A stretch of 64,000 nucleotides of DNA from Pseudomonadota bacterium (lineage in GTDB: Bacteria; Desulfobacterota; Desulfovibrionia; Desulfovibrionales; Desulfovibrionaceae), in assembly GCA_018817515.1 (NCBI GenBank), contig JAHIUD010000032.1, positions 1 to 64,000 of the forward strand, given 5' to 3'. Below, piece after piece: positions 1-64,000 of the stretch. Position 1 is the stretch's first letter; each line of letters begins with the position of its first letter. Below the pieces are notes generated by a model. It was not told where the DNA came from. It did no database searches and saw nothing but the letters and a program-made list of their open reading frames with translations. The position numbers and the translations under genes are program-made.

Positions 1-101
1 AGGCGGGGGTACACCCGATCCCTTTCCGAACTCGGAAGTTAAGCCCGCCATCGCCGATGATACTACGGTTCTAATCGTGGGAAAGTAGGTCGCTGCCAGG
101 A
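1..101 (+). rRNA. rrf: 5S ribosomal RNA, 3' part (5' end outside window)
   Basis: The first 101 bases match the conserved body and 3' end of a bacterial 5S rRNA, including the CCGAACTCGGAAGTTAAG segment and the terminal GGTCGCTGCCAGG-type end. The 5' strand of helix I is missing, so roughly the first 15 bases lie before the window. Its position just before a strong terminator suggests it closes an rRNA operon whose 16S and 23S genes lie to the left. Confidence 0.93.
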
Positions 102-108
102 CTTTATT

Positions 109-141
109 TAAAAGGCTCCTTCGAAAGAGGGAGCCTTTTTC
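109..141 (+). terminator. Rho-independent terminator of the rRNA operon
   Basis: An inverted repeat AAAGGCTCC / GGGAGCCTTT with a short loop is followed by a run of T. It lies directly after the 5S rRNA and would end the rRNA transcript. Confidence 0.85.
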
Positions 142-214
142 ATTGGGTGCTTGGTCGTTCCTCGTTGACTCATCCAACGCTCAGGGGTAACATTCCTAGT
201 GGAGAACAGCCGCC

Positions 215-1396
215 TTGACTAGCAAAACGCCTCAATTAACGGAATATGCACCTGCCGTACGCGAACCGCTCGATGTCGTTCTTGGGCAGTTCCGCTCCTT
301 TGTCGGCACCCATTGCCGTGCCTTTTTCGATGCCTTGCCGACCATGGTCATGGCGCTCAACCGCTACCGGCAGGTGGTCTTCGCCAACCAGGCCATCGTC
401 ACCTTCCTCGGGCATAAAGCCGTGGAGGAGATGCTCGGGAGCAGGCCGGGCGAGGCCCTGGGGTGTATCAATGCCGATGCGTTCAGCGGCGGTTGTGGAA
501 CTTCCCGGCATTGCCGCGGGTGCGGTGCGACAAGAGCCATCCTTTCAGCCATCAACAAATTGGTTCCCGCCACTGGGGATTGCCACCTCCTGCGCCGGAT
601 AAGCACGGATATCGAAGGTCTTGATCTGCAGGTGAGCGCCTCTCCGTTTACCATTGATGGACAGGATTTTGTGCTCTTCTCCCTGACGGACGTTACACAC
701 GAGTCGCGTCGGCGCAGCATGGAGCGCATCTTTTTTCATGATGTGCTGAACCTTGCTGGAGGCATCAGCGGTTTGACTGAGATGCTTTCAGAGATGGTGC
801 CGCCCGAGGTGAAAGGCGAGTTTGAAATTTTACGCACCGCCACAAACAGTCTTGTGGACGAGGTGATGGCCCAAAGAGACATCGCCGCCGCAGAACTCAA
901 TGAGCTTAAACTCGTTGTCGATCGCCACGACACTCTCGATCTTCTGCGTAAGCTGCGCGGCTTTTATGCGCACTCTCCGGTGGCTCAGGGACGCATCATC
1001 GCCATCGACCCGGAGAGCAACAGCGTGACGGTCCGAACTGATGCGCGCCTGGTCCAGCGCGTGCTTGGCAACATGCTCAAGAATGCCCTGGAGGCCCTGC
1101 CCCTGGGGGGAACCGCTCTTCTCTCCTGCAAGGAAGAAAGTGAGCATGTCGTCTTTTCGGTGCAGAACCCTGGGCATATTCCGGAGGCCTTGCAGGACAA
1201 TATCTTTCATCGTACATTCAGCACAAAAGGATCTGGCCGCGGCATGGGCACCTACAGCATGCTCCTTCTTGCTGGGAGCTACCTAAACGGCACTGTCGGT
1301 TTTCGATCCAATGAGGTTGAGGGAACTGTGTTCTATCTGCGCATACCCAAGACGATTTCCACTGGGCAGGACGATGCCTCGTCCATCTCCGCCTAG
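215..1396 (+). CDS. PAS-domain sensor histidine kinase
   Basis: Predicted 393-residue cytoplasmic sensor kinase. Residues about 40-165 form a PAS-like sensor containing a Cys-rich stretch (C83, C94, C100, C103) of a kind seen in PAS kinases of anaerobes. The H-box-like segment FFHDVLNLAGG gives a candidate phospho-acceptor at H175. The catalytic ATPase domain follows, with an N-box (NMLKNALEAL) and a G-box (GSGRGMGTYS). No membrane segment is visible, so the signal is probably internal. The TTG start at 215 is supported by GGAGAA at 201-206. No response regulator lies next to it, so its partner is unknown. The following gene may be cotranscribed (33-base gap). Confidence 0.85.
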   Translation: MTSKTPQLTEYAPAVREPLDVVLGQFRSFVGTHCRAFFDALPTMVMALNRYRQVVFANQAIVTFLGHKAVEEMLGSRPGEALGCINADAFSGGCGTSRHCRGCGATRAILSAINKLVPATGDCHLLRRISTDIEGLDLQVSASPFTIDGQDFVLFSLTDVTHESRRRSMERIFFHDVLNLAGGISGLTEMLSEMVPPEVKGEFEILRTATNSLVDEVMAQRDIAAAELNELKLVVDRHDTLDLLRKLRGFYAHSPVAQGRIIAIDPESNSVTVRTDARLVQRVLGNMLKNALEALPLGGTALLSCKEESEHVVFSVQNPGHIPEALQDNIFHRTFSTKGSGRGMGTYSMLLLAGSYLNGTVGFRSNEVEGTVFYLRIPKTISTGQDDASSISA

Positions 1397-1429
1397 CCCC
1401 CCCCACAATCGTCTGAGGAGTCGATCGTA

Positions 1430-1996
1430 ATGCGTGATGCTGCTGCCGTCACTTTGTTCAGCGGTGGAGCCAAGGGCTCAGAAGCCGCCTTTGGTGCTGC
1501 TGCCGAAACCTTTGGAATCCACGAAGTCACCTTCACATTCGCTGGCAATGAACCCCAGCGCAGCCAGGGCCTGCGCGTGCTTTCCGACGAGGACCTGGCC
1601 CTGCGCGACGTCAGCGTGCAGTATGTTTCGCGCCTCATGGGCCGCAGCTATCCCAGCCATACGGACGAGCTGAGCTTCCGCAATCTATTGCAGTGCATCT
1701 GCTGGCAGGTGGCCTCCGGCAAGGAGGTCTTCGTGGTGGGGGAGATTTTGCCCGACAACACCGTCCGGGGCGGCACAGGCTGGGGAGCGGAATTTGCCAA
1801 GATTTGCAACAAGCCGCTCTTCGTCTTTGATCAGACCCAGGGCGATTGGTTTCGTTGGGACAAGACGCGCTGGATCCCGGCGCGCGGCGTAACCATCACC
1901 CGCGAAGCGTTCACCGGCACCGGCACCCGCTCCCTCACCGATTCCGGGCAAGCCGCCATCCTTGAACTTTTCGAGCGCAGCTTCTATCGTCGCTAG
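1430..1996 (+). CDS. SLOG/Rossmann-like protein of unknown function
   Basis: A 188-residue protein of uncertain function. It opens with FSGGAKGSEAAFG and later carries GGTGWGAEFAK and KPLFVFDQ. These Gly-rich loops recall the SLOG/YpsA/DprA superfamily of nucleotide or ligand-binding Rossmann folds. No signal peptide or membrane segment is seen. The ATG at 1430 follows a GAGGAG-type site (1415-1420). It lies 33 bases after the histidine kinase and may share its transcript. The family link is by motif only; the ligand is not known. Confidence 0.6.
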   Translation: MRDAAAVTLFSGGAKGSEAAFGAAAETFGIHEVTFTFAGNEPQRSQGLRVLSDEDLALRDVSVQYVSRLMGRSYPSHTDELSFRNLLQCICWQVASGKEVFVVGEILPDNTVRGGTGWGAEFAKICNKPLFVFDQTQGDWFRWDKTRWIPARGVTITREAFTGTGTRSLTDSGQAAILELFERSFYRR

Positions 1997-2010
1997 TCCG
2001 GCCCGACGCT

Positions 2011-3069
2011 TCAGTTCCGGCGCAGCCGAAGCCCCTCCACCAGGCCAAAGGCTCCGGCGAGCATCATGTCCCCGCCGGGCGCGGGGTATTCGACATCCAA
2101 GCCCTCCAACATTCCCCGGCGTGGGCCGAGCACCAGCGTTGGCGTAAAGCCCTGCGCGGCCTGTGGCAATTGCAGACGCAAGGTCCCGTGCCCCTGGTCG
2201 TCGAAAATCTCCTCGAATTCAAGTTCGCCCGAGCGGAAACGCGCCAACTGTGACCACAGCCGGTCCTTGTCCAGCAGGCCGGTATGGTGCTCATACACCC
2301 CCCAAATTCGGCCCTGGAACAGGAGGAAGGCGACGGTATGGCTGTTGCCGATGTTCACCAACGTCAACCCGCGCGTTTCGGCACGCTTGCGGATGGAAGG
2401 CTCAAAAAGTCCGCCCAGCACCGCCGCTGCTCCCGTATCAGCCACTGGACCCCCGCCGATGGAGCGTTGCAGATCCTTCAACCGTGTGAACTCCGGCGGC
2501 ACAATGTCGAACAGCAGGCTCTCGGGCTGGCCGTGTGCCTCATGCAGCAGTCGTTCCCAGAGCACGAAGCGCCCGCGCCGGTTGCTCCTGCCCGGATGGA
2601 ACCCGTGATCCTGGACGCAGGCCGTGATCAGGCCTGGCCACGGTAGCCCAAGGGCAGCCAGGGCCGCGCGCCAGAAGGCCGGGTCAAAGTCCGCGCAGAG
2701 CAGGGCCTCGGCCCCTTCCGGGCAGTCCGGGGTTATGACGTAGCCCTTGGCGCGCAGGGCGTCCAGGTCGTCGGCCAGGGAATAGGCCGCAGATTGCGTG
2801 AGTGATACCGGAAGCTTGGCCTCCAGGTGCGCACGAACCGCTCCTCCGAACCCTCCGCCCATGTTGCAGCCATGGAGGTGCAACGCGCGGCCACGGGCGG
2901 TGACTTCCCGGATGCGTTCGGCGAGCACGCGGGCCGGGGCGGGCAGCACCAGCTTCGGGCAGTTCTCCACCTCTCGTTCAGGGTAATACAGCAGCACATC
3001 CTGCGTGCCGGAGCCGATGTCGAGGCAGAGAGTGGGAGCGGGAATGGGAATGGGGGCCTTGTCGAACAT
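2011..3069 (-). CDS. DUF1786 family protein
   Basis: A 352-residue cytosolic protein with the N-terminal phosphate-loop-like motif LCLDIGSGTQDVLLY, as in sugar kinase/Hsp70/actin-fold proteins. Further motifs include HLHGCNMGGGFGG, CVQDHGFHPGRSNR and VNIGNSHTVAFL. This matches the DUF1786 family, sometimes labelled pyruvate formate-lyase activating enzyme-like without experimental support. It starts 13 bases after the stop of csaA on the same strand, so the two are probably cotranscribed. The Shine-Dalgarno site is weak. The biochemical role is unknown. Confidence 0.75.
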   Translation of the reverse strand: MFDKAPIPIPAPTLCLDIGSGTQDVLLYYPEREVENCPKLVLPAPARVLAERIREVTARGRALHLHGCNMGGGFGGAVRAHLEAKLPVSLTQSAAYSLADDLDALRAKGYVITPDCPEGAEALLCADFDPAFWRAALAALGLPWPGLITACVQDHGFHPGRSNRRGRFVLWERLLHEAHGQPESLLFDIVPPEFTRLKDLQRSIGGGPVADTGAAAVLGGLFEPSIRKRAETRGLTLVNIGNSHTVAFLLFQGRIWGVYEHHTGLLDKDRLWSQLARFRSGELEFEEIFDDQGHGTLRLQLPQAAQGFTPTLVLGPRRGMLEGLDVEYPAPGGDMMLAGAFGLVEGLRLRRN

Positions 3070-3082
3070 TTACAGCTGCTCG

Positions 3083-3436
3083 CTAGTGGATGCGCTCACC
3101 ATCGGGCGCATAGGCGTCCGGGGCGAGCAGGGTGATTGAACCATTCTGAGTGGCGGCGCCAAGCACTAGGACTTCGGAGCGAAACCCCGCCACCTTGCGC
3201 GGCGGGAAGTTCACCACGGCCACCACCTGCCGACCCACAAGCTCCTCGGGCTGGTAGAGCTCCGTAATCTGCGCGCTGGATTGGCGGACACCAAGCTCGC
3301 CAAAATCGATCCAGAGCTTGTAGGCTGGCTTTTTGGCCTCGGGAAAACCCTCGGCGCGGATTACAGTGCCCACGCGAATGTCGATGCGGAAGAAGTCGTC
3401 AACGGAGACGTTGTCCGGGGCTTGCGGCAGTTGCAT
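3083..3436 (-). CDS. csaA: CsaA-type tRNA-binding / export chaperone protein
   Basis: A 117-residue protein consisting of one OB-fold EMAP/tRNA-binding domain. Visible motifs are FFRIDIRVGTV near the N-terminus, KPAYKLWIDFGELG, SSAQIT, VVAVVNFPPRKV and a C-terminal SEVLVLGA. CsaA proteins are described as dimeric export-related chaperones that resemble the tRNA-binding domain of aminoacyl-tRNA synthetases. The chosen ATG at 3436 is preceded by GAGGA at suitable spacing. A longer reading frame reaches 3517, but the extra residues are not typical of the family. It is transcribed towards the DUF1786 gene. Confidence 0.88.
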   Translation of the reverse strand: MQLPQAPDNVSVDDFFRIDIRVGTVIRAEGFPEAKKPAYKLWIDFGELGVRQSSAQITELYQPEELVGRQVVAVVNFPPRKVAGFRSEVLVLGAATQNGSITLLAPDAYAPDGERIH

Positions 3437-3515
3437 ATATTCCTCATGATGACAGGCGGTTTCGTACATGGTACACGCTTCATGGCCGGGCAGGCAAGCC
3501 CTGCCGGGAGCATGC

Positions 3516-4379
3516 ATGCGTTTTCTCTACTCTTTCGCCTTCATCGTCGTTGCCGTACCGGTCTTTTCCTACGCCATTTTCCTTGTGGAGAACGGCCGGG
3601 CAGGGTTGTTGCCGCGCGTGCGCGGACTCTGCGGCGGCAGGCTGGTCCTTCCGCTCGTGCGCGCAGCCTGCAACTCCGCCTGGAGCATCGGGCTTGTGAT
3701 CCTGGCCTATCCGCTGGGCTGGCTGCCGAAGCGCAGCCCGCGTCCTTCCGGGCCGGGCGGTCTGCCCCCGGTGATCCTGACCCACGGTCTTTACCACAAC
3801 GCCTCGGCCTGGTTCCTGTTCCGGCGGCGGCTCGCCCGCTGCGGGTTTGCTGATGTTCGCACCTACGCCTATGCCAGCTTTTTCCAGTCATATGAGGATA
3901 TTGTGGAGGGGCTGGTGCAGACGGTGCAACGAGCGGCAGCAGAATCGCCGACAGGTAGGGTGCTGCTGGTTGGACACAGCCTGGGCGGCATGGTGATCCG
4001 TTCCGCTTGCGTCAGTGAGGGAGTGTGCGGGCGCGTGGCCGCAATCGTGACCCTTGGGACGCCGCATCAAGGCAGCAATCTGGCCGGGACCTTGGCTCTG
4101 GGGCTGCTGGGCCGTGGGTTGCGCCAGGGAGGGGAAGTGCTGGCCAGCGTCCGCGGAAAGCCAGTCTGCCCTGGGCCGGCCTTGAGCCTGTACTCGCCCG
4201 TTGACAGCATGGTGCTGCCCCTTACCGGCTCGCTTCTTGAGGAACGTGAAAAGTGCGCAGGCTGGCTGGAAATATGCCTGCCGCCCACGAGTCATGTGGG
4301 CATGCTGTATGACAGCCGGGTGGTGGAGTTGAGTGCGGAATTTCTGCTGCGGGCTGCTAGCCGTCCAGCATCTCCATGA
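3516..4379 (+). CDS. Alpha/beta hydrolase, lipase-like, membrane-anchored
   Basis: A 287-residue alpha/beta-hydrolase-fold protein. Two hydrophobic segments lie near the N-terminus (about residues 4-25 and 58-78). They are followed by the oxyanion-region motif ILTHGLYHNASAW and the nucleophile elbow GHSLGGM, with catalytic serine near residue 155. A later Asp (VDSMV) and His (TSHVG) could complete the triad. This fits an esterase or lipase tethered to the inner membrane. The ATG at 3516 follows GGGAG at 3506-3510; an upstream ATG at 3468 lacks support. Its 3' end overlaps the convergent response-regulator gene by 23 bases. The substrate is unknown. Confidence 0.75.
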   Translation: MRFLYSFAFIVVAVPVFSYAIFLVENGRAGLLPRVRGLCGGRLVLPLVRAACNSAWSIGLVILAYPLGWLPKRSPRPSGPGGLPPVILTHGLYHNASAWFLFRRRLARCGFADVRTYAYASFFQSYEDIVEGLVQTVQRAAAESPTGRVLLVGHSLGGMVIRSACVSEGVCGRVAAIVTLGTPHQGSNLAGTLALGLLGRGLRQGGEVLASVRGKPVCPGPALSLYSPVDSMVLPLTGSLLEEREKCAGWLEICLPPTSHVGMLYDSRVVELSAEFLLRAASRPASP

Positions 4380-5943
4380 GCTTGGCCCGGAGCGCGTCGG
4401 GCTTGAAGGGCTTGGTCAGAAACGCCGTGACTCCGGTCTTGGAGGCCATCTCGCGCTGGGTGCCTTCGGACTCGGTGGTGACCATGAGAATGGGCACGTC
4501 CTCGTAGCCTAGCGCGCCGCGCAGCTTGCCCACCAACTCCATGCCGTCCATGACGGGCATGTTCATGTCCGTGATGACAACATCGGCGAATTCACCGGCC
4601 TCGACAAAGGCGAAGGCCTCCTGCCCGTTGGCGGCCATGAGCGGCTCAAAGCCAAGCTCGGTGAGGATGCTGCGGTATAGCGCCAGCATGGACTTGGAGT
4701 CGTCTGCAGCCAGGGCCTTGCGGGTGGCGGTCTTGGCCTTGGGCAGGCTCAGGGCGTCGGCCTTGGAGCGGTCCGTTCCGATTTCGTCCAGGCGCGTGGC
4801 GAAGTCGCCCAAGATTTCGGAGTCCTGGGACTTCCGCAGCTCGACCATGAGCGCATTGCCGACGTTCTCGTCCTTGTAGAGCTCTTGGAAAAGGCGCAGG
4901 GCGCGCGAGGCGATGACCGCGTGGGCGATGCGCGAGCTGCGCTCGTCGCCTGCGGCGATGCGCTCGGAGATGGTCTTGAGGATGCCGGGCGCTGCGTGGC
5001 GCTCCAGGCCTGTGACGACCGACATGAGGATGAGCTCGTCGGTCTCCATGAGGCCGTCCACCAGGCAGACCAGGCCCTTCAGGGTGCCGATGCGGCCAAG
5101 GGCCTCGAAAGCTGCGTAACGCACGTTGGGGTCGGTGAAGTAGCCCTTGTCAAAGCCCTGCACCAGGCCGTCCGCGCCCTTGCGCGAGCCGATGAAGCCC
5201 ACGATGTTGCTGGCCAGGATGCGTTGGTCCACATCGCCGTTGCCGTAGAGCGGCTCAAGGTGGGGGATGGCGGCCTCGCCCAGGCGCACTAGGGCGTCGG
5301 TGATGATCCTGCGCGCCGTGGGGTTTTTGTGGTGCACGTTGGAGGCAAGAAAAGCGATGGTCTCCGGGGTGGCCATGGCCGCCAGGGCGTCGATGGCTTT
5401 CCAGGTGGTGATGTCGCACTGGTCATATGTCTGCGCGGCGTCCGTCGCCTCCACCGCGGCCTTGAGGAAGACAACGGCCTGCGCGTCGGCATAGGCTCCG
5501 GCCATCTCCATGGCCAGGGCGGCCAGCAGGGCGTCCTCGTGTCCCAGGAAGGCGCGGAATACGCTGGCGCCGTCGACGGGATGGATCTTGGCCAAGGCAG
5601 CCAGGATCTCGGCCAGGCGATCCGTGTCCGTCTCATCCTCGGCCATTTCCGAGAGGGGCTCGGCCGCGTCCGGGAAGGCGTATTCTCCAGCGGTGCGGAT
5701 GCACAGGGTGCGGAAAGCGGGGTTCTGGCTGTGCAGTCCATTGATGACGGCGTCTTCATTGGCTCCAAGGACTGCGTTCAGGGCGTTGACGACCATGTAG
5801 TCCACGCCGGTGTCGCCCGTGGGTTTCTCGAAGAGATCAAGCAAGCCGGGCAAGGAGCTTGAATCCCTGCTGCCCGCGATTTCGTTCAGGATGGTGACCT
5901 GTTCGAGAAAATCCTTGTCGTGAAACCCATCAAGCTTGCTCAT
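4357..5943 (-). CDS. HEAT-repeat protein with C-terminal response-regulator receiver domain
   Basis: A 528-residue fusion. Residues 1 to about 390 are alpha-helical HEAT-like repeats, recognised by recurrent units such as NVRYAAFEALGRIG and NPTARRIITDALVRLG. Residues about 405-528 form a CheY-like receiver domain with the acidic pair in ALAADDSKSM, the phospho-acceptor Asp in VITDMNMPVMDG, the Thr of MVTTES and the Lys of LTKPFKP. No DNA-binding or enzymatic output domain is present, so phosphorylation probably changes protein-protein contacts. A GGGGGAGAG site precedes the ATG. The gene starts 47 bases after the upstream cheX stop and likely shares its operon. Confidence 0.85.
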   Translation of the reverse strand: MSKLDGFHDKDFLEQVTILNEIAGSRDSSSLPGLLDLFEKPTGDTGVDYMVVNALNAVLGANEDAVINGLHSQNPAFRTLCIRTAGEYAFPDAAEPLSEMAEDETDTDRLAEILAALAKIHPVDGASVFRAFLGHEDALLAALAMEMAGAYADAQAVVFLKAAVEATDAAQTYDQCDITTWKAIDALAAMATPETIAFLASNVHHKNPTARRIITDALVRLGEAAIPHLEPLYGNGDVDQRILASNIVGFIGSRKGADGLVQGFDKGYFTDPNVRYAAFEALGRIGTLKGLVCLVDGLMETDELILMSVVTGLERHAAPGILKTISERIAAGDERSSRIAHAVIASRALRLFQELYKDENVGNALMVELRKSQDSEILGDFATRLDEIGTDRSKADALSLPKAKTATRKALAADDSKSMLALYRSILTELGFEPLMAANGQEAFAFVEAGEFADVVITDMNMPVMDGMELVGKLRGALGYEDVPILMVTTESEGTQREMASKTGVTAFLTKPFKPDALRAKLMEMLDG

Positions 5944-5990
5944 CTCTCCCCCATCGACGTGCTTCGTGAGACGTTTGCGGCGCTGCGTAT

Positions 5991-6452
5991 CTACTCGAAA
6001 CAGAACTCGATGGTGAAAGTGCCAGCATCGGTCTCAAAGGGGATGGCCATGATGGGGGATTTGGACATGTGCGAAATGCTGTGGTTGTCACCCATGATAA
6101 CCGTTGGCGTTGATCCCTGGAATACAAGGCCTTTCTCGGAAAGACCGGCGCGTGCCTGCCCGGAAACCATGTTTGTGATTTCGCCAACGGCGTCCTTCAC
6201 GTCCGAGATGATGTCCTGAATGTCATCTCCCAGCATGTTCTTGACCATGGCCACGGCGCAGGCTTTGCTGAACGAAATGGAAACGCTGCCCTTCTTGCCG
6301 TCGCCAGTGAGGCCCACAAGTCCGGTCACGTCGCCAGTGGCGATGGAGTTCTTCTTGACGAAGGGTTTACCAGGCCGCGGTGTGATGAAGGCCATGGTGC
6401 CGATGACATCCATAGCGGCCTTGACGAAGGGCTTTGCCAGTTCCACGTCCAT
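5991..6452 (-). CDS. cheX: CheX-family chemotaxis phosphatase
   Basis: A 153-residue CheX/CheC-like protein. Residues near 100-115 (DAVGEITNMVSGQAR) carry the E-x2-N catalytic signature of this phosphatase family, which removes the phosphate from CheY-type receiver domains. The start at 6452 was chosen because AAGGAG lies 9 bases upstream; the longer frame to 6515 has no comparable site. It is followed by the HEAT-receiver fusion on the same strand, which makes that receiver domain a plausible substrate (inference from neighbourhood). Confidence 0.87.
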   Translation of the reverse strand: MDVELAKPFVKAAMDVIGTMAFITPRPGKPFVKKNSIATGDVTGLVGLTGDGKKGSVSISFSKACAVAMVKNMLGDDIQDIISDVKDAVGEITNMVSGQARAGLSEKGLVFQGSTPTVIMGDNHSISHMSKSPIMAIPFETDAGTFTIEFCFE

Positions 6453-6659
6453 GCGCAGGGTCTCCTTAAGCGTGATCACGGCCAGGCGGGTATCCTTTGA
6501 AAATACCTGGCGCATGTAGGGGTTAACTTGTGCTTGGCTGCTGTTGTCAACATACCAAGAGCGTGCAGTTTTTTAGTACGTTCTTCCTCTAGGCCGGTCA
6601 AGAACTTTGGAAAAGTAAGCTTGATCTTAAGTGGTATTCACATGTTGATGGGGTGTGTT

Positions 6660-7346
6660 CTACCCGAATACCAGTGTGAGAACCACCACGACCAGTAAGG
6701 AAGGCAACAGGTTGGAGAGGTTGATGCGCTTGATGTCCAGCAGGGTGATGCCGATGCCCAGGATCAAGAGGCCGCCGGTGGCGGTCAACTGGCTGATGAC
6801 AAGCGGCGAGAAGTGCTCCTGAAACATGCCTGCGAAAACGGTCAAGCCGCCCTGGTAGAGTAGCACTGGTATGAACGAGTAGAGCACGCCGGAGCCGTAG
6901 GTCGCGGCCAAGGCCACGGAAGCGAAACCGTCCAGGATGCTTTTGGTGTAGAGTACCGTGGCGTCGCCGCGGATGCCCTCGTCAAAGGAGCCCACGATGG
7001 CCATGGCGCCGATGCAGAAGATGAGAGAGGCGGTTATCAGGCCTTCTGTGAAGTCCGGGTTGGCCGAGCGCAGGGTCGCCTTGGCGCGTTCGCCAAACGC
7101 CTCGAACATCTGGTCCAGACGTAGCGCTTCGCCCAGCAGCCCGCCAAGCAGGATGCTGAAGATGAGGATGAGCGGGTTCTTCACGGTTAGCGCCATCTGC
7201 AGGCCGATCAAAAGTACGCAAAGGCCCAGACCCTGGAAAACGATGCGCCGGAAGCGCTCTGGAAAGCGGCCATGCAGGGCCATGCCGACAGCGCTTCCGA
7301 GTATGATTGCGGCGGCGTTGACCAGCGCGCCGGAGGGCAGGACCAT
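6660..7346 (-). CDS. DUF554 family integral membrane protein
   Basis: A 228-residue protein with about seven hydrophobic helices, consistent with the DUF554 (YqgA-like) membrane family. Conserved features include the Gly/Ala-rich N-terminus (GALVNAAAIILGSAVG), ILLGGLLGEALRLD and the ASLIFCIGAMAIVGS segment. The role of the family is not established; transport has been suggested. The ATG at 7346 follows ATGAGGAGACGCA, giving a good GAGGAG site. It appears monocistronic and divergent from tRNA-Leu. Confidence 0.85.
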   Translation of the reverse strand: MVLPSGALVNAAAIILGSAVGMALHGRFPERFRRIVFQGLGLCVLLIGLQMALTVKNPLILIFSILLGGLLGEALRLDQMFEAFGERAKATLRSANPDFTEGLITASLIFCIGAMAIVGSFDEGIRGDATVLYTKSILDGFASVALAATYGSGVLYSFIPVLLYQGGLTVFAGMFQEHFSPLVISQLTATGGLLILGIGITLLDIKRINLSNLLPSLLVVVVLTLVFG

Positions 7347-7466
7347 TGCGTCTCCTCATGGGAATGTGTGTGCAAACGAAGGCGAGGGCTAGCACGCCGA
7401 CCCCTGGGTGGCAAGTCCTGCATCCTTGACAGCGGAGGTCGGTTCTCCTATGAATTCCAATCTCGT

Positions 7467-7553
7467 GCCGGGATGGCGGAATTGGTAGACGCAGTGGACT
7501 CAAAATCCACCGGTCGCAAGGCCTTGGGGGTTCGATTCCCCCTCCCGGTACCA
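7467..7553 (+). tRNA. tRNA-Leu (anticodon CAA)
   Basis: An 87-base class II tRNA including an encoded CCA end. The acceptor stem is GCCGGGA / TCCCGGT with discriminator A. The anticodon arm is GTGGA-loop-TCCAC with CAA at 7501-7503. A long variable arm follows, as expected for tRNA-Leu. Confidence 0.95.
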
Positions 7554-7563
7554 CAAGAATGAC

Positions 7564-7602
7564 AGCGGCTTTCAGGCGATGCCTGGAGGCCGCTTTGCTT
7601 TC
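7564..7602 (+). terminator. Probable terminator after tRNA-Leu
   Basis: A composite hairpin (AGCGGC with GCCGCT outside, CAGGC/GCCTG inside) is followed by TTTGCTTTC. The T tract is interrupted, so efficiency is uncertain. Confidence 0.6.
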
Positions 7603-8080
7603 TGTTCGGCGCATTGCTCCAGCTTGCTCAACATCTCTTAAGCTGCTATTGGAATATAATTATACAGGTGGAGTCAAAATTAATTCCACTCTGTGGCTTT
7701 GCTTGAAGATGCTTATTGAACGTCTTGAATCATATTGATGCAGCAATGCCACAAGAGGCGGTGCAGGTGCTGCGCCAACATCTGGATTTTTTGTGACGCT
7801 CAACAAGGCAGCATCTTTCAACTCGCATTGATATCCGCTTGTTCTGCGACCAGCCAGATGGCATGGCCATGTTTCGCATTACGCCTCCCGAGTGCTGCAG
7901 CGATGCTGGCACGTCCCCTGCACAACCCCACGCATGACAGCGGAACTCCAGGCTCAGCATACTTTTCAATACAATTTCCTGGAAAATCGGAGCAATCATC
8001 CAGGAGATCAGGACTCCGGCGACATTTCAGCCGACATTTTTCCTTGCTCAACACCACTCCGTGTCCCTTTGGAGGGTATC
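7603..8080 (+). other. Long intergenic region upstream of the mscS-treS-ots operon
   Basis: A 478-base stretch with no convincing gene. The part near 7640-7700 is much richer in A+T than its surroundings and contains a TATAAT-like hexamer near 7655 and a short GTGGA/TCCAC inverted repeat. An open frame runs into mscS from 7892, but it lacks a ribosome site and reads as non-protein-like sequence. The region most likely holds the promoter and regulatory sites of the osmoprotection operon. Confidence 0.5.
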
Positions 8081-9176
8081 ATGTCCATACGGCCCGATCC
8101 GCCACTTGAGCTATTCTTCACCTTGGCACTGCCTTTGGGCTTCATCCTTGCCGGGCTGGTTGCCCACGCAGTGCTTTTGCGCATCCTGCGGCTCATGGCC
8201 AAAAGACAGGGCGAAGAATTCTGGGTCGTGGCGCTTAACCTGGTAAAGGGCCCCACGGGCTTTGCGGCTGCGCTGCTTGGCCTGGACATAGGGCTTGCAG
8301 GCATCGACGTTCAGGCCCTGGCCCTGCCTGTAAACATCATTGACCTGGCGCATAAGCTCCACGCGCTTGCCTGGATAACGGTCTTCGCCTGGGCGGTGTT
8401 GGCCAGTGGCGGCATACTCGCCCAGTGGTTCCAGCGTTCAAACGACATCCTCTCCGATGACAATCTGCGCGCGCGCAAGATTATCACCCAGGTGCGCATG
8501 TTCCGCCGGGTGTTCTCGGTCATCGTGCTCGTGGTGTCCCTGGCCGCGACGCTCATGGTTTTTGATGTCACACGCAACATTGGCGCAAGCGTTCTGGCCT
8601 CGGCAGGCATCGCCGGAGCCGTGGCCGGCTTGTCGGCCCAGAAGTTTTTGTCCACCATTTTCGCCGGGATGCAGATCGCTATCACCCAGCCCATACGCTT
8701 GGACGACGTGGTGGTGGTGGAAGGCGAGTGGGGGAGGGTGGAGGAGATCACCCTGACCTACGTCGTGGTGCGCATCTGGGACCAACGCCGCCTTGTGGTG
8801 CCGGTCATGTACTTCCTCGACAAGCCCATACAGAACTGGACGCGCTCCTCGGCGGAGATTCTGGGCAGCGTGTTCCTCTGCGTCGACTACCGGGCTCCTG
8901 TGGCCGAGCTGCGCTCCGAATTGGAACGGCTTTGCCGTGAAGAAGCCGGTGAGCTTTGGGATGGCCGTGTCTGTGGTCTCCAGGTCACGGATTCCGGCCC
9001 GGCCACTGTGACTTTGCGCGCCCTGGTCAGCTCTGCGGGTTCTTCACGCAACTGGGACCTGCGTTGTCTGGTGCGCGAGCGATTGGTGTGTTACATTCAA
9101 GAAAAGCATCCTGACATACTGCCCCTGACGCGAATCTCTTTTGACAAGTCAGGGCCTGAAGAATCCAAGGAAATGA

Positions 9177-9187
<11 letters not shown>
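8081..9187 (+). CDS. MscS-family mechanosensitive ion channel
   Basis: A 368-residue membrane protein. About four or five hydrophobic helices precede the pore-lining helix, which carries the Gly/Ala pattern ASAGIAGAVAGLSAQKFL typical of MscS. The beta domain follows with RLDDVVVVEGEWGRVEEI and a Trp/Arg-rich NWTRSS segment. Such channels open on hypo-osmotic shock and release small solutes. The ATG at 8081 is preceded by GGAGGG at 8071-8076. It overlaps treS by 11 bases, so it is translationally coupled to trehalose genes, linking solute synthesis with solute release. Confidence 0.9.
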
Positions 9188-12685
<3,498 letters not shown>

Positions 12686-12689
<4 letters not shown>

Positions 12690-15046
12690 AGGATTGGACA
12701 CAACTACTCAGGTCCCTTGAGCTGAGGGCGTTTCTTGCCGCCCGGCACAAGCTGTTGATGCTTGACTACGACGGCACCTTGGCTGCCTTCACCGCAGACC
12801 GCAACAAGGCCTACCCCTATCCTGGCGTGCGCAAGCTGCTGAGAGGGCTCTGCCAAAGCCCCGGCTGGCGCGTGGTCATCGTTTCCGGTCGGCCCACCGC
12901 CGATGTTTCCGCGCTGCTCGGCCTGGAGCATGGGGTGGAGATCTTTGGCAGCCACGGCGGCGAGCGCCTTACTCCGGCAGGTCTTGTGGCGCGCACAGCG
13001 CTCGAGCCCGGCATGGAGAAAGCCCTCACTGACGCCCGCTTCTGGGCCGAGTCCCAGGGGCTCGGCGAAGCGCTGGAGCTCAAGCACGGCTGCCTGGCGC
13101 TGCATGTGCGCGGCATGCCGCCGCCGCGCGCCGCCGAGATCCTGGTCGAAGCCAGCCGCGCCTTTGGCCTCATCGCTCATGCAGCCGGTGCGGACGTTCT
13201 GATGTTCGACGGCGGGGTGGAGTTGCGCTCGAACACCTTCAACAAGGGCCGCGTGGTGGAAAGGCTGCTGGCGGAGGAAACAAAGGTTCACGGCAGCGAC
13301 TTCACAGCAGCCTACCTGGGCGACGACCTGACCGACGAGGACGCCTTCCGGGCACTGGGCGGGCATGGGCTTTCACTGCTCGTGTCGCGCAAGCGCAAGA
13401 CGAGTCAGGCCCGTTACCAGCTTCGGCCGCCAGGAGACCTGCTGGAGTTCCTGCAATCGGCCCTCATCTCCAGCGGCCCGCCTCAGGGCTTTGGCAGCCC
13501 CCTGCAAAGCGGCAAGAACGACGGAGGGGAGGTCAGCGGTGAAGAGGAAGGCCCGCACAATCTGCGTGGACGCCTCATCGTTGTGTCCAACCGGCTGCCG
13601 GTGACCCTCAAGCGCGAGGGCGACTGCTGGACGGTCAAGGCCGGGACGGGCGGACTGATCACTGCCCTGGCTCCTGTCCTGCGCGATCGCGGCGGCCTGT
13701 GGGTAGGCTCTTCCGGCCAAACGGGGGAGGGCGATCCAACGGCAAGCTTCGCCAGATTCTCCAAGGAGGCAGGCTACGACCTCTTGCCCATAGAACTTAC
13801 CGAGGCCGAGCACCGCAACTACTATGAGGGCTTCTCCAACGAGATCATCTGGCCCTTGTTCCACGATTTCCAGTCACGCTGCAACTTCCAGCCAGACTAC
13901 TGGACCAGCTACCTGGACGTGAACCAGAAGTTCGCCCGCACCGTGGCTGAAAACTCGCGCCTGGATGACTATGTATGGGTCCAGGACTACCACCTCATGC
14001 ACGTGGCCCAGTTCCTCAAGGAACAGGAATCTCACAGACGTTGCGGCTTTTTCCTGCACATCCCTTTCCCCGCGCCGGACATCTTCCTCAAGCTGCCCTG
14101 GCGCAAGGAAGTGCTCCTGGCCCTCCTGGAATTCGAGCTTGTGGGGTTTCAGACCCTGGCCGACCGGCGCAACTTCGTGCGTTGTCTGCAGGTGTTGTTC
14201 CCGCACACCGAGGTATGGGGACGTGGCTCCGTGGTCACCGCCGGTGTCGAGGGCCGCAGCGTGCGCATCGGTTGCTTTCCCATCAGCATCGACTATTCGT
14301 CCTTTGCCAGGCTCGGCGCCAAGCGCGAGACCGTCGCGGCGGCGGAGGCCATCCGTGCGGCCTTCCCCCAGCGCAAGATCGTTCTCGGCGTGGACCGCCT
14401 GGACTATTCCAAGGGCATTCCCCAGCGTCTTCAGGCCTTCCGGCGCGCGCTCATCCGCTACCCGGAGCTGCGCGGACGGGTCAGCTTCATCCAGGTCCTG
14501 GTGCCCAGCCGCGAAGGCGTGGGCGAATACCAGGACCTGAAGAACGAGATCGAACAGTTGGTGACGCAAATCAACGGGGAGTTCACAGTTCCTGGCTGGG
14601 TGCCCATCCACCACCTCTACCGCAACCTGCCGCGGGCCGAGCTCGTGGCCAACTATCTGGCGGCGGACATCGCCATGGTCACCTCCCTGCGTGACGGCAT
14701 GAACCTCGTGGCCAAGGAGTATTGCGCCAGCAACGTGCCAGAGACCGGGGCGCTCATCTTAAGCGAATTCGCCGGAGCAGCCGCGCAGTTCCAGCGTCTG
14801 GGCGCATTTCTGGTAAACCCTTACGACATCGACGAGGTGGCCGACGCGCTTAACGCCGCCTGCCAACTGCCGCTCACCGCGCGGAAGATGCGCATGCATA
14901 AGCTGCGTGACAACGTCCGGCGCAACAACATCTCCGTCTGGGTCGATTCGTTTCTGGGCGCGGCTTTCTCCCGGCACCTGAAGGACTTTGCCCCGCAGGA
15001 GACCGTACAGTTCCATGAAAAGGAGCCGCTTGCGCCATCCTGCTGA
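12686..15046 (+). CDS. otsBA: Bifunctional trehalose-6-phosphate phosphatase / trehalose-6-phosphate synthase
   Basis: A 786-residue two-domain enzyme. Residues about 15-265 are a HAD phosphatase (OtsB) with nucleophile motif [10 protein letters not shown] (Asp27, Asp29) and late acidic motif [13 protein letters not shown] linker of about 35 residues precedes the GT20 trehalose-6-phosphate synthase domain (OtsA) with [32 protein letters not shown] and [13 protein letters not shown]. OtsA joins UDP-glucose (or another NDP-glucose) and glucose-6-phosphate; OtsB releases trehalose. The phosphatase-first order is the reverse of common eukaryotic fusions. GGAGG at 12671-12675 supports the ATG at 12686, which overlaps the treS stop by 4 bases. 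Confidence 0.93.
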
Positions 15047-15082
15047 AGCACGGTCGGGCCTGACGAGTTGGCCTGGCCACAC

Positions 15083-15120
15083 AAAAAAAGCCCGGAGCGG
15101 ACTCCGGGCTTTTTGTTTTG
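15083..15120. terminator. Bidirectional terminator between otsBA and the FadL-like gene
   Basis: A strong hairpin AAGCCCGGAG / CTCCGGGCTT is flanked by A-rich sequence on the left and T-rich sequence on the right, so it can serve both convergent genes. Confidence 0.88.
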
Positions 15121-15134
15121 CGGGTGAGCGGGGG

Positions 15135-16358
15135 CTAGTAGGTGTAGCCGATGGAGAAACCGGCCATATAGGCCCTGCTGTTCGACACCTCATAGGCGCC
15201 GACGTTGTTGATGCTGTTGCTGTCGACGCTGCGGTGGTTGTTCACCAGGTACATGAGCGAGACGTCGTATGTGAACGCGCCATCCGTCACACCGAAGCCG
15301 GTGCTGTAGATCTTGCGGTCGCTGGAGGGCAGCATGTAGTCCTCATACCCTTTGCGCACGGGGTCCTGGTCCCACACAAAGCCAGCGCGCAGGGCCAGCC
15401 AGTCAAGGGCCTGGTACTCGGCGCCGCCCTGGAAGCGCCACACGTTGCGCCAGTTCTTGTCGCGCTCGATTTGGCCTGGGGTAAGTGAGAGTGGCTTCTT
15501 TTCGTAGTCGTAAACCAGCTTCTCGTAATCCTGCCACTGCGTGAACACGGCGTCGACTTCGAATTTCCATTTATCGTTAGGCTTGTAGGCCACGCCAAGA
15601 TTGTACGAGGCGGGCAGGGTCAGGCTCATGGTGATGTTGCCGTCCTGCAAGCCAGCGTTCTCGGTAAACTTGGCGCGTCCTTTGTCCACGTGTTTCTGCG
15701 TGCTGTGGTAGGTGAAGCCTGCGGACCACTGGTCATTGAATTTGTAGTGCACGGCAAGCTGGCCGCCAACGCCGAAACCGGAGACACTGATCATCTGGTC
15801 AGTGGTGGAGGTGGGGCGGCTGCGGAGGTCGCCACTACTGTACATCAACTCCGGTCCAAAGGCGATGGACAGGGAATCCGTCAGCTTCAGGGCGAGGTTC
15901 GCGGCCAGGGAATATGTCTCAAGCTCCGAACGATAGAGTTTGGTGGTGCCAGCCCATTCGTAACCGTACTGGGTGCCGACGCCGAAGCGGGTGTACAGGC
16001 CGATGCCCAGCCAGGCGCGCTCACCGGCCTGGTACGAGATGAAGGCATGCGGAGGCGTGTAGATATTGGCCTGGGTGGTGGTCTTCTCATTGGCTGTCTG
16101 CACATCGGCCGTGGGTGCGATGGCGGTCAAGCCGAACATGACGCGAGTACCCGGCAACTGTGTGATGCCGGCGGGGTTGTAGGCCACTGCCGAGGCGTCG
16201 TCCGCCAGGGCGATGGTGGCTCCGCCCATGGCGTTGCCGCGGGCGCTATACTCGTACAACGCAAAACCGCCTGCCGAGGCGGCGCCGGGCAGGCAGAGCA
16301 GGCAGAGCAGGGTGAGAACGCAGAGTGAGAGGCGGGCTTTTGCTCGGTCTTGTTTCAT
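15135..16358 (-). CDS. OmpP1/FadL/TodX family outer-membrane transporter
   Basis: A 407-residue outer-membrane beta-barrel protein. A cleavable signal peptide occupies roughly residues 1-29 (hydrophobic core LCVLTLLCLLCLPG, cleavage near ASA-GGFALYE). The mature protein begins with the NPA-type hatch region typical of the family (GNAMGGATIALADDASAVAYNPAGI). Alternating amphipathic strands follow, ending in an aromatic C-terminus (GFSIGYTY). The family imports hydrophobic compounds such as fatty acids or aromatics; the substrate is not evident. It appears monocistronic. Confidence 0.88.
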   Translation of the reverse strand: MKQDRAKARLSLCVLTLLCLLCLPGAASAGGFALYEYSARGNAMGGATIALADDASAVAYNPAGITQLPGTRVMFGLTAIAPTADVQTANEKTTTQANIYTPPHAFISYQAGERAWLGIGLYTRFGVGTQYGYEWAGTTKLYRSELETYSLAANLALKLTDSLSIAFGPELMYSSGDLRSRPTSTTDQMISVSGFGVGGQLAVHYKFNDQWSAGFTYHSTQKHVDKGRAKFTENAGLQDGNITMSLTLPASYNLGVAYKPNDKWKFEVDAVFTQWQDYEKLVYDYEKKPLSLTPGQIERDKNWRNVWRFQGGAEYQALDWLALRAGFVWDQDPVRKGYEDYMLPSSDRKIYSTGFGVTDGAFTYDVSLMYLVNNHRSVDSNSINNVGAYEVSNSRAYMAGFSIGYTY

Positions 16359-16392
16359 GTGTCTTCCTCTTTGACGGGGGGTGATGTAACTC

Positions 16393-16424
16393 TCGGCGAG
16401 TTCTTGTCTGCAACTGCTCGCCGA
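16393..16424 (-). promoter_or_regulatory. Inverted repeat in the leader of the FadL-like gene
   Basis: A perfect 8-base inverted repeat TCGGCGAG / CTCGCCGA with a 16-base loop lies 34-66 bases upstream of the FadL-like start codon. It could be a regulator site or a leader hairpin. No partner regulator is visible nearby. Confidence 0.4.
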
Positions 16425-16498
16425 AAGGTGTTTCTAGTTACCTATACATTCAAAGAAAGTAAACACCCATTTAAAACAAGGCGTCTTGGTTGGGGGTA

Positions 16499-16531
16499 GA
16501 AAACAAAAAAGGGCGCATTTCTGCGCCCTTC
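16499..16531 (-). terminator. Terminator of the SRP RNA transcript
   Basis: On the minus strand AAGGGCGCA / TGCGCCCTT is followed by TTTTTTG. It lies directly after the SRP RNA 3' end. Confidence 0.88.
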
Positions 16532-16536
16532 TTTCA

Positions 16537-16625
16537 GGGAAACCGGACACCCGGGCTCGGACCGTTACCGCTGCTCCCTTTCGGGCCTGACGGGGTTCAC
16601 GGCGAACCCGCCGTCCGGCTTCCCC
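16537..16625 (-). ncRNA. ffs: Small signal recognition particle RNA (4.5S type)
   Basis: The minus strand contains the conserved SRP domain IV core: GTCAGGCCCG, a GAAA loop, then GGGAGCAGCGGTAAC. The outer arms pair as GGGAAGCCGGAC with GTCCGGTTTCCC, giving the long hairpin of the small bacterial SRP RNA without an Alu domain. This RNA works with Ffh to target membrane and exported proteins. It lies just downstream of tRNA-Ser and before a strong terminator. End positions are estimated from the base pairing. Confidence 0.93.
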
Positions 16626-16645
16626 GGGGTATCTTGAAAAAAAAG

Positions 16646-16737
16646 TGGCGGAGAGGAGAGGATTTGAACCTCCGGTACCCTTTCGGGTACACACACTTTC
16701 CAGGCGTGCTCCTTAGGCCGGTCTCGGACACCTCTCC
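16646..16737 (-). tRNA. tRNA-Ser (anticodon GGA)
   Basis: A 92-base class II tRNA with encoded CCA. The acceptor stem is GGAGAGG / CCTCTCC. The anticodon loop CTGGAAA gives GGA (positions 16701-16699). A long variable arm, GTGTACCCGAAAGGGTACC, forms a clear hairpin. It is followed after 20 bases by the SRP RNA. Confidence 0.95.
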
Positions 16738-16797
16738 GCGAGGTCGAAACGATTAATACGAAACATGTGGGCTGGCAAGCAAAAAATGCGTCTCAGC

Positions 16798-17715
16798 TCA
16801 AGGCAGTTTCAGACTTCCCCGCAGCTCCGCCAGGCTGTCGCTGCGCGCCTTGATCATGGCCCTGGGCAGATCATCCACAATGCGGAAGCTCTGGTCCGGC
16901 CTGAGAAAATTGGCCGTGCCCACCTGTACGGCTGCGGCACCGAGCAGGATGAATTCCAGGGCATCCTCGGCGCTGACGATGCCGCCGATGCCGACGACCG
17001 GGATGGAAACCTTGCGGCAAACCTGGTGGACGCAGCGCAAGGCCACGGGCTTTATCGCAGGACCGGAGAGCCCGCCGACCACGTTGGCAAGGGTTGGCCT
17101 GCGCGTAGAGATGTCCACGGCCATGCCCAGCAGGGTGTTGATGAGCGATACAGCGTCGGCTCCGCCGTCCTGTGCGGCCTGGGCGCAGGAGGCGATGTCC
17201 GTGACGTTGGGCGAGAGCTTGACGATGACCGGCTTGCCCTTGGCCTTCTTCTTGACTTCCTCGGTCACCTTGCGGATCTGCGCCGGGTCCTGGCCAAAGG
17301 CCGAGCCGCCCTGGCTGACGTTGGGGCAGGACACGTTGACCTCAAGGGCCGCCACGCCTTCCTCACCGGACAGGACGTCGGCCAGTTCGCCGAACTCCGG
17401 CACGGTGCAGGCGTACATGTTGGCGATGATGGCCGTCTCGCGCCAGGGCAGAAGGGGCAGCTTGTCGCGCAGGAAGGCCTCCACGCCGGGATTCTGGATG
17501 CCGATGGCGTTGAGCATGCCGCAGGGGGTCTCGGCCACGCGCGGCATGGGGTTGCCCTCGCGGGGCTTCAGCGACAGGCCCTTGACCACGATGCCGCCCA
17601 GGCGCTTCAGGTCGCCGAAGGATGAAAACTCCAGGCCGAAGCCAAAGGTGCCCGAGGCGGTGATGATGGGGTTTTTCAGCACCAGTCCGGCGAATTCAAC
17701 ACGCAGGTCAATCAC
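16798..17715 (-). CDS. pyrD: Dihydroorotate dehydrogenase, catalytic subunit (class 1B)
   Basis: A 305-residue FMN TIM-barrel enzyme that oxidises dihydroorotate to orotate in pyrimidine synthesis. Motifs include ITASGTFGFG, MLNAIGIQNPG, the active-site loop VNVSCPNVSQGG (Cys130 is the expected catalytic base), VKLSPNVTD and GIGGIVSAEDALEF. Class 1B enzymes use NAD+ through the PyrK iron-sulfur subunit, whose gene lies immediately upstream (34-base gap). The GTG at 17715 is chosen over an ATG at 17739 because GAGGAGG lies 4 bases before it. Confidence 0.93.
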   Translation of the reverse strand: MIDLRVEFAGLVLKNPIITASGTFGFGLEFSSFGDLKRLGGIVVKGLSLKPREGNPMPRVAETPCGMLNAIGIQNPGVEAFLRDKLPLLPWRETAIIANMYACTVPEFGELADVLSGEEGVAALEVNVSCPNVSQGGSAFGQDPAQIRKVTEEVKKKAKGKPVIVKLSPNVTDIASCAQAAQDGGADAVSLINTLLGMAVDISTRRPTLANVVGGLSGPAIKPVALRCVHQVCRKVSIPVVGIGGIVSAEDALEFILLGAAAVQVGTANFLRPDQSFRIVDDLPRAMIKARSDSLAELRGSLKLP

Positions 17716-17748
17716 GGGTCCTCCTCGATCTATGCGCACGATCTGGAA

Positions 17749-18528
17749 CTAGAGCTGGACATCGGCAGCGGCGAACACCGGCCCGCGCGCGCAGACCTGA
17801 ACATGCTTGCCCTGGCCGTCCTTGCACACGCAGCCAAGGCAGGCGCCCACGCCGCAGGCCATGGTCTTCTCAAGCGAAACCTCGGCGCGGATGTTCTTCT
17901 TCAGCGCGTGGGCCTGCACGGTGCGCAAGAAGGGCGTGGGGCCGCAGGCCAGCACCAGGCCGCCGGAATATTCTTCCATGGCGGCCTCGATGCGCGCGAT
18001 GATGCCCGGCAGGTCGTCGCTGGAGTGCTCCTGGATGGCCTCGGCGCCCACCTTCTCGGACATGGCCAGGTAGGGGTAGAAATCAAGGGCGGGTCGGTGG
18101 GCGAAGAGCAGGTGCAGCGCCTTGGGGGTCGGGTGCTTCTCGATGTAGCCGCGAAACGGCGCGATGCCCATGCCCCCGGCCAGAAGCAGGGTCGGGGTGT
18201 CCGCCGGGGCGCTGAAGCCGTTGCCCAGCGGTCCCCAGATGATGACATCTTCGCCTGCCGTCAGCCGCGACAGGCGGGTGGTGCCCCGGCCCACGACCTG
18301 GATGAAAAAGGTGAGGCTCTCGGCGTCCACGCGGGAGATGGAAAAAGGGCGTCCCCAGGGCAGCTCCAGGCCCCAGCGTTTGGCCCGCAGCATGGCGAAC
18401 TGGCCGGGCCGGTAGGAGTCCCAGCCGGGGTTCTCCAGGGTCAGCTCCACAAAGTCGCTGGGCTCGTCCCAGGTGCCCAGGAAGCGGACCTCCCTGACCT
18501 TGACTTCACGGCAATTTCTCTCCAACAT
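17749..18528 (-). CDS. pyrK: Dihydroorotate dehydrogenase electron-transfer subunit
   Basis: A 259-residue FAD and [2Fe-2S] protein of the ferredoxin-reductase family. It shows the FAD-binding RPFSISR motif, a nucleotide-binding LLAGGMGIAPFRGYI segment, the CGPTPFLRTV motif and a C-terminal cluster with the Cys pattern CGVGACLGCVC plus a later Cys. It passes electrons from PyrD to NAD+. The ATG at 18528 follows AGGGAGA; a longer frame to 18714 overlaps the divergent U32 gene and is not supported. It forms an operon with pyrD. Confidence 0.93.
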   Translation of the reverse strand: MLERNCREVKVREVRFLGTWDEPSDFVELTLENPGWDSYRPGQFAMLRAKRWGLELPWGRPFSISRVDAESLTFFIQVVGRGTTRLSRLTAGEDVIIWGPLGNGFSAPADTPTLLLAGGMGIAPFRGYIEKHPTPKALHLLFAHRPALDFYPYLAMSEKVGAEAIQEHSSDDLPGIIARIEAAMEEYSGGLVLACGPTPFLRTVQAHALKKNIRAEVSLEKTMACGVGACLGCVCKDGQGKHVQVCARGPVFAAADVQL

Positions 18529-18586
18529 ATTCTCCCTTTGTCCCGCTGGATTGTGCGGGGCTCCCCATCCACCTTTCGAGGACTTC

Positions 18587-20587
18587 TTGAACAGCACTGA
18601 AACATTCCGACCTGAAATAATGGCTCCAGCGGGCGACCGTGCGAGCTTCCTGGCCGCCGTGGCCGCTGGCGCGGACGCCGTGTATCTGGGGCTGAAACAT
18701 TTTTCCGCGCGCATGCAGGCGAAAAACTTCGGCCTGGGCGAACTGGCCGTGCTGGTGGACTACGCCCACGAGCGCGGGGTGCGCGTCTATGTCGCCATGA
18801 ACGTCCTGCTCAAGCCGGACGATGCGCGGGCCGCAGGCAGCCTCATGGAGCGCCTGGCGCGCATGGTCAAACCCGACGCGCTCATCGTGCAGGACCTGGG
18901 GCTCATCCAGCTTGCCCGGCAGGCCGGGTTCAAGGGCGAGATCCACATCTCCACCCTGGCCAACGCCACCCACCAGGCGGCCCTGCAGGTGGCCAAGGAC
19001 CTGGGCGCCACCCGCGTGGTGCTCCCGCGCGAGCTGGATCTGGACGAGATCAAGCTCATGGCCGAGGCCTGTCCGGAGGGCCTGGAGCTGGAGCTGTTCG
19101 TCCACGGCGCGCTGTGCCACTGCGTTTCCGGGCGCTGCTGGTGGAGCAGCTTCTTCGGCGGCAAGAGCGGCCTGCGCGGCCGTTGCGTTCAGCCCTGCCG
19201 CCGCTTGTACAGGCAAGGCGGGGCCAAAGGCAAGCCTGAACGGCTGTTCTCCTGCCAGGACCTGTCGCTGGATGTTGTCACCAAACCCTTGCTCAGCGTG
19301 CCCCAGGTGTCCTCCTGGAAGATCGAGGGACGCAAGAAGGGCCCGCACTACGTCTATTATATTGTTTCAGCCTACCGCATGCTGCGCGACCACCCCAACG
19401 ACGCCCAGGCCCGCAAATCGGCCTATTCGCTCATCGAGCAGGCGCTTGGGCGGCCCGGCACCCATGGCCGGTTCCTGCCGCAGCGGCCCTTCCCGCCCGT
19501 GAAGCCCAGCGAGGAGACTGCTTCCGGCCTGCTCATGGGCCAGGTGAAAAAGGAATCCGGCGGCAAGTCGTACATCCAGACGCGTATGGACCTGCTTCCC
19601 GGCGATCTGCTGCGCCTGGGCTGCGAGGACGACGCCTGGCACCAGACCATTCCTTTGCGCCGCCGCGTGCCCAAGGGCGGTCGCCTGGACATCCCACGGC
19701 ATCCCAGCGGGCATCTCTCGCCAGCCAAGGCCCCGGTGTTCCTCATCGACCGTCGCGAACCGGAGCTCATGCGCATCCTGGCCGACATGGAAAAAGAACT
19801 GGCTTCAAGGCCCGTGCCGCCGGAAAAGGAGGCCTCGACCTTCACGCCCCGGTCTTTTGCCCCGCCGACCCGGCACCTGCGCCTGGACATGGGCGTGTAC
19901 CGCGCCCTGCCAAAGGTGGCTGCCAAGGGCAGGGCAGGGGATGTGGGCGTGTGGCTGGAGCGTTCGGCCCTGCTGGATGTGCCCAGGCCGGTCAGCTCGC
20001 GTATTTGGTGGTGGCTGCCCCCGGTCATCTGGCCAGGCGAGGAGGAGCGCTACCGCAACCTGCTGGCCGAGGCCCGGGATCGGGGCGCGAAGATGTTCGT
20101 GCTGGGCGCGCCCTGGCAGATCGGGCTGTTTCCGTCACGCGAGGGTCTGCACCTTATCGGCGGCCCCTTCTGCAACCTGGCCAGCGCCGACACCGCCGCC
20201 CAATATGCCGAACTGGGCATGGAGGCGGCCTTTGTGAGCCCGGAGCTCTCCGGCGCGGAGCTATTGTCCTTGCCGCGCAACAGCCCCATCCCGCTGGGCA
20301 TCGTGGTGGGCGGGTTCTGGCCGCTGGGCATCACACGCATCCTGGCCGAGGAAGTGCGCCTGGAGGAATCTGTCCTGAGCCCGCGCGGTGAGATCGCCTG
20401 GGTGCGCAAGTTCGGCCCCAACCACTGGATCTTCCCTGGCTGGGAGCTTGACCTTTCCGGCCACCGGCGCGAGCTGGAGCAGGCCGGGTACGGCCTGTTC
20501 GCCACCATGCGCGAGTACTGGCCGAAGTTCCTGGACCAGAACAACACCCGCACCAGCGTCTTCAACTGGGACCAGGGACTGCTGTGA
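18587..20587 (+). CDS. U32 peptidase-family protein
   Basis: A 666-residue protein of the U32 peptidase / TrhP-RlhA-like family. The N-terminal TIM-barrel-like part has the typical PEIMAPAGDRASFLAA opening, GADAVYLGLKHFSAR, and the Cys-containing signature ELFVHGALCHCVSGRC followed by GRCVQPCRR. Characterised relatives need such cysteines for an iron-sulfur cluster and act in RNA or cofactor hydroxylation; the substrate here is unknown. It is longer than the minimal family, with an extra C-terminal part. The TTG at 18587 follows CGAGGA; no in-frame ATG gives the full conserved N-terminus. It overlaps the next gene by 4 bases. Confidence 0.85.
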   Translation: MNSTETFRPEIMAPAGDRASFLAAVAAGADAVYLGLKHFSARMQAKNFGLGELAVLVDYAHERGVRVYVAMNVLLKPDDARAAGSLMERLARMVKPDALIVQDLGLIQLARQAGFKGEIHISTLANATHQAALQVAKDLGATRVVLPRELDLDEIKLMAEACPEGLELELFVHGALCHCVSGRCWWSSFFGGKSGLRGRCVQPCRRLYRQGGAKGKPERLFSCQDLSLDVVTKPLLSVPQVSSWKIEGRKKGPHYVYYIVSAYRMLRDHPNDAQARKSAYSLIEQALGRPGTHGRFLPQRPFPPVKPSEETASGLLMGQVKKESGGKSYIQTRMDLLPGDLLRLGCEDDAWHQTIPLRRRVPKGGRLDIPRHPSGHLSPAKAPVFLIDRREPELMRILADMEKELASRPVPPEKEASTFTPRSFAPPTRHLRLDMGVYRALPKVAAKGRAGDVGVWLERSALLDVPRPVSSRIWWWLPPVIWPGEEERYRNLLAEARDRGAKMFVLGAPWQIGLFPSREGLHLIGGPFCNLASADTAAQYAELGMEAAFVSPELSGAELLSLPRNSPIPLGIVVGGFWPLGITRILAEEVRLEESVLSPRGEIAWVRKFGPNHWIFPGWELDLSGHRRELEQAGYGLFATMREYWPKFLDQNNTRTSVFNWDQGLL

Positions 20588-21555
20588 GCCTCGCGGCGGG
20601 CCAGCCCGATCACCCCCTGCTGGGGGTGAGCCGCTGCCTGCTGGGCCAGAAGGTCCGCTACGACGGCGGGCACAAGCTCGACCATTACCTGACCGAGGTC
20701 TTGGGCAGGCATGTGGACTACGTGCCGGTATGTCCGGAGGTGGAATGCGGCCTTGGCGTCCCGCGCGAGGCCATGCGCCTTGTGGGCGAGGTGGATTTCC
20801 CCAGGCTCGTGACCATTCGCAGCGGTATTGACCTGACGGAGCGGATGCGCGCCTGGACCGCATCGCGAGTGGAGGAGCTGGCGGACCAGCCCCTTTGCGG
20901 CTTCATCTTCAAGTATGGTTCACCCAGCAGCGGCATGAGCCGGGTCAAGGTCTATCCCGAGGCGGGCGGTTCACCCCTGCTCAAGGGGCGCGGGCTCTTC
21001 GCCGCCGCCTTCATGGAGCGCTTCCCGCTGCTGCCCGTCGAAGATGAAGGCAGGCTCAATGATGACGTCCTGCGGGAAAACTTCATCGAGCGCGTGTTCG
21101 TCATGCAGCGTTGGCGCGCACTGGAGGCCGAAGGCTTCAGCCTGGGCCGCCTGGTGGATTTTCATACCAGGCACAAGCTGCTGGTCATGGCCCACAGCGT
21201 TGAGCACTATCGCAGCCTGGGGCGGCTGGTGGCCACGGCTCGCGATTTGCCTGTTGAAACCCTGCGCACGCAGTATCTGACCGGCCTTATGGAGGCCCTG
21301 CGCCTGTGCGCAACCGTAAAGAAGCAGGTCAACGTGCTCTCTCACGTCATGGGCTATTTCAAGCGCCAACTTACTCCTGACGAGAAGGCCGAGCTTCTTG
21401 AGGTTCTGGATGGCTACGCCCGAGAACTGTTGCCGCTCATCGTTCCCGTGACTTTGCTCAACCACTACGTGAGGAAATTTAGGGAGCCGTATCTGGCCGG
21501 TCAGTGGTATCTCAACCCCCACCCGGCAGAGCTCAAGCTGCGCAACCACGTCTAA
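20584..21555 (+). CDS. DUF523 / DUF1722 two-domain protein
   Basis: A 323-residue protein. Residues about 10-150 are a DUF523 domain (VSRCLLGQKVRYDG, PVCPEVECGLGVPREAM, CGFIFKYGSPSSG) with conserved cysteines. Residues about 165-315 are a DUF1722/YbgA-like domain (FHTRHKLLVMAHS, VLSHVMGYFK, LLPLIVPVTLLNHYV). The combination is common in bacteria; function is not established. The GTG start overlaps the stop of the U32 gene, so the two are translationally coupled. Confidence 0.85.
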   Translation: MSLAAGQPDHPLLGVSRCLLGQKVRYDGGHKLDHYLTEVLGRHVDYVPVCPEVECGLGVPREAMRLVGEVDFPRLVTIRSGIDLTERMRAWTASRVEELADQPLCGFIFKYGSPSSGMSRVKVYPEAGGSPLLKGRGLFAAAFMERFPLLPVEDEGRLNDDVLRENFIERVFVMQRWRALEAEGFSLGRLVDFHTRHKLLVMAHSVEHYRSLGRLVATARDLPVETLRTQYLTGLMEALRLCATVKKQVNVLSHVMGYFKRQLTPDEKAELLEVLDGYARELLPLIVPVTLLNHYVRKFREPYLAGQWYLNPHPAELKLRNHV

Positions 21556-21633
21556 GTCCCTGACTCGGAGCCTTCCGGCAAGACTTGCTCTCAGCTGTTG
21601 ATCTGGATACTGTCAGAGCATGGAGGATCACCC

Positions 21634-22461
21634 ATGACCGGCAACATTCCGCAGATTTCCGTGGCCGAGGCCAAGATTGTGCTCGACTCCGCGCGCCTTG
21701 GCCAGCGCACTCTGCTCGATGTCCGTCAAGACTTTGAGTACGCCGAGGGGCACCTCCCCGGTGCGACGCTTATTCCTTTGCCAGAGCTAGCCGACCGCGC
21801 CAGTGAGCTCGACCCTGCTTTGCCAGCCGTGGTCTATTGCCGTTCGGGCATGCGCAGCCTGGCCGCAGCCAATCTGCTCTCGGGCCTGGGTTTTCAGGAT
21901 GTGGTCAGCATGCAGGGGGGCATCATGGCCTGGGAGGGCGCGCAGGCGACAGGTTCCGTGGATCTTGGGCTCTCGATTTTGCTTTCCGCCGCCAGCGCCC
22001 CGGAAGTGCTGGAGCGCGCCTGGGGCATGGAGCTGGCCCTGGGCGAGTGCTACGGCGCGTTGGCACGACGGTCCAAGGAGCCTGAGGTCGTGGCCCTGTT
22101 CAACCGTTTGGCCGGCTTTGAGGAGAAGCACCGCCGGACGTTGACGGAAATTTGGAAGCGCCTGGGCAACAGCGACGTGGCGGACTTCGAGTCGCGCGCG
22201 CGCCAAACGGTGGCGCCCGGCACGGTGGAGGGCGGCATAAGTGCGGAGGATTACCTGGGCCAGCTGGGCGATCCCACGAGCACCTCCGAAGCCCTGGAGC
22301 TGGCCATGGCCGTGGAAGCCCAGGCCATGGATTTGTACCTGCGCCGGGCCAAGGCCGAAGCTGACCAAGACCTGCGCCGCACCCTGGTTCTGCTGGCCGA
22401 GGAGGAAAAGGCCCACCTCAAGGTTCTGGGCAGCTTTGTGGATGGCCGCAAGGGGTTCTAG
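21634..22461 (+). CDS. Rhodanese - ferritin-like (rubrerythrin-type) fusion protein
   Basis: A 275-residue cytosolic fusion. Residues about 8-105 are a rhodanese domain with LLDVRQDFEYAEGHLPGA and the active-site loop VVYCRSGMRS (catalytic Cys present). Residues about 115-270 are a ferritin-like four-helix bundle with two Glu/His clusters (FEEKHRR and LLAEEEKAHLK), as in rubrerythrin-type di-iron proteins. No C-terminal rubredoxin cysteines are present. A role in sulfur transfer coupled to redox or iron handling is inference. GGAGG at 21622-21626 fixes the ATG at 21634. Its stop codon overlaps that of the convergent exporter. Confidence 0.85.
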   Translation: MTGNIPQISVAEAKIVLDSARLGQRTLLDVRQDFEYAEGHLPGATLIPLPELADRASELDPALPAVVYCRSGMRSLAAANLLSGLGFQDVVSMQGGIMAWEGAQATGSVDLGLSILLSAASAPEVLERAWGMELALGECYGALARRSKEPEVVALFNRLAGFEEKHRRTLTEIWKRLGNSDVADFESRARQTVAPGTVEGGISAEDYLGQLGDPTSTSEALELAMAVEAQAMDLYLRRAKAEADQDLRRTLVLLAEEEKAHLKVLGSFVDGRKGF

Positions 22462-23342
22462 ACGCCTCGTTTTTGCAGGAGATTTCCGCCCAGAATGAGC
22501 ACCAGCCCGGCGTAGGTCGTGGCGTGGATGCTCTCGCCCAGGAAGGAGCTGATGAAAAGCAAGGACAAAAACGGCGACAGGAAGATCAGGTTGCCGATCT
22601 TGGCCGCGCTGCTGGTCAGACGCATGGCCGACAGCCAGAGCACGAAGCTCACTCCCATCTCAAACACCCCCACATAGGCCGCAGCGAGCAACCCTTCGAC
22701 GTTGGCGGGCGGCATTTCGCTGAACAGGAGCGTGGCTCCCAGCACCAGCGGCAGCGCGAAGGCGAAGTTCAGAAAAAGCGCCAGCACAGGGTCTGTGGCG
22801 CTTTTGGTGTTGCCGATCCAGTACAGCGCCCAGATGAGCGTGCTGAACAGGGCCAGGCCCACGCCGAGCGGATTGCCGAAGTCGAGCGCCGTGAGCCTGC
22901 CCTGCGTGGAGAGCACCACCACGCCCGCATAGCTTACGCAGATGGCCAGGAGGTCGCGCCGGGTGAGCTTTTGGCCCAACAATGGAACGGACAACAAGGA
23001 CAGGGTGATGGCCCAGGTGTAATTCAACGGCTGAGCCACCTGGGCGGGCAGCAGCGAGTATGCCTTGAACAGGATCACGTAGTAGAGGAAGGGATTGAGC
23101 GCGCCCAAGAGCGCACAGCGCAGCGCCTCGCCACGGGTCAGTCCGCGCAGCAGCGGCAGCTTGCCCTGGGCCGTCAGGATCAGCGCCAGGGTCAGCACCG
23201 ACACGGCGTCGGCCACGAGCAAAAGCTGCAGGTGGTCCAGGTGCCGCAGGGCGATCTTGAAGGCCGTGGCCACGGTGCTCCAGATGAGCACGGTGCCCAG
23301 GCCGTACAGGTACGCCCGGCGTTGCCGGCTTATGTTGTCCAT
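22458..23342 (-). CDS. DMT superfamily (EamA) transporter
   Basis: A 294-residue integral membrane protein with about ten hydrophobic helices in two EamA repeats. Recognisable parts are LYGLGTVLIWSTVATAFKIAL near the N-terminus, QPLNYTWAITLSLLSVPLLGQ in the first repeat and ISSFLGESIHATTYAGLVLILGG in the second (quoted here as adjoining pieces). Family members export amino acids or other metabolites. The start at 23342 is chosen because the frame upstream reads as non-protein-like; its ribosome site is weak. It lies downstream of the LOG gene on the same strand. Confidence 0.85.
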   Translation of the reverse strand: MDNISRQRRAYLYGLGTVLIWSTVATAFKIALRHLDHLQLLLVADAVSVLTLALILTAQGKLPLLRGLTRGEALRCALLGALNPFLYYVILFKAYSLLPAQVAQPLNYTWAITLSLLSVPLLGQKLTRRDLLAICVSYAGVVVLSTQGRLTALDFGNPLGVGLALFSTLIWALYWIGNTKSATDPVLALFLNFAFALPLVLGATLLFSEMPPANVEGLLAAAYVGVFEMGVSFVLWLSAMRLTSSAAKIGNLIFLSPFLSLLFISSFLGESIHATTYAGLVLILGGNLLQKRGV

Positions 23343-23383
23343 GTCGCTTGGTGTCGCTACCAAAGTCCCGCTGGTGTGGACGG

Positions 23384-24040
23384 CTAAATGACCACGTGGC
23401 GGCGGATGTGCTCCACGGCCTCTTCGTTGGAGTCGGTGAGCATGAACAGGTCCATGTCGCGCGGGCCGCAATAGCCGTCGGCCACGAGCCTGTGCTGGAA
23501 CCAGTCCACCAGGCCGCCCCAGAAATCCGTGCCCAGGAGCACGATGGGAAAGGCCTTGATGCGCCTGGTCTGGATGAGCACAAGGGCCTCGGAGAGCTCG
23601 TCCAGGGTGCCGTAGCCGCCGGGCAGGGCTATGTAGGCCATGGCGTACTTGATGAACATGAGCTTGCGCACGAAGAAATAGCGGAAGTCGCAGCGCACGT
23701 TCAGGTACGGGTTGTTGCGTTGCTCCAGCGGCAGGTGGATGTGCAGGCCCACGGACTGGCCTCCGGCTTCGTAGCAGCCCTTGTTTCCGGCTTCCATGAG
23801 CCCGGGGCCACCCCCTGTGATGACCGTGAACCCGGCGTTGGCCAGCTTTGCGGTAAGGTCGAGAGTCTTCTCGTACCAGGGTTCACCGGCCTTGACCCGG
23901 GCCGAGCCGAACACCGACACGGCCGGGCCGATGTCGTTCAGGGTCTCGAAACCGTCCACGATCTCCGAGAGGATCTTGAACAGCCGCCACGACTCCTGCA
24001 TAGAGAGATCGTCAATGAGGTACTGCTTGGAGTTGGGCAT
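23384..24040 (-). CDS. LOG-family protein (TIGR00730-like nucleoside-5'-monophosphate phosphoribohydrolase)
   Basis: A 218-residue Rossmann-fold protein of the lysine-decarboxylase-like (LOG) family. It has the VSVFGSARV opening, VITGGGPGLMEAGNKG and the diagnostic catalytic motif ALPGGYGTLDEL. Characterised members release the base from nucleoside monophosphates, including cytokinin precursors; the physiological substrate here is not known. The ATG at 24040 is preceded by GAGGTG; extension to 24157 is not supported. It is divergent from the beta-CASP gene. Confidence 0.88.
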   Translation of the reverse strand: MPNSKQYLIDDLSMQESWRLFKILSEIVDGFETLNDIGPAVSVFGSARVKAGEPWYEKTLDLTAKLANAGFTVITGGGPGLMEAGNKGCYEAGGQSVGLHIHLPLEQRNNPYLNVRCDFRYFFVRKLMFIKYAMAYIALPGGYGTLDELSEALVLIQTRRIKAFPIVLLGTDFWGGLVDWFQHRLVADGYCGPRDMDLFMLTDSNEEAVEHIRRHVVI

Positions 24041-24225
24041 TGTCACCTCGAGCGTGCATGATTTAAGGGTTGCGGCTCTGTGCCTTCTTTGGCAAACATC
24101 AGCGAGTCCCGGCGCCATGCGCCGCAGAGTCCACATGTACACGGAAACACGCGCCACCGGAAGAGCGGGCTTGCACCCTGCGCCGCCAAACCGAGCGCAA
24201 ACCCCAAGGCGGGCAGAGGCATCAT

Positions 24226-25923
24226 ATGAAGATCCACTTTATGGGCGCAGCTCAGGCTGTCACCGGTTCCTGCTACATCCTCGAAACCGGCGGCCATCGT
24301 TTCTCTGTCGACTGCGGCATGCATCAGGGCAACGTCGAGATCGAAAAGCGCAACCTGAACCTGGAGGGCTACCGGCCCGCCGAGTTGGACTTCATCCTGG
24401 TGACCCACGCCCACATCGACCATATCGGGCTCTTGCCGCGCATCGTGGCTGACGGCTTCAAGGGCCAGATCTACGCCACCCCGCCCACTCGCGACCTCAT
24501 GAAGATTCTTTTGCTCGACAGCGCCCACATCCAGGAGATGGAGGCGGAGCAGCGCCACCGCAAGGGGCAGCGCCGAGGCCACAAGACGCCGCAGTCGCCC
24601 TTCGCCGCAGGAGAGCGCCGAGCCAAGGGCGCCAAAGCCGCAGCACACGCCCCGGTTGAGCGCCGCAGCACCGAGCTGGACGAGCCTCTCTATGTCACCG
24701 CCGACGCCCTGGCCACCCTGCCGCTGATCCAGGCCATCGAATACAACAAGCCCTTTGAGCCCGCGCCGGGCATTCGCGTCACCTATCGCGACGCCGGGCA
24801 TATCCTGGGTTCGGCCTTCATCGAGATCGAGTACATGGAGGAGGGCAAGTCCACAAAGCTCATCTTCTCCGGCGATCTGGGCCGCCCTGGCCAGCTCATC
24901 CTGCCCGATCCGAGCACCGGCGGCCACGCGGACTACGTGTTCCTGGAGTCCACCTACGGCGACCGCAACCACAAGTCCGTGGAGAACAGCCGCGAGGAGC
25001 TGGCCGCGGCCATCGCCTACAGCTACAAGAACCACGAGAAGGTCATCATCCCGGCCTTTGCCGTGGAGCGCACCCAGCAGATCCTGTACACGCTGTTCCT
25101 GCTCAGCGAGGAAGGCAAACTGCCCAAGGATATGCCGGTGTACCTGGACAGCCCGCTGGCCATTCAGGCAACGGAGATCTTCCGCAAGAACCCCAGCTAC
25201 TTCGACGAGACCACTCAGGCCCTGCTCAAGTCCGGCAAGGACCCGCTGGCCCTGCCGAACCTGCGCTTCAGCCAGACCGCCGACGAATCCCGCGCCATCA
25301 ACAACGAGGCCGGTTCGGCCATCGTCATCTCGGCCAGCGGCATGGCCAACGCCGGGCGCATCCGCCACCACCTGCGCCACAATCTCTGGCGCAAGGGCGC
25401 CAGCGTCGTCTTCTGCGGCTACCAGGGCGAGGGCACGCCGGGCCGCAAGATAGTCGACGGCGCCAAGAGCATCAGCATCTTCGGTGAGGACATCGCCATC
25501 GAAGCCAAGATCTTCACCATCGGCGGCTTCTCCGCCCACGCCGGGCAGGACGAGATTCTCCACTGGCTCAAGAGCTTCGACGGCAATGACACCAAGGTTA
25601 TCCTGATTCATGGCGAGGTGCGCGCTCTGAAAACGCTCAGCGGGCTGATCAACGAGAAGCTGGGCATGGAGGTGCACGTTCCGACCTATCTTGAGGAGCT
25701 GACCCTGGAGCCCGGCAAGGTCATGGTGCCGGTGGTCGATGTGGAAAAGGCCCTGCCGAGCATCGATTGGGACTTCCTGCTCTCGGACTCCCGCACGCTC
25801 TTCGCCGAGTTCCAGAAGCGCATGGCTCTGGCCAAGGACAAGCCCTGGGTGGCCCAGACCGAGATCCGCGACCGCTTTCTGGACGTGAACCGGAAGATCG
25901 TGGAGCTCATCTCCGAACTGTAG
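24226..25923 (+). CDS. MBL-fold / beta-CASP family hydrolase (RNA-processing type)
   Basis: A 565-residue metallo-beta-lactamase-fold protein with beta-CASP insert, similar to CPSF-type RNA exonucleases. The zinc motif THAHIDHIG lies near residues 53-61. DAGHILGSA, IFSGDLGRPG, FLESTYGDR and GGFSAHAGQ follow as later family motifs. A basic Ala/Arg-rich insertion near residues 105-150 is unlike the compact family core. The ATG at 24226 follows AGAGG. It is the first gene of a run with rsmD, coaD and miaA, which fits a role in RNA metabolism (inference). Confidence 0.87.
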   Translation: MKIHFMGAAQAVTGSCYILETGGHRFSVDCGMHQGNVEIEKRNLNLEGYRPAELDFILVTHAHIDHIGLLPRIVADGFKGQIYATPPTRDLMKILLLDSAHIQEMEAEQRHRKGQRRGHKTPQSPFAAGERRAKGAKAAAHAPVERRSTELDEPLYVTADALATLPLIQAIEYNKPFEPAPGIRVTYRDAGHILGSAFIEIEYMEEGKSTKLIFSGDLGRPGQLILPDPSTGGHADYVFLESTYGDRNHKSVENSREELAAAIAYSYKNHEKVIIPAFAVERTQQILYTLFLLSEEGKLPKDMPVYLDSPLAIQATEIFRKNPSYFDETTQALLKSGKDPLALPNLRFSQTADESRAINNEAGSAIVISASGMANAGRIRHHLRHNLWRKGASVVFCGYQGEGTPGRKIVDGAKSISIFGEDIAIEAKIFTIGGFSAHAGQDEILHWLKSFDGNDTKVILIHGEVRALKTLSGLINEKLGMEVHVPTYLEELTLEPGKVMVPVVDVEKALPSIDWDFLLSDSRTLFAEFQKRMALAKDKPWVAQTEIRDRFLDVNRKIVELISEL

Positions 25924-25935
25924 CGGGGACCACAG

Positions 25936-26535
25936 GTGCGCATCATTGCCGGAACATATGGCGGGCGGTCGATCCGCACCGTGGAGGGCCCGGGCTACCG
26001 CCCGGCCACGGCCAAGGTGCGCCAGGCCGTGTTCTCCATGCTTGAGGCGCGCGGCGTGGACTGGACCTGCGCCCGTGTGCTCGACCTCTTCGCTGGCAGC
26101 GGCAGCCTGGGCATCGAGGCCCTGAGCCGTGGCGCGCAGTTGGCCTGGTTCGTGGAGAAGAACCCCCGCGCGGCGGACTGTCTGCGCGGCTCCCTGCGCG
26201 ACCTGGCCGTGCCGGAAGGGCGTGGCCGCGTCTTCCAGGCCGATCTCTTGAAGCTGCTCGGCCGGCCCGCCAAGGACGCCTTCGACGTCGTGTTCATCGA
26301 CCCGCCCTACGGGTTGGATTTGTTGCCGCCCGCGCTTCTCAAGGCCGTGCGCGGCGGCTATATCGCACCAGACGCCTTTGTGCTGGCCGAAGTCGAAGCC
26401 AAAACCGACTTCGCAGGCCAGGTCCCGGCGCAACTCATCCCGCAGGCCGACAGGCTCTACGGTCAGACGAGGATCATGCTATGGCAGAACAAGACCCCAG
26501 ACTCGCCGTCTATCCCGGAACCTTCGATCCCCTGA
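25936..26535 (+). CDS. rsmD: 16S rRNA (guanine-966-N2) methyltransferase RsmD
   Basis: A 199-residue SAM-dependent methyltransferase. It shows the RsmD N-terminus RIIAGTYGGRSI, RPATAKVRQAVFSML, the SAM loop VLDLFAGSGSLGIEALSRGA and the catalytic motif VFIDPPYGL. The enzyme modifies 16S rRNA during 30S assembly. The GTG at 25936 fits the family length. Its 3' end overlaps coaD by 55 bases; rsmD-coaD adjacency is widespread. Confidence 0.92.
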   Translation: MRIIAGTYGGRSIRTVEGPGYRPATAKVRQAVFSMLEARGVDWTCARVLDLFAGSGSLGIEALSRGAQLAWFVEKNPRAADCLRGSLRDLAVPEGRGRVFQADLLKLLGRPAKDAFDVVFIDPPYGLDLLPPALLKAVRGGYIAPDAFVLAEVEAKTDFAGQVPAQLIPQADRLYGQTRIMLWQNKTPDSPSIPEPSIP

Positions 26536-26990
26536 CCAAGGGGCACGTGAGCCTCATCAGCCGGGGGCTCAATGTCTTCGAGCGCGTTGTTCTGGCCGTG
26601 GCCAAGAGCACGCCCAAGAAGACCTGCTTCACCCTGGACGAGCGCGTGGACATGGCCCGGGAAGTCTTTCAGGACGAGCCGCGCATCATCGTGGAGCCCT
26701 TTGACGGCCTGCTCATCGATTATGTGCTTCAGCGCGGTGCCGGAGCCATCCTGCGCGGTCTGCGCGCGGTGAGCGACTTCGAGTACGAGTTCCAGATGGC
26801 GCTTATGAACCGCAGGCTCTCCCGCGACGTGCAGACCGTGTTCCTCATGACCGACTACAAGTGGATGTATTTAAGCTCCACCATCGTCAAAGAGGTCTCC
26901 CTGCACGGCGGCAACGTCAAGGGTCTGGTGCCCGAGCCGGTGCTGCTCAAGCTCGCCGCCAAATACAAAACCCTGAACGGGGATTGCTAG
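26481..26990 (+). CDS. coaD: Phosphopantetheine adenylyltransferase
   Basis: A 169-residue nucleotidyltransferase of coenzyme A synthesis, adding AMP to 4'-phosphopantetheine. It carries the AVYPGTFDPLTKGHV motif (T/HxGH type), ILRGLRAVSDFEYE and the YLSSTIVKEV motif. The start lies inside the rsmD reading frame, with GAGGA just upstream. The gene is followed after 9 bases by miaA. Confidence 0.94.
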   Translation: MAEQDPRLAVYPGTFDPLTKGHVSLISRGLNVFERVVLAVAKSTPKKTCFTLDERVDMAREVFQDEPRIIVEPFDGLLIDYVLQRGAGAILRGLRAVSDFEYEFQMALMNRRLSRDVQTVFLMTDYKWMYLSSTIVKEVSLHGGNVKGLVPEPVLLKLAAKYKTLNGDC

Positions 26991-26999
26991 GCCCAGGCC

Positions 27000-27926
27000 A
27001 TGACCAGCTTGCGGGCAGTCTGCATCCTTGGCCCCACCGGGTCCGGCAAGACCGGCGCGGCCCTCGCCCTAGCGGGCTCACTGCCCGTTAGCGTCATCAA
27101 TTACGACTCCCGGCAGGTCTACGCCGACTTCCCCATCGTCACGGCCCAGCCAAACGCCGCGGAACGCGCCGTGTGCCCGCACGAACTCTACGGCTTCTTG
27201 CCCACGGCCGAGGCCATGACCGCCGCGTGCTTTGCCGAGCTGGCCAGGGCCGAGATCGCCAAGGCCAGGGATCAGGGCAGGGTGCCCGTGCTGGTGGGCG
27301 GCACCGGGCTGTACCTGCGGGCGTTGGAGCAGGGGCTGGCGGACATTCCGCCCGTGCCCCAGGAGGTGCGGGACTGGGTGCTTGGCCGCATGGAGCGCGA
27401 GGGCTCAGCCGTCCTGCACGCCGATCTGGCCAAGGCCGACCCGCCCACGGCCAAGCGCCTGCACCCCAACGACACCCAGCGCATCACCAGGGCCCTTGAG
27501 GTTTTCCTGGGCACGGGCAGGCCGCTCTCTGCCTGGTTCGAGGACCAGAAACTGGGCCAGACCGGGGTGGAGCTGTGCAAGCTTGGGCTGTCGTACACCC
27601 TGCGGGAGCTGGAGCCGGGGCTGAAAAAGCGCATCGACGCGATGCTCGGCCTTGGGGCCGTAGACGAGATGCGCCGGGCCTGGGAGGCCACGCCGGAGCG
27701 CACCGCCCCAGGCTATTCCGGCATCGGCTGCGCGGAGCTTTTGGGGCACCTGCTGGATGGCGTGGATCTGGCCGAGACCTGCGGGCTGTGGTTCCGCAAC
27801 ACTCGCGCCTACGCCAAGCGCCAGCTCACCTGGTTCGCCAAGGAGCAGCAGGTTCACTGGGTCCGGCCCGAGGGTCTGGGCCGCCTGCCGGAGCTGGTGC
27901 GGGCCTGGGATTCCGGGTCGGACTGA
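27000..27926 (+). CDS. miaA: tRNA dimethylallyltransferase
   Basis: A 308-residue enzyme that adds a dimethylallyl group to A37 of tRNAs reading U-initial codons. It has the P-loop GPTGSGKTGAA, the substrate motif NYDSRQVYADF, LVGGTGLYLRALEQG and the C-terminal family motif TRAYAKRQLTWF. It is cotranscribed with coaD. Length and motif order are normal for the family. Confidence 0.94.
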   Translation: MTSLRAVCILGPTGSGKTGAALALAGSLPVSVINYDSRQVYADFPIVTAQPNAAERAVCPHELYGFLPTAEAMTAACFAELARAEIAKARDQGRVPVLVGGTGLYLRALEQGLADIPPVPQEVRDWVLGRMEREGSAVLHADLAKADPPTAKRLHPNDTQRITRALEVFLGTGRPLSAWFEDQKLGQTGVELCKLGLSYTLRELEPGLKKRIDAMLGLGAVDEMRRAWEATPERTAPGYSGIGCAELLGHLLDGVDLAETCGLWFRNTRAYAKRQLTWFAKEQQVHWVRPEGLGRLPELVRAWDSGSD

Positions 27927-27955
27927 GCAGCCGTGAGCGTCGAGCGCCTTCCCGG

Positions 27956-29146
27956 CTAGCGCTCAAACACTCCTTCGAAGATGGCGCGTACATCGGCCTC
28001 GCCCATGGGCACCGGCGTGTTCAGGAACTGGCGTGAGCCCATGAGCTTGAGCGCGGCCTGAACATACTCCTCCACCGACTCCTCGTGAAAGCCCATATCC
28101 TCGGGGCGCAGGTCGCCCAGGCCCACGGCCTCAAGCAGTGCCTCCAAAGCGTTGAGGAACGGATGGCCGTCCTCGTCGTCGTCGCCACTCACGCCAAAGC
28201 CCATGGCCACGGCCAGGTTCAGCAGCCGGTCGCTGGTGTCCTCGTTGTTGCGGGCCAGCTCGATGAGCCTGCTGAAATAGGAACGGCAGAGCAGCACCAG
28301 CCCGGCCCCGTGCTGGGACTCGTGGTTGGAGCCGCTGAAGGAGTATTCCAGCGCATGCTGGGAGATGGGCGAGGCCAGGGTCAGGCTCATGCCCGCGGCC
28401 AGGCTGGCCCAGGACAACGCCGTGCGGGCGTTGAGGTCGTCGCCGTCCTCCACGGCGCTGGGCAGAAAACGTGTCACCAGGTGTGCGGCCTCCAGGCAGA
28501 GCATGTCGCTCATGGGCTGCCGGGCCTTGGACAGGAAGCACTCCACAGCGTGGAAGAAGGCGTCCATGCCGGTGATGGCGGTGAGGCGCTGTGGCACGGA
28601 GCGGGTCAGCTCCGGGTCGATGATCGACAAGGCCGGGTAGAAGGCCGGGTGCACGAAGCCGCGCTTGCCCTCGGGCCCGCAGAGCACGGCCACGGCATTG
28701 CCCTCGGTGCCGGTGCCGGAGGTGGTGGGAATGGCCACCACGGGCAGGCCAGTGAGGCCCTCGAACTTCTGCGCGGCCATGTTCTCCCAAAATGGTCCCT
28801 CAGCCGCCGTGGCCAGGGCGATGCACTTGGCTGAATCGATGACGCTGCCTCCGCCCAGGGCCACGAGGAAGTCAACGCCCATTTCCTTGGCCTTGGCCGC
28901 TGCTGCGTCCACGTCCTCTGCGCGCGGGTTGGCGCGCACGCCGTCAAAGACGATGCTCTTGACCCCATGGTCGGACAGGAGGCCCTGCACGCGCGCCAGA
29001 TAGCCCTGGCGCAGAATGTTGCCGCTGGCGCCGATGACGACCATGGCCTGCTTGCCTGCTGGCAACAGGGGGGTCGTGGCCAGCTCGGCCAGTCTGCCGG
29101 GGCCGAAGACAAGGGTGGTGGGCAGGCGGAAGGTGAATGAAAGCAT
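27956..29146 (-). CDS. Iron-containing alcohol dehydrogenase
   Basis: A 396-residue group III alcohol dehydrogenase. The NAD-binding region shows LVALGGGSVIDSAK, then AIPTTSGTGTEG, and the metal-binding region has GMDAFFHAVECFLS and a His in ISQHALEYSFSGSNHESQHG. These enzymes oxidise or reduce short alcohols/aldehydes and are common in sulfate reducers using ethanol. The ATG at 29146 follows AGGAGA. It begins 10 bases after dsbD on the same strand. The Asp of DAFFHA and downstream His residues are present, so it looks active. Confidence 0.9.
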   Translation of the reverse strand: MLSFTFRLPTTLVFGPGRLAELATTPLLPAGKQAMVVIGASGNILRQGYLARVQGLLSDHGVKSIVFDGVRANPRAEDVDAAAAKAKEMGVDFLVALGGGSVIDSAKCIALATAAEGPFWENMAAQKFEGLTGLPVVAIPTTSGTGTEGNAVAVLCGPEGKRGFVHPAFYPALSIIDPELTRSVPQRLTAITGMDAFFHAVECFLSKARQPMSDMLCLEAAHLVTRFLPSAVEDGDDLNARTALSWASLAAGMSLTLASPISQHALEYSFSGSNHESQHGAGLVLLCRSYFSRLIELARNNEDTSDRLLNLAVAMGFGVSGDDDEDGHPFLNALEALLEAVGLGDLRPEDMGFHEESVEEYVQAALKLMGSRQFLNTPVPMGEADVRAIFEGVFER

Positions 29147-29156
29147 GGGGGGTCTC

Positions 29157-31037
29157 CTATTGCTTCGCGGCGTTGGCCACGGCTTCTTCGAGCTGCTGGG
29201 GGGTGAACAGGTCGCGCAGGACAACGGGCTCCTGCGGGGAATTTTTGGGGAAGATGGCCAAAAGCGGGATGCTCTTGCTGCCCAGGGCAGCGAGCAGGGC
29301 ATCGGCTTCGGGGTTTCCTTCGGTCAGGTCGGCCTTGAGAAGCTTGAGGCCATAGGTGCTCTCCAGCTCCTGCATGCGCGCCGGGGTCAGCACGGTCTGC
29401 TCCAGCACCTTGCAGGTGGGGCACCAGTCCGCCGTAAAGTCGACCAGCACCAGCTCCTTTCCGAGTTCGGCCGAGAGCGTCTGCGTGGAATAGCGTTCCC
29501 ACTGCGTCTTGACCCTTGGTTGTAGCACCCAGTAGGCGCTGGCTGCGATGAGCAGCACCGCCAAGGCTTTGAGCGCTACGGAGCGCCGTGTGTCGAAGCC
29601 CGGTCCGGCCAGGCCCCAAAGCGTGCACGAGACCGCCGTCACCAGCAGCAGCACCAGGGTGGACACGAGCATGGTCTCGGGCAGGATGTTCAACAAATAG
29701 ATGCAGGTGCCCATGAGGAACAGGGCCACCAGGCGCTCCACGTAGCCCATCCAGGGGCCGGGCTTGGGGGTGAAGCGCACCAGGGCCGGGAACACGCAGA
29801 TGAGCAGGTAGGGCGAGGCCATGCCAAGGCCGATGCTCATGAGCACTGTGGTGATGATAAAGGGCGGCTGCAACAGCGCCCAGCCGAGCACCCCGCCCAA
29901 GAACGGGCCGCTGCACGGCGTGGCCAGGAGGGTTGTCAGCATGCCGGTGAAGAACGATTGCAGCTTGGGGTGTGTGGTCATCTGGTCGAATTTCAGGTCG
30001 ATGACCGGCAGGCTGAACACTCCGAGCAGGCTCAAGCTCAGGGCGAAGACGATGACCGTTAGGGCCAGGACTACGCTCGGCTGCTGGAAGAGCTGCCCCC
30101 AGGCCAGGTCCGTGTAGCCGAAGAGCGCGGCCAGGAACATGAAATACGTCAGCGCGCCCAGGGCCAGGTACAGGAAGTGCTCGCGGATCTTGTGGCGGCG
30201 CGTGTTTTCATTGTCACCCCCGCCTCCAGCCAGGAGCGAAGAAAGCTTTATACTGATAACCGGCAGGGCGCAGGGCATGAAGTTCAGCACGAAGCCGGCA
30301 AGAAGGCCCAGCAGGATGGCCTTGGCCAGGCCGCCGACCTCCAGGCCCGGTTGCAGATAGCGCGGCTTGAGGCCCTGCCACGGGCCCGCTTCGCCCGCAA
30401 GCGGGGCTGTAGCTGCGGGCGCCGCAGCAGAGAGCGCCGTGGCCTGGCCCGGGGGAACACCGCCAAGCTTCAGCGCGGCGAGGAAGTTCGGCCACCAGGG
30501 CTGCCTGCTGGCATCGGGCAGCTCGGCACTGCCGGAGACGGCGAAGCGCAGGTCCACCCGCGTCGGCAGACATTTGTCCTTGGTGCACAGGAGCAGGTCC
30601 AGGTTGGCTGTTATGGCCTGGGGCAGGTTTGCGGCCTCTGGCAGGGGCAGGAACAGCGGTGTTCGCCCCATATAGGCGTTCACCATCATTGTGGGGTCAA
30701 AGGCGTCCTGCTTGGGCTTGCCGGGCGGGTAGTAGGCCGTGAGCGGCGTCTTGGCTATGTCCAGGCTAGCCGTGAGGCGCGTGGGTTTACCGAAACCGCC
30801 GGGGTCCTGGGCATAGGTGTACCACCCGGCGTCAGGTTCGACGAACAGCACCACCATGTGCGCGGAGGCCAGGCCGGACTGCGCGCGGGCCTGTCGGCCT
30901 AGACTGTAGGCCTCCCACTTGGTGGACATGGGATAGTCCGCATGGCGCTCCTGAGCCTGTGCCAAGCCTGTGTTCAGGACAACTTGCAGGCTCAGGCTGA
31001 GCATGACAAGAAGAACAAGTCGCAAGAAATTTCGCAT
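29157..31037 (-). CDS. dsbD: Thiol:disulfide interchange protein DsbD
   Basis: A 626-residue membrane protein that carries reducing power from cytoplasmic thioredoxin to the periplasm. A signal peptide occupies about residues 1-28. The periplasmic alpha domain has the Cys pair in LLCTKDKCLP. About eight membrane helices follow with cysteines in NFMPCALPVIS and ATPCSGPFLGG. The C-terminal thioredoxin domain has the CPTC site at residues 539-542. All three redox Cys pairs of the family are therefore present. It is upstream of, and probably cotranscribed with, the alcohol dehydrogenase. Confidence 0.93.
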   Translation of the reverse strand: MRNFLRLVLLVMLSLSLQVVLNTGLAQAQERHADYPMSTKWEAYSLGRQARAQSGLASAHMVVLFVEPDAGWYTYAQDPGGFGKPTRLTASLDIAKTPLTAYYPPGKPKQDAFDPTMMVNAYMGRTPLFLPLPEAANLPQAITANLDLLLCTKDKCLPTRVDLRFAVSGSAELPDASRQPWWPNFLAALKLGGVPPGQATALSAAAPAATAPLAGEAGPWQGLKPRYLQPGLEVGGLAKAILLGLLAGFVLNFMPCALPVISIKLSSLLAGGGGDNENTRRHKIREHFLYLALGALTYFMFLAALFGYTDLAWGQLFQQPSVVLALTVIVFALSLSLLGVFSLPVIDLKFDQMTTHPKLQSFFTGMLTTLLATPCSGPFLGGVLGWALLQPPFIITTVLMSIGLGMASPYLLICVFPALVRFTPKPGPWMGYVERLVALFLMGTCIYLLNILPETMLVSTLVLLLVTAVSCTLWGLAGPGFDTRRSVALKALAVLLIAASAYWVLQPRVKTQWERYSTQTLSAELGKELVLVDFTADWCPTCKVLEQTVLTPARMQELESTYGLKLLKADLTEGNPEADALLAALGSKSIPLLAIFPKNSPQEPVVLRDLFTPQQLEEAVANAAKQ

Positions 31038-31064
31038 CTTTTTTCCAGGTTCGAAGATTTCGTG

Positions 31065-31093
31065 TTGACAAAAGCAGGCCAGCCCGTTTAAAC
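31065..31093 (+). promoter_or_regulatory. Promoter of tRNA-Lys
   Basis: A perfect TTGACA at 31065-31070 is followed after 16-17 bases by TTTAAAC, a plausible -10 element. This is 33 bases before the tRNA 5' end. Confidence 0.65.
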
Positions 31094-31125
31094 GCTTCTT
31101 CGCCGCAACGAAACGCGGCGCACGT

Positions 31126-31201
31126 GGGTCACTAGCTCAATTGGTAGAGCAGCGGACTCTTAATCCGGAGGTTCAAGGTTCGATTCCTTGGTGACCCACC
31201 A
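31126..31201 (+). tRNA. tRNA-Lys (anticodon CTT)
   Basis: A 76-base tRNA with encoded CCA. The acceptor stem is GGGTCAC / GTGACCC. The anticodon loop CTCTTAA gives CTT. The outermost anticodon-stem pair appears as a G-G mismatch; all other stems pair. Confidence 0.94.
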
Positions 31202-31212
31202 CGTAAGACTTG

Positions 31213-31247
31213 AAAAGCCGCTTCCAACTGGGAGCGGCTTTTTTCTT
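31213..31247 (+). terminator. Terminator after tRNA-Lys
   Basis: AAGCCGCTTCC / GGGAGCGGCTT hairpin with a four-base loop, followed by a run of T. Confidence 0.88.
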
Positions 31248-31507
31248 TGCCCTGGTGCTGGCCGCAAATATACTGAGCCGGGCGCGGCATGGCGCGAAGG
31301 CAATTGGAAACTGCGATTTTCATCATTGAGCAACTGTGCGCAATTAGAACAGGGCTGTCAAGAAAGGCCAATAATGATGTACGTGGGCCCCAAGGTTAGG
31401 GCTTGGCAGAATCATAGTGGCGAGGTAGAAAGACAAAATTAAGCTTGCGGAGCGCAACAGCGCCCCTGCGGACCGGAACGCTGACCAAGCCGCCAAAAGG
31501 AGAGCCC

Positions 31508-32137
31508 ATGGGCTTCAGCTTTTTTCCCAAGGAAATCCAGTTTTTCGACCTGTTCATGGAGCAATATGCCAAGCTCTCCGAGGCTGTGGCCGCTCTGAAC
31601 TGCATATTTCAGGAATTTACGGACTGCGAGAACATGTGCAAGACTATCAACCTCCTGGAGGAGAATGGCAACCACGTCTCGCGCAATATAGCCAAGCAGC
31701 TCTCGCTGACCTTCATCACGCCCATTGATCGCGAAGACATCCATGACATCAACATCGCCCAGGAAGACCTGCTGAACCTCATCAAGGCCATCAGCACGCG
31801 CATCGGCCTGTACGACTTCACCGTGCTCAAGTTCCCGTCCAAACGTCTGGTCAAGAACCTCGCGTCCATGGTCGATGAGGTCGGCCGCATGCTCGACCGC
31901 CTGCGCGAGCGCAAGTCCGTCGACGACAACGCCCAGAAGGTCAAGTCGCTCAAGTACGAGTGCGAGATGATCCTGCTGGTGGCTCTGGGTGAGCTTTACG
32001 ACCTGAAGGGCAAGGATTTCGACACGGTCATGGAGATAGTCAAGTGGACGCACATCTACGACCGCATCGAGCAGGCCGTGAACAAGGCTGAAGCCTTGGC
32101 CGACATCATCGAAGGTGTGGTGCTGAAAAATGCTTGA
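31508..32137 (+). CDS. DUF47 (PhoU-like) regulator of phosphate transport
   Basis: A 209-residue all-helical protein of the DUF47 / PhoU-like family. It has the N-terminal FFPKEIQFFDLFMEQ segment and the ITPIDREDIHDI motif typical of the family. DUF47 genes usually sit next to PiT transporters and are thought to modulate their activity. Here the gene overlaps the PiT gene by 8 bases. AAGGAGA precedes the ATG at 31508. Confidence 0.9.
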   Translation: MGFSFFPKEIQFFDLFMEQYAKLSEAVAALNCIFQEFTDCENMCKTINLLEENGNHVSRNIAKQLSLTFITPIDREDIHDINIAQEDLLNLIKAISTRIGLYDFTVLKFPSKRLVKNLASMVDEVGRMLDRLRERKSVDDNAQKVKSLKYECEMILLVALGELYDLKGKDFDTVMEIVKWTHIYDRIEQAVNKAEALADIIEGVVLKNA

Positions 32138-33140
32138 TGTCCCGCTGTTGCTCGTGGCCATCGTGGCCGTGGCCCTGTTCTTCGACTACACCAACGGGGC
32201 CCACGACAGCGCCAACGCCATAGCCACCATCGTTTCCACCAAGGTCCTTTCGCCCAAGGTCGCCGTGATCATGGCCGCTCTGCTCAATTTTGCGGGCGCC
32301 TTCATGGGCGACCAGGTGGCCAAGACCATCAGCAGCGGCATCGTCAACGCCGACATGGTCTCGGGTTCCCAAACCCTGGTGCTGGCGGCGCTTTTGGGGG
32401 CCATCTTCTGGAACGTCCTGACCTGGTACCTGGGCCTGCCTTCGTCCTCTTCCCATGCACTCATCGGCGGGCTCATGGGCTCGGCAGTCTGCTACGGCGG
32501 TTTTGACGCCCTGAACTACATGTCCATCGCCAAAAAGGTCATCCTGCCCCTGGTGCTCTCGCCCATGGGCGGCTTTTTCGGCGGCTACCTGATCATGGTC
32601 CTGCTCACCTGGATGTTCCGCAATCACAAGCCGCGCAAGGTCAACGGCCTGTTCCGCAAGCTGCAGATCGTGTCCTCGGGCTTCATGGCCGTCAGCCACG
32701 GTCAGAACGACGCCCAGAAGACCATGGGCATCATCACCCTGGCCCTGTTCATTTTCCATATGATCCCCGGCACCGAGATTCCCCTCTGGGTCAAGATCGC
32801 CTGCGCGCTGGCCATGGGCCTGGGCACGGCCACCGGCGGCTGGAAGATCGTCAAGACCATGGGCCACAAGATCTTCAAGCTGGAGCCCATCCACGGCTGC
32901 GCAGCCGAAACAGCCGCCGCCATAGTCATCACCGGGGCCAGCCACTTCGGCGCGCCCATCAGCACCACCCACGTCATCTCTACCTCGGTGCTCGGCGTGG
33001 GCGCGAGCAAGCGCCTCTCCGCCGTGCGCTGGGGCGTGGCCGGGAGCATGGTCATGGCCTGGATCATCACCATACCGGCCTCGGCCATGGTGGCGGCATT
33101 GTCCTTCTACGCCCTGAAGTTCATCGGCGTGATCCACTAG
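32130..33140 (+). CDS. pit: PiT-family inorganic phosphate transporter
   Basis: A 336-residue membrane protein with about ten helices. Two inverted copies of the PiT signature are visible: FFDYTNGAHDSANAIATIVS near residue 18 and MAVSHGQNDAQKTMGII near residue 188. It imports phosphate, usually as a metal-phosphate complex, with protons or Na+. The start codon overlaps the DUF47 gene, indicating coupled translation. Confidence 0.92.
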   Translation: MLDVPLLLVAIVAVALFFDYTNGAHDSANAIATIVSTKVLSPKVAVIMAALLNFAGAFMGDQVAKTISSGIVNADMVSGSQTLVLAALLGAIFWNVLTWYLGLPSSSSHALIGGLMGSAVCYGGFDALNYMSIAKKVILPLVLSPMGGFFGGYLIMVLLTWMFRNHKPRKVNGLFRKLQIVSSGFMAVSHGQNDAQKTMGIITLALFIFHMIPGTEIPLWVKIACALAMGLGTATGGWKIVKTMGHKIFKLEPIHGCAAETAAAIVITGASHFGAPISTTHVISTSVLGVGASKRLSAVRWGVAGSMVMAWIITIPASAMVAALSFYALKFIGVIH

Positions 33141-33287
33141 CCACGAGTCTTTTCGCGTGCCGCCATGCTTCGGGCCATACCCTTGCCTGATACACGACAT
33201 TATTAAACCCGATGCAATAACCGTTTGAAGCAATTTGAGCGGCATGATATCTTTCTCCTGCCCCGATTCATCAGGGCAGGAGGATGC

Positions 33288-34040
33288 ATGGACCAACTGC
33301 ACGATGGGTTGCGCTCCGACATCGCGGATCAGGTGCGCGAGCGCTTCCGCAAGGCCGCAGTTAACCCGCGCGGGCTCTTTGCCTATCCGACGGGCCGCGC
33401 AGCCCTGCTTGCCCTGGGCTACCCCGAACAGGCCCTGTGCGTCCTGCCGGAGTCCGTTCAGGAATGCTATTGCGGCGTGGGCAATCCTTTTGCCGCCGGA
33501 CTCCCTGGCGTTGGCGACGACGTCCTTGACGTGGGCTGCGGGGCCGGAGTGGATGCGCTTGTGGCGGCGCTTCAGGTAAAGAACCAGGGCCAGGTCATCG
33601 GCCTGGAGTTCTGCCCGGAGATGCGTGAACGCGCCCAGATGAATGCGGCCTTGTCCGGCATCGGCAACGCAACCTTCGTGGCTGGCGATGCGGAAAAGCT
33701 GCCTTTTGCCGACGCCAGCTTCGACCTGCTCCTCTCAAATGGCGTGTTCAACCTCGTGTTGCGCAAGCACCAGGCCCTGGCCGAGGCGTTCCGGGTGCTG
33801 CGCCCCGGCGCCAGGCTCCAGGTGGCGGACCAGATCCGTGAGCAGGACGAGCCCCTTCAGGCCTGCAGCCTGGAGGCGAAAGGCTGGGCCGCCTGACGTG
33901 ACGGCGCGGTTCCGGGAAAGGTTTTCCTGGAGATGCTCCTGACCGCCGGTTTCGTTGAGCCGCGTCTGCTGCACATTTCAGGTTTCAAGAGTTCAACCGT
34001 CACGGTTGGAGCGGTCTTCTCCGCGCGCAAACCCTCCTGA
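33288..34040 (+). CDS. SAM-dependent methyltransferase selenoprotein (UGA-recoded; MduS/ArsM-like)
   Basis: A 250-residue protein if the in-frame TGA at 33894-33896 is read as selenocysteine (residue 203). Without recoding the product is a 202-residue truncated protein ending in KGWAA. The frame stays open for 47 more codons after the TGA, to a TGA at 34038-34040, and reads as protein: RDGAVPGKVFLEMLLTAGF. That segment matches the C-terminal part of ArsM-like methyltransferases, where a W-A-x-Cys-x-x-G-A motif is usual, so Sec replaces the Cys. The SAM motif is VLDVGCGAGVDALVAAL. A SECIS-like hairpin follows the UGA. AGGAGG at 33278-33283 supports the ATG at 33288. I recall a family called methyltransferase domain-containing selenoprotein MduS; assignment to it is by memory and motif. 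Confidence 0.82.
33912..33930 (+). promoter_or_regulatory. SECIS-like hairpin for selenocysteine insertion
   Basis: CCGGGAAA pairs with TTTCCTGG (8 pairs, one G-U) around a GGT loop. The loop begins 23 bases after the UGA. Bacterial SECIS elements sit in this distance range, and a G-U in the apical loop is the feature SelB recognises in Escherichia coli. The hairpin lies inside the coding sequence, as expected for bacteria. Confidence 0.72.
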
Positions 34041-34187
34041 TTACGCACGAGTTTTCGAGCCATTCGGCTCGATCCCTTGACACGCACCTCCCGAAAGTCC
34101 AAAGTTCACAGCATGGAACATGGGCCCTAATGGTCCTGCTTTCGTCAATTTTTGCCGACACGTTGCGCACATACGGAGTTGATGGAC

Positions 34188-35306
34188 ATGGAGCAGGGGT
34201 TGGGCAGGGTGCTGGTGGTGGACGACGAAGCGGTCAACGTGGCCGTGCTTCGCGGCATCCTGGTTCATGCCGGGTACGAGGTCTTCAGCGCCATGAACGG
34301 TGCCGATGCCCTGGCCATGACCACTGCCAGCCGACCGGACATGATCCTGCTGGACGTGATGATGCCGGGCGAGTCGGGCTTTGATGTCTGCAAAAAGCTG
34401 AAAGCCGACCCGGAAACCGCCCATCTCCCCATCATCTTCGTCACCAGTCTTTCGGATGTCTCGCAAAAGCTCACCGGTCTTGAACTGGGGGCCGTGGACT
34501 ACATCACCAAGCCCTATTTTGCGCTTGAGGTCGTGGCGCGCGTGCGCTCGCACATGGATTTCCAGCGCCGCCAGGGCGACATCATCCAGAAACAGTCCGA
34601 TCGCCTGGGCCAGATCCAGGCGGCGCAGCGGGCCCTGCTCGTGCGACCGGACCAGCTGCCCGGCGTGAATTTCGCCGTGCATTTCGTGCCCGTGCTTGAG
34701 GCCGGGGGCGACTTCTACGAGGTGGTGGATTTCGGCCAGGGCCGTGCCGCCTATTTTTTGGCCGATGTCAGCGGCCATGACCTGGGCGCTTCCTTCATCA
34801 CCTCCTCGCTCAAGGCGCTCTTCTATCAGCACGCCGCGCCAGAGCGGCATCCAGCCGAGACCTTGCGGGCCATGAACCGCGTCCTGTGCGCCATCACTCC
34901 GGAGGAGACCTACCTCACGGCCGTGCATCTGCAGATCGACAGGGAGCGCGAAACCTACGCCCTGAGCGTGGCCGCGCATCCTCCGGTGCTGGCAGTGCTG
35001 GCGGGCGCGCCGCCGGTTTTCATCGATCTGCCGGGCTCGCCGCTGGGACTTTTCGACGATGTCGAATTCGCCAGCGCTGAAGGCCGTCTGCGCCAGGGCG
35101 ACCGTTTCTTTCTCTACACCGACGGCCTTGCGGAAGGCATCAACGGCGGTCTGGCTACCTCGGCTTTGTTCCGTGCAAAGCTCCTGGACGTGTGCGCCCA
35201 GACCTCGGACCTGGGTCTGCCCGATGTTGTCCGGCGCATGGTTACGACCCTTGTGGGCGAGAGCGCCCTGGGCGATGATGTCGTGCTCCTTGGGGTCGAG
35301 GCATGA
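34188..35306 (+). CDS. Response regulator with PP2C (SpoIIE/RsbU-type) phosphatase output
   Basis: A 372-residue two-domain protein. Residues about 5-125 are a receiver domain with VLVVDDEAV, phospho-acceptor Asp in MILLDVMMPGE, Thr of FVTSLS and Lys of ITKPY. A short helical linker leads to a PP2C-type serine phosphatase (about 160-370) with VLEAGGDFYEVVDFG, FLADVSGHDLGAS and FFLYTDGLAEG, including metal-binding Asp residues. It would dephosphorylate a STAS anti-anti-sigma protein when phosphorylated. The start at 34188 has GGAG 9 bases upstream; ATG 34182 is an alternative. It overlaps the HATPase-STAS gene by 4 bases. Confidence 0.88.
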   Translation: MEQGLGRVLVVDDEAVNVAVLRGILVHAGYEVFSAMNGADALAMTTASRPDMILLDVMMPGESGFDVCKKLKADPETAHLPIIFVTSLSDVSQKLTGLELGAVDYITKPYFALEVVARVRSHMDFQRRQGDIIQKQSDRLGQIQAAQRALLVRPDQLPGVNFAVHFVPVLEAGGDFYEVVDFGQGRAAYFLADVSGHDLGASFITSSLKALFYQHAAPERHPAETLRAMNRVLCAITPEETYLTAVHLQIDRERETYALSVAAHPPVLAVLAGAPPVFIDLPGSPLGLFDDVEFASAEGRLRQGDRFFLYTDGLAEGINGGLATSALFRAKLLDVCAQTSDLGLPDVVRRMVTTLVGESALGDDVVLLGVEA

Positions 35307-36046
35307 GCGCCGCCGCGCCTGATCCTGCTGTAGGCCTGCTCGAGCGCTGCTTTCCGGCCAGCATGGATGAGGTCGAATCCTATGTTGCTGAAATGCATGC
35401 CTATCTGCGGGGATGTGGTGTTGAGGACTGCGGCTTTGAGCTTGAGCTCATGGCGCGCGAGGCCTTGGGCAACGCCGTGCGCCACGGCAGCCGCAATGAC
35501 CCCGCGCAGTCCGTCAGCGCGCGCTTGGCAGTGCATCCTGGCCGGGTCGAGCTGTGCGTCACGGACGGCGGCGCGGGTTTTGACTGGCACGCCAAGTCAA
35601 TCAGCGTGCCGAGCCCCGACAGCGAGACAGGGCGCGGCCTGTGTATTCTGAAGCTCTATGCGGATACCATGGAATTCAACGAAGCTGGAAACAGCATATG
35701 CATTTCCAAGGCATTGCCTGTTGAGGAGGAATTGATGAGCAAGGACAACGACGCTACGGTGCGGCTCACGCTTGAAGCCAACGTCTCCGCCAAGAACACC
35801 GAAGAGCTGCGCAGTTTGTTCAAGCAACACGTGAACGAAGGCGCCAGGAATCTTGAGCTGGATTTCAGCAAGGTGGGCAGCATCGACTCCGTTGGCATCG
35901 GCCTGCTGGTTGCCACGCACAACTCCCTGGTCAAGACGGGCGGCAAGCTGTCCCTGTGCAACGTAAGCCAGGACATCTGCCAGCTCTTCACCCTGATGCG
36001 CCTGGACAAGCATTTCCACATCGCGCAAGCCTTGGTGGAGGGGTGA
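35303..36046 (+). CDS. Fused anti-sigma kinase (HATPase) and STAS anti-anti-sigma factor
   Basis: A 247-residue fusion. Residues about 10-138 are an RsbW-like serine kinase with N-box ELMAREALGNAVRHG, the DGGAGFDW motif and GRGLCILK. Residues 145-247 are a STAS domain with the phosphorylatable-serine motif KVGSIDSVGIGLL (Ser196). In classical partner switching these are two proteins that bind and modify each other. Here no stop separates them, yet a strong internal ribosome site and ATG sit exactly at the domain border, so a separate STAS protein may also be made. The upstream phosphatase gene overlaps it; the Hpt gene follows after 3 bases. Confidence 0.87.
   Translation: MSAAAPDPAVGLLERCFPASMDEVESYVAEMHAYLRGCGVEDCGFELELMAREALGNAVRHGSRNDPAQSVSARLAVHPGRVELCVTDGGAGFDWHAKSISVPSPDSETGRGLCILKLYADTMEFNEAGNSICISKALPVEEELMSKDNDATVRLTLEANVSAKNTEELRSLFKQHVNEGARNLELDFSKVGSIDSVGIGLLVATHNSLVKTGGKLSLCNVSQDICQLFTLMRLDKHFHIAQALVEG
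35723..35737 (+). promoter_or_regulatory. Internal ribosome binding site and start codon for the STAS domain
   Basis: GAGGAGG at 35723-35729 lies 5 bases before an in-frame ATG at 35735. Translation from here would give a 103-residue free STAS protein. The site is a better Shine-Dalgarno match than that of most genes in this window. Confidence 0.6.
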
Positions 36047-36049
36047 GCC

Positions 36050-37168
36050 ATGATGCTTGAAGTTAATGACCTGATGCAGGGCTTCGTGGAAGACTGCCTG
36101 GAGCACCTGGATCATATCGAGTCGTCGCTCATGGACATCGAGGCCGCTGGAGACAATCAGGACCCGGAGGTGGTGAACAGCGTGTTCCGCGCTGCGCATT
36201 CCATCAAGGGCGGGGCGGGCATGCTTGGCCTGGACAACATCAAGGCGCTTTCGCACATGCTCGAAAATGTCCTGCACATGGTGCGCAGCAACGAGATGAC
36301 GCCCTCGCACGCAGTGGTGGACGTGCTCCTCAAAGGCTTCGACAAGCTGACGGAGATGGTCCACAACGTGGCCGACAGCGAGAACATCTCCATCGCCGCC
36401 CATGTGGAGAAGCTGGTTGCGCTGACGGCCCAGAAGACCGCAAACGCAGCTGCCGCGAAGGAGCCCGCCAAGATCGACGTCGGGAAGTCGCGCATCTTCA
36501 CCGTCGACCCCGTGAGCCTGGAGCAGGCCAAGTCCGGCGGCAACGAGATCTACCTCCTGGAGTACGACCTGCTCCACGACATTCACGGCAAGGGCAAGAT
36601 GCCTTTGGAGGTGCTGCGGTCGCTCACGGACACCGGGCGCATCGTGGACTGCAAGGTCGACTTCGAGGCCGTGGGCGACCTGGACGCCTTTGGAAACAGC
36701 ATCCCGTTCTATGTGCTCTTCGCAACCATCCTTGAACCCAAGTATGTCTACGGCCTGGTCAAGCTGCCCGAGGGGCGCATGCGGCACATCGATGACGCTG
36801 GCGACGCCATTCATGTGGAGCCGTTGTCCACCTTCCGCGAGGAGTTCGGGTCGGTGGTGCTCAATGTCAAGGACAGGGCTGGACGCATCAGCGTGCCCAA
36901 GCATGTGGAGGCGCATGTCCTGGCGAATCTGCGCGTGGCCATGCTGGGCGCCATTGGCCGGTGCACCAGCCTGGCGGTGGATTTGGGAGGCGTAAAGGAT
37001 TGCGATCTCTTCTTCTATCAGCTGCTGTGCTCTGCAATGCACACCTTCACGGAAAAGGGTGTTCGACTGACCATCGAGGGGAGCCTGGACGCCGATCTGC
37101 ACAAGGCGGCGGCCTCCATGGGCTTTGGCTGCCATGAGGTCAGGGGCTGCTTGTTCAACGCGGCCTGA
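36050..37168 (+). CDS. Hpt-domain phosphotransfer protein with STAS-like C-terminus
   Basis: A 372-residue protein. Residues 1 to about 110 are an Hpt domain with FRAAHSIKGGAGMLGL, phospho-acceptor His50, as in CheA. An Ala/Lys-rich linker near 130-145 leads to a middle region of unknown fold (about 150-280). Residues about 290-372 resemble a STAS-like domain (SLAVDLGGVKDC ... LTIEGSLDADLHKAAASMGF). There is no kinase catalytic domain, so phosphate must come from or go to another protein. It closes the partner-switching operon and ends at a strong terminator. The STAS-like assignment is tentative. Confidence 0.78.
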   Translation: MMLEVNDLMQGFVEDCLEHLDHIESSLMDIEAAGDNQDPEVVNSVFRAAHSIKGGAGMLGLDNIKALSHMLENVLHMVRSNEMTPSHAVVDVLLKGFDKLTEMVHNVADSENISIAAHVEKLVALTAQKTANAAAAKEPAKIDVGKSRIFTVDPVSLEQAKSGGNEIYLLEYDLLHDIHGKGKMPLEVLRSLTDTGRIVDCKVDFEAVGDLDAFGNSIPFYVLFATILEPKYVYGLVKLPEGRMRHIDDAGDAIHVEPLSTFREEFGSVVLNVKDRAGRISVPKHVEAHVLANLRVAMLGAIGRCTSLAVDLGGVKDCDLFFYQLLCSAMHTFTEKGVRLTIEGSLDADLHKAAASMGFGCHEVRGCLFNAA

Positions 37169-37187
37169 AGCGCAGCCTACGAACCAC

Positions 37188-37231
37188 AAAGCCCCTGCCT
37201 GGCCACGATGCCTAGCAGGGGCTTTCGTTTT
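37188..37231 (+). terminator. Terminator of the partner-switching operon
   Basis: AAAGCCCCTGC / GCAGGGGCTTT hairpin followed by CGTTTT, 20 bases after the Hpt gene. Confidence 0.87.
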
Positions 37232-37271
37232 GCGGCCTACGCGACGCGAAGCGACAGGTTGCGTGCAGAAA

Positions 37272-37302
37272 AGAAAAACCCTTGCGTCATTCGATGCAAG
37301 GG
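37272..37302 (-). terminator. Terminator of tRNA-Thr
   Basis: On the minus strand CCCTTGC / GCAAGGG with a ten-base loop is followed by TTTTTC. Confidence 0.83.
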
Positions 37303-37313
37303 TCAATCTTTTC

Positions 37314-37389
37314 TGGAGCCAGCGAGGAGAATCGAACTCCTGACCTGCTGATTACGAATCAGCTGCTCTGCCGTCTGAGCTACGCTGGC
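37314..37389 (-). tRNA. tRNA-Thr (anticodon CGT)
   Basis: A 76-base tRNA with encoded CCA. The acceptor stem is GCCAGCG / CGCTGGC and the anticodon arm CTGAT-TCGTA-ATCAG type gives CGT. A terminator follows directly. Confidence 0.95.
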
Positions 37390-37444
37390 AAGGTCGGCTT
37401 GCTTGATATCCGAGGGGTGTCCCATGGGTCAAGGGGTTTGTGCG

Positions 37445-38698
37445 TCAATCGAAGCGGTGGCCGCGCCGATGCTCCCAGATGGGGATCATGGGCAAGAGTT
37501 CGCCAGGCTCCTCCAGACCGGAGACGATGAGCAGCCCCTGGGCCTCGATCATGTCCCGGCGCATCTCGCGGCCCCTGTCCAGCAGGGGGGTGGCGTGCAG
37601 CTCCGAGCCGTGTGGCGCGATGGTGCAGGGCACGAGCTTTTCCCAGCCGGGCTGGGCCGGGGCAGGCGTGACCAGCGGCCGCGCCAGCACGGGGCTGGGC
37701 ACGGGCAGTGTGCGCCCGCGCAACCAGCACACAGCAGGAAGCACAAGGGCGTGCAGCAGCGCGAACACTGCCCAGGGCGTGCCGGGCAGGGCGAAGAGAA
37801 TGGTGCGCTCGCGCACGGCGGCGAAGAAGCTCTTGCCCGGCGTGAGCGCCACGCCGTTGAACAGCGGGGTGAATCCGGCCAGGCTGGCCGCCCGCAGGAT
37901 GAAGTCGCGCTGGCCCGGGCCGGTGCCGCCGGTGGTCACGATGCAGTCGCAGTCCGACAGTTCGCGCAGGCGATCGGCGATGTGCTCAAGGCTGTTGGCG
38001 CAGACCTCGCCATGCACCTGGTCCACGCCGCGCAGGCGGAGCAGCCCCGTTGCCATGAGCAGGTTGTCCGCTGGCAGACGCGTACCGCTTTCGTCTTCAA
38101 GGGGGGCCAGCTCGTTGCCGATGGCCAGGACGCGAGTCTTGGGGCCCAGGTAGGCCACCACCCTCATGATTCCGGAAACGGCCAAGGCCGCCAGCACTGC
38201 CGGGGTGAAGTCCTCGCCGCGCCGGATGATTCGCGATCCGGCCTTGATGTCGCTGCCGGCCTGGCAGACGTGCTGGCCGGACAGCACCACACTGGTCAGC
38301 ACCAGACTGCCGTTTTTGACCTCCACGGCCTCCGCGGGCACGGCGCAGTCTGAGCCAGGGGGAAGCTGCCCGCCGGTAAGGATGGCCACGGCCTGCCCCG
38401 GCAACAGTGGCGTGGCGTCGCTGGTGCTGGGGCGTATCTCGCCAGTGATCACGAGACTGACCGGCGTTTCCGGCGTGGCGCCGAGGGTGGCCTGGCTGTC
38501 CAAGGCGTAGCCGTCCATGGTGGATTTGGGCATGACAGGGCTTGAGTGGGCGGCAAAAAGGTTTCGCGCGCAGACCAGGCCAAGGGCCTCGGTCACATGC
38601 ACGGTCCGGGTCTGCCGAGGGTTTGCCTGCAGGTGGTGGCGCAGTTGCTCCAGGGCCAGATCACGCGAGATTCGCTGGCCGGTCATGGCTTCAGTCAT
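37445..38698 (-). CDS. moeA: Molybdopterin molybdenumtransferase MoeA
   Basis: A 417-residue protein that inserts molybdate (or tungstate) into adenylylated molybdopterin. It shows the MoeA motifs PVMPKSTMDGYAL, AVAILTGGQLPPGSDCAV, VTTGGTGPGQRDF, NGVALTPGKSFFAA and LFALPGTPWAVFALL. The second ATG (38698) is chosen because AGGAGA lies 6 bases upstream, while the ATG at 38704 abuts the site. It overlaps mobA by 8 bases. The enzyme would support molybdenum or tungsten enzymes such as formate dehydrogenases. Confidence 0.92.
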   Translation of the reverse strand: MTEAMTGQRISRDLALEQLRHHLQANPRQTRTVHVTEALGLVCARNLFAAHSSPVMPKSTMDGYALDSQATLGATPETPVSLVITGEIRPSTSDATPLLPGQAVAILTGGQLPPGSDCAVPAEAVEVKNGSLVLTSVVLSGQHVCQAGSDIKAGSRIIRRGEDFTPAVLAALAVSGIMRVVAYLGPKTRVLAIGNELAPLEDESGTRLPADNLLMATGLLRLRGVDQVHGEVCANSLEHIADRLRELSDCDCIVTTGGTGPGQRDFILRAASLAGFTPLFNGVALTPGKSFFAAVRERTILFALPGTPWAVFALLHALVLPAVCWLRGRTLPVPSPVLARPLVTPAPAQPGWEKLVPCTIAPHGSELHATPLLDRGREMRRDMIEAQGLLIVSGLEEPGELLPMIPIWEHRRGHRFD

Positions 38699-39371
38699 GC
38701 ACATTCTCCTGCGGCTTGAAGAGGGATCTGGCCGTCTGCCGGAGCAGCTCCAGGTCCTCCGGAGTGTTGGCGTTGCGGAAGGTCACGAGGTTCGGGTCGG
38801 CCAGCAGCAGGGCCTCCACGGGCAGCGGCGACACGCGCACCTTGTCGAAAAAGCGGATGATCTTGTAGTCCTCGCGCTCAAGCTGGGCCTCGATGTGCGG
38901 CAGGCAGCGCCGCGAGTAGATGCCGCACAGGGGCTCGAAGTAGCCGTCGGGCTTTTTCGGCAGCACCACGTCGTCCTCAGGGCGCAACTGGGCCAGCAGG
39001 GCCGTGAGCAGCGCCGGATGCAGAAACGGGGTGTCGCAGGCGGTGATGAAGACATGCTCCGTGCGGGCATTGACCAGCGCCGTGTGGATGCCGGTGAGCG
39101 AGCTGCGCGCCGGGCTTTCGTCGAGCACCAGCCGCCAGGAGGCGTGCGCCTGCAGGGGCTGGAAGGTCTCTGGCTCCTTGGCCACCAGCAGGATCTCCGC
39201 GAAGCGGCCCGAGAGCGTGACCGCGAGGGTGTGCATGAGCGTGTCGAGGATGGTCCGGCCGCCCACCTCAAGCAGGGCCTTTGTGACGCCGCCCATGCGT
39301 TTTGCCGCGCCTCCGGCGAGGATGGCGGCGGTGCAGGGCAGGCGTGTGTCGTTCAGATAGGCACTGTGCAT
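38691..39371 (-). CDS. mobA: Molybdenum cofactor guanylyltransferase
   Basis: A 226-residue nucleotidyltransferase that links GMP to Mo-molybdopterin to form the bis-guanine dinucleotide cofactor. It has the N-terminal signature AAILAGGAAKRMGGVTKALL and the metal-binding FITACDTPFL. The start is uncertain: 39371 leaves 13 residues before the signature, 39422 leaves 30, and neither has a clear ribosome site. It forms an operon with moeA. Confidence 0.88.
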   Translation of the reverse strand: MHSAYLNDTRLPCTAAILAGGAAKRMGGVTKALLEVGGRTILDTLMHTLAVTLSGRFAEILLVAKEPETFQPLQAHASWRLVLDESPARSSLTGIHTALVNARTEHVFITACDTPFLHPALLTALLAQLRPEDDVVLPKKPDGYFEPLCGIYSRRCLPHIEAQLEREDYKIIRFFDKVRVSPLPVEALLLADPNLVTFRNANTPEDLELLRQTARSLFKPQENVHD

Positions 39372-39536
39372 CCTGAGACTATAGGTTTTATTCAGCGTGT
39401 GGGCAACCGCCTCGGCCATCATTTACTGCGGAAAGATCGCCCCCACGGGGCTGATCCCCTTGAGGCGCAGGCCCGTACTGTGTATTCATTCAGGCAGGCG
39501 ACCAGCCATAGAACCCTCGACCTCCTGGAGACATGA

Positions 39537-41639
39537 TTGGACCAGCGCGCCCTGCATGCATTCTTCGCCCCGCGAACCGTGGCCGTCATCGGCGCCTCGG
39601 CCACGCCCGGCAAGATCGGCAACAGCGTGATGCTGAACATGCTGGCTGCGGGCTACAAGGGCCGCCTGTATCCGGTGAACCCCAAGGGCGGCAGCATCGA
39701 GGGCCTGACCGTGCTGCGCAACGTGTCCGAGCTGCCGGGCGGCATCGACCTGGCGGTCATCGCCGTACCCAGGGACAAGGTGCTCCCGGTGCTGGAGAGC
39801 ATGGCCGTCAAGGGGTTGAAGGCGGCCATCGTCATCACCGCTGGCTTCCGCGAGGTGGGCCGCGAGGGCTATGACCTCGAACAGAAGATGGCCGAGCTGG
39901 CCGAGAGCCATGGCATCGCCCTGCTGGGCCCAAACAGCCTGGGCATGATGAACACGGCCCTTGGCGTCAACGCGTCTTTTTCCGCTACCCAACCATTGAG
40001 CGGCGACCTGGCCTTCTGTTCGCAGTCCGGCGCCTTGTGCGTGGCCATCCTGGACTGGGCCAAGGGCGAGAACATCGGCTTCTCCAAGTTCGTGAGCCTG
40101 GGCAACAAGGCCGTGCTGAACGAGACGCACCTGCTGCGCTACCTGGGCGCGGACCCGGCCTCCAAGGTCATCCTGGGCTACCTGGAGAACGTGGACAACG
40201 GCGAGGAGTTCATGCGCACGGCCAGGATGGTCTGCCGCACCAAGCCCGTGATCATGCTCAAGGCCGGCTCCACCGCAGCCGGAGCCAAGGCCGCAAGCTC
40301 GCATACCGGCGCCATTGCCGGGTCGGACAAGGCTTACGAAACGGCCTTCCGCCAGTCCGGCATCGTCCGGGCCAAGGATGTGGAGTCTTTGTTCTGCCTG
40401 GCCGAGGCCTTCGCCAACCTGCCCTTGCCCAAGGGCCCCAACGTGGCCATCGTGACCAATTCCGGCGGCCCGGGCATCCTCGCCGCCGACGCCTGCGAAA
40501 AGACGCGCCTGCACATGGCCCGGCTCTCGCCCGAGACCATCCAGCGCCTGCAGGCGCTCTTGCCGTCATATGCCGCCGTGTACAACCCCGTGGACATCAT
40601 CGGCGACGCCAACGCCGAGCGCTTCCGCAAGGCGCTTGAGATCGTGCTGGACGACCCGCTGGTGCACGCCGTGCTTCTGGTGTTGACGCCGACGGCCATG
40701 GTCGAGATCGAGGCCACGGCCACGGCTGTGGTGAACCTGGCCAAGCGCTCGGAAAAGCCCGTGGTGGCCTGCCTCATGGGCCGCAGCCACGTGCACGACG
40801 GCAAGAGCATCCTGCGCGCAGCAGGGCTGCCGTGCTACGCCTTCCCTGAACCGGCCATGCGCAGCATCGAGGCCATGTACACTTACGCCCTGTGGCGGCA
40901 GAAGCCCGTGCCCGTCTACGAATCGCCCGCGCGCGACATCAAGGCCGCCGGGCTGGTCATTGAGGAGGCGCTGAGGCGCGGCCAAAGCGAGATCGTGGAA
41001 TTTCAGGGCCGGGAAGTCCTTGCCGCGTACAACCTGCCCACGCCCCGCACCGTGCTGTGCCGCAGCAGCGATGAGGCCGTGCGCGCCGCGCAAAGCTTCA
41101 ACGGACCTGTGGCGCTGAAGATCGCCTCGCCGCAGCTCTCCCACAAGACCGACGTCCACGGGGTGGTCTTGAACCTCGACGGCGAAGCCGAGATACGGCA
41201 GGCTTTCTGGGACATCACCACCAGCACCCAGCGCCTGCGCCCCGATGCCTACATCGCTGGCTGCCTGGTGCAGGAGATGGCCCCACCCGACGCGCAGGAG
41301 GTCATCGTGGGCTTCAAGCGCGACGAGCAGTTCGGCCCGCTTCTCATGTTCGGCCTGGGCGGCATCCACGTCGAAATCCTGAAAGATGTGTCTTTCCACC
41401 TGAACCCCTTGAGTCGCGCCGACGCTTTTGGCATGATCCGGTCCATACGATCGTACATGCTGCTCAAGGGCGTGCGCGGCACCCCCTGCGTCAACCTGAA
41501 CGCCCTGGCGGACGTGCTTTTGGCCCTGTCCGCACTGGCGCATGATTTCCCGCAGGTGTATGAGGCGGAGTTCAACCCGGTACTTGTGAATTTTGATCGC
41601 GCGCTTGTCGCGGACATGCGAATGACGCTGCGCGCGTAA
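39537..41639 (+). CDS. ADP-forming acetate/acyl-CoA ligase family protein (fused alpha and beta subunits)
   Basis: A 700-residue protein. Residues about 1-460 form the CoA-binding and ligase-CoA part with TVAVIGASATPGKIGN, AFCSQSGALCVAI and SSHTGAIAGSDKAYE, whose His is the expected phospho-His. Residues about 480-700 are an ATP-grasp domain with LKIASPQLSHKTDVHGV. NDP-forming enzymes of this type interconvert acyl-CoA plus ADP and phosphate with acid plus CoA and ATP. The TTG start at 39537 follows CTGGAG; the ATG at 39533 is out of frame. It is followed by a DRTGG-domain gene, a pairing that hints at acetate metabolism. Confidence 0.9.
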   Translation: MDQRALHAFFAPRTVAVIGASATPGKIGNSVMLNMLAAGYKGRLYPVNPKGGSIEGLTVLRNVSELPGGIDLAVIAVPRDKVLPVLESMAVKGLKAAIVITAGFREVGREGYDLEQKMAELAESHGIALLGPNSLGMMNTALGVNASFSATQPLSGDLAFCSQSGALCVAILDWAKGENIGFSKFVSLGNKAVLNETHLLRYLGADPASKVILGYLENVDNGEEFMRTARMVCRTKPVIMLKAGSTAAGAKAASSHTGAIAGSDKAYETAFRQSGIVRAKDVESLFCLAEAFANLPLPKGPNVAIVTNSGGPGILAADACEKTRLHMARLSPETIQRLQALLPSYAAVYNPVDIIGDANAERFRKALEIVLDDPLVHAVLLVLTPTAMVEIEATATAVVNLAKRSEKPVVACLMGRSHVHDGKSILRAAGLPCYAFPEPAMRSIEAMYTYALWRQKPVPVYESPARDIKAAGLVIEEALRRGQSEIVEFQGREVLAAYNLPTPRTVLCRSSDEAVRAAQSFNGPVALKIASPQLSHKTDVHGVVLNLDGEAEIRQAFWDITTSTQRLRPDAYIAGCLVQEMAPPDAQEVIVGFKRDEQFGPLLMFGLGGIHVEILKDVSFHLNPLSRADAFGMIRSIRSYMLLKGVRGTPCVNLNALADVLLALSALAHDFPQVYEAEFNPVLVNFDRALVADMRMTLRA

Positions 41640-41665
41640 GGCGTTTGGCGGGAGAGGAGGAGACA

Positions 41666-42730
41666 ATGGTCGGCCTGTATATCGGCTCCACATCGGGGTA
41701 TTCCGGGAAAAATCTCATAGCCATGTCGCTGGGCCTGCGCTTCAAGAAAGAGGGGCTGCGCGTGGGCTACATGAAGCCCGTCGGCGCTGTTCCGCGCAAG
41801 GAGAACGGCCAGCCCGGCGACGAGGACGCCTTCTTCCTCCAGGAAGTCCTCGGCCTGCGGCAGGACCCGGAGCTGGTGACGCCCGTGGTGGTGACGCGTG
41901 AGTTCACCGTGCGCGCCTTCAGCGAAGACATCGGCGACCTCATGCCCGGCATCGTCTCGGCCTACGAGGAGCTCTCCCGCGACAAGGACGTCATGATCAT
42001 CGCCGGATCAGGCAACCTGCTCGGCTCCGGCACCTACTGCGGGCTGGACGGGGTCAGCGTATCGCGCGCGCTGGGGGCCAAGGCGCTGGTCATCGACCGC
42101 TACCAGAACGAGCTCAAGTATGATTACGTGCTGCGCTGCCATGAGGCCCTGGGCGATGACCTTGCCGGGGTCATCCTGAACGACATCCCGGAAAGCTACC
42201 GGCCCGAGGTGGACGATCTCATCGTGCCGTTCTTCAAGCGCAAGGGCGTGGACGTGCTGGGCGTCATCGCCTCGGACCCCATCATGAGCGCCATCAAGGT
42301 CAGCGACCTGGCCGAGCGTTTGGGCGGCAAGATCATCTCCGCCCACCACAAGGCTGATCGCGTGGTGGAGAATTTCCTCATCGGCACCATGCAGGTGGAG
42401 AATTTCCTGCAGCACTTCATGCGCCACAAGAACTCGGCCATCATCGTCGGCGGCGACCGCTCCGACGTGCAGCTGGTGGCGCTGGAAGGCAGCTGCCCGT
42501 GTCTCATCCTCACCGGCAACCTGTACCCCAACGACATCATCCTGACCCGCTCCGAGGTGCTGCAAACGCCCATCATCATGGTGCGCGAGGACACCTTCAG
42601 CGTGGCCAAGAAGATGGAGAGCATCCTCTCGCGCCACAAGCTGCGCGACATGATCAAGGTCAACCACGGCGTGCAGCTGGTGGGCGCGGCGCTGGACTTC
42701 GAACTCTTGAAGGGAAAGATTGGGCTGTAG
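41666..42730 (+). CDS. BioD-like P-loop / DRTGG domain protein (phosphotransacetylase-family N-terminal type)
   Basis: A 354-residue protein. Residues 1 to about 200 are a dethiobiotin-synthetase-like P-loop domain (LYIGSTSGYSGKNLIAMSLG) and residues about 215-325 a DRTGG domain (ISAHHKADRVVENFLIGTM, IIVGGDRSDVQL). This pair makes up the N-terminal regulatory part of large phosphotransacetylases, but the catalytic domain is absent, so the protein is likely regulatory. GAGGAGGAGA precedes the ATG at 41666. It is cotranscribed with the acyl-CoA ligase and ends at a terminator. Confidence 0.85.
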   Translation: MVGLYIGSTSGYSGKNLIAMSLGLRFKKEGLRVGYMKPVGAVPRKENGQPGDEDAFFLQEVLGLRQDPELVTPVVVTREFTVRAFSEDIGDLMPGIVSAYEELSRDKDVMIIAGSGNLLGSGTYCGLDGVSVSRALGAKALVIDRYQNELKYDYVLRCHEALGDDLAGVILNDIPESYRPEVDDLIVPFFKRKGVDVLGVIASDPIMSAIKVSDLAERLGGKIISAHHKADRVVENFLIGTMQVENFLQHFMRHKNSAIIVGGDRSDVQLVALEGSCPCLILTGNLYPNDIILTRSEVLQTPIIMVREDTFSVAKKMESILSRHKLRDMIKVNHGVQLVGAALDFELLKGKIGL

Positions 42731-42754
42731 GCCGCAGACAGTCTGACATGAAAC

Positions 42755-42784
42755 AAGGCCGGGTCACCCCGGCCTTTTCTTTTG
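42755..42784 (+). terminator. Terminator after the DRTGG gene
   Basis: AAGGCCGGG / CCCCGGCCTT hairpin with a TCA loop followed by TTCTTTT. Its left flank is A-rich, so it may also serve the convergent thioesterase gene. Confidence 0.86.
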
Positions 42785-42797
42785 GCGGTCGCTGGCG

Positions 42798-43217
42798 CTA
42801 CTTGCCGCGCCGGATGTTGTACACGGCCCGGCCCACGGCCACGTGCTTGTCCGGTTCGCCCTCGCTCCAGATGACAACGTGCGCGTTGCCCACGCGGTTG
42901 CCGAGCAGGCGCACCGTGGCCTCGGCGTAAAGGTCGCGGTCCGGGGCCGGGCGCAGGTAGTCCACGCCCAGGTCGATGGTGGCGATGCGGTCCTCCAGGC
43001 GGCAGCATGTCCACACAGCGAACCCGCCGCAAACGTCCACCAGGGAGGAGATGACCCCGCCATGCAGCGCTGGCCTGCGCACATCACCCAGAAGTTCACG
43101 CTGGTAGGGCACACGCAGCCGCACATGCCCCTCGCCGAGCTCCACCACCCTGATGCCCAGCACCTCGTTGAAGGGGATACCGCTCTCGATGAGTTCCTTG
43201 AGCTTGGCGAAGTCCAT
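42798..43217 (-). CDS. PaaI-type hotdog-fold thioesterase
   Basis: A 139-residue hotdog-fold protein. It contains the family core LHGGVISSLVDVCGGFAVW, in which HGG and the Asp belong to the acyl-CoA binding and active region, followed by TIDLGVDYLRPA. Such enzymes hydrolyse acyl-CoA esters, often aromatic or medium-chain. The ATG at 43217 lies just downstream of ribF on the same strand (23-base gap), so cotranscription is likely. Confidence 0.87.
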   Translation of the reverse strand: MDFAKLKELIESGIPFNEVLGIRVVELGEGHVRLRVPYQRELLGDVRRPALHGGVISSLVDVCGGFAVWTCCRLEDRIATIDLGVDYLRPAPDRDLYAEATVRLLGNRVGNAHVVIWSEGEPDKHVAVGRAVYNIRRGK

Positions 43218-43240
43218 GCGGGTGTCCTTTGCTGGGTGGG

Positions 43241-44215
43241 CTAGTCGTCCGTGTCCGCTTCCTGCGGTCCTGGGCGCATCTGGGCATCATTGCTGGCCAG
43301 AATGATGCGGCCCAGCTGCACATCCTCGCCAATGCGCGCCTTGAGCGCGTCGATGGTTTCGAACTTGCGTTCGGAGCGCAGACGCTGCACGAACTGCACG
43401 CTCAGGGTCTGACCGTAGATGTTGCGGGCAAAATCCATGATGTGCACTTCAAGCGTCAACCCGGTGTCGCCGAAGGTGGGGTTGATGCCCACGTTGGCCA
43501 CGGCGGGCAGGGCCTGGCCGTCGAGAACGGCCCAGACCGCGTACACGCCCGGTTTGGGCAGGAGCACGTCTTTGTAGGCGATGTTGGCTGTGGGGAAGCC
43601 CAAAAGGGACGCTCCGCGCTTCATGCCGTCCACCACTTGGCCCTGGACCTCGAAGAAGCGGCCCAAAAGGGGCCGCGTATCCCAGACGTTGCCGGACTGC
43701 ACCATGTCGCGGATGCGCGTGGAGCTGACCACGGCCCCGCTTACGATGACCGGGTCCAGGCGCTCGACGCCAAAACCATACTGCTGGCCAAGCAGGCTCA
43801 GCAGGTCGAAATTCCCCCTGCGGCCCTTGCCCATGGCGTAGTCGTAGCCGATGACAAGCTCGCGCAGGGCCAGACCCTCCACCAGGTAGCGGCGCACAAA
43901 CTCCTCCGGCTCCAAAGCGGCCATCTGGCGTGTGAACTCCAGCACCAGGCTGACGTTAGGCCCCTGGGCCTCGATGAGTGCCAGGCGCAGGCTGGTGCTG
44001 GTGAGAAAGGGCGGGGCCTTCTGACCCATGAGCACGGTCATGGGGTGCGGGTCGAAGGTCAGCACCACGCTGACCAGACCGAGCTTGCGGGCCTTGGCGC
44101 AGGTCAGGGCCAGCAGGCGCTGGTGGCCCACGTGCACCCCGTCGAAATTGCCGATGGTGACGCAGGAGCCGGCGATGGTGTCGCGGAGTTCCTCAATGGT
44201 GCAGGCAGTGATCAT
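43241..44215 (-). CDS. ribF: Bifunctional riboflavin kinase / FAD synthetase
   Basis: A 324-residue enzyme. The N-terminal FAD synthetase has SCVTIGNFDGVHVGHQRLL (HxGH-type nucleotidyltransferase motif) and LVIGYDYAMGKGRRG. The C-terminal riboflavin kinase has GRFFEVQGQVVDGMKRG, LLGFPTANIA and the NPTFGDTGLTLEVHIMDF region. It converts riboflavin to FMN and FAD. Length and domain order are typical. Confidence 0.93.
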   Translation of the reverse strand: MITACTIEELRDTIAGSCVTIGNFDGVHVGHQRLLALTCAKARKLGLVSVVLTFDPHPMTVLMGQKAPPFLTSTSLRLALIEAQGPNVSLVLEFTRQMAALEPEEFVRRYLVEGLALRELVIGYDYAMGKGRRGNFDLLSLLGQQYGFGVERLDPVIVSGAVVSSTRIRDMVQSGNVWDTRPLLGRFFEVQGQVVDGMKRGASLLGFPTANIAYKDVLLPKPGVYAVWAVLDGQALPAVANVGINPTFGDTGLTLEVHIMDFARNIYGQTLSVQFVQRLRSERKFETIDALKARIGEDVQLGRIILASNDAQMRPGPQEADTDD

Positions 44216-44274
44216 GTGCGGGCAGCTTCCTTATGCGGACAAGATGCAGTGGGTAGCAAAAAGCTCGCGCGGCA

Positions 44275-45732
44275 TCAAGGGTTGCGCCTCTCCGCCTGCG
44301 GGCCTTCGTCGAAGCGCTCGTTGGTGGCCTTCTGCAAGGCGCCCAGGCGTTTCTTCTGCTCCTCTGTGCCCGCAAGGGACTTGGCCTTGTCCATGTGGAA
44401 GCGCATGTTCTTTTTGTCGCGTCCGTAGAGGCCGGCATAGGAGAGCTGCAGATGCGCGTCGAAGAGGTTGCCGGATTCTCCGTACATGCGGCCCAGGTGG
44501 AAGCGCACCTCGGAGTCTTCGGGCACTTCGCGCACCACGCGCTCCATGGTGCTGATGGCTGCCTTGTAGTCCTTGCGCTCGGCCATGAGCCGGGCGGTGA
44601 AGAACAGCGACATGGCGTCGCGCGGGTTCATGATGGCGGCCTTCTGCAGATATGGTCCGGCCTTAGCGAAATCGCCCTTGTTGAAGTAGAAGATCCCGGA
44701 CTCGCGCAGAACCAGCGGGTCGTTTGCGCCGCAGGCCAGGGCGGTCTCGAATTCATGCTCCGCCTGGCTCACGCGCTTGAGGCGCTCCAGCACGATGCCC
44801 TTGCCCGCATGGTCCAGGCAGAGCATCTCCGCCTTGGGCTTGTTGTTGTAGTATGACAGGGCGGTATCCGCATTGCTCATGCGGGCGCGCACCAGGGTCT
44901 GAATGCGCAGGAACTTGTCCTTGTGGTACTCGCGGGCCACGACCTCGGCCGGCATCCTGCGGATGCGGTCGCGCAGGTAGCTGATGCGCTCATCCAGGCC
45001 GGGGTGGGTGGAAAGGTAGCTCGGGATGCTGTCGCTGCTCATGTACCAACGCAGCTTGTTCATCAGTTCGAAGGTCTTGGGCATGGCGTCTGGATTGTAG
45101 CCGGACTTCGTCAGGTAGTTGATGCCCACCTGGTCGGCGTCGCGCTCGTTCTCGCGCGTGTACATGAGGAACGCCGACTGCGCGCCCGCCATGGAGGTGG
45201 TGGCCACGGCCTGGCCGATGGCGTTGGTCGTCTGGCCGCCGCCTTTGGAGCCGATGAGCACGCCCGCCACCATGCCCGCGAGGGAGGCGATGCTGATGAA
45301 GCGCATCTGGTCCATGCGCTTGGCCACATGGCGCTCCGTCACGTGGGCAAGTTCGTGGCCGATGACCGCGGCCAGCTCGTCTTCGTTGTCCACGTTGAGG
45401 ATGAGTCCGGTGAAGATGTAGATGTAGCCGCCAGGCACGGCAAAGGCGTTCATGGAGTCGTTGAAGACCACGGCGCTGTGGATGCTCCAGGGCTGCGGCG
45501 GCAGGGCGGTGCCCACGCGGTCCACCACTTCCTTGACATAGGCCACGATCTCCGGGTCGTCCACAAAACCTATCTGGGCGCGGATGGTGTTGTCGAACTT
45601 CTTGCCCATCTCGATCTCGTCGGCCACGGTGATGGAGCCGAACAGCGCCCAGGCACGGTACGGGGCCAGCACAATGAGCAGCGCGGCCAGAAAGCTGGCG
45701 GCAAGGGGCAATGTTTTGTGCAGGGTGTTCAT
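44275..45732 (-). CDS. M48-family metalloprotease with TPR domain (BepA-like)
   Basis: A 485-residue exported protein. An N-terminal hydrophobic stretch (about residues 6-28) acts as signal peptide or anchor. The M48 protease domain has the zinc motif HELAH at residues 126-130 and a later Glu in TRENERDADQVG. Residues about 270-480 hold tetratricopeptide-like repeats. This matches BepA/YfgC, which controls outer-membrane protein assembly in Gram-negatives. The ATG at 45732 is preceded by AGGGAG; the longer frame begins at 45774. Confidence 0.9.
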   Translation of the reverse strand: MNTLHKTLPLAASFLAALLIVLAPYRAWALFGSITVADEIEMGKKFDNTIRAQIGFVDDPEIVAYVKEVVDRVGTALPPQPWSIHSAVVFNDSMNAFAVPGGYIYIFTGLILNVDNEDELAAVIGHELAHVTERHVAKRMDQMRFISIASLAGMVAGVLIGSKGGGQTTNAIGQAVATTSMAGAQSAFLMYTRENERDADQVGINYLTKSGYNPDAMPKTFELMNKLRWYMSSDSIPSYLSTHPGLDERISYLRDRIRRMPAEVVAREYHKDKFLRIQTLVRARMSNADTALSYYNNKPKAEMLCLDHAGKGIVLERLKRVSQAEHEFETALACGANDPLVLRESGIFYFNKGDFAKAGPYLQKAAIMNPRDAMSLFFTARLMAERKDYKAAISTMERVVREVPEDSEVRFHLGRMYGESGNLFDAHLQLSYAGLYGRDKKNMRFHMDKAKSLAGTEEQKKRLGALQKATNERFDEGPQAERRNP

Positions 45733-45803
45733 GAGGCTCCCTGGGGTTCGGATGTCCGTGGGGCATTCATTCAAGCGGCACTAAGTCTAACACCATTCAG
45801 GGA

Positions 45804-45838
45804 AAGAAAAAAGGATGCCCGCAGGGGACATCCTTTTC
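45804..45838 (-). terminator. Terminator of rho
   Basis: On the minus strand AAGGATG / CATCCTT with an 11-base loop is followed by TTTTTTCTTTC, 26 bases after the rho stop codon. Confidence 0.85.
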
Positions 45839-45863
45839 AAGAAAACATCAGATATTCAGTGTG

Positions 45864-47204
<1,341 letters not shown>

Positions 47205-47250
47205 TATTAAGCCTCACGCTCCGTAGGATAAGGTTGCAGAAATGGCAGAG

Positions 47251-47424
47251 TCCTCACGGTGAGGATGATCTACAGAAGAAGATCAGAGCTTGTAAGTGGG
47301 CGTATCCGTTTTGTGGAGTATATCTCTGCCGCACGGCAGTAAAGAGCGGGGGATATTTCAATACGTATCTAGGGCGTCGGGTTTCCCGGATGGAGTTCTG
47401 CCGGTTGCGGATGTGAAATATCCC
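47251..47424 (-). promoter_or_regulatory. Structured leader upstream of rho
   Basis: Between carD and rho the DNA holds three perfect inverted repeats. TCCTCAC/GTGAGGA lies at 47251-47265 and CTGCCG/CGGCAG at 47326-47339. GGGATATTTCA (47350-47360) pairs with TGAAATATCCC (47414-47424) and encloses a smaller CGGG/CCCG hairpin. No reading frame of note is present. It may form a regulatory RNA leader for rho, which is known to be autoregulated through its leader in Escherichia coli. Confidence 0.45.
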
Positions 47425-47479
47425 GCGCGAACGCGCTGAAGTATCGCCTAACCCAAAGGTTCGACGTTGACAAGGGGGG

Positions 47480-48007
47480 TTACTTGGCTTTTTGCAACTT
47501 TTCCTGTTGCTTCAAAATAACGTCTGCAAACATCTCGTTGATGTCCACCTTGATATCAGCCTGTTCCCGGCCAAGAGCAAAGGCAAGCTCCATGGAAACC
47601 AGGGTCATGGCCTGTTCAAGCAGGCGGCGCTCGCCAAAGGAGAGCTCCTTGTCCATGCCGATGAGGAAGAGCTCCTTGAGCACGTAGGCCACATCGGCCA
47701 GATCGGTGCTCTTGAGCTTCTCGGAATACTCGCGATAGCGGCGGTTCCAGTTCTGTCCGGTGTAGCCGGTGAATTCCGAGCGGTCCTTGAGCGATTCGAA
47801 CACTTCCTGTCCGTTGCGCACGCTGCACACATGGCGCAGACCGACGTTCGTGGCGTTCTTCACCGGCACCATGAGGGTCACTGAATTGCTCAGGATGCGG
47901 ACGATGTAGTATTCTGCATTCGTCCCGCTGATTTCCTGACTCTCGATGCGCTCGATGCGCCCTACGCCTTGGGCAGGGTACACCACCAACTCATTGATTT
48001 GAAACAC
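47480..48007 (-). CDS. carD: CarD/CdnL-family transcription regulator
   Basis: A 175-residue RNA polymerase-binding protein. The N-terminal RNAP-interacting Tudor-like domain reads MFQINELVVYPAQGVGRIE and YYIVRILSNSVTLMVPV. The C-terminal helical domain contains the Trp-bearing NWNRRYREY, used by CarD proteins to stabilise open promoter complexes. It lies between pth and rho in a minus-strand cluster. Confidence 0.92.
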   Translation of the reverse strand: MFQINELVVYPAQGVGRIERIESQEISGTNAEYYIVRILSNSVTLMVPVKNATNVGLRHVCSVRNGQEVFESLKDRSEFTGYTGQNWNRRYREYSEKLKSTDLADVAYVLKELFLIGMDKELSFGERRLLEQAMTLVSMELAFALGREQADIKVDINEMFADVILKQQEKLQKAK

Positions 48008-48055
48008 TGAATCTCCTTCGAAATCTTGAGGGCACTTTTCCGGTGAATTGGTACA

Positions 48056-48715
48056 TTACCCCATTGTCCCGGAAGTGTCCACCGTCGCATCCCCGGCAGG
48101 GGGAAGCGGCAGGCGGAAGGAGTTTATGGCCTGCGTGGCCTCGGTCTGGCCGCGGCGGAGCATGAGTGTGAGTCCCTTTTGCGCTGCTGCGCAGACTGCG
48201 ACGACAGCTTCGGTCTCGGCCTGGGGAAAGGACTGCAGCACGAAACGAGACACATCGGAGGAGTACTCCGGGCGGCCGATGCCCAGCCGCAGCCGCAAGA
48301 ATTCTTCGCTGCTCAGGTGCTCCACGATGGAGTCGATGCCCTTGTGTCCGTTTGATCCGCCGCCGCGCTTGAGCTTCATGCGGCCCAGGGGCAGGTCCAG
48401 CTCATCGTGCACAACAACCACGTCTTCCAGGCCCACGCCATGCCGCCCGCAGATCCGCGCCACGGCACGTCCCGAGAGGTTCATGTAGGTCATGGGTTTG
48501 GCCAACAGGCAGCTCACGCCGCCCAGGGTCAGGCTGTAGAGCTGGTAGTCGCCCTCGGCCTGCAGAGTCTCAAGGCGCATGCTCTTGCGTTCCCTGGCGA
48601 CTGCAACGATGTCGTCGATGACGAGAAAGCCAAAGTTGTGCCTAGTGTTGGCGTATTCTGGCCCCGGGTTGCCCAGGCCGACGATGAGAGGTGAGGTGCG
48701 CATGGGAGCATCCAT
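48056..48715 (-). CDS. pth: Peptidyl-tRNA hydrolase
   Basis: A 219-residue enzyme that frees tRNA from stalled peptidyl-tRNA. It has LIVGLGNPGPEYANTRHNFGF with the catalytic His, PMTYMNLSGRAV, the VVVHDELDLPLGRMKLK motif with catalytic Asp, and GGSNGHKGIDSI. The start may be 48715 or 48703; neither has a strong ribosome site. The C-terminus is slightly longer than usual. It follows rplY, a widespread pairing. Confidence 0.93.
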   Translation of the reverse strand: MDAPMRTSPLIVGLGNPGPEYANTRHNFGFLVIDDIVAVARERKSMRLETLQAEGDYQLYSLTLGGVSCLLAKPMTYMNLSGRAVARICGRHGVGLEDVVVVHDELDLPLGRMKLKRGGGSNGHKGIDSIVEHLSSEEFLRLRLGIGRPEYSSDVSRFVLQSFPQAETEAVVAVCAAAQKGLTLMLRRGQTEATQAINSFRLPLPPAGDATVDTSGTMG

Positions 48716-48759
48716 TGGGCCGCTGCGCCTGGCAGGGGCAGATGCAGTAACGGGAAATG

Positions 48760-48784
48760 CGGGGGGAGCCGGACTCCCCCCGCA
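48760..48784 (-). terminator. Strong GC hairpin between rplY and pth
   Basis: A perfect ten-base inverted repeat GCGGGGGGAG / CTCCCCCCGC with a five-base loop sits between the rplY stop and the pth start. There is no good T tract after it on the minus strand, so it may be an attenuator, an mRNA processing or stabilising element rather than a full terminator. Confidence 0.5.
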
Positions 48785-48832
48785 ATCAGGCCCGGCAGTG
48801 AGCCGGGAGAATAAGCTTCAGCGCGTAGAAGA

Positions 48833-49438
48833 CTACTTCTTCGCGGGCTCGGCGGCAGCCTTTTCTTCTTCAGCTTCCTGGGCGACGATGCCGACAACGG
48901 CGAAGTTGTCGTCATAGACGGCGCGGACGCCAGCGGGAAGCTTGATCTCGTCGATGTGCAGGTTCACGCCGAGGTCGAGGTCGGTGACGTCGATGACGAT
49001 GCTCTCAGGGACGTCCAGCGGCTTGCAGATGACTTCCACGGTCTCGCGGAAGACTTCCAGAAGACCACCGAGGATGATGCCCTTGGCTTTGCCCTCGACA
49101 ACAATGCGCACGTCGACCTTGATCTCGCGATCCAGATCGACGCCGTAGAAATCGACGTGGATGGGCGTGGACTTCAGCGGATCGAACTGCATGTCCCAGA
49201 TCAGGGAGGGCATGGACTCGGTCTTGCCGTCCATGTCCATCTCAAGATGGAACACGCGGGAGCTGCCGACCTTGCGGTGCAGCTTGGTCAGCGGCAGCAT
49301 GTCGACCACCACCGAAATGTTCTGGCCCTTCTGGTTGTAGTACACGCCGGGAACCAGGTTCTTGGAGAGCATGCGGCGGCAGGTGCCCTTGCCTTTCTCG
49401 GCGCGCGGACGCACGCTCAACGTCATCAGTTCAGCCAT
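48833..49438 (-). CDS. rplY: 50S ribosomal protein L25 (Ctc-type)
   Basis: A 201-residue L25/TL5/Ctc protein. The N-terminal 5S rRNA-binding domain (about 1-95) includes LSVRPRAEKGKGTCRRM and FHLEMDMDGK. The C-terminal TL5 domain (about 96-185) includes HVDFYGVDLDREIKVDV and a Glu/Ala-rich tail. AAAGGAGATGAGG precedes the ATG. It lies between prs and pth. Confidence 0.94.
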   Translation of the reverse strand: MAELMTLSVRPRAEKGKGTCRRMLSKNLVPGVYYNQKGQNISVVVDMLPLTKLHRKVGSSRVFHLEMDMDGKTESMPSLIWDMQFDPLKSTPIHVDFYGVDLDREIKVDVRIVVEGKAKGIILGGLLEVFRETVEVICKPLDVPESIVIDVTDLDLGVNLHIDEIKLPAGVRAVYDDNFAVVGIVAQEAEEEKAAAEPAKK

Positions 49439-49501
49439 TTCCTCATCTCCTTTCAGAAACCGGGCGACCTTACGAAGCCGCCCGAAAATATGTTCAAATG
49501 G

Positions 49502-50446
49502 TTAGACGAAAAGGACGCTGACCGAGGCCTCGCCGTGAACATTCACGATGGCCTGGGCCAAAAGTTCCGCAACAGAGAGCACCTTGATCTTCTTGCAGGT
49601 CTTCTTGCGCGCATCCAGGGGGATGGTGTCCGTCACAAGGATCTGCGAAAATACCGATTTGTCCATGCGCTCGATGGCCGGGCCGGAGAGCACCGCGTGG
49701 GTGGCGCAGGCCAGGATCTCACGCGCGCCGTTGTCCGCCAGGACCTGTCCGGCGGCGCACATGGTGCCTGCCGTGTCGACCATGTCGTCGAGCACGATGG
49801 CCGTCTTGCCCTGCACGTTGCCGATGAGGTGCATGGCCTTGGCCTGGTTGGGCGCGTCGCGGCGTTTGTCCACGATTGCCAGCCCGGCGTCAAGGCGTTT
49901 GGCGTAGGCGCGGGCGCGTTCCACGCCGCCTGCGTCCGGGGAGACGACGACGATCTCGCCTTCGAGGTGGCGCATGTAGTTCAAGAAAACGGGCGCCGCG
50001 AACAGGTTGTCCACAGGGCAGTTGAAGAAGCCCTGGATCTGTCCGGCGTGCAGGTCGATGGTCATCATGCGGTGCATGCCGGCCACCGAGAGGAAGTCGG
50101 CCACGACCTTGGCGCTGATGGGCACTCGCGGCAGCACCTTGCGGTCCTGGCGGGCATAGCCGTAGTAGGGCATTACTGCGGTGATCCGCCGGGCGCTGGC
50201 GCGTTTGAGCGCGTCAATCATCAGGCAGAGTTCCATGAGGTGGAAATTCACCGGCGAGCATGTGGGCTGGACGACAAAGACGTCGTCGCCGCGCACGTTG
50301 TCATCGATCTCGATGCGGATTTCGCCATCGCTGAACTGCTCGCGCAGCACAGGAGTAAGGCGGCAGCCGATGTGCTCGCAGATGGATTCAGCCAGATCAA
50401 CGTTGGCCGAGCCGCTAATTATCTTGAGATCGCTGTTACCAGACAT
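49502..50446 (-). CDS. prs: Ribose-phosphate pyrophosphokinase
   Basis: A 314-residue PRPP synthetase, supplying PRPP for nucleotides, His and Trp. It shows [19 protein letters not shown], the [17 protein letters not shown] segment, [31 protein letters not shown] and the PRPP loop [12 protein letters not shown]. It is expressed with rplY, pth and carD and lies just after tRNA-Gln. Confidence 0.95.
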
Positions 50447-50464
50447 GTCCTCTACCTTGTGAAC

Positions 50465-50539
50465 TGGCTGGGGTGGAAGGATTCGAACCCTCGGATAACT
50501 GGACCAAAACCAGTCGCCTTACCGCTTGGCTACACCCCA
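50465..50539 (-). tRNA. tRNA-Gln (anticodon TTG), overlapping the ispE 3' end
   Basis: A 75-base tRNA with encoded CCA. The acceptor stem is TGGGGTG / CACCCCA, and the anticodon loop TTTTGGT gives TTG. Its first 21 bases are also the last seven codons of ispE, including the stop. The U1-A72 first pair is usual for tRNA-Gln. Confidence 0.95.
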
Positions 50540-51415
50540 TTTCCTCAGGGCCTCGATATGCACGGGCAAGCCATTCGTCCGTAAAATCCTTGCGGCATCA
50601 AGCGCCAGGTAACTTTCCCGAAACAGGGCGTAAAGTGCTGCCCCGCTCCCGCTCATGGCGGCAGAAGCCGCCCCCATTTTCAGCAGGCGCTCCTTGTGGA
50701 CCCGGAGGTCCGGATGCGCCGGAAAGACTACAGCCTCAAAATCATTCTGTACCACTACGGGCGAAAGGGAAACACGTCTCTTATGCGTGGATGCCGGGGT
50801 TGTCAAGCATTCTGCGCAGTCCTTGGCCTCCGCCATGCGACTTGCATATTCGTCCCAGGCGCCAAAGGCCCAGGCCGTGGAAACATGCACCGGCGGCAGC
50901 GCCAGAAGCAGGGTGAACGCCGACAGGTCAAGGTCCACGGCGCTCAGATCTTCTCCGATGCCGCGCGCCAGAGCTGGACCATCCTGAAGAAAGAAGGGCA
51001 CATCCGCGCCGATGCCAGCCGCCAGGAGCACGAGCTCGGCCTGGGTCAGGGCCGAAGCCCCTGCCTGGGCCTGCAGCCAACGCAGCATGGCCGCCGCGTC
51101 CGAGCTGCCGCCACCAAGGCCCGCGCCGCTGGGGATGCGCTTGGTCAGCCGCACCTCAACGTCCTGCCGCCTGCCTGTGGCCTGAGCGTAGGCCTTCCAG
51201 GCCAGAAACACGAGGTTTTTCTCAAGGGGGGTGCCGGGCAGTTCCGGGGTCACCACGCAGCCGGAGCCGGGTGCGCCAGGGCTGATGTCGAGTGTGTCGG
51301 CCAATCCCGGCACAGGGATAATGAGGCTCTCAAGGTCGTGGTAGCCATCGGCCCGGCGGCCCAGGAGCAACAGGGACAGGTTGATCTTGGCCGGGGCCTG
51401 CACAGTGTCTGGCAT
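50519..51415 (-). CDS. ispE: 4-diphosphocytidyl-2-C-methyl-D-erythritol kinase
   Basis: A 298-residue GHMP kinase of the MEP isoprenoid pathway. It has APAKINLSLLLLGRRADGYH, the ATP loop PSGAGLGGGSSDAAA and MSGSGAALYALF. The last six codons (W-G-V-A-K-R) and the stop codon lie inside the downstream tRNA-Gln gene. The length is normal, so the overlap looks natural rather than a truncation. It starts the ispE-tRNA-prs-rplY-pth-carD-rho series. Confidence 0.93.
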   Translation of the reverse strand: MPDTVQAPAKINLSLLLLGRRADGYHDLESLIIPVPGLADTLDISPGAPGSGCVVTPELPGTPLEKNLVFLAWKAYAQATGRRQDVEVRLTKRIPSGAGLGGGSSDAAAMLRWLQAQAGASALTQAELVLLAAGIGADVPFFLQDGPALARGIGEDLSAVDLDLSAFTLLLALPPVHVSTAWAFGAWDEYASRMAEAKDCAECLTTPASTHKRRVSLSPVVVQNDFEAVVFPAHPDLRVHKERLLKMGAASAAMSGSGAALYALFRESYLALDAARILRTNGLPVHIEALRKWGVAKR

Positions 51416-51432
51416 TGGGAGTCCTTAAATAT

Positions 51433-51460
51433 GAAGGAGGGGAGCCTTGGCCCCCCTCCA
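51433..51460 (-). terminator. Probable terminator of the DegP/Q gene
   Basis: On the minus strand GGAGGGG and CCCCTCC pair around a ten-base loop just after the protease stop codon. The tail TTCATATTT is only partly T-rich. Confidence 0.55.
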
Positions 51461-51472
51461 ATACTCCTGGCG

Positions 51473-52900
51473 CTATTTCTTGTCCAGGGTGATGGCCCGG
51501 AACACGTTCCGACCCTGGCGCTTGAGCAGAAGCATGACCATGCCGCCCTGCTTGGAGCCGGAGATGACCGCGCGCAGCTGCTCTACGGTGTTCACCGGCC
51601 GTCTGTTGGCCTCGATGATGACGTCGCCGGGCTGGATGTCCACCTGGGCGGCCACGCTGCCGGGTTTGATCTCCATGACCAGCAGGCCCTGCGGCTTGGA
51701 AAGGCCAAGCGATTGCGCCTCCTCGCCGCCCTCAACCGGACGCAGCCCGAGGCCGAGTTCCATGGCCGGGGCATTGGGCTTGACGCCGCGCTGCTCCTGC
51801 TCGGCCACGAAGTTCGCCTTGCGCTCGCCCAGGGTGATGATCAGGTCGACGTTGTGGTTCTGGCGCCACACCGTGAGCTGGACCTTGTCGCCCGGGCGCA
51901 TGCTGGCGATGCGTTGGAGCAGTTCGCCGGGGTTGTCCACGTTCTGGCCGGCGGCCTTGACGATGACGTCGCCGGTCTTCATGCCGCCCTTGTCTGCGGG
52001 ATCGCCGGGGATGACCTGGGCCACGAGCACGCCCTTGGGCTCCTTCAGGCCAACGCCCTTGGCGGTGTTCTCATCGAGCTCCTGCATGGTGATGCCGAGC
52101 CAGCCGCGCTTGATCTTCTTGCCGCTCTTGAGCTGCTGGATGATCTTGTCGGCCTGGCTGGAAGGGGTGGCGAAGCCGATGCCCTGGCCGTTGGGCACGA
52201 TGGCGGTGTTGATGCCCACGACCTTGCCGTCCATGTCGATGAGCGGGCCGCCGGAATTGCCGGGGTTGATGCTGGCGTCGGTCTGCAGGAAGCTGTCAAA
52301 GGGCCCGGCGCCGATATGCCTGCCCTTGCCGCTGATGATGCCTGCGGTGACCGTGTGCCCCAGGCCGAAGGGGTTGCCGATGGCCAGGACCCATTCGCCC
52401 ACGCGAGTGGCGTCGGAATTGCCGAAGGCGAGCACGGGCAGGTTGCCGCCAGCCTCGATCTTGAGCAGGGCCAGGTCCGTCTCCTGGTCGCGGCCGATGA
52501 CCTTGGCGTCGTAGGGCTTGTCGCGGCTCAGGAGCTTGACCTTGATCTCGTCGGCCTCGGCCACCACGTGGTTGTTGGTGACGATGTAGCCGTCCGAGGA
52601 GATGATGAAGCCGGAGCCGAGCGAACTGAGCTTGCGCGGCGTCGCTTCCTGCTGGTTGAAGTAGCGCTCGAACTGGTCAAAGAAGTCGCGGAAGGGCGAA
52701 TTCTTGGGAGCGTTCTTGAAGAACTCCTTCATCTGCATGTTGCCGCCGCCAGCGACGTTCTTCGTGGTGCTGATGTTGACAACGGCCTTGCCGGCTTGCT
52801 CGGCCAGATCGGTGAAGTCGGGTAATCCGGCCTTGGCCAGAACGAGGTTTGGGATGACGAGAAAGGTGAGCAGGGCGCACAGGGCCATAAATCGTTTCAT
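51473..52900 (-). CDS. Periplasmic Do-family serine protease (DegP/DegQ)
   Basis: A 475-residue HtrA protease. A signal peptide covers about residues 1-22. The trypsin-like domain has the triad His111 (VTNNHVV), Asp142 (TDLALL) and Ser216 (NPGNSGGPL). Two PDZ domains follow (about 265-355 and 385-470). It degrades or refolds damaged envelope proteins. Whether DegP or DegQ cannot be decided from motifs; the short LA-type loop near residues 47-92 favours a DegQ/MucD-like enzyme. It appears monocistronic. Confidence 0.92.
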   Translation of the reverse strand: MKRFMALCALLTFLVIPNLVLAKAGLPDFTDLAEQAGKAVVNISTTKNVAGGGNMQMKEFFKNAPKNSPFRDFFDQFERYFNQQEATPRKLSSLGSGFIISSDGYIVTNNHVVAEADEIKVKLLSRDKPYDAKVIGRDQETDLALLKIEAGGNLPVLAFGNSDATRVGEWVLAIGNPFGLGHTVTAGIISGKGRHIGAGPFDSFLQTDASINPGNSGGPLIDMDGKVVGINTAIVPNGQGIGFATPSSQADKIIQQLKSGKKIKRGWLGITMQELDENTAKGVGLKEPKGVLVAQVIPGDPADKGGMKTGDVIVKAAGQNVDNPGELLQRIASMRPGDKVQLTVWRQNHNVDLIITLGERKANFVAEQEQRGVKPNAPAMELGLGLRPVEGGEEAQSLGLSKPQGLLVMEIKPGSVAAQVDIQPGDVIIEANRRPVNTVEQLRAVISGSKQGGMVMLLLKRQGRNVFRAITLDKK

Positions 52901-53069
52901 TCACATACCTCCGTTTGCCGCAGGATTGTGTTGCGGCGTCGAAGGGAAAAATAGCATCATTTTTTGGGATGTAAAGGCCGGGCTGGATTTTCTGCGTCGC
53001 GACATTCGACTTGAAGGGCCGCAGGTATTTGTGTAGGAACTGCTTTCCAGCGCCAAACGGGTTGGATAC

Positions 53070-53146
53070 GCCCTCGTAGCTCAGTCGGATAGAGCGCAGG
53101 ATTCCTAATCCTGGTGCCACAGGTTCGATTCCTGTCGAGGGCACCA
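53070..53146 (+). tRNA. tRNA-Arg (anticodon CCT)
   Basis: A 77-base tRNA with encoded CCA. The acceptor stem is GCCCTCG / CGAGGGC and the anticodon loop TTCCTAA gives CCT. A terminator follows 54 bases downstream. Confidence 0.95.
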
Positions 53147-53199
53147 CATCGCAGTCCAGCACCGCGCAGAGTAGTCCAGAAGTGCTGGAATTTTCGAAG

Positions 53200-53235
53200 G
53201 AATCCCCGGATATTGCGTCCGGGGTTCTTTTTTTG
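53200..53235 (+). terminator. Terminator of tRNA-Arg
   Basis: GAATCCCCGGA / TCCGGGGTTC hairpin with a seven-base loop followed by seven T. Confidence 0.9.
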
Positions 53236-53336
53236 CCGCCATTGACAGGCGAGCAGTTTTGACGTTACTTATTAGCTAGGCTGATGGCGCACCAGGATTC
53301 TTCGTGGCAAGACGTTTTGCAGCGAGGTGATGGCGC

Positions 53337-53582
53337 ATGGACCCCTCCTTTCTCTTTTTCCTCTGCCTAATCCTTTTGGTGGTGCTCGCCACCACGAACG
53401 ACATCTTGTTTTGGTCCGATGCCGAAAGTCTGCTGCGCAAACGAAAAATTCGCCGAATGAAGCAGCTTAAGCCTTTGGCCGCTCCGGTGATCAGGGAAGC
53501 GGACCTTCTCGGCCCAGCGGGCAGACGAACAGATGGTGGACGCATCAACGAGGCCTTGGCTCAGCCGCTCCAAGACGAGTGA
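53337..53582 (+). CDS. Small hypothetical single-pass membrane protein
   Basis: An 81-codon frame. Residues about 4-20 (SFLFFLCLILLVVLATT) form one hydrophobic helix, followed by a basic stretch (RKRKIRRMK) and a polar tail. The Lys/Arg-rich segment after the helix suggests a cytoplasmic C-terminus. GAGGTGA lies 8 bases before the ATG. I do not recognise a family; the frame could be real but has no neighbour context. Confidence 0.45.
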   Translation: MDPSFLFFLCLILLVVLATTNDILFWSDAESLLRKRKIRRMKQLKPLAAPVIREADLLGPAGRRTDGGRINEALAQPLQDE

Positions 53583-53790
53583 CAGCAGTCCGGTCGAGGC
53601 GTTGCACTCTCAGACATGAAAAGGGCTGACGAGCACTTTGCAGCGGTTCGCCAGCCCCTTGCTGTTGTCCGGTTTTCCCTTGCCTGGCCTGGCCCCATCT
53701 GCCAGAACAAAGCTTCCCCGGCCATTTGCGACCTACAAGGTCGCGTCGAAAGTTGTCTTCCCTGCGTGGCACAACGCAGAGTCGCATAAT

Positions 53791-53880
53791 CTAGTGCTTG
53801 AGCTGCTTAAACATGAAGAACACGACACCAATCAGCACGACAACAAGAGCAACGATCGTTCCATAATGTCCTAGGTCCAT
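53791..53880 (-). CDS. 29-residue membrane peptide
   Basis: A 30-codon minus-strand frame coding for a peptide that begins MDLGHYGTIVALVVV and ends in KQLKH. Its centre is one hydrophobic helix (TIVALVVVLIGVVFFMF), flanked by an acidic N-terminus and a basic C-terminus. GAGGAGG lies exactly 5 bases before the ATG, an excellent ribosome site. It lies downstream of tetR on the same strand, 111 bases after its stop. The start, helix and basic end are typical of genuine small membrane proteins. Family and function are not known. Confidence 0.65.
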   Translation of the reverse strand: MDLGHYGTIVALVVVLIGVVFFMFKQLKH

Positions 53881-53903
53881 GCAGTCCTCCTCGGGCCTTC
53901 CCG

Positions 53904-53977
53904 AATGTTTCAGCAGGCGGCTTGCGTCGTCTACCACTGTTGCGCCGTCCCAAGATTAGGGCGTAGCCTGAAACATT
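53904..53977. repeat. Separated inverted repeat between tetR and the small membrane peptide gene
   Basis: AATGTTTCAG (53904-53913) and CTGAAACATT (53968-53977) are perfect 10-base inverted copies 54 bases apart. They could form a long-range hairpin in the transcript or be paired protein-binding sites. Confidence 0.45.
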
Positions 53978-53991
53978 TCTTGTTGTGTGTC

Positions 53992-54540
53992 TTACCTGAG
54001 ACACAGCAAGACATTCTCGTAGAAGGATGCGAGGTGCTTGGCAGCGTCATAGTCGCGCTTGAATTCGGACAATTTCAGCCGACCGATGCCGTGCAGGGAT
54101 CCAAGAATCATGTATGCAAGCTCTTCCGGGTCTTGCAGCACGAAGTCGCCGCTTCGCAGCCCTTGGGTCAAGATTTTCAGAATGCTCTCATAGAGGTGCT
54201 CGTAAAATCCCAGAGTAATCCGGTTGACGGCCATACATTGATACAGGAATTGCGCATTTCCGGGGGATTGTTCGAGGAACTGGAAGTGGTACTTTATGAG
54301 CGCGTGCAGACTTTCAACGGAAGGCTTGTCCGCGATCACCGCCTGAAGCGCAGCCATGTAGTCAGCGTCCAACTGATCTGCGATGACCCGGATCATGCTT
54401 TCCTTGTCCTTGAAATAGTAGAACAGCAGGCCTTTGGCCACGCCTGCCTTGGCGGCGATATCCGCAGTTGTCGTGGCTTTCACGCCCTTTGCGGCAACAA
54501 GATTTTTCGCGGCTTCAAGAAGGGCTTGACGGTTTTCCAT
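53992..54540 (-). CDS. TetR-family transcription regulator
   Basis: A 182-residue repressor-type protein. The N-terminal helix-turn-helix (about 8-52) reads LLEAAKNLVAAKGVKATTTADI ... AGVAKGLLFYYFKDKE in pieces. The C-terminal ligand and dimerisation domain is helical and unassigned. AAGGAGA precedes the ATG at 54540; the longer frame to 54576 lacks a site. Two palindromic operators lie immediately upstream, which indicates autorepression. The downstream membrane peptide gene may be in the same regulon. Confidence 0.9.
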   Translation of the reverse strand: MENRQALLEAAKNLVAAKGVKATTTADIAAKAGVAKGLLFYYFKDKESMIRVIADQLDADYMAALQAVIADKPSVESLHALIKYHFQFLEQSPGNAQFLYQCMAVNRITLGFYEHLYESILKILTQGLRSGDFVLQDPEELAYMILGSLHGIGRLKLSEFKRDYDAAKHLASFYENVLLCLR

Positions 54541-54551
54541 ATGAGTTCTCC

Positions 54552-54584
54552 TTGACCAGGCGGTCAACTTGACCAAGCAGTCAA
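54552..54584 (-). promoter_or_regulatory. Tandem palindromic operators upstream of tetR
   Basis: TTGACC-AGGC-GGTCAA (54552-54567) is a perfect 6+4+6 palindrome. A second copy, TTGACC-AAGC-AGTCAA (54569-54584), follows after one base and has one mismatch. They sit between the tetR start codon and a TTGACA-like -35 element (complement of 54600-54605), a position suited to self-repression. Confidence 0.75.
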
Positions 54585-54585
54585 A

Positions 54586-54938
54586 CTATTTTGGGAATTT
54601 GTCAAGCTGAGTGGAGCGTGGAAAGTGAATGTGTATTTACCGTTAGTTGCTGCTTGAATAATTCAACATGTCGCCACGTTGCCTGAATCAATGCTCCATC
54701 TTGCCGTTATATGTGGTGCATTCCGCTCTCCGCAGCATTTGAGCGCGGTCTGATTAGACTCAGCCTCTGGCGGGACGTCTTGTTTTGATGTAGTGATATG
54801 GGAATGAAACGGTGCTTTCCGGTGTTGGCGGCGTTGGCAACCGGGGCTTGAGAGACCTCCATTGGTCCTGGGAGTCCAAAGGCAAACACCCGGCGTCTCC
54901 TCTACGCTGTGTGGCATTCAATCACTGCTGAGGTATTC
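54586..54938. other. Intergenic region between tetR and the lipoprotein gene
   Basis: 353 bases without a convincing gene and poorer in GC than the rest. It contains a perfect TTGAAT-A-ATTCAA palindrome (54654-54666), which could be another regulator site. The 84-codon minus-strand frame here lacks a ribosome site and protein-like composition. Promoters of the two divergent genes should lie here. Confidence 0.5.
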
Positions 54939-55430
54939 TTGCTGAATCATATAAAATATGCAGCGATTCTGCTGTGTTTCCTCGTCCTTGCCGCAGGCTG
55001 TTCCGGCATGAACGCTGATGCCATGCAGGTTGACTATGTCACCAACGCCTTTCCCATCGAACGGTTAGGCGTGTGCGGGCCGCAGTCAGCCGCCGCAGCC
55101 AACGAATTCATGTACAAGGGCTATGCCGTCGAGGATTTTGGCCCGGACATCATGACCAGCCTGGACTCGTCTGACGGGCGGAGAATCAAGTACATGGCCA
55201 TTGCTGGCACGATCGCCTTCAGCACCCCGGACCCCCAGGGTTTTTCCAGCTATGCGTTGCGCGTGGTGGACTTGACCACTGGAGAGACCTTGTGGGAGAG
55301 CGAGGGCGAGAACCAGGACGCTGCGGCCATGAAGCGCGAAGCACGCCCGGTTTCGGAGGCCTTCCACGATATGGTCGACGACTTCGCCAAGGTGTATCCG
55401 CCCGTGCGGGCTCCCGGGCCTGACTCCTAG
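54939..55430 (+). CDS. Putative lipoprotein
   Basis: A 163-residue exported protein. The signal peptide with hydrophobic core AAILLCFLVLAAGC ends in a lipobox LAAGC, so Cys near residue 21 is the lipidation site. The mature part has no recognised domain; it is acidic and rich in Ala and Asp. The TTG at 54939 is proposed because GAGG lies 5 bases upstream and the signal peptide then has normal length. A GTG at 54909 is an alternative. The SulP-type gene follows after about 65 bases. Confidence 0.65.
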   Translation: MLNHIKYAAILLCFLVLAAGCSGMNADAMQVDYVTNAFPIERLGVCGPQSAAAANEFMYKGYAVEDFGPDIMTSLDSSDGRRIKYMAIAGTIAFSTPDPQGFSSYALRVVDLTTGETLWESEGENQDAAAMKREARPVSEAFHDMVDDFAKVYPPVRAPGPDS

Positions 55431-55495
55431 CACCTGGGCAAAGCCGTGCTGTGGTTTTTCTAGCGTCAGAATCTCAGATGCGGAGTATGTGGAAA

Positions 55496-57763
55496 ATGTC
55501 AAACAATCGCTGGCGTGTGCTGCTTCGCGATGTCTCAACCCCTTCCCGGCTGATACCTGCGCTCAGTTCTGGTCTGATGGTCGGGCTGCTTATCATCGTC
55601 ATCGAGCTGTCCTTGGCCTCGCTTATCTTTTCCGGTCCGTTGGCCCAATTCGCATCCAGCGCTGCCGGGCTGACCTTGTTCGGCGGCTTCATCATGTGCC
55701 TGTTCGTGGCTCTTGGGAGCGGCTTCCCCACGTCCATCTGCGTTCCGCAGGATGCCCCTGCGGCCATTCTGGCTGTCGTGGCCACTGGCATTGGCACCAG
55801 CCTGGCGGCCGCCGACCCGCATGTGGGCTTTGTCACGGTCGGGGCTGCCATTGCTTTGTCCTCGCTTGCTTCGGGGCTCCTGTACCTGGCCATGGGCCGC
55901 TTCGGCCTGGGCAACCTCATGCGCTACATGCCGTTCCCTGTCGTGGGCGGCTTTTTGGCCGGCATCGGCTGGCTTCTGGTGCAGGGAAGCGTCTCGATCA
56001 TGGCGGAAGTGCCCTTGAGCTTTGCCGGTCTGCCGCAACTTCTGAGCGCCGAAAAGCTTCTGCTTCTGGCCCCAGGCGCCTCTCTGACGCTGACCCTGCT
56101 CCTGGCCATGAATCGCTGGCGTAATGTTTTCATCATGCCTGGCGTTCTTCTCGCGGCCCTGGTGGCCTTTGCGCTGTATCTCTTCCTTACGGGCCAGACC
56201 CTGGCCGACGCGGGCCGCGCCGGACTGCTGCTGGGCGGAATACCCGACGACGTGATACTCTGGCCTGTGTTCAGCCTGTCCGACCTCGCCCTCATCCGCT
56301 GGGAAGCGATAGTGCCGCAGCTGCCGCAGCTCTGCACCATCCCGCTGGTCTCGGCCATCTCTTTTCTGCTCATCTCAAGCGGCATTGAGACAGCGGCGCA
56401 ACGCGACCTGGACCTGAAGCACGAACTCTACCTCAATTCCGCTGTGAACCTGCTGGGCGGGGCCTGCGGAGCGCACACGGGCTACACCGCGCTCAGCCTG
56501 ACCATGCTTGGCCCCAAGACTGGTTCGGACTCGCGCCTTGTGGGTCTGTGCGCAGCGCTGCTCACCGGCGCGGCCACCTTCTTGGGGGCTGCGGTGCTGG
56601 GCAACTTCCCGCGCTTCATCCTGGGCGGCATGGTGCTCTTTTTGGGTGTCGCCACCTTGTTGGATTGGGTGGTGTATGCGCGCAGGCAGTTCACACGTGT
56701 GGAGTACGCTCTGATTCTGGCCATTCTCCTCACCATTGGCCTGTTCGGTTTCCTGCAAGGCGTCGGCGTCGGCCTGGTCATGGCCACGGTGGTCTTTGTG
56801 GTCAAGTACAGCCGTTTGCCCGTGGTGCGTCAGGACACGGACGCCACGGCGCTTTCCAGCACCAGGCAGCGCTCCGTGCCGGACCAGCACATCCTGCGTG
56901 GTCAGGGGCAAAACGTCCGCATCCTGCGCGTCATGGGCTATCTGTTCTTCGGCTCGGCCAACATCCTCAGCCGCAGCGTGGCCGCCCATCTCAAGCCAGA
57001 CGCCGGGCCGCTGCCGAGCCACCTGATCCTGGATTTCAGCGAGGTCGACGGCTTCGACTCCTCGGCTGTGAACTGCTTCTTGCGCATGCTCCAGCGCTGC
57101 GCGGCGGCGGACTGTCAGGTCGTGTTCTCCGCCACGCCGCCGACCCTGGAGGACCAGCTGCGCCGGGCCGCGCCGCTGGAGGCGGACCGGGTGCGCTTCT
57201 TGCCTGACTTGGACCGGGCGCTTGAGTTCTGCGAGGACGCTCTGTTGGAGCGGGATCTGGCGAGTTCTGCGACTGATGCCGATGCCGACGCGCGCAGCAA
57301 TCTCTTTGACAGCGCTGTGGACGACATGCTGCGGCGGCTGGAGGAGGGCGAGCGCTTCGAAGCCCTGCTGGCGAGCCTGGGACCGCACCTGGAGCACCGT
57401 CAGGCCCTGGCCGGAGAGGTTGTCGTGCGCCAGGGCGACGCCACGGACGGCGTGTTCCTGTTTGTTTCGGGCCAGGCCGAGGAACTCTTCGAGGATGAGA
57501 CGGCCGCGGCGACCCGCCTGCGCAGCCTGGGGCCCGGCAGCATGGCCGGTCAGCTCGCCCCGGGGCAGAGCCATGGCGCGGCGGGGAGCATCCATGCGCG
57601 CACGGACTGCTCGCTGGCGCATCTTTCGGCGGCTGCTCTGCACGACCTGGAGTCCACGGACCCGGCCACGGCCCTTGCATTCTACGGTCTGTTCACGGCC
57701 CAGCTTGAGGCGCGCCTGGCGCAGCCTGCCAGCGCGAAGTGCGTGGGCGCAGCAGCCTCTTGA
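55496..57763 (+). CDS. SulP-type anion transporter with STAS and cyclic-nucleotide-binding domains
   Basis: A 755-residue protein. Residues about 20-440 have ten or more hydrophobic helices of the SLC26/SulP fold, with PVVGGFLAGIGWLL and the conserved VNLLGGACGAHTGYTALSLT. A STAS domain (about 495-600) includes LILDFSEVDGFDSSAVNCFL with a Ser-Ser pair. The C-terminus (about 635-745) has a cNMP-binding-like fold, GEVVVRQGDATDGVFLFVSG. Bacterial relatives carry sulfate, bicarbonate or other anions. The start is uncertain between 55487 and 55496. Confidence 0.85.
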   Translation: MSNNRWRVLLRDVSTPSRLIPALSSGLMVGLLIIVIELSLASLIFSGPLAQFASSAAGLTLFGGFIMCLFVALGSGFPTSICVPQDAPAAILAVVATGIGTSLAAADPHVGFVTVGAAIALSSLASGLLYLAMGRFGLGNLMRYMPFPVVGGFLAGIGWLLVQGSVSIMAEVPLSFAGLPQLLSAEKLLLLAPGASLTLTLLLAMNRWRNVFIMPGVLLAALVAFALYLFLTGQTLADAGRAGLLLGGIPDDVILWPVFSLSDLALIRWEAIVPQLPQLCTIPLVSAISFLLISSGIETAAQRDLDLKHELYLNSAVNLLGGACGAHTGYTALSLTMLGPKTGSDSRLVGLCAALLTGAATFLGAAVLGNFPRFILGGMVLFLGVATLLDWVVYARRQFTRVEYALILAILLTIGLFGFLQGVGVGLVMATVVFVVKYSRLPVVRQDTDATALSSTRQRSVPDQHILRGQGQNVRILRVMGYLFFGSANILSRSVAAHLKPDAGPLPSHLILDFSEVDGFDSSAVNCFLRMLQRCAAADCQVVFSATPPTLEDQLRRAAPLEADRVRFLPDLDRALEFCEDALLERDLASSATDADADARSNLFDSAVDDMLRRLEEGERFEALLASLGPHLEHRQALAGEVVVRQGDATDGVFLFVSGQAEELFEDETAAATRLRSLGPGSMAGQLAPGQSHGAAGSIHARTDCSLAHLSAAALHDLESTDPATALAFYGLFTAQLEARLAQPASAKCVGAAAS

Positions 57764-57794
57764 CCGCCACCGCCGCCTGGCCTAGCCTCTTTGC

Positions 57795-58241
57795 ATGAAC
57801 ATCCGCACCAACGGCCTTGAGATCCTCGGCCCCGTCGAAACCGATAAGCGCCAAGCCTTGCACCTGCCTTTGTTCCTGGCTGGGGTGCAGGCGGGCTTTC
57901 CCTCCCCGGCCGACGACTTCATCGACAAGCGCCTGGACCTGAACGAGTACCTGATCCAGCACCCGGCGGCCACGTTCTTCGTGCGCGCCGTTGGCGAGTC
58001 CATGCTCGGCGCGGGCATCCACGACGGCGACCTGCTCATCGTGGACCGCGCGGTGGAGGCCCAGTCCGGCAAGATCGTCATCGCCTCGGTGAATGGCGAG
58101 CTCACGGTGAAACGTTTGGAGCGCAAAGGCCAGCGGCTGCTGCTGGTGCCCGCCAATCCCGACTACCCGCCGCTGGACGTGAGCGACCACGAGGGTTTCG
58201 AGGTTTGGGGCGTGGTCACCTGCGTTATCCACAAGGTCTGA
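57795..58241 (+). CDS. umuD: UmuD-type S24 peptidase, translesion polymerase subunit
   Basis: A 148-residue LexA/UmuD-fold protein. Its self-cleavage site is the Ala33-Gly34 bond in VQAGFPSPADDFID; the catalytic dyad is Ser69 (GESM) and Lys106 (LTVKRL). RecA-stimulated cleavage yields the form that joins UmuC as polymerase V. No Escherichia coli-type LexA box was seen upstream. It is followed by umuC after 25 bases. Confidence 0.92.
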   Translation: MNIRTNGLEILGPVETDKRQALHLPLFLAGVQAGFPSPADDFIDKRLDLNEYLIQHPAATFFVRAVGESMLGAGIHDGDLLIVDRAVEAQSGKIVIASVNGELTVKRLERKGQRLLLVPANPDYPPLDVSDHEGFEVWGVVTCVIHKV

Positions 58242-58266
58242 GCACAAGTTCTGAGACGAGGTTCCC

Positions 58267-59535
58267 GTGCCGCTCTTCGCCCTGGTCGACTGCAACAACT
58301 TCTACGCCTCCTGCGAGCGCCTGTTCCGCCCGGAACTCAAGGGGCGGCCTGTGGTGGTGCTGTCCAACAACGATGGCTGCGTCATCGCGCGCTCAAGCGA
58401 GGCCAAGGCCCTGGGCATCCCCATGGGCGCCCCGGCCTTCCAATGGGAGCGGGAGTTCCGCAAGTCAGGCGTGGCCGTGTTCTCCAGCAATTTTCCGCTC
58501 TATGGCGACCTCTCCAGCCGCATCATGACCACCCTTGAGGACATGGCGCCCAGCGTGGAGGTCTATTCCATCGACGAGGCCTTCCTGGACCTGACCGGCG
58601 TGGCCGATCCCGAGGCCCTGTGCCGGGCCATCCGCGAGCGGGTGCTGCGCTGGGTGGGCATCCCGGTGTCCATCGGGCTGGCGCGCACCAAGACCCTGGC
58701 CAAGCTGGCCAACCGCGTGGCCAAGAAGCAGCCGGGGTACGGCGGAGTGTTTAACCTTGAGCAGGGCCAGGCGGCTGAGGCCGTTCTCGCCGTCACAGAT
58801 GTGGGCGACGTCTGGGGCATCGGCCCCCGGCATTCCAAGCGGCTCTGGGCGCGCGGGGTGCGCACGGCGCTGGACTTTGTGCGCCTGCCGCGCACCTGGG
58901 TGCGCCGGGAGATGAGCGTGGTCGGCCTGTGCACGCAACTGGAGCTGTCCGGCGTGTCCTGCCAGTCGCTTTCACGCGCCCCGGCCCCGCACAAGTCGCT
59001 CTTGTGCTCGCGCACCTTCGGCAGGCTGGTTACTGAGCGTGCGCACCTGCGCGAGGCTGTGAGCAGCTACGCCGTGCGCGTGGCCGAGAAGCTCCGGGCT
59101 GAGGGGGCCGAGGCAATGTCCGTGCAGGTGTGCATCAGCACGCCCAGACACCGCGATAACCTGCCCCAGCACAGCGGCCAGGCCACGGTGGCCCTGCCCG
59201 CGGCCACCGCGCACACCCCGTCCATCATCGACGCGGCCCTGCGCGCCCTTGAGGACTGCTTTCGTCCAGGCTACGAGTACCAGAAGGCCGGGGTCATGCT
59301 GCTCGGCCTGACACCGGCCAGCGGACGCCAGGTGTCGCTGCTGGACCTGGACCCGGAGCAGCGCCAGCGCCAGCATGGGCTCATGAGCGCCCTGGACGCC
59401 GTAAACCGGCGCTTTGGACGCGGCACGCTGCGCTACGCCATCACCACGGCCCCGGACAGGCCCTGGCACATGCGCCAGATGCGCCGCTCGCCGCGCTACA
59501 CAACGAGTTGGGACGAACTGCCGCGCGTTGGCTGA
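58267..59535 (+). CDS. umuC: DNA polymerase V catalytic subunit UmuC
   Basis: A 422-residue Y-family translesion polymerase. It has LVDCNNFYASCERLFRPEL, VVVLSNNDGCVIARS, the metal-binding VYSIDEAFLDL, and GIGPRHSKRLWARGV in the thumb. The little-finger domain and a Gln/Arg-rich tail follow. GTG at 58267 has GAGG upstream. All catalytic acidic residues appear present. Confidence 0.93.
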   Translation: MPLFALVDCNNFYASCERLFRPELKGRPVVVLSNNDGCVIARSSEAKALGIPMGAPAFQWEREFRKSGVAVFSSNFPLYGDLSSRIMTTLEDMAPSVEVYSIDEAFLDLTGVADPEALCRAIRERVLRWVGIPVSIGLARTKTLAKLANRVAKKQPGYGGVFNLEQGQAAEAVLAVTDVGDVWGIGPRHSKRLWARGVRTALDFVRLPRTWVRREMSVVGLCTQLELSGVSCQSLSRAPAPHKSLLCSRTFGRLVTERAHLREAVSSYAVRVAEKLRAEGAEAMSVQVCISTPRHRDNLPQHSGQATVALPAATAHTPSIIDAALRALEDCFRPGYEYQKAGVMLLGLTPASGRQVSLLDLDPEQRQRQHGLMSALDAVNRRFGRGTLRYAITTAPDRPWHMRQMRRSPRYTTSWDELPRVG

Positions 59536-59562
59536 CGACCTGCAACACCAAGGAGGACCGCC

Positions 59563-60945
59563 ATGTACTTCAAGCAGACGCAAACGCCCGGCCTGGGCTG
59601 CTTCTCCTACATCCTTGGCTGCCCGGCCGCCGGGGTCATGGCCGTGGTGGATCCCCGGCGCGACATCGCCGAGTACCTGGACATCGCCAGCAGCGAAGGC
59701 ATGCGCATCACCCACATCTTCGAAACCCATGTGCACGCCGACCACGTCAGCGGCGCCCAGAACCTGCGCGCCATGACCGGCGCGGCCATCCACATCCACG
59801 AGAGCGCGGGCGTAGGCTACGAGCATGTGGACATCAAGACGGGTGATGTCTTCACCCTGGGCGCGGCACGCATCGAAGTGCTGCACACCCCCGGGCATAC
59901 GCCGAACTCCGTGTCCCTGCTGGTTTCCGATCTCGTGCGCTCAAAGTCCCCGCAGTTGGTGCTCACCGGGGACCTGCTCTTCGTGGGCGACGTGGGACGC
60001 CCGGACCTGCCGGGAAATGAGATCCTGGACGAGCAGGTGAAAAACCTGCACCACAGCTTGTTCTCGGTGCTGGGCGCGCTGCCGGACTCACTGGAGGTGT
60101 ACCCGGCCCACGGCCAGGGCTCGCTCTGCGGCCGGGGCATGAGCGCCAAGAACATGAGCACCCTTGGCTACGAGCGTTTGGCCAACCCCATGCTCGGCCA
60201 CAAGACCTTCGAAGAGTTTCGCGCGGCGGTGCTTTTTGCCCTGCCGGTGAGGCCGCGCAGCTTCAGCGCCATCATCGCCACCAACCTCAAAGGTGCGCCG
60301 TTGCTGGAGCGCTGCCAGGCCGAGCAGATGCTCTCGCCGGAAAGCTTCGCCGCAGCCATGGCCAAGGGCGCTGTGGTCATCGACACCCGAGACGCGGCCG
60401 CCTTTGGCGGGGCGCACATCCCCGGCAGCCTGAACATCGGTTTCGAGCGCCAGATGGCCAATTGGGTCGGCATGGCCGTGAAGCCTGGCTCGGACGTATT
60501 GCTCGTTGTGGAGGGGCGCGATCGCTTCGAGGCCATGCGCACCGAACTCTTGCGCATCGGCTACGACAGCATCCTGGGCTGGCTGGCTGGCGGCATGTCG
60601 TCGTGGATATTGAGCGGCCGCGCGGTGGAGTCCCTCAACCAGACCAGCGTGCACGACCTGCGCAAGACCTTGGAGAACGGTGGTGAGACCACCCTCATTG
60701 ACGTGCGCACCCCGACGGAGTGGCAGGGCGGGCACATCGCATCGGCCTTGCACAAGCCGCTTACGGAGATCATCGAAAAGGGCGTGGATTTCTGCCTCAG
60801 CGGCCCGGTCAGCGTCATCTGCGGCTCTGGCTACCGCTCGAACATCGTGGGCAGCCTGCTCAAGGCTTCGGGCTGCCAGATGGTCACGTCCGTGGCGGGC
60901 GGCATGCTGGCCTGGTCGCGGTCCGGCTATGCGGTGGTGAAGTAG
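59563..60945 (+). CDS. MBL-fold persulfide dioxygenase-like protein with two rhodanese domains
   Basis: A 460-residue protein. The N-terminal metallo-beta-lactamase domain (about 1-245) has the metal motif THVHADHVSG, HTPGHTPNS and LTGDLLFVGDVGRPD, as in ETHE1-like persulfide dioxygenases. Rhodanese 1 (about 260-355) has VVIDTRDAAAFGGAHIPG but lacks the catalytic Cys: its loop reads LLVVEGRDR. Rhodanese 2 (about 365-458) has VSVICGSGYRS with an active-site Cys. It would act in sulfide or persulfide detoxification (inference). AAGGAGG precedes the ATG. Confidence 0.9.
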   Translation: MYFKQTQTPGLGCFSYILGCPAAGVMAVVDPRRDIAEYLDIASSEGMRITHIFETHVHADHVSGAQNLRAMTGAAIHIHESAGVGYEHVDIKTGDVFTLGAARIEVLHTPGHTPNSVSLLVSDLVRSKSPQLVLTGDLLFVGDVGRPDLPGNEILDEQVKNLHHSLFSVLGALPDSLEVYPAHGQGSLCGRGMSAKNMSTLGYERLANPMLGHKTFEEFRAAVLFALPVRPRSFSAIIATNLKGAPLLERCQAEQMLSPESFAAAMAKGAVVIDTRDAAAFGGAHIPGSLNIGFERQMANWVGMAVKPGSDVLLVVEGRDRFEAMRTELLRIGYDSILGWLAGGMSSWILSGRAVESLNQTSVHDLRKTLENGGETTLIDVRTPTEWQGGHIASALHKPLTEIIEKGVDFCLSGPVSVICGSGYRSNIVGSLLKASGCQMVTSVAGGMLAWSRSGYAVVK

Positions 60946-61015
60946 GGCGAAATCGAAGGGCGAGCAGGGCAGGCCAGGGGAGGATAGCGCCCCGGCCCGC
61001 CCTGTTTTGGGCTGG

Positions 61016-61396
61016 CTAGATGACGGCTACGGCCTCGATCTCGACCATGAAGGCTGCGTCCACAAGCTTCACGATCTCCACGATGGTGGTGGCCGGGCGG
61101 ATCTCGCCGAAGACTTCGCCGTGGGCCTTGGCGATGTCGTCAAATTTGGAGGCGTCGGTGACGAAGATGCGCGTGCGCACCACGTCCTTCATGCCTGCGC
61201 CGGCCTCGGCCAGGGCGCCCTCGATGATCTGCAGGGCCCGTTTGGCCTGGCCATACATGTCCGGGGCCACGGAGCCGTCGGCCTCGACGCCGCAGGTGCC
61301 GGAGACATAGACGGTGTTTCCGGCCACAACGGCGCGGGAGTAGCCAAGCAGCGGTTCCCACTTGGAACCGGAGGTGATGAGTCGTTTGGTGGTCAT
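61016..61396 (-). CDS. RidA/YjgF-family enamine/imine deaminase
   Basis: A 126-residue protein. The RidA core shows VYVSGTCGVEADGSV, ALAEAGAGMKDVVRTRIFVTD and FMVEIEAVAVI; the C-terminal signature has replaced the usual LPK motif. An Arg at RTRIFV is present as in active enzymes. It removes reactive enamine intermediates. GAAGGAG precedes the ATG. Confidence 0.87.
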   Translation of the reverse strand: MTTKRLITSGSKWEPLLGYSRAVVAGNTVYVSGTCGVEADGSVAPDMYGQAKRALQIIEGALAEAGAGMKDVVRTRIFVTDASKFDDIAKAHGEVFGEIRPATTIVEIVKLVDAAFMVEIEAVAVI

Positions 61397-61534
61397 GTGC
61401 GCTCCTTCAGGTCAGGCGAATTTTGTTCCGCGTGCCGTCTGCCGGTCAAAGGCCGTCGCCGGTGGCGGTCGTTCGTTTCTGCCAGAGTTCCCCCGGCAAA
61501 GGAAGCGCAAAGTTATCAACCCGATGGCCAAGGC

Positions 61535-62017
61535 CTAAGGCTGCCAGAGAAAGACGAAACCGCAGGCCGCGTGGCCTTCCGCTATGGTCTTGGGGCGCTT
61601 GAGCAGCAGGTGCGGCGAATATCCTTCGGCAAAGGCCGCGTCGCGGCGGCAGGAGAAGACCGTGCGCAGCTGCGTCGGAACATCCAGGTCCGCGTAGCGC
61701 TGCACATAGCCGCAGCGCGTCACGTCGAAGCTTAAGCTGTCCGTGTCCAGGCGTATGTTCTTGATGTCGAGGACGCCGCCCTCCTGCCAGCGCTCCAGCA
61801 CCGTGGCGAAATGGGCCAGGCTCGGCTCGCCTGCTGGCGCGGCCAGGGCAAAGGCCCGCCCGGCAGCCAGGGCGGCGGAGTCCACGGCCTGCTCCAGGAT
61901 CTTTCGGGCCTGCTCCGCGCCCAGGCTTGCGCTGGCCGCTGCGTACACACGCAGCAGCATCTCGGCCTCAACGGCCCTGCGTTCAAGTAGTGGAATCCCT
62001 GTTCCGGGGGCAGTCAT
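61535..62017 (-). CDS. L-2-amino-thiazoline-4-carboxylic acid hydrolase-like protein
   Basis: A 160-residue protein that I assign to the ATC-hydrolase family from its helical N-terminal half (RRAVEAEMLLRVYAA), an FDVTRCGY segment and the FSCRRDAAFAEGYSP motif with a Cys-Arg-Arg pair. Family members open the thiazoline ring in some cysteine routes, but most bacterial members are uncharacterised. GGAGG lies 5 bases before the ATG at 62017. It is divergent from lolA. Confidence 0.6.
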   Translation of the reverse strand: MTAPGTGIPLLERRAVEAEMLLRVYAAASASLGAEQARKILEQAVDSAALAAGRAFALAAPAGEPSLAHFATVLERWQEGGVLDIKNIRLDTDSLSFDVTRCGYVQRYADLDVPTQLRTVFSCRRDAAFAEGYSPHLLLKRPKTIAEGHAACGFVFLWQP

Positions 62018-62113
62018 GCGACCTCCATTGCGTTTCCGGGGATTGTGCAATAATATTTGATTTGGCGTCAGCCTTGTTCATGTATGATATCAACAAAATA
62101 ACGGAGCGAAATA

Positions 62114-62767
62114 ATGCGCATGCGCACACTTCTTTCTTCTCTGGCCCTGCTGGGCCTGAGCATTCTCGTCCAGCCGTTGGCGGCCCAGGCCAATGCCCTC
62201 ACCGACGCCATCCAGAAACGCTACGAATCCGTACAGCACTTCCAGGCCGACTTCCAGCAGGAGCTGACCAATGCCGCCAGCGGCAGCGTGGAGAAGCGCA
62301 GCGGAAGAATCTGGTTCAAGCAGCCGTCCCTGGTGCGCTGGGATACGCTGAAGCCGGAGAAGGAGGTTCTCGTGGTGGGCCAGAGCGTTGTCTGGAACTA
62401 CGTCGAGGCCGACAAGGTGGCCTTGAAGTATCGCGCAAACCAGGTCTTCAAGTCCAAGACCATGATCCGCTTCCTGTCTGGCAAGGCAAATCTCAACGAA
62501 GACTTTAAGGTAACCGAGCAGGGCACTGAGGACGGGCTTCTTAAGGTACGCCTTCTGCCCAAGGAGCCGGAGACGAGCATGGTCATGGCCTATATCTGGG
62601 TGGACCCAAAGACGCACCTCATGGGCCGGGTGCTCATCGTGGACTTCTTCGGCAACGGCAATCAGGTGACCCTGCACGGCCTGACCACGGACAAGAGGCC
62701 TGACGCCAAGCTTTTTGAGTTCACGCCGCCTTCCGGCATTCAGATACGCGACAACACCAAGCAATAG
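62114..62767 (+). CDS. lolA: Outer-membrane lipoprotein carrier protein LolA
   Basis: A 217-residue periplasmic protein that carries lipoproteins to the outer membrane. A signal peptide covers about residues 1-27 (cleavage near AQA-NALTD). The mature protein has FQADFQQELT, GRIWFKQPSLVRWDTLKP and VVWNYVEADKVAL, typical of the LolA half-barrel. CGGAG lies upstream of the ATG. A bidirectional terminator follows. Confidence 0.92.
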   Translation: MRMRTLLSSLALLGLSILVQPLAAQANALTDAIQKRYESVQHFQADFQQELTNAASGSVEKRSGRIWFKQPSLVRWDTLKPEKEVLVVGQSVVWNYVEADKVALKYRANQVFKSKTMIRFLSGKANLNEDFKVTEQGTEDGLLKVRLLPKEPETSMVMAYIWVDPKTHLMGRVLIVDFFGNGNQVTLHGLTTDKRPDAKLFEFTPPSGIQIRDNTKQ

Positions 62768-62791
62768 CTCTCCACCCGTAGCTGACAACGC

Positions 62792-62820
62792 AAAAAAGGC
62801 CTGGCTTTTCAGGCCTTTTT
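62792..62820. terminator. Bidirectional terminator between lolA and the pseudouridine synthase
   Basis: AAAAAAGGCCTG / CAGGCCTTTTT hairpin with a six-base loop and A/T-rich flanks on both sides, placed between convergent genes. Confidence 0.9.
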
Positions 62821-63597
62821 CTATTCCGGGGGCAGGCCCACAGCCTGGCGCAGACGCTGGACTTCATCTCGTGTCAGTTCACGGGCCTCGCCCACCTTGA
62901 GGCTGCCGAGCTCCAAAAATCCCTGGCGCACGCGGATCAGCCGCAGCACCGTGCGGCCCATGTCGCGGCACATGCGCCGGATCTGCCGGTTGAGACCCTG
63001 GACAAGGACCATCTCCAGCCAAGCCTCCCGGGCGTCCTGTCGCAATATGCGCACTTCCACCGGGGCCAGCTTCTCGCCCTCGGCCAAGGTCATGCCCTTG
63101 CGCATGACTTCCAGCCAGGCTTCGTCCACCTGTCCGCGCACAAGCACATGGTAGACCTTGGGCAGGTGCCAGCGCGGGGAGATGAGCCGGTTCATGAGGC
63201 TGCCGTCGGTGGTAAGCAGCAGCAAACCCTCGGAAAAATAGTCCAACCGTCCCACGTGCAGCAGCCGCTGCGCTCTAAATTCTTGCGGGAGAATGTCAAA
63301 TACCGTTTTCCGGCCCTGGGGATCGCGCGTGGTGGTGACCACCTGCACGGGTTTGTGCAGCAGCACTGTCATCTGGCGGCGCTGCTCACCCATAGAGTAG
63401 GGCGAACGCACAGGCTTCTCGTCCACAAGGACCGCGTCATCGACAGGGTTGACCCGTATGCCGGGTTCCTGAACGACAACACCGTTCAATTTCACGCGGC
63501 CTTGCAGGATGAGTTCGTCAGCGCCCCGGCGCGAGGCCACGCCGCACTCGGAAAGGTACTTGTTGATACGTATGGTGGTGTCGTTTAGATGTGCCAT
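62821..63597 (-). CDS. RsuA/RluB-family ribosomal RNA pseudouridine synthase
   Basis: A 258-residue enzyme. Residues about 8-55 are an S4 RNA-binding domain (IRINKYLSECGVASRRGADE). The catalytic domain has HVGRLDYFSEGLLLLTTDG with the catalytic Asp, and NRQIRRMCRDMGRTVLRL. The pattern fits RluB/RsuA-type enzymes; the exact rRNA target cannot be decided from motifs. The ATG at 63597 has only a weak ribosome site. Confidence 0.9.
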   Translation of the reverse strand: MAHLNDTTIRINKYLSECGVASRRGADELILQGRVKLNGVVVQEPGIRVNPVDDAVLVDEKPVRSPYSMGEQRRQMTVLLHKPVQVVTTTRDPQGRKTVFDILPQEFRAQRLLHVGRLDYFSEGLLLLTTDGSLMNRLISPRWHLPKVYHVLVRGQVDEAWLEVMRKGMTLAEGEKLAPVEVRILRQDAREAWLEMVLVQGLNRQIRRMCRDMGRTVLRLIRVRQGFLELGSLKVGEARELTRDEVQRLRQAVGLPPE

Positions 63598-63887
63598 ATA
63601 TTTCTTTTGGTTACATTGTCTAGAGAAATACTAGAAATACTCTAGCACCAATTTAGCGGTAATAATCTGTGTCGCAAGGCTCTATCGTACGGCTTGAGCA
63701 GTATGTCTTGCAACAGGCGCTCCCATTCAGTACAGATTTTCGGCGCAGTTGCGTCAAGCTTGCCAGCGCGCTGCTCAGCATGCCGCGCCTATTTCGGGCC
63801 CAGCGTCAGGGCAAGCTCCAACCGATGCTCCCGCCAGGGGGGCGCAGCTCCAGCACCACGTTTGAACCGCTGACACAGGGACCACTT

Positions 63888-64000
63888 ATGCGTTTGAATC
63901 CTGCCCGCATCGCCCCGGCCCTCACGGTGCTGTACCGCCTCTGGGTGTGGACCATGCGCTTTAAAAAAAATAAAAACTACAAGCTGATTCCTGATTATAT
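63888..64000 (+). CDS. N-terminal part of an unidentified protein (truncated by window end)
   Basis: An open frame starting at ATG 63888 with CAGGGA upstream; the first residues are MRLNPARIAPALTVLYRL, followed by VWTMRF and a Lys-rich stretch. It runs out of the window. The hydrophobic helix near residues 9-23 suggests a membrane-associated enzyme, possibly a lysophospholipid acyltransferase, but this cannot be tested here. The frame is also open upstream to a GTG at 63669. The 290 bases from 63598 hold no other feature. Confidence 0.45.
   Translation, partial: MRLNPARIAPALTVLYRLWVWTMRFKKNKNYKLIPDY

Follow-up and report, generated by a model that had tools for sequence, protein, structure and literature searches.

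An open reading frame for a methyltransferase in the DNA analyzed here is interrupted by a single in-frame TGA, which raises the question of whether this codon ends the protein or is read as selenocysteine (Sec) and, if so, what the enzyme might act on. The DNA, here called the window, comprises positions 1-64,000 of the forward strand of contig JAHIUD010000032.1 (GCA_018817515.1) from a member of the Desulfovibrionaceae, and all coordinates are those of this 64,000 nt stretch (Table 1). The frame begins with the ATG at 33288, a start codon position common to relatives L009-L012. As the original prediction stated, it can be read directly through a GWAA motif into the TGA at codon 203 and onwards through 47 open codons. 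The computed product has 250 residues and 26.6 kDa with Sec; if ended at the UGA it would have 202 residues and 21.5 kDa.

Table 1. Features of the methyltransferase locus, in window coordinates.
Feature	Position	Strand	Remarks
DUF47 gene	31502-32137		Precedes PiT
PiT phosphate transporter	32130-33140		Flanks the methyltransferase gene on one side
Shine-Dalgarno-like AGGAGG	33278..33283	+	4 nt ahead of ATG; read directly
Selenoprotein gene, class I SAM-dependent methyltransferase	33288..34040	+	250 aa, one Sec (codon 203)
Codons 61-65, YCGVG	33468..33482	+	V64 in place of the first arsenic-binding Cys (CmArsM C72); alignments
Codon 152, Gly	33741..33743	+	Second arsenic-binding Cys position (CmArsM C174), motif SNGVFNL; alignments
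UGA, Sec203	33894..33896	+	Third arsenic-binding Cys position (CmArsM C224), motif UxxG
Post-UGA C-terminal part	33897..34037	+	47 codons; model secondary structure, conserved in relatives
Bacterial SECIS hairpin	33912..33930	+	8 bp stem (33912-33919 with 33923-33930), loop GGU 33920-33922
True terminal stop TGA	34038..34040	+	TAA/TAG there in relatives L012-L014
Response regulator with SpoIIE-type domain	ORF 34152-35306		Flanks the methyltransferase gene on the other side

We infer, with hardly any doubt, that the UGA is decoded as Sec during translation, and it is near certain that the gene product is a selenoprotein. The sel gene search suggested by the original prediction found the complete set in the same genome, namely selA (575.7 bits), selB (381.3 bits), selC, i.e., tRNA-Sec (83.6 bits), and selD (323.6 bits), which has an in-frame TGA of its own. 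One in-frame TGA was present in all 25 best matches above 230 bits in a survey of 395 genomes of the phylum, and in all 32 best matches in a survey of 199 genomes of the family; the two surveys overlap, as the window's gene and a number of genomes occur in both, and their sum of 57 (25 + 32) is not a count of distinct sequences. Wherever a homologue sequence was read, this TGA was equivalent to codon 203, and the extra TAA inside some matches of the family survey is merely their terminal stop. Homologues without Sec have the expected Cys aligned with the UGA (17 of 17, as well as CrArsM, CmArsM and human AS3MT). The protein after the UGA is conserved in near relatives, which match it at 65-85% identity along 45-46 codons (tblastn E values of 1e-16 to 1e-24). 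Among close relatives, synonymous-site conservation peaks at codons 204-217 (mean 0.80 vs 0.52, permutation p = 0.00024). The recoding that had been proposed is thus borne out by the invariant TGA, the Sec machinery, the synonymous-site conservation and the covariation of the hairpin described below. Neither a genome devoid of sel genes nor homologues ending at this position without downstream similarity, the computable grounds on which the proposal was to be given up, were found.

A hairpin with a GGT loop had been predicted from the 16th base past the UGA, and it was confirmed as a SECIS-type element with its main arm beginning at 33912 and its loop 23 nt after the UGA. In a gap-free alignment of 48 distinct relatives covering 51 bases from the UGA, stem pairing is kept in 98.2% of the base-pair cells and both G of the loop are invariant. 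Four pairs show two-sided compensatory changes (39 cells), compared to at most 3 such cells when the partner was slid by 1-3 columns as a control, and RNAalifold recovers the same stem unaided. Folding energy is weak as SECIS evidence (z of -0.82 over 55 nt and -2.5 to -2.7 for the hairpin alone), and the case is therefore carried by covariation. Published constraints on bacterial SECIS elements include a loop of 3-9 nt, a stem of 4-16 bp, a G in the first two loop positions, a distance of 16-37 nt from the UGA and a minimum free energy (MFE) of at most -7.5 kcal/mol (PMC13188914). The hairpin lies within all of these limits, with its GGU loop of 3 nt, 8-9 bp, the distance given above and an MFE of -11.3 kcal/mol. 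No Rfam match was obtained at E up to 5, and an inverted-repeat search gave no repeat for 33912-33930, while the alignment-based analyses recovered the hairpin. In the deeper Sec members L061, L062 and L063, the post-UGA sequence CCCGGT..CGGGATC does not match the main hairpin, and these likely use another SECIS shape. A further Sec at TGA 34038 was ruled out, as L012-L014 have other stop codons there and no conserved frame follows downstream. A stable 7-bp hairpin (CGAGCC..GGCTCG, 34055-34072, z -3.3) is found about 15 bases past this stop; it is not a standard terminator, as it is not followed by a T run.

The protein is very probably a SAM-dependent methyltransferase. Pfam Methyltransf_31 identifies a Rossmann-type methyltransferase domain (E 8.4e-26), and an AlphaFold2 model built from a 23-member alignment has a pLDDT of 94.3 and a pTM of 0.92. 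The top Foldseek matches include CrArsM, CmArsM and human AS3MT, and the best solved structural matches are ArsM enzymes, where CmArsM (4fr0) aligns with Z 25.5 over 206 residues at 2.2 A. In the model, the post-UGA part forms a helix (210-220) and two strands (223-230 and 239-247) which complete the methyltransferase sheet. Since these elements come from beyond the UGA, a truncated protein would, judging from the model, hardly fold.

Two of the three cysteines that bind arsenic in ArsM are missing, which has direct implications for the substrate and was absent from the original prediction. In alignments to ArsM sequences, Sec203 corresponds to C224 of CmArsM, G152 to C174 and V64 to C72, and the three As(III) ligands of ArsM/AS3MT are hence not found together in the window protein. 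A cysteine, C62, lies two residues before V64; it is common in the clade and not invariant, with Ala or Val in some relatives. Among 57 sampled homologues of the window's phylum, 36 combine Sec203 with Gly152, four have Sec203 and retain both other cysteines, all three cysteines are present in 17, and none combines Cys203 with Gly152. This last combination was found outside the phylum in Chelatococcus and haloarchaea, by use of plasmid records, through which other phyla were sampled. C72 and C174 are absent in all 36 Sec/Gly-type proteins, whereas both are kept in all 21 canonical ones. Position 152 is also occupied by Ala in genus g266 and by Ser in the Ilyobacter homologue. In CmArsM, the C174A and C224A mutants are inactive on arsenite and methylarsenite, C72A is inactive on arsenite only, and the equivalent C156S and C206S mutations in human AS3MT likewise abolish activity (PMC3877260). 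With C72 and C174 missing and such mutants inactive, it is improbable that the window protein acts as a standard arsenite methyltransferase, and that label is doubtful.

This agrees with the phylogeny. When all types were placed in one tree, those proteins lacking Cys at position 152 (C174) formed a single clade, to which the window protein belongs, with a support of 100/99.9 and apart from canonical ArsM. Four Sec members of canonical ArsM (L083, L084, L085 and L092) group together inside canonical ArsM, and given this separate placement, this position probably acquired Sec on at least two occasions, one of them independently in the group of L085 and L092. Both of these proteins pass the cut-off of NF008823/PRK11873 (arsenite methyltransferase), and combine Sec at the C224 position with the two remaining cysteines. 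The Sec-containing arsenite methyltransferase of this family, described with the motif UxxG and one Sec (PMC13188914), resembles the window protein in being single-domain with Sec at the C224 position. However, these enzymes keep C72 and C174, whereas the window protein lacks both and reaches 151.7 bits against a cut-off of 263.

The window protein is homologous over its full methyltransferase domain (residues 8-250) to three fused NCBIfam families: NF041537 ArsM_AhpD_UU (E 2.5e-79, 266.6 bits vs cut-off 510), NF041536 ArsM_DUF2284_UU (E 3.3e-75, 253.2 bits vs 575) and NF047649 MTase_UXPK_star (E 7.8e-69, 231.8 bits vs 460). Among the matches listed, no NCBIfam model was above its cut-off for the window protein. 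L053, L045 and L057 pass the cut-offs of NF041537, NF041536 and NF047649, respectively, and all three are in the window's clade. The fused proteins have the same methyltransferase domain, Sec position, UxxG motif and Gly for C174, but also 1-3 further Sec in an AhpD domain (CxxU), in DUF2284 or in a tail ending UKPK. Unlike these, the window protein has one Sec and ends after the methyltransferase domain at residue 250, with no second domain or tail. In the window protein, the methyltransferase domain shared with the ArsM-AhpD, ArsM-DUF2284 and MTase-UXPK* selenoproteins stands alone and carries a single Sec. CmArsM, CrArsM and human AS3MT are similar in fold and SAM-binding core, and their C224 position aligns with residue 203, but the window protein has Sec for this Cys, lacks C72 and C174, and is without the C-terminal ArsM domain (250 aa vs about 380). 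The Cys/Gly-type proteins of haloarchaea and Chelatococcus, annotated as 'methyltransferase domain-containing protein', belong to the same clade without C174 and likewise have a single chalcogen residue at 203, which is Cys where the window protein has Sec. As these members have Cys203, the fold does not chemically require Sec.

Some relatives carry more than one UGA. L122 (G236), L073 (G278) and L045/L046 (L045 at 1477-3024) are ArsM-DUF2284 selenoproteins whose frames contain three or four UGAs, and in which GGGUPTG, GGGUPSG or GGTUPTG-like modules occur in a Pro-rich C-terminal stretch. A hairpin folds after each UGA in these genes (as computed without shuffle control), and one copy of the module has Cys for Sec in L046/L123. 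A fusobacterial member, which shares the UGA and the hairpin, is located on Ilyobacter polytropus plasmid pILYOP01 (L159:3968-4690), where it adjoins an IS3 element. The truncation by gene callers that had been anticipated is seen in the RefSeq entry of this homologue, WP_013388987.1, annotated only to the UGA (191 residues).

The genomic neighborhood gives few clues to the pathway. The methyltransferase gene adjoins PiT in six relatives (L009-L014), but in same-genus genomes without it, DUF47 and PiT lie side by side, together with the regulator where the contig extends far enough. Therefore, the gene comes and goes at this site and the transporter is a weak clue; PiT and DUF47 as functional partners were rejected on these grounds. 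The best pathway hint comes from six haloarchaeal plasmids (L161, L163, L164, L165, L166 and L167), where OsmC and/or CMD (AhpD-like) genes adjoin the Cys/Gly-type methyltransferase, with a MarR regulator in several, an arrangement reminiscent of the AhpD fusion in the Sec-type proteins. The neighborhoods of the Cys/Gly-type relatives showed no ars genes. An OsmC/CMD-type neighbor is not present beside the window's gene; its genome has CMD genes only elsewhere, without Sec, and a search for a Sec-bearing AhpD or DUF2284 partner gene found none, nor any DUF2284 at all. In L125, L126, L132 and L133, an ORF resembling ATP-type PEP carboxykinase lies near the Sec methyltransferase (one representative Pfam-tested). 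On the other side of the Sec methyltransferase, L133 has an MtrA/DUF4346 pterin-binding ORF, and a similar ORF occurs in L132.

By analogy with ArsM, the best explanation as a whole is a Sec-decoded ArsM-type methyltransferase in which a lone selenolate would hold a soft substrate, which we consider fairly probable. The gene would encode a single-domain, SAM-dependent member of the ArsM superfamily with Sec as active-site residue 203. SelB and Sec-tRNA-Sec, both present as genes, would bind the GGU-loop hairpin and insert Sec at the UGA. In the ArsM template, C72, C174 and C224 of CmArsM presumably hold As(III), which would then attack the methyl group of SAM. In the window protein, only the third position would keep a chalcogen, as selenium, the first two being Val and Gly. 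The selenolate of Sec203 alone may thus bind the soft substrate next to SAM and present it for methylation, a mode of binding whose chances we put only a little above even. A substrate other than arsenite or methylarsenite appears somewhat more probable than one of these two, a choice suggested by the residue loss and by analogy. Candidates would be a metalloid species or its thiol adduct that requires a single ligand from the protein, or else a related compound of a soft element. For the fused relatives, we presume that the additional domain with a second Sec or a thiol (AhpD-like, DUF2284 or UXPK tail) delivers or restores the substrate or a reductant, and in the window's organism free thiols or another protein would take this role. 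On the other hand, C62 could serve as a displaced second ligand, and small thiols could stand in for the missing protein ligands.

These two counterpoints lead to the alternative of an ordinary arsenite or methylarsenite methyltransferase, in which Sec would be a stronger arsenic ligand and Cys62 together with glutathione-like thiols would compensate for the lost cysteines. This is in line with ArsM enzymes being the closest solved relatives, with the NCBIfam naming of the fused relatives as arsenite methyltransferases and with the phosphate/arsenate-type PiT transporter adjoining the gene in several relatives. We nevertheless regard it as unlikely, as both C72 and C174 are gone while single replacements inactivate CmArsM and AS3MT (PMC3877260), and the score is well short of the arsenite methyltransferase cut-off. 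The PiT link is weakened by the genomes where DUF47, PiT and regulator stay together without the gene, and no ars genes were observed next to the Cys/Gly-type relatives. A role in a thiol/hydroperoxide pathway with AhpD-like (CMD) and OsmC proteins, where Sec203 would be redox-sensitive or methyl-accepting and not a metalloid ligand, could account for the fused CxxU AhpD domain of the Sec-type relatives and for the haloarchaeal plasmid neighbors. However, Sec203 occupies the substrate-ligand position of ArsM, the window's genome has no Sec-bearing CMD and no DUF2284, and the association may be confined to the haloarchaeal branch, which makes this role quite improbable.

The remaining alternatives concern the UGA itself and the family. 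Standard translation and ORF callers end the protein at the UGA, as RefSeq does for Ilyobacter, and a genuine stop would leave a functional product of 202 residues. Such a product is very hard to reconcile with the conserved post-UGA protein, the invariant UGA, the covarying hairpin and the complete Sec machinery, and it would, according to the model, lose two strands of the sheet. The original prediction assigned the protein to the MduS type, another methyltransferase-domain selenoprotein. MduS has the motif CxxU and 2 Sec, as listed in a table of a 2026 review (PMC13188914), whereas the window protein has WAAUxxG with one Sec and no Cys three residues before it. Its best models are the ArsM_AhpD_UU, ArsM_DUF2284_UU and MTase_UXPK_star families, and we consider the MduS assignment highly improbable. 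The preferred reading is thus still the ArsM-type selenoprotein with a single selenolate. It may extend to the whole clade without Cys174 as a distinct family of single-selenolate or single-thiolate methyltransferases acting on another soft substrate, linked to AhpD/OsmC from bacteria to haloarchaea, an extension which we hold tentatively and give slightly less than even chances. If true, the name 'arsenite methyltransferase' on the fused forms would be wrong.

For the family, these results mean that conventional gene calling trims the protein by one fifth, and that the Sec/Gly-type sequences examined place selenium at the third As-ligand position of ArsM with no Cys at the other two. This active-site pattern makes labels of the kind 'arsenite methyltransferase/... 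selenoprotein' testable. As a minimal single-domain, single-Sec enzyme, the window protein is a system for finding the substrate of this group of selenoproteins. The natural contrast between Sec in the Desulfovibrio relatives and Cys in haloarchaea allows direct study of what selenium contributes to methyl transfer.
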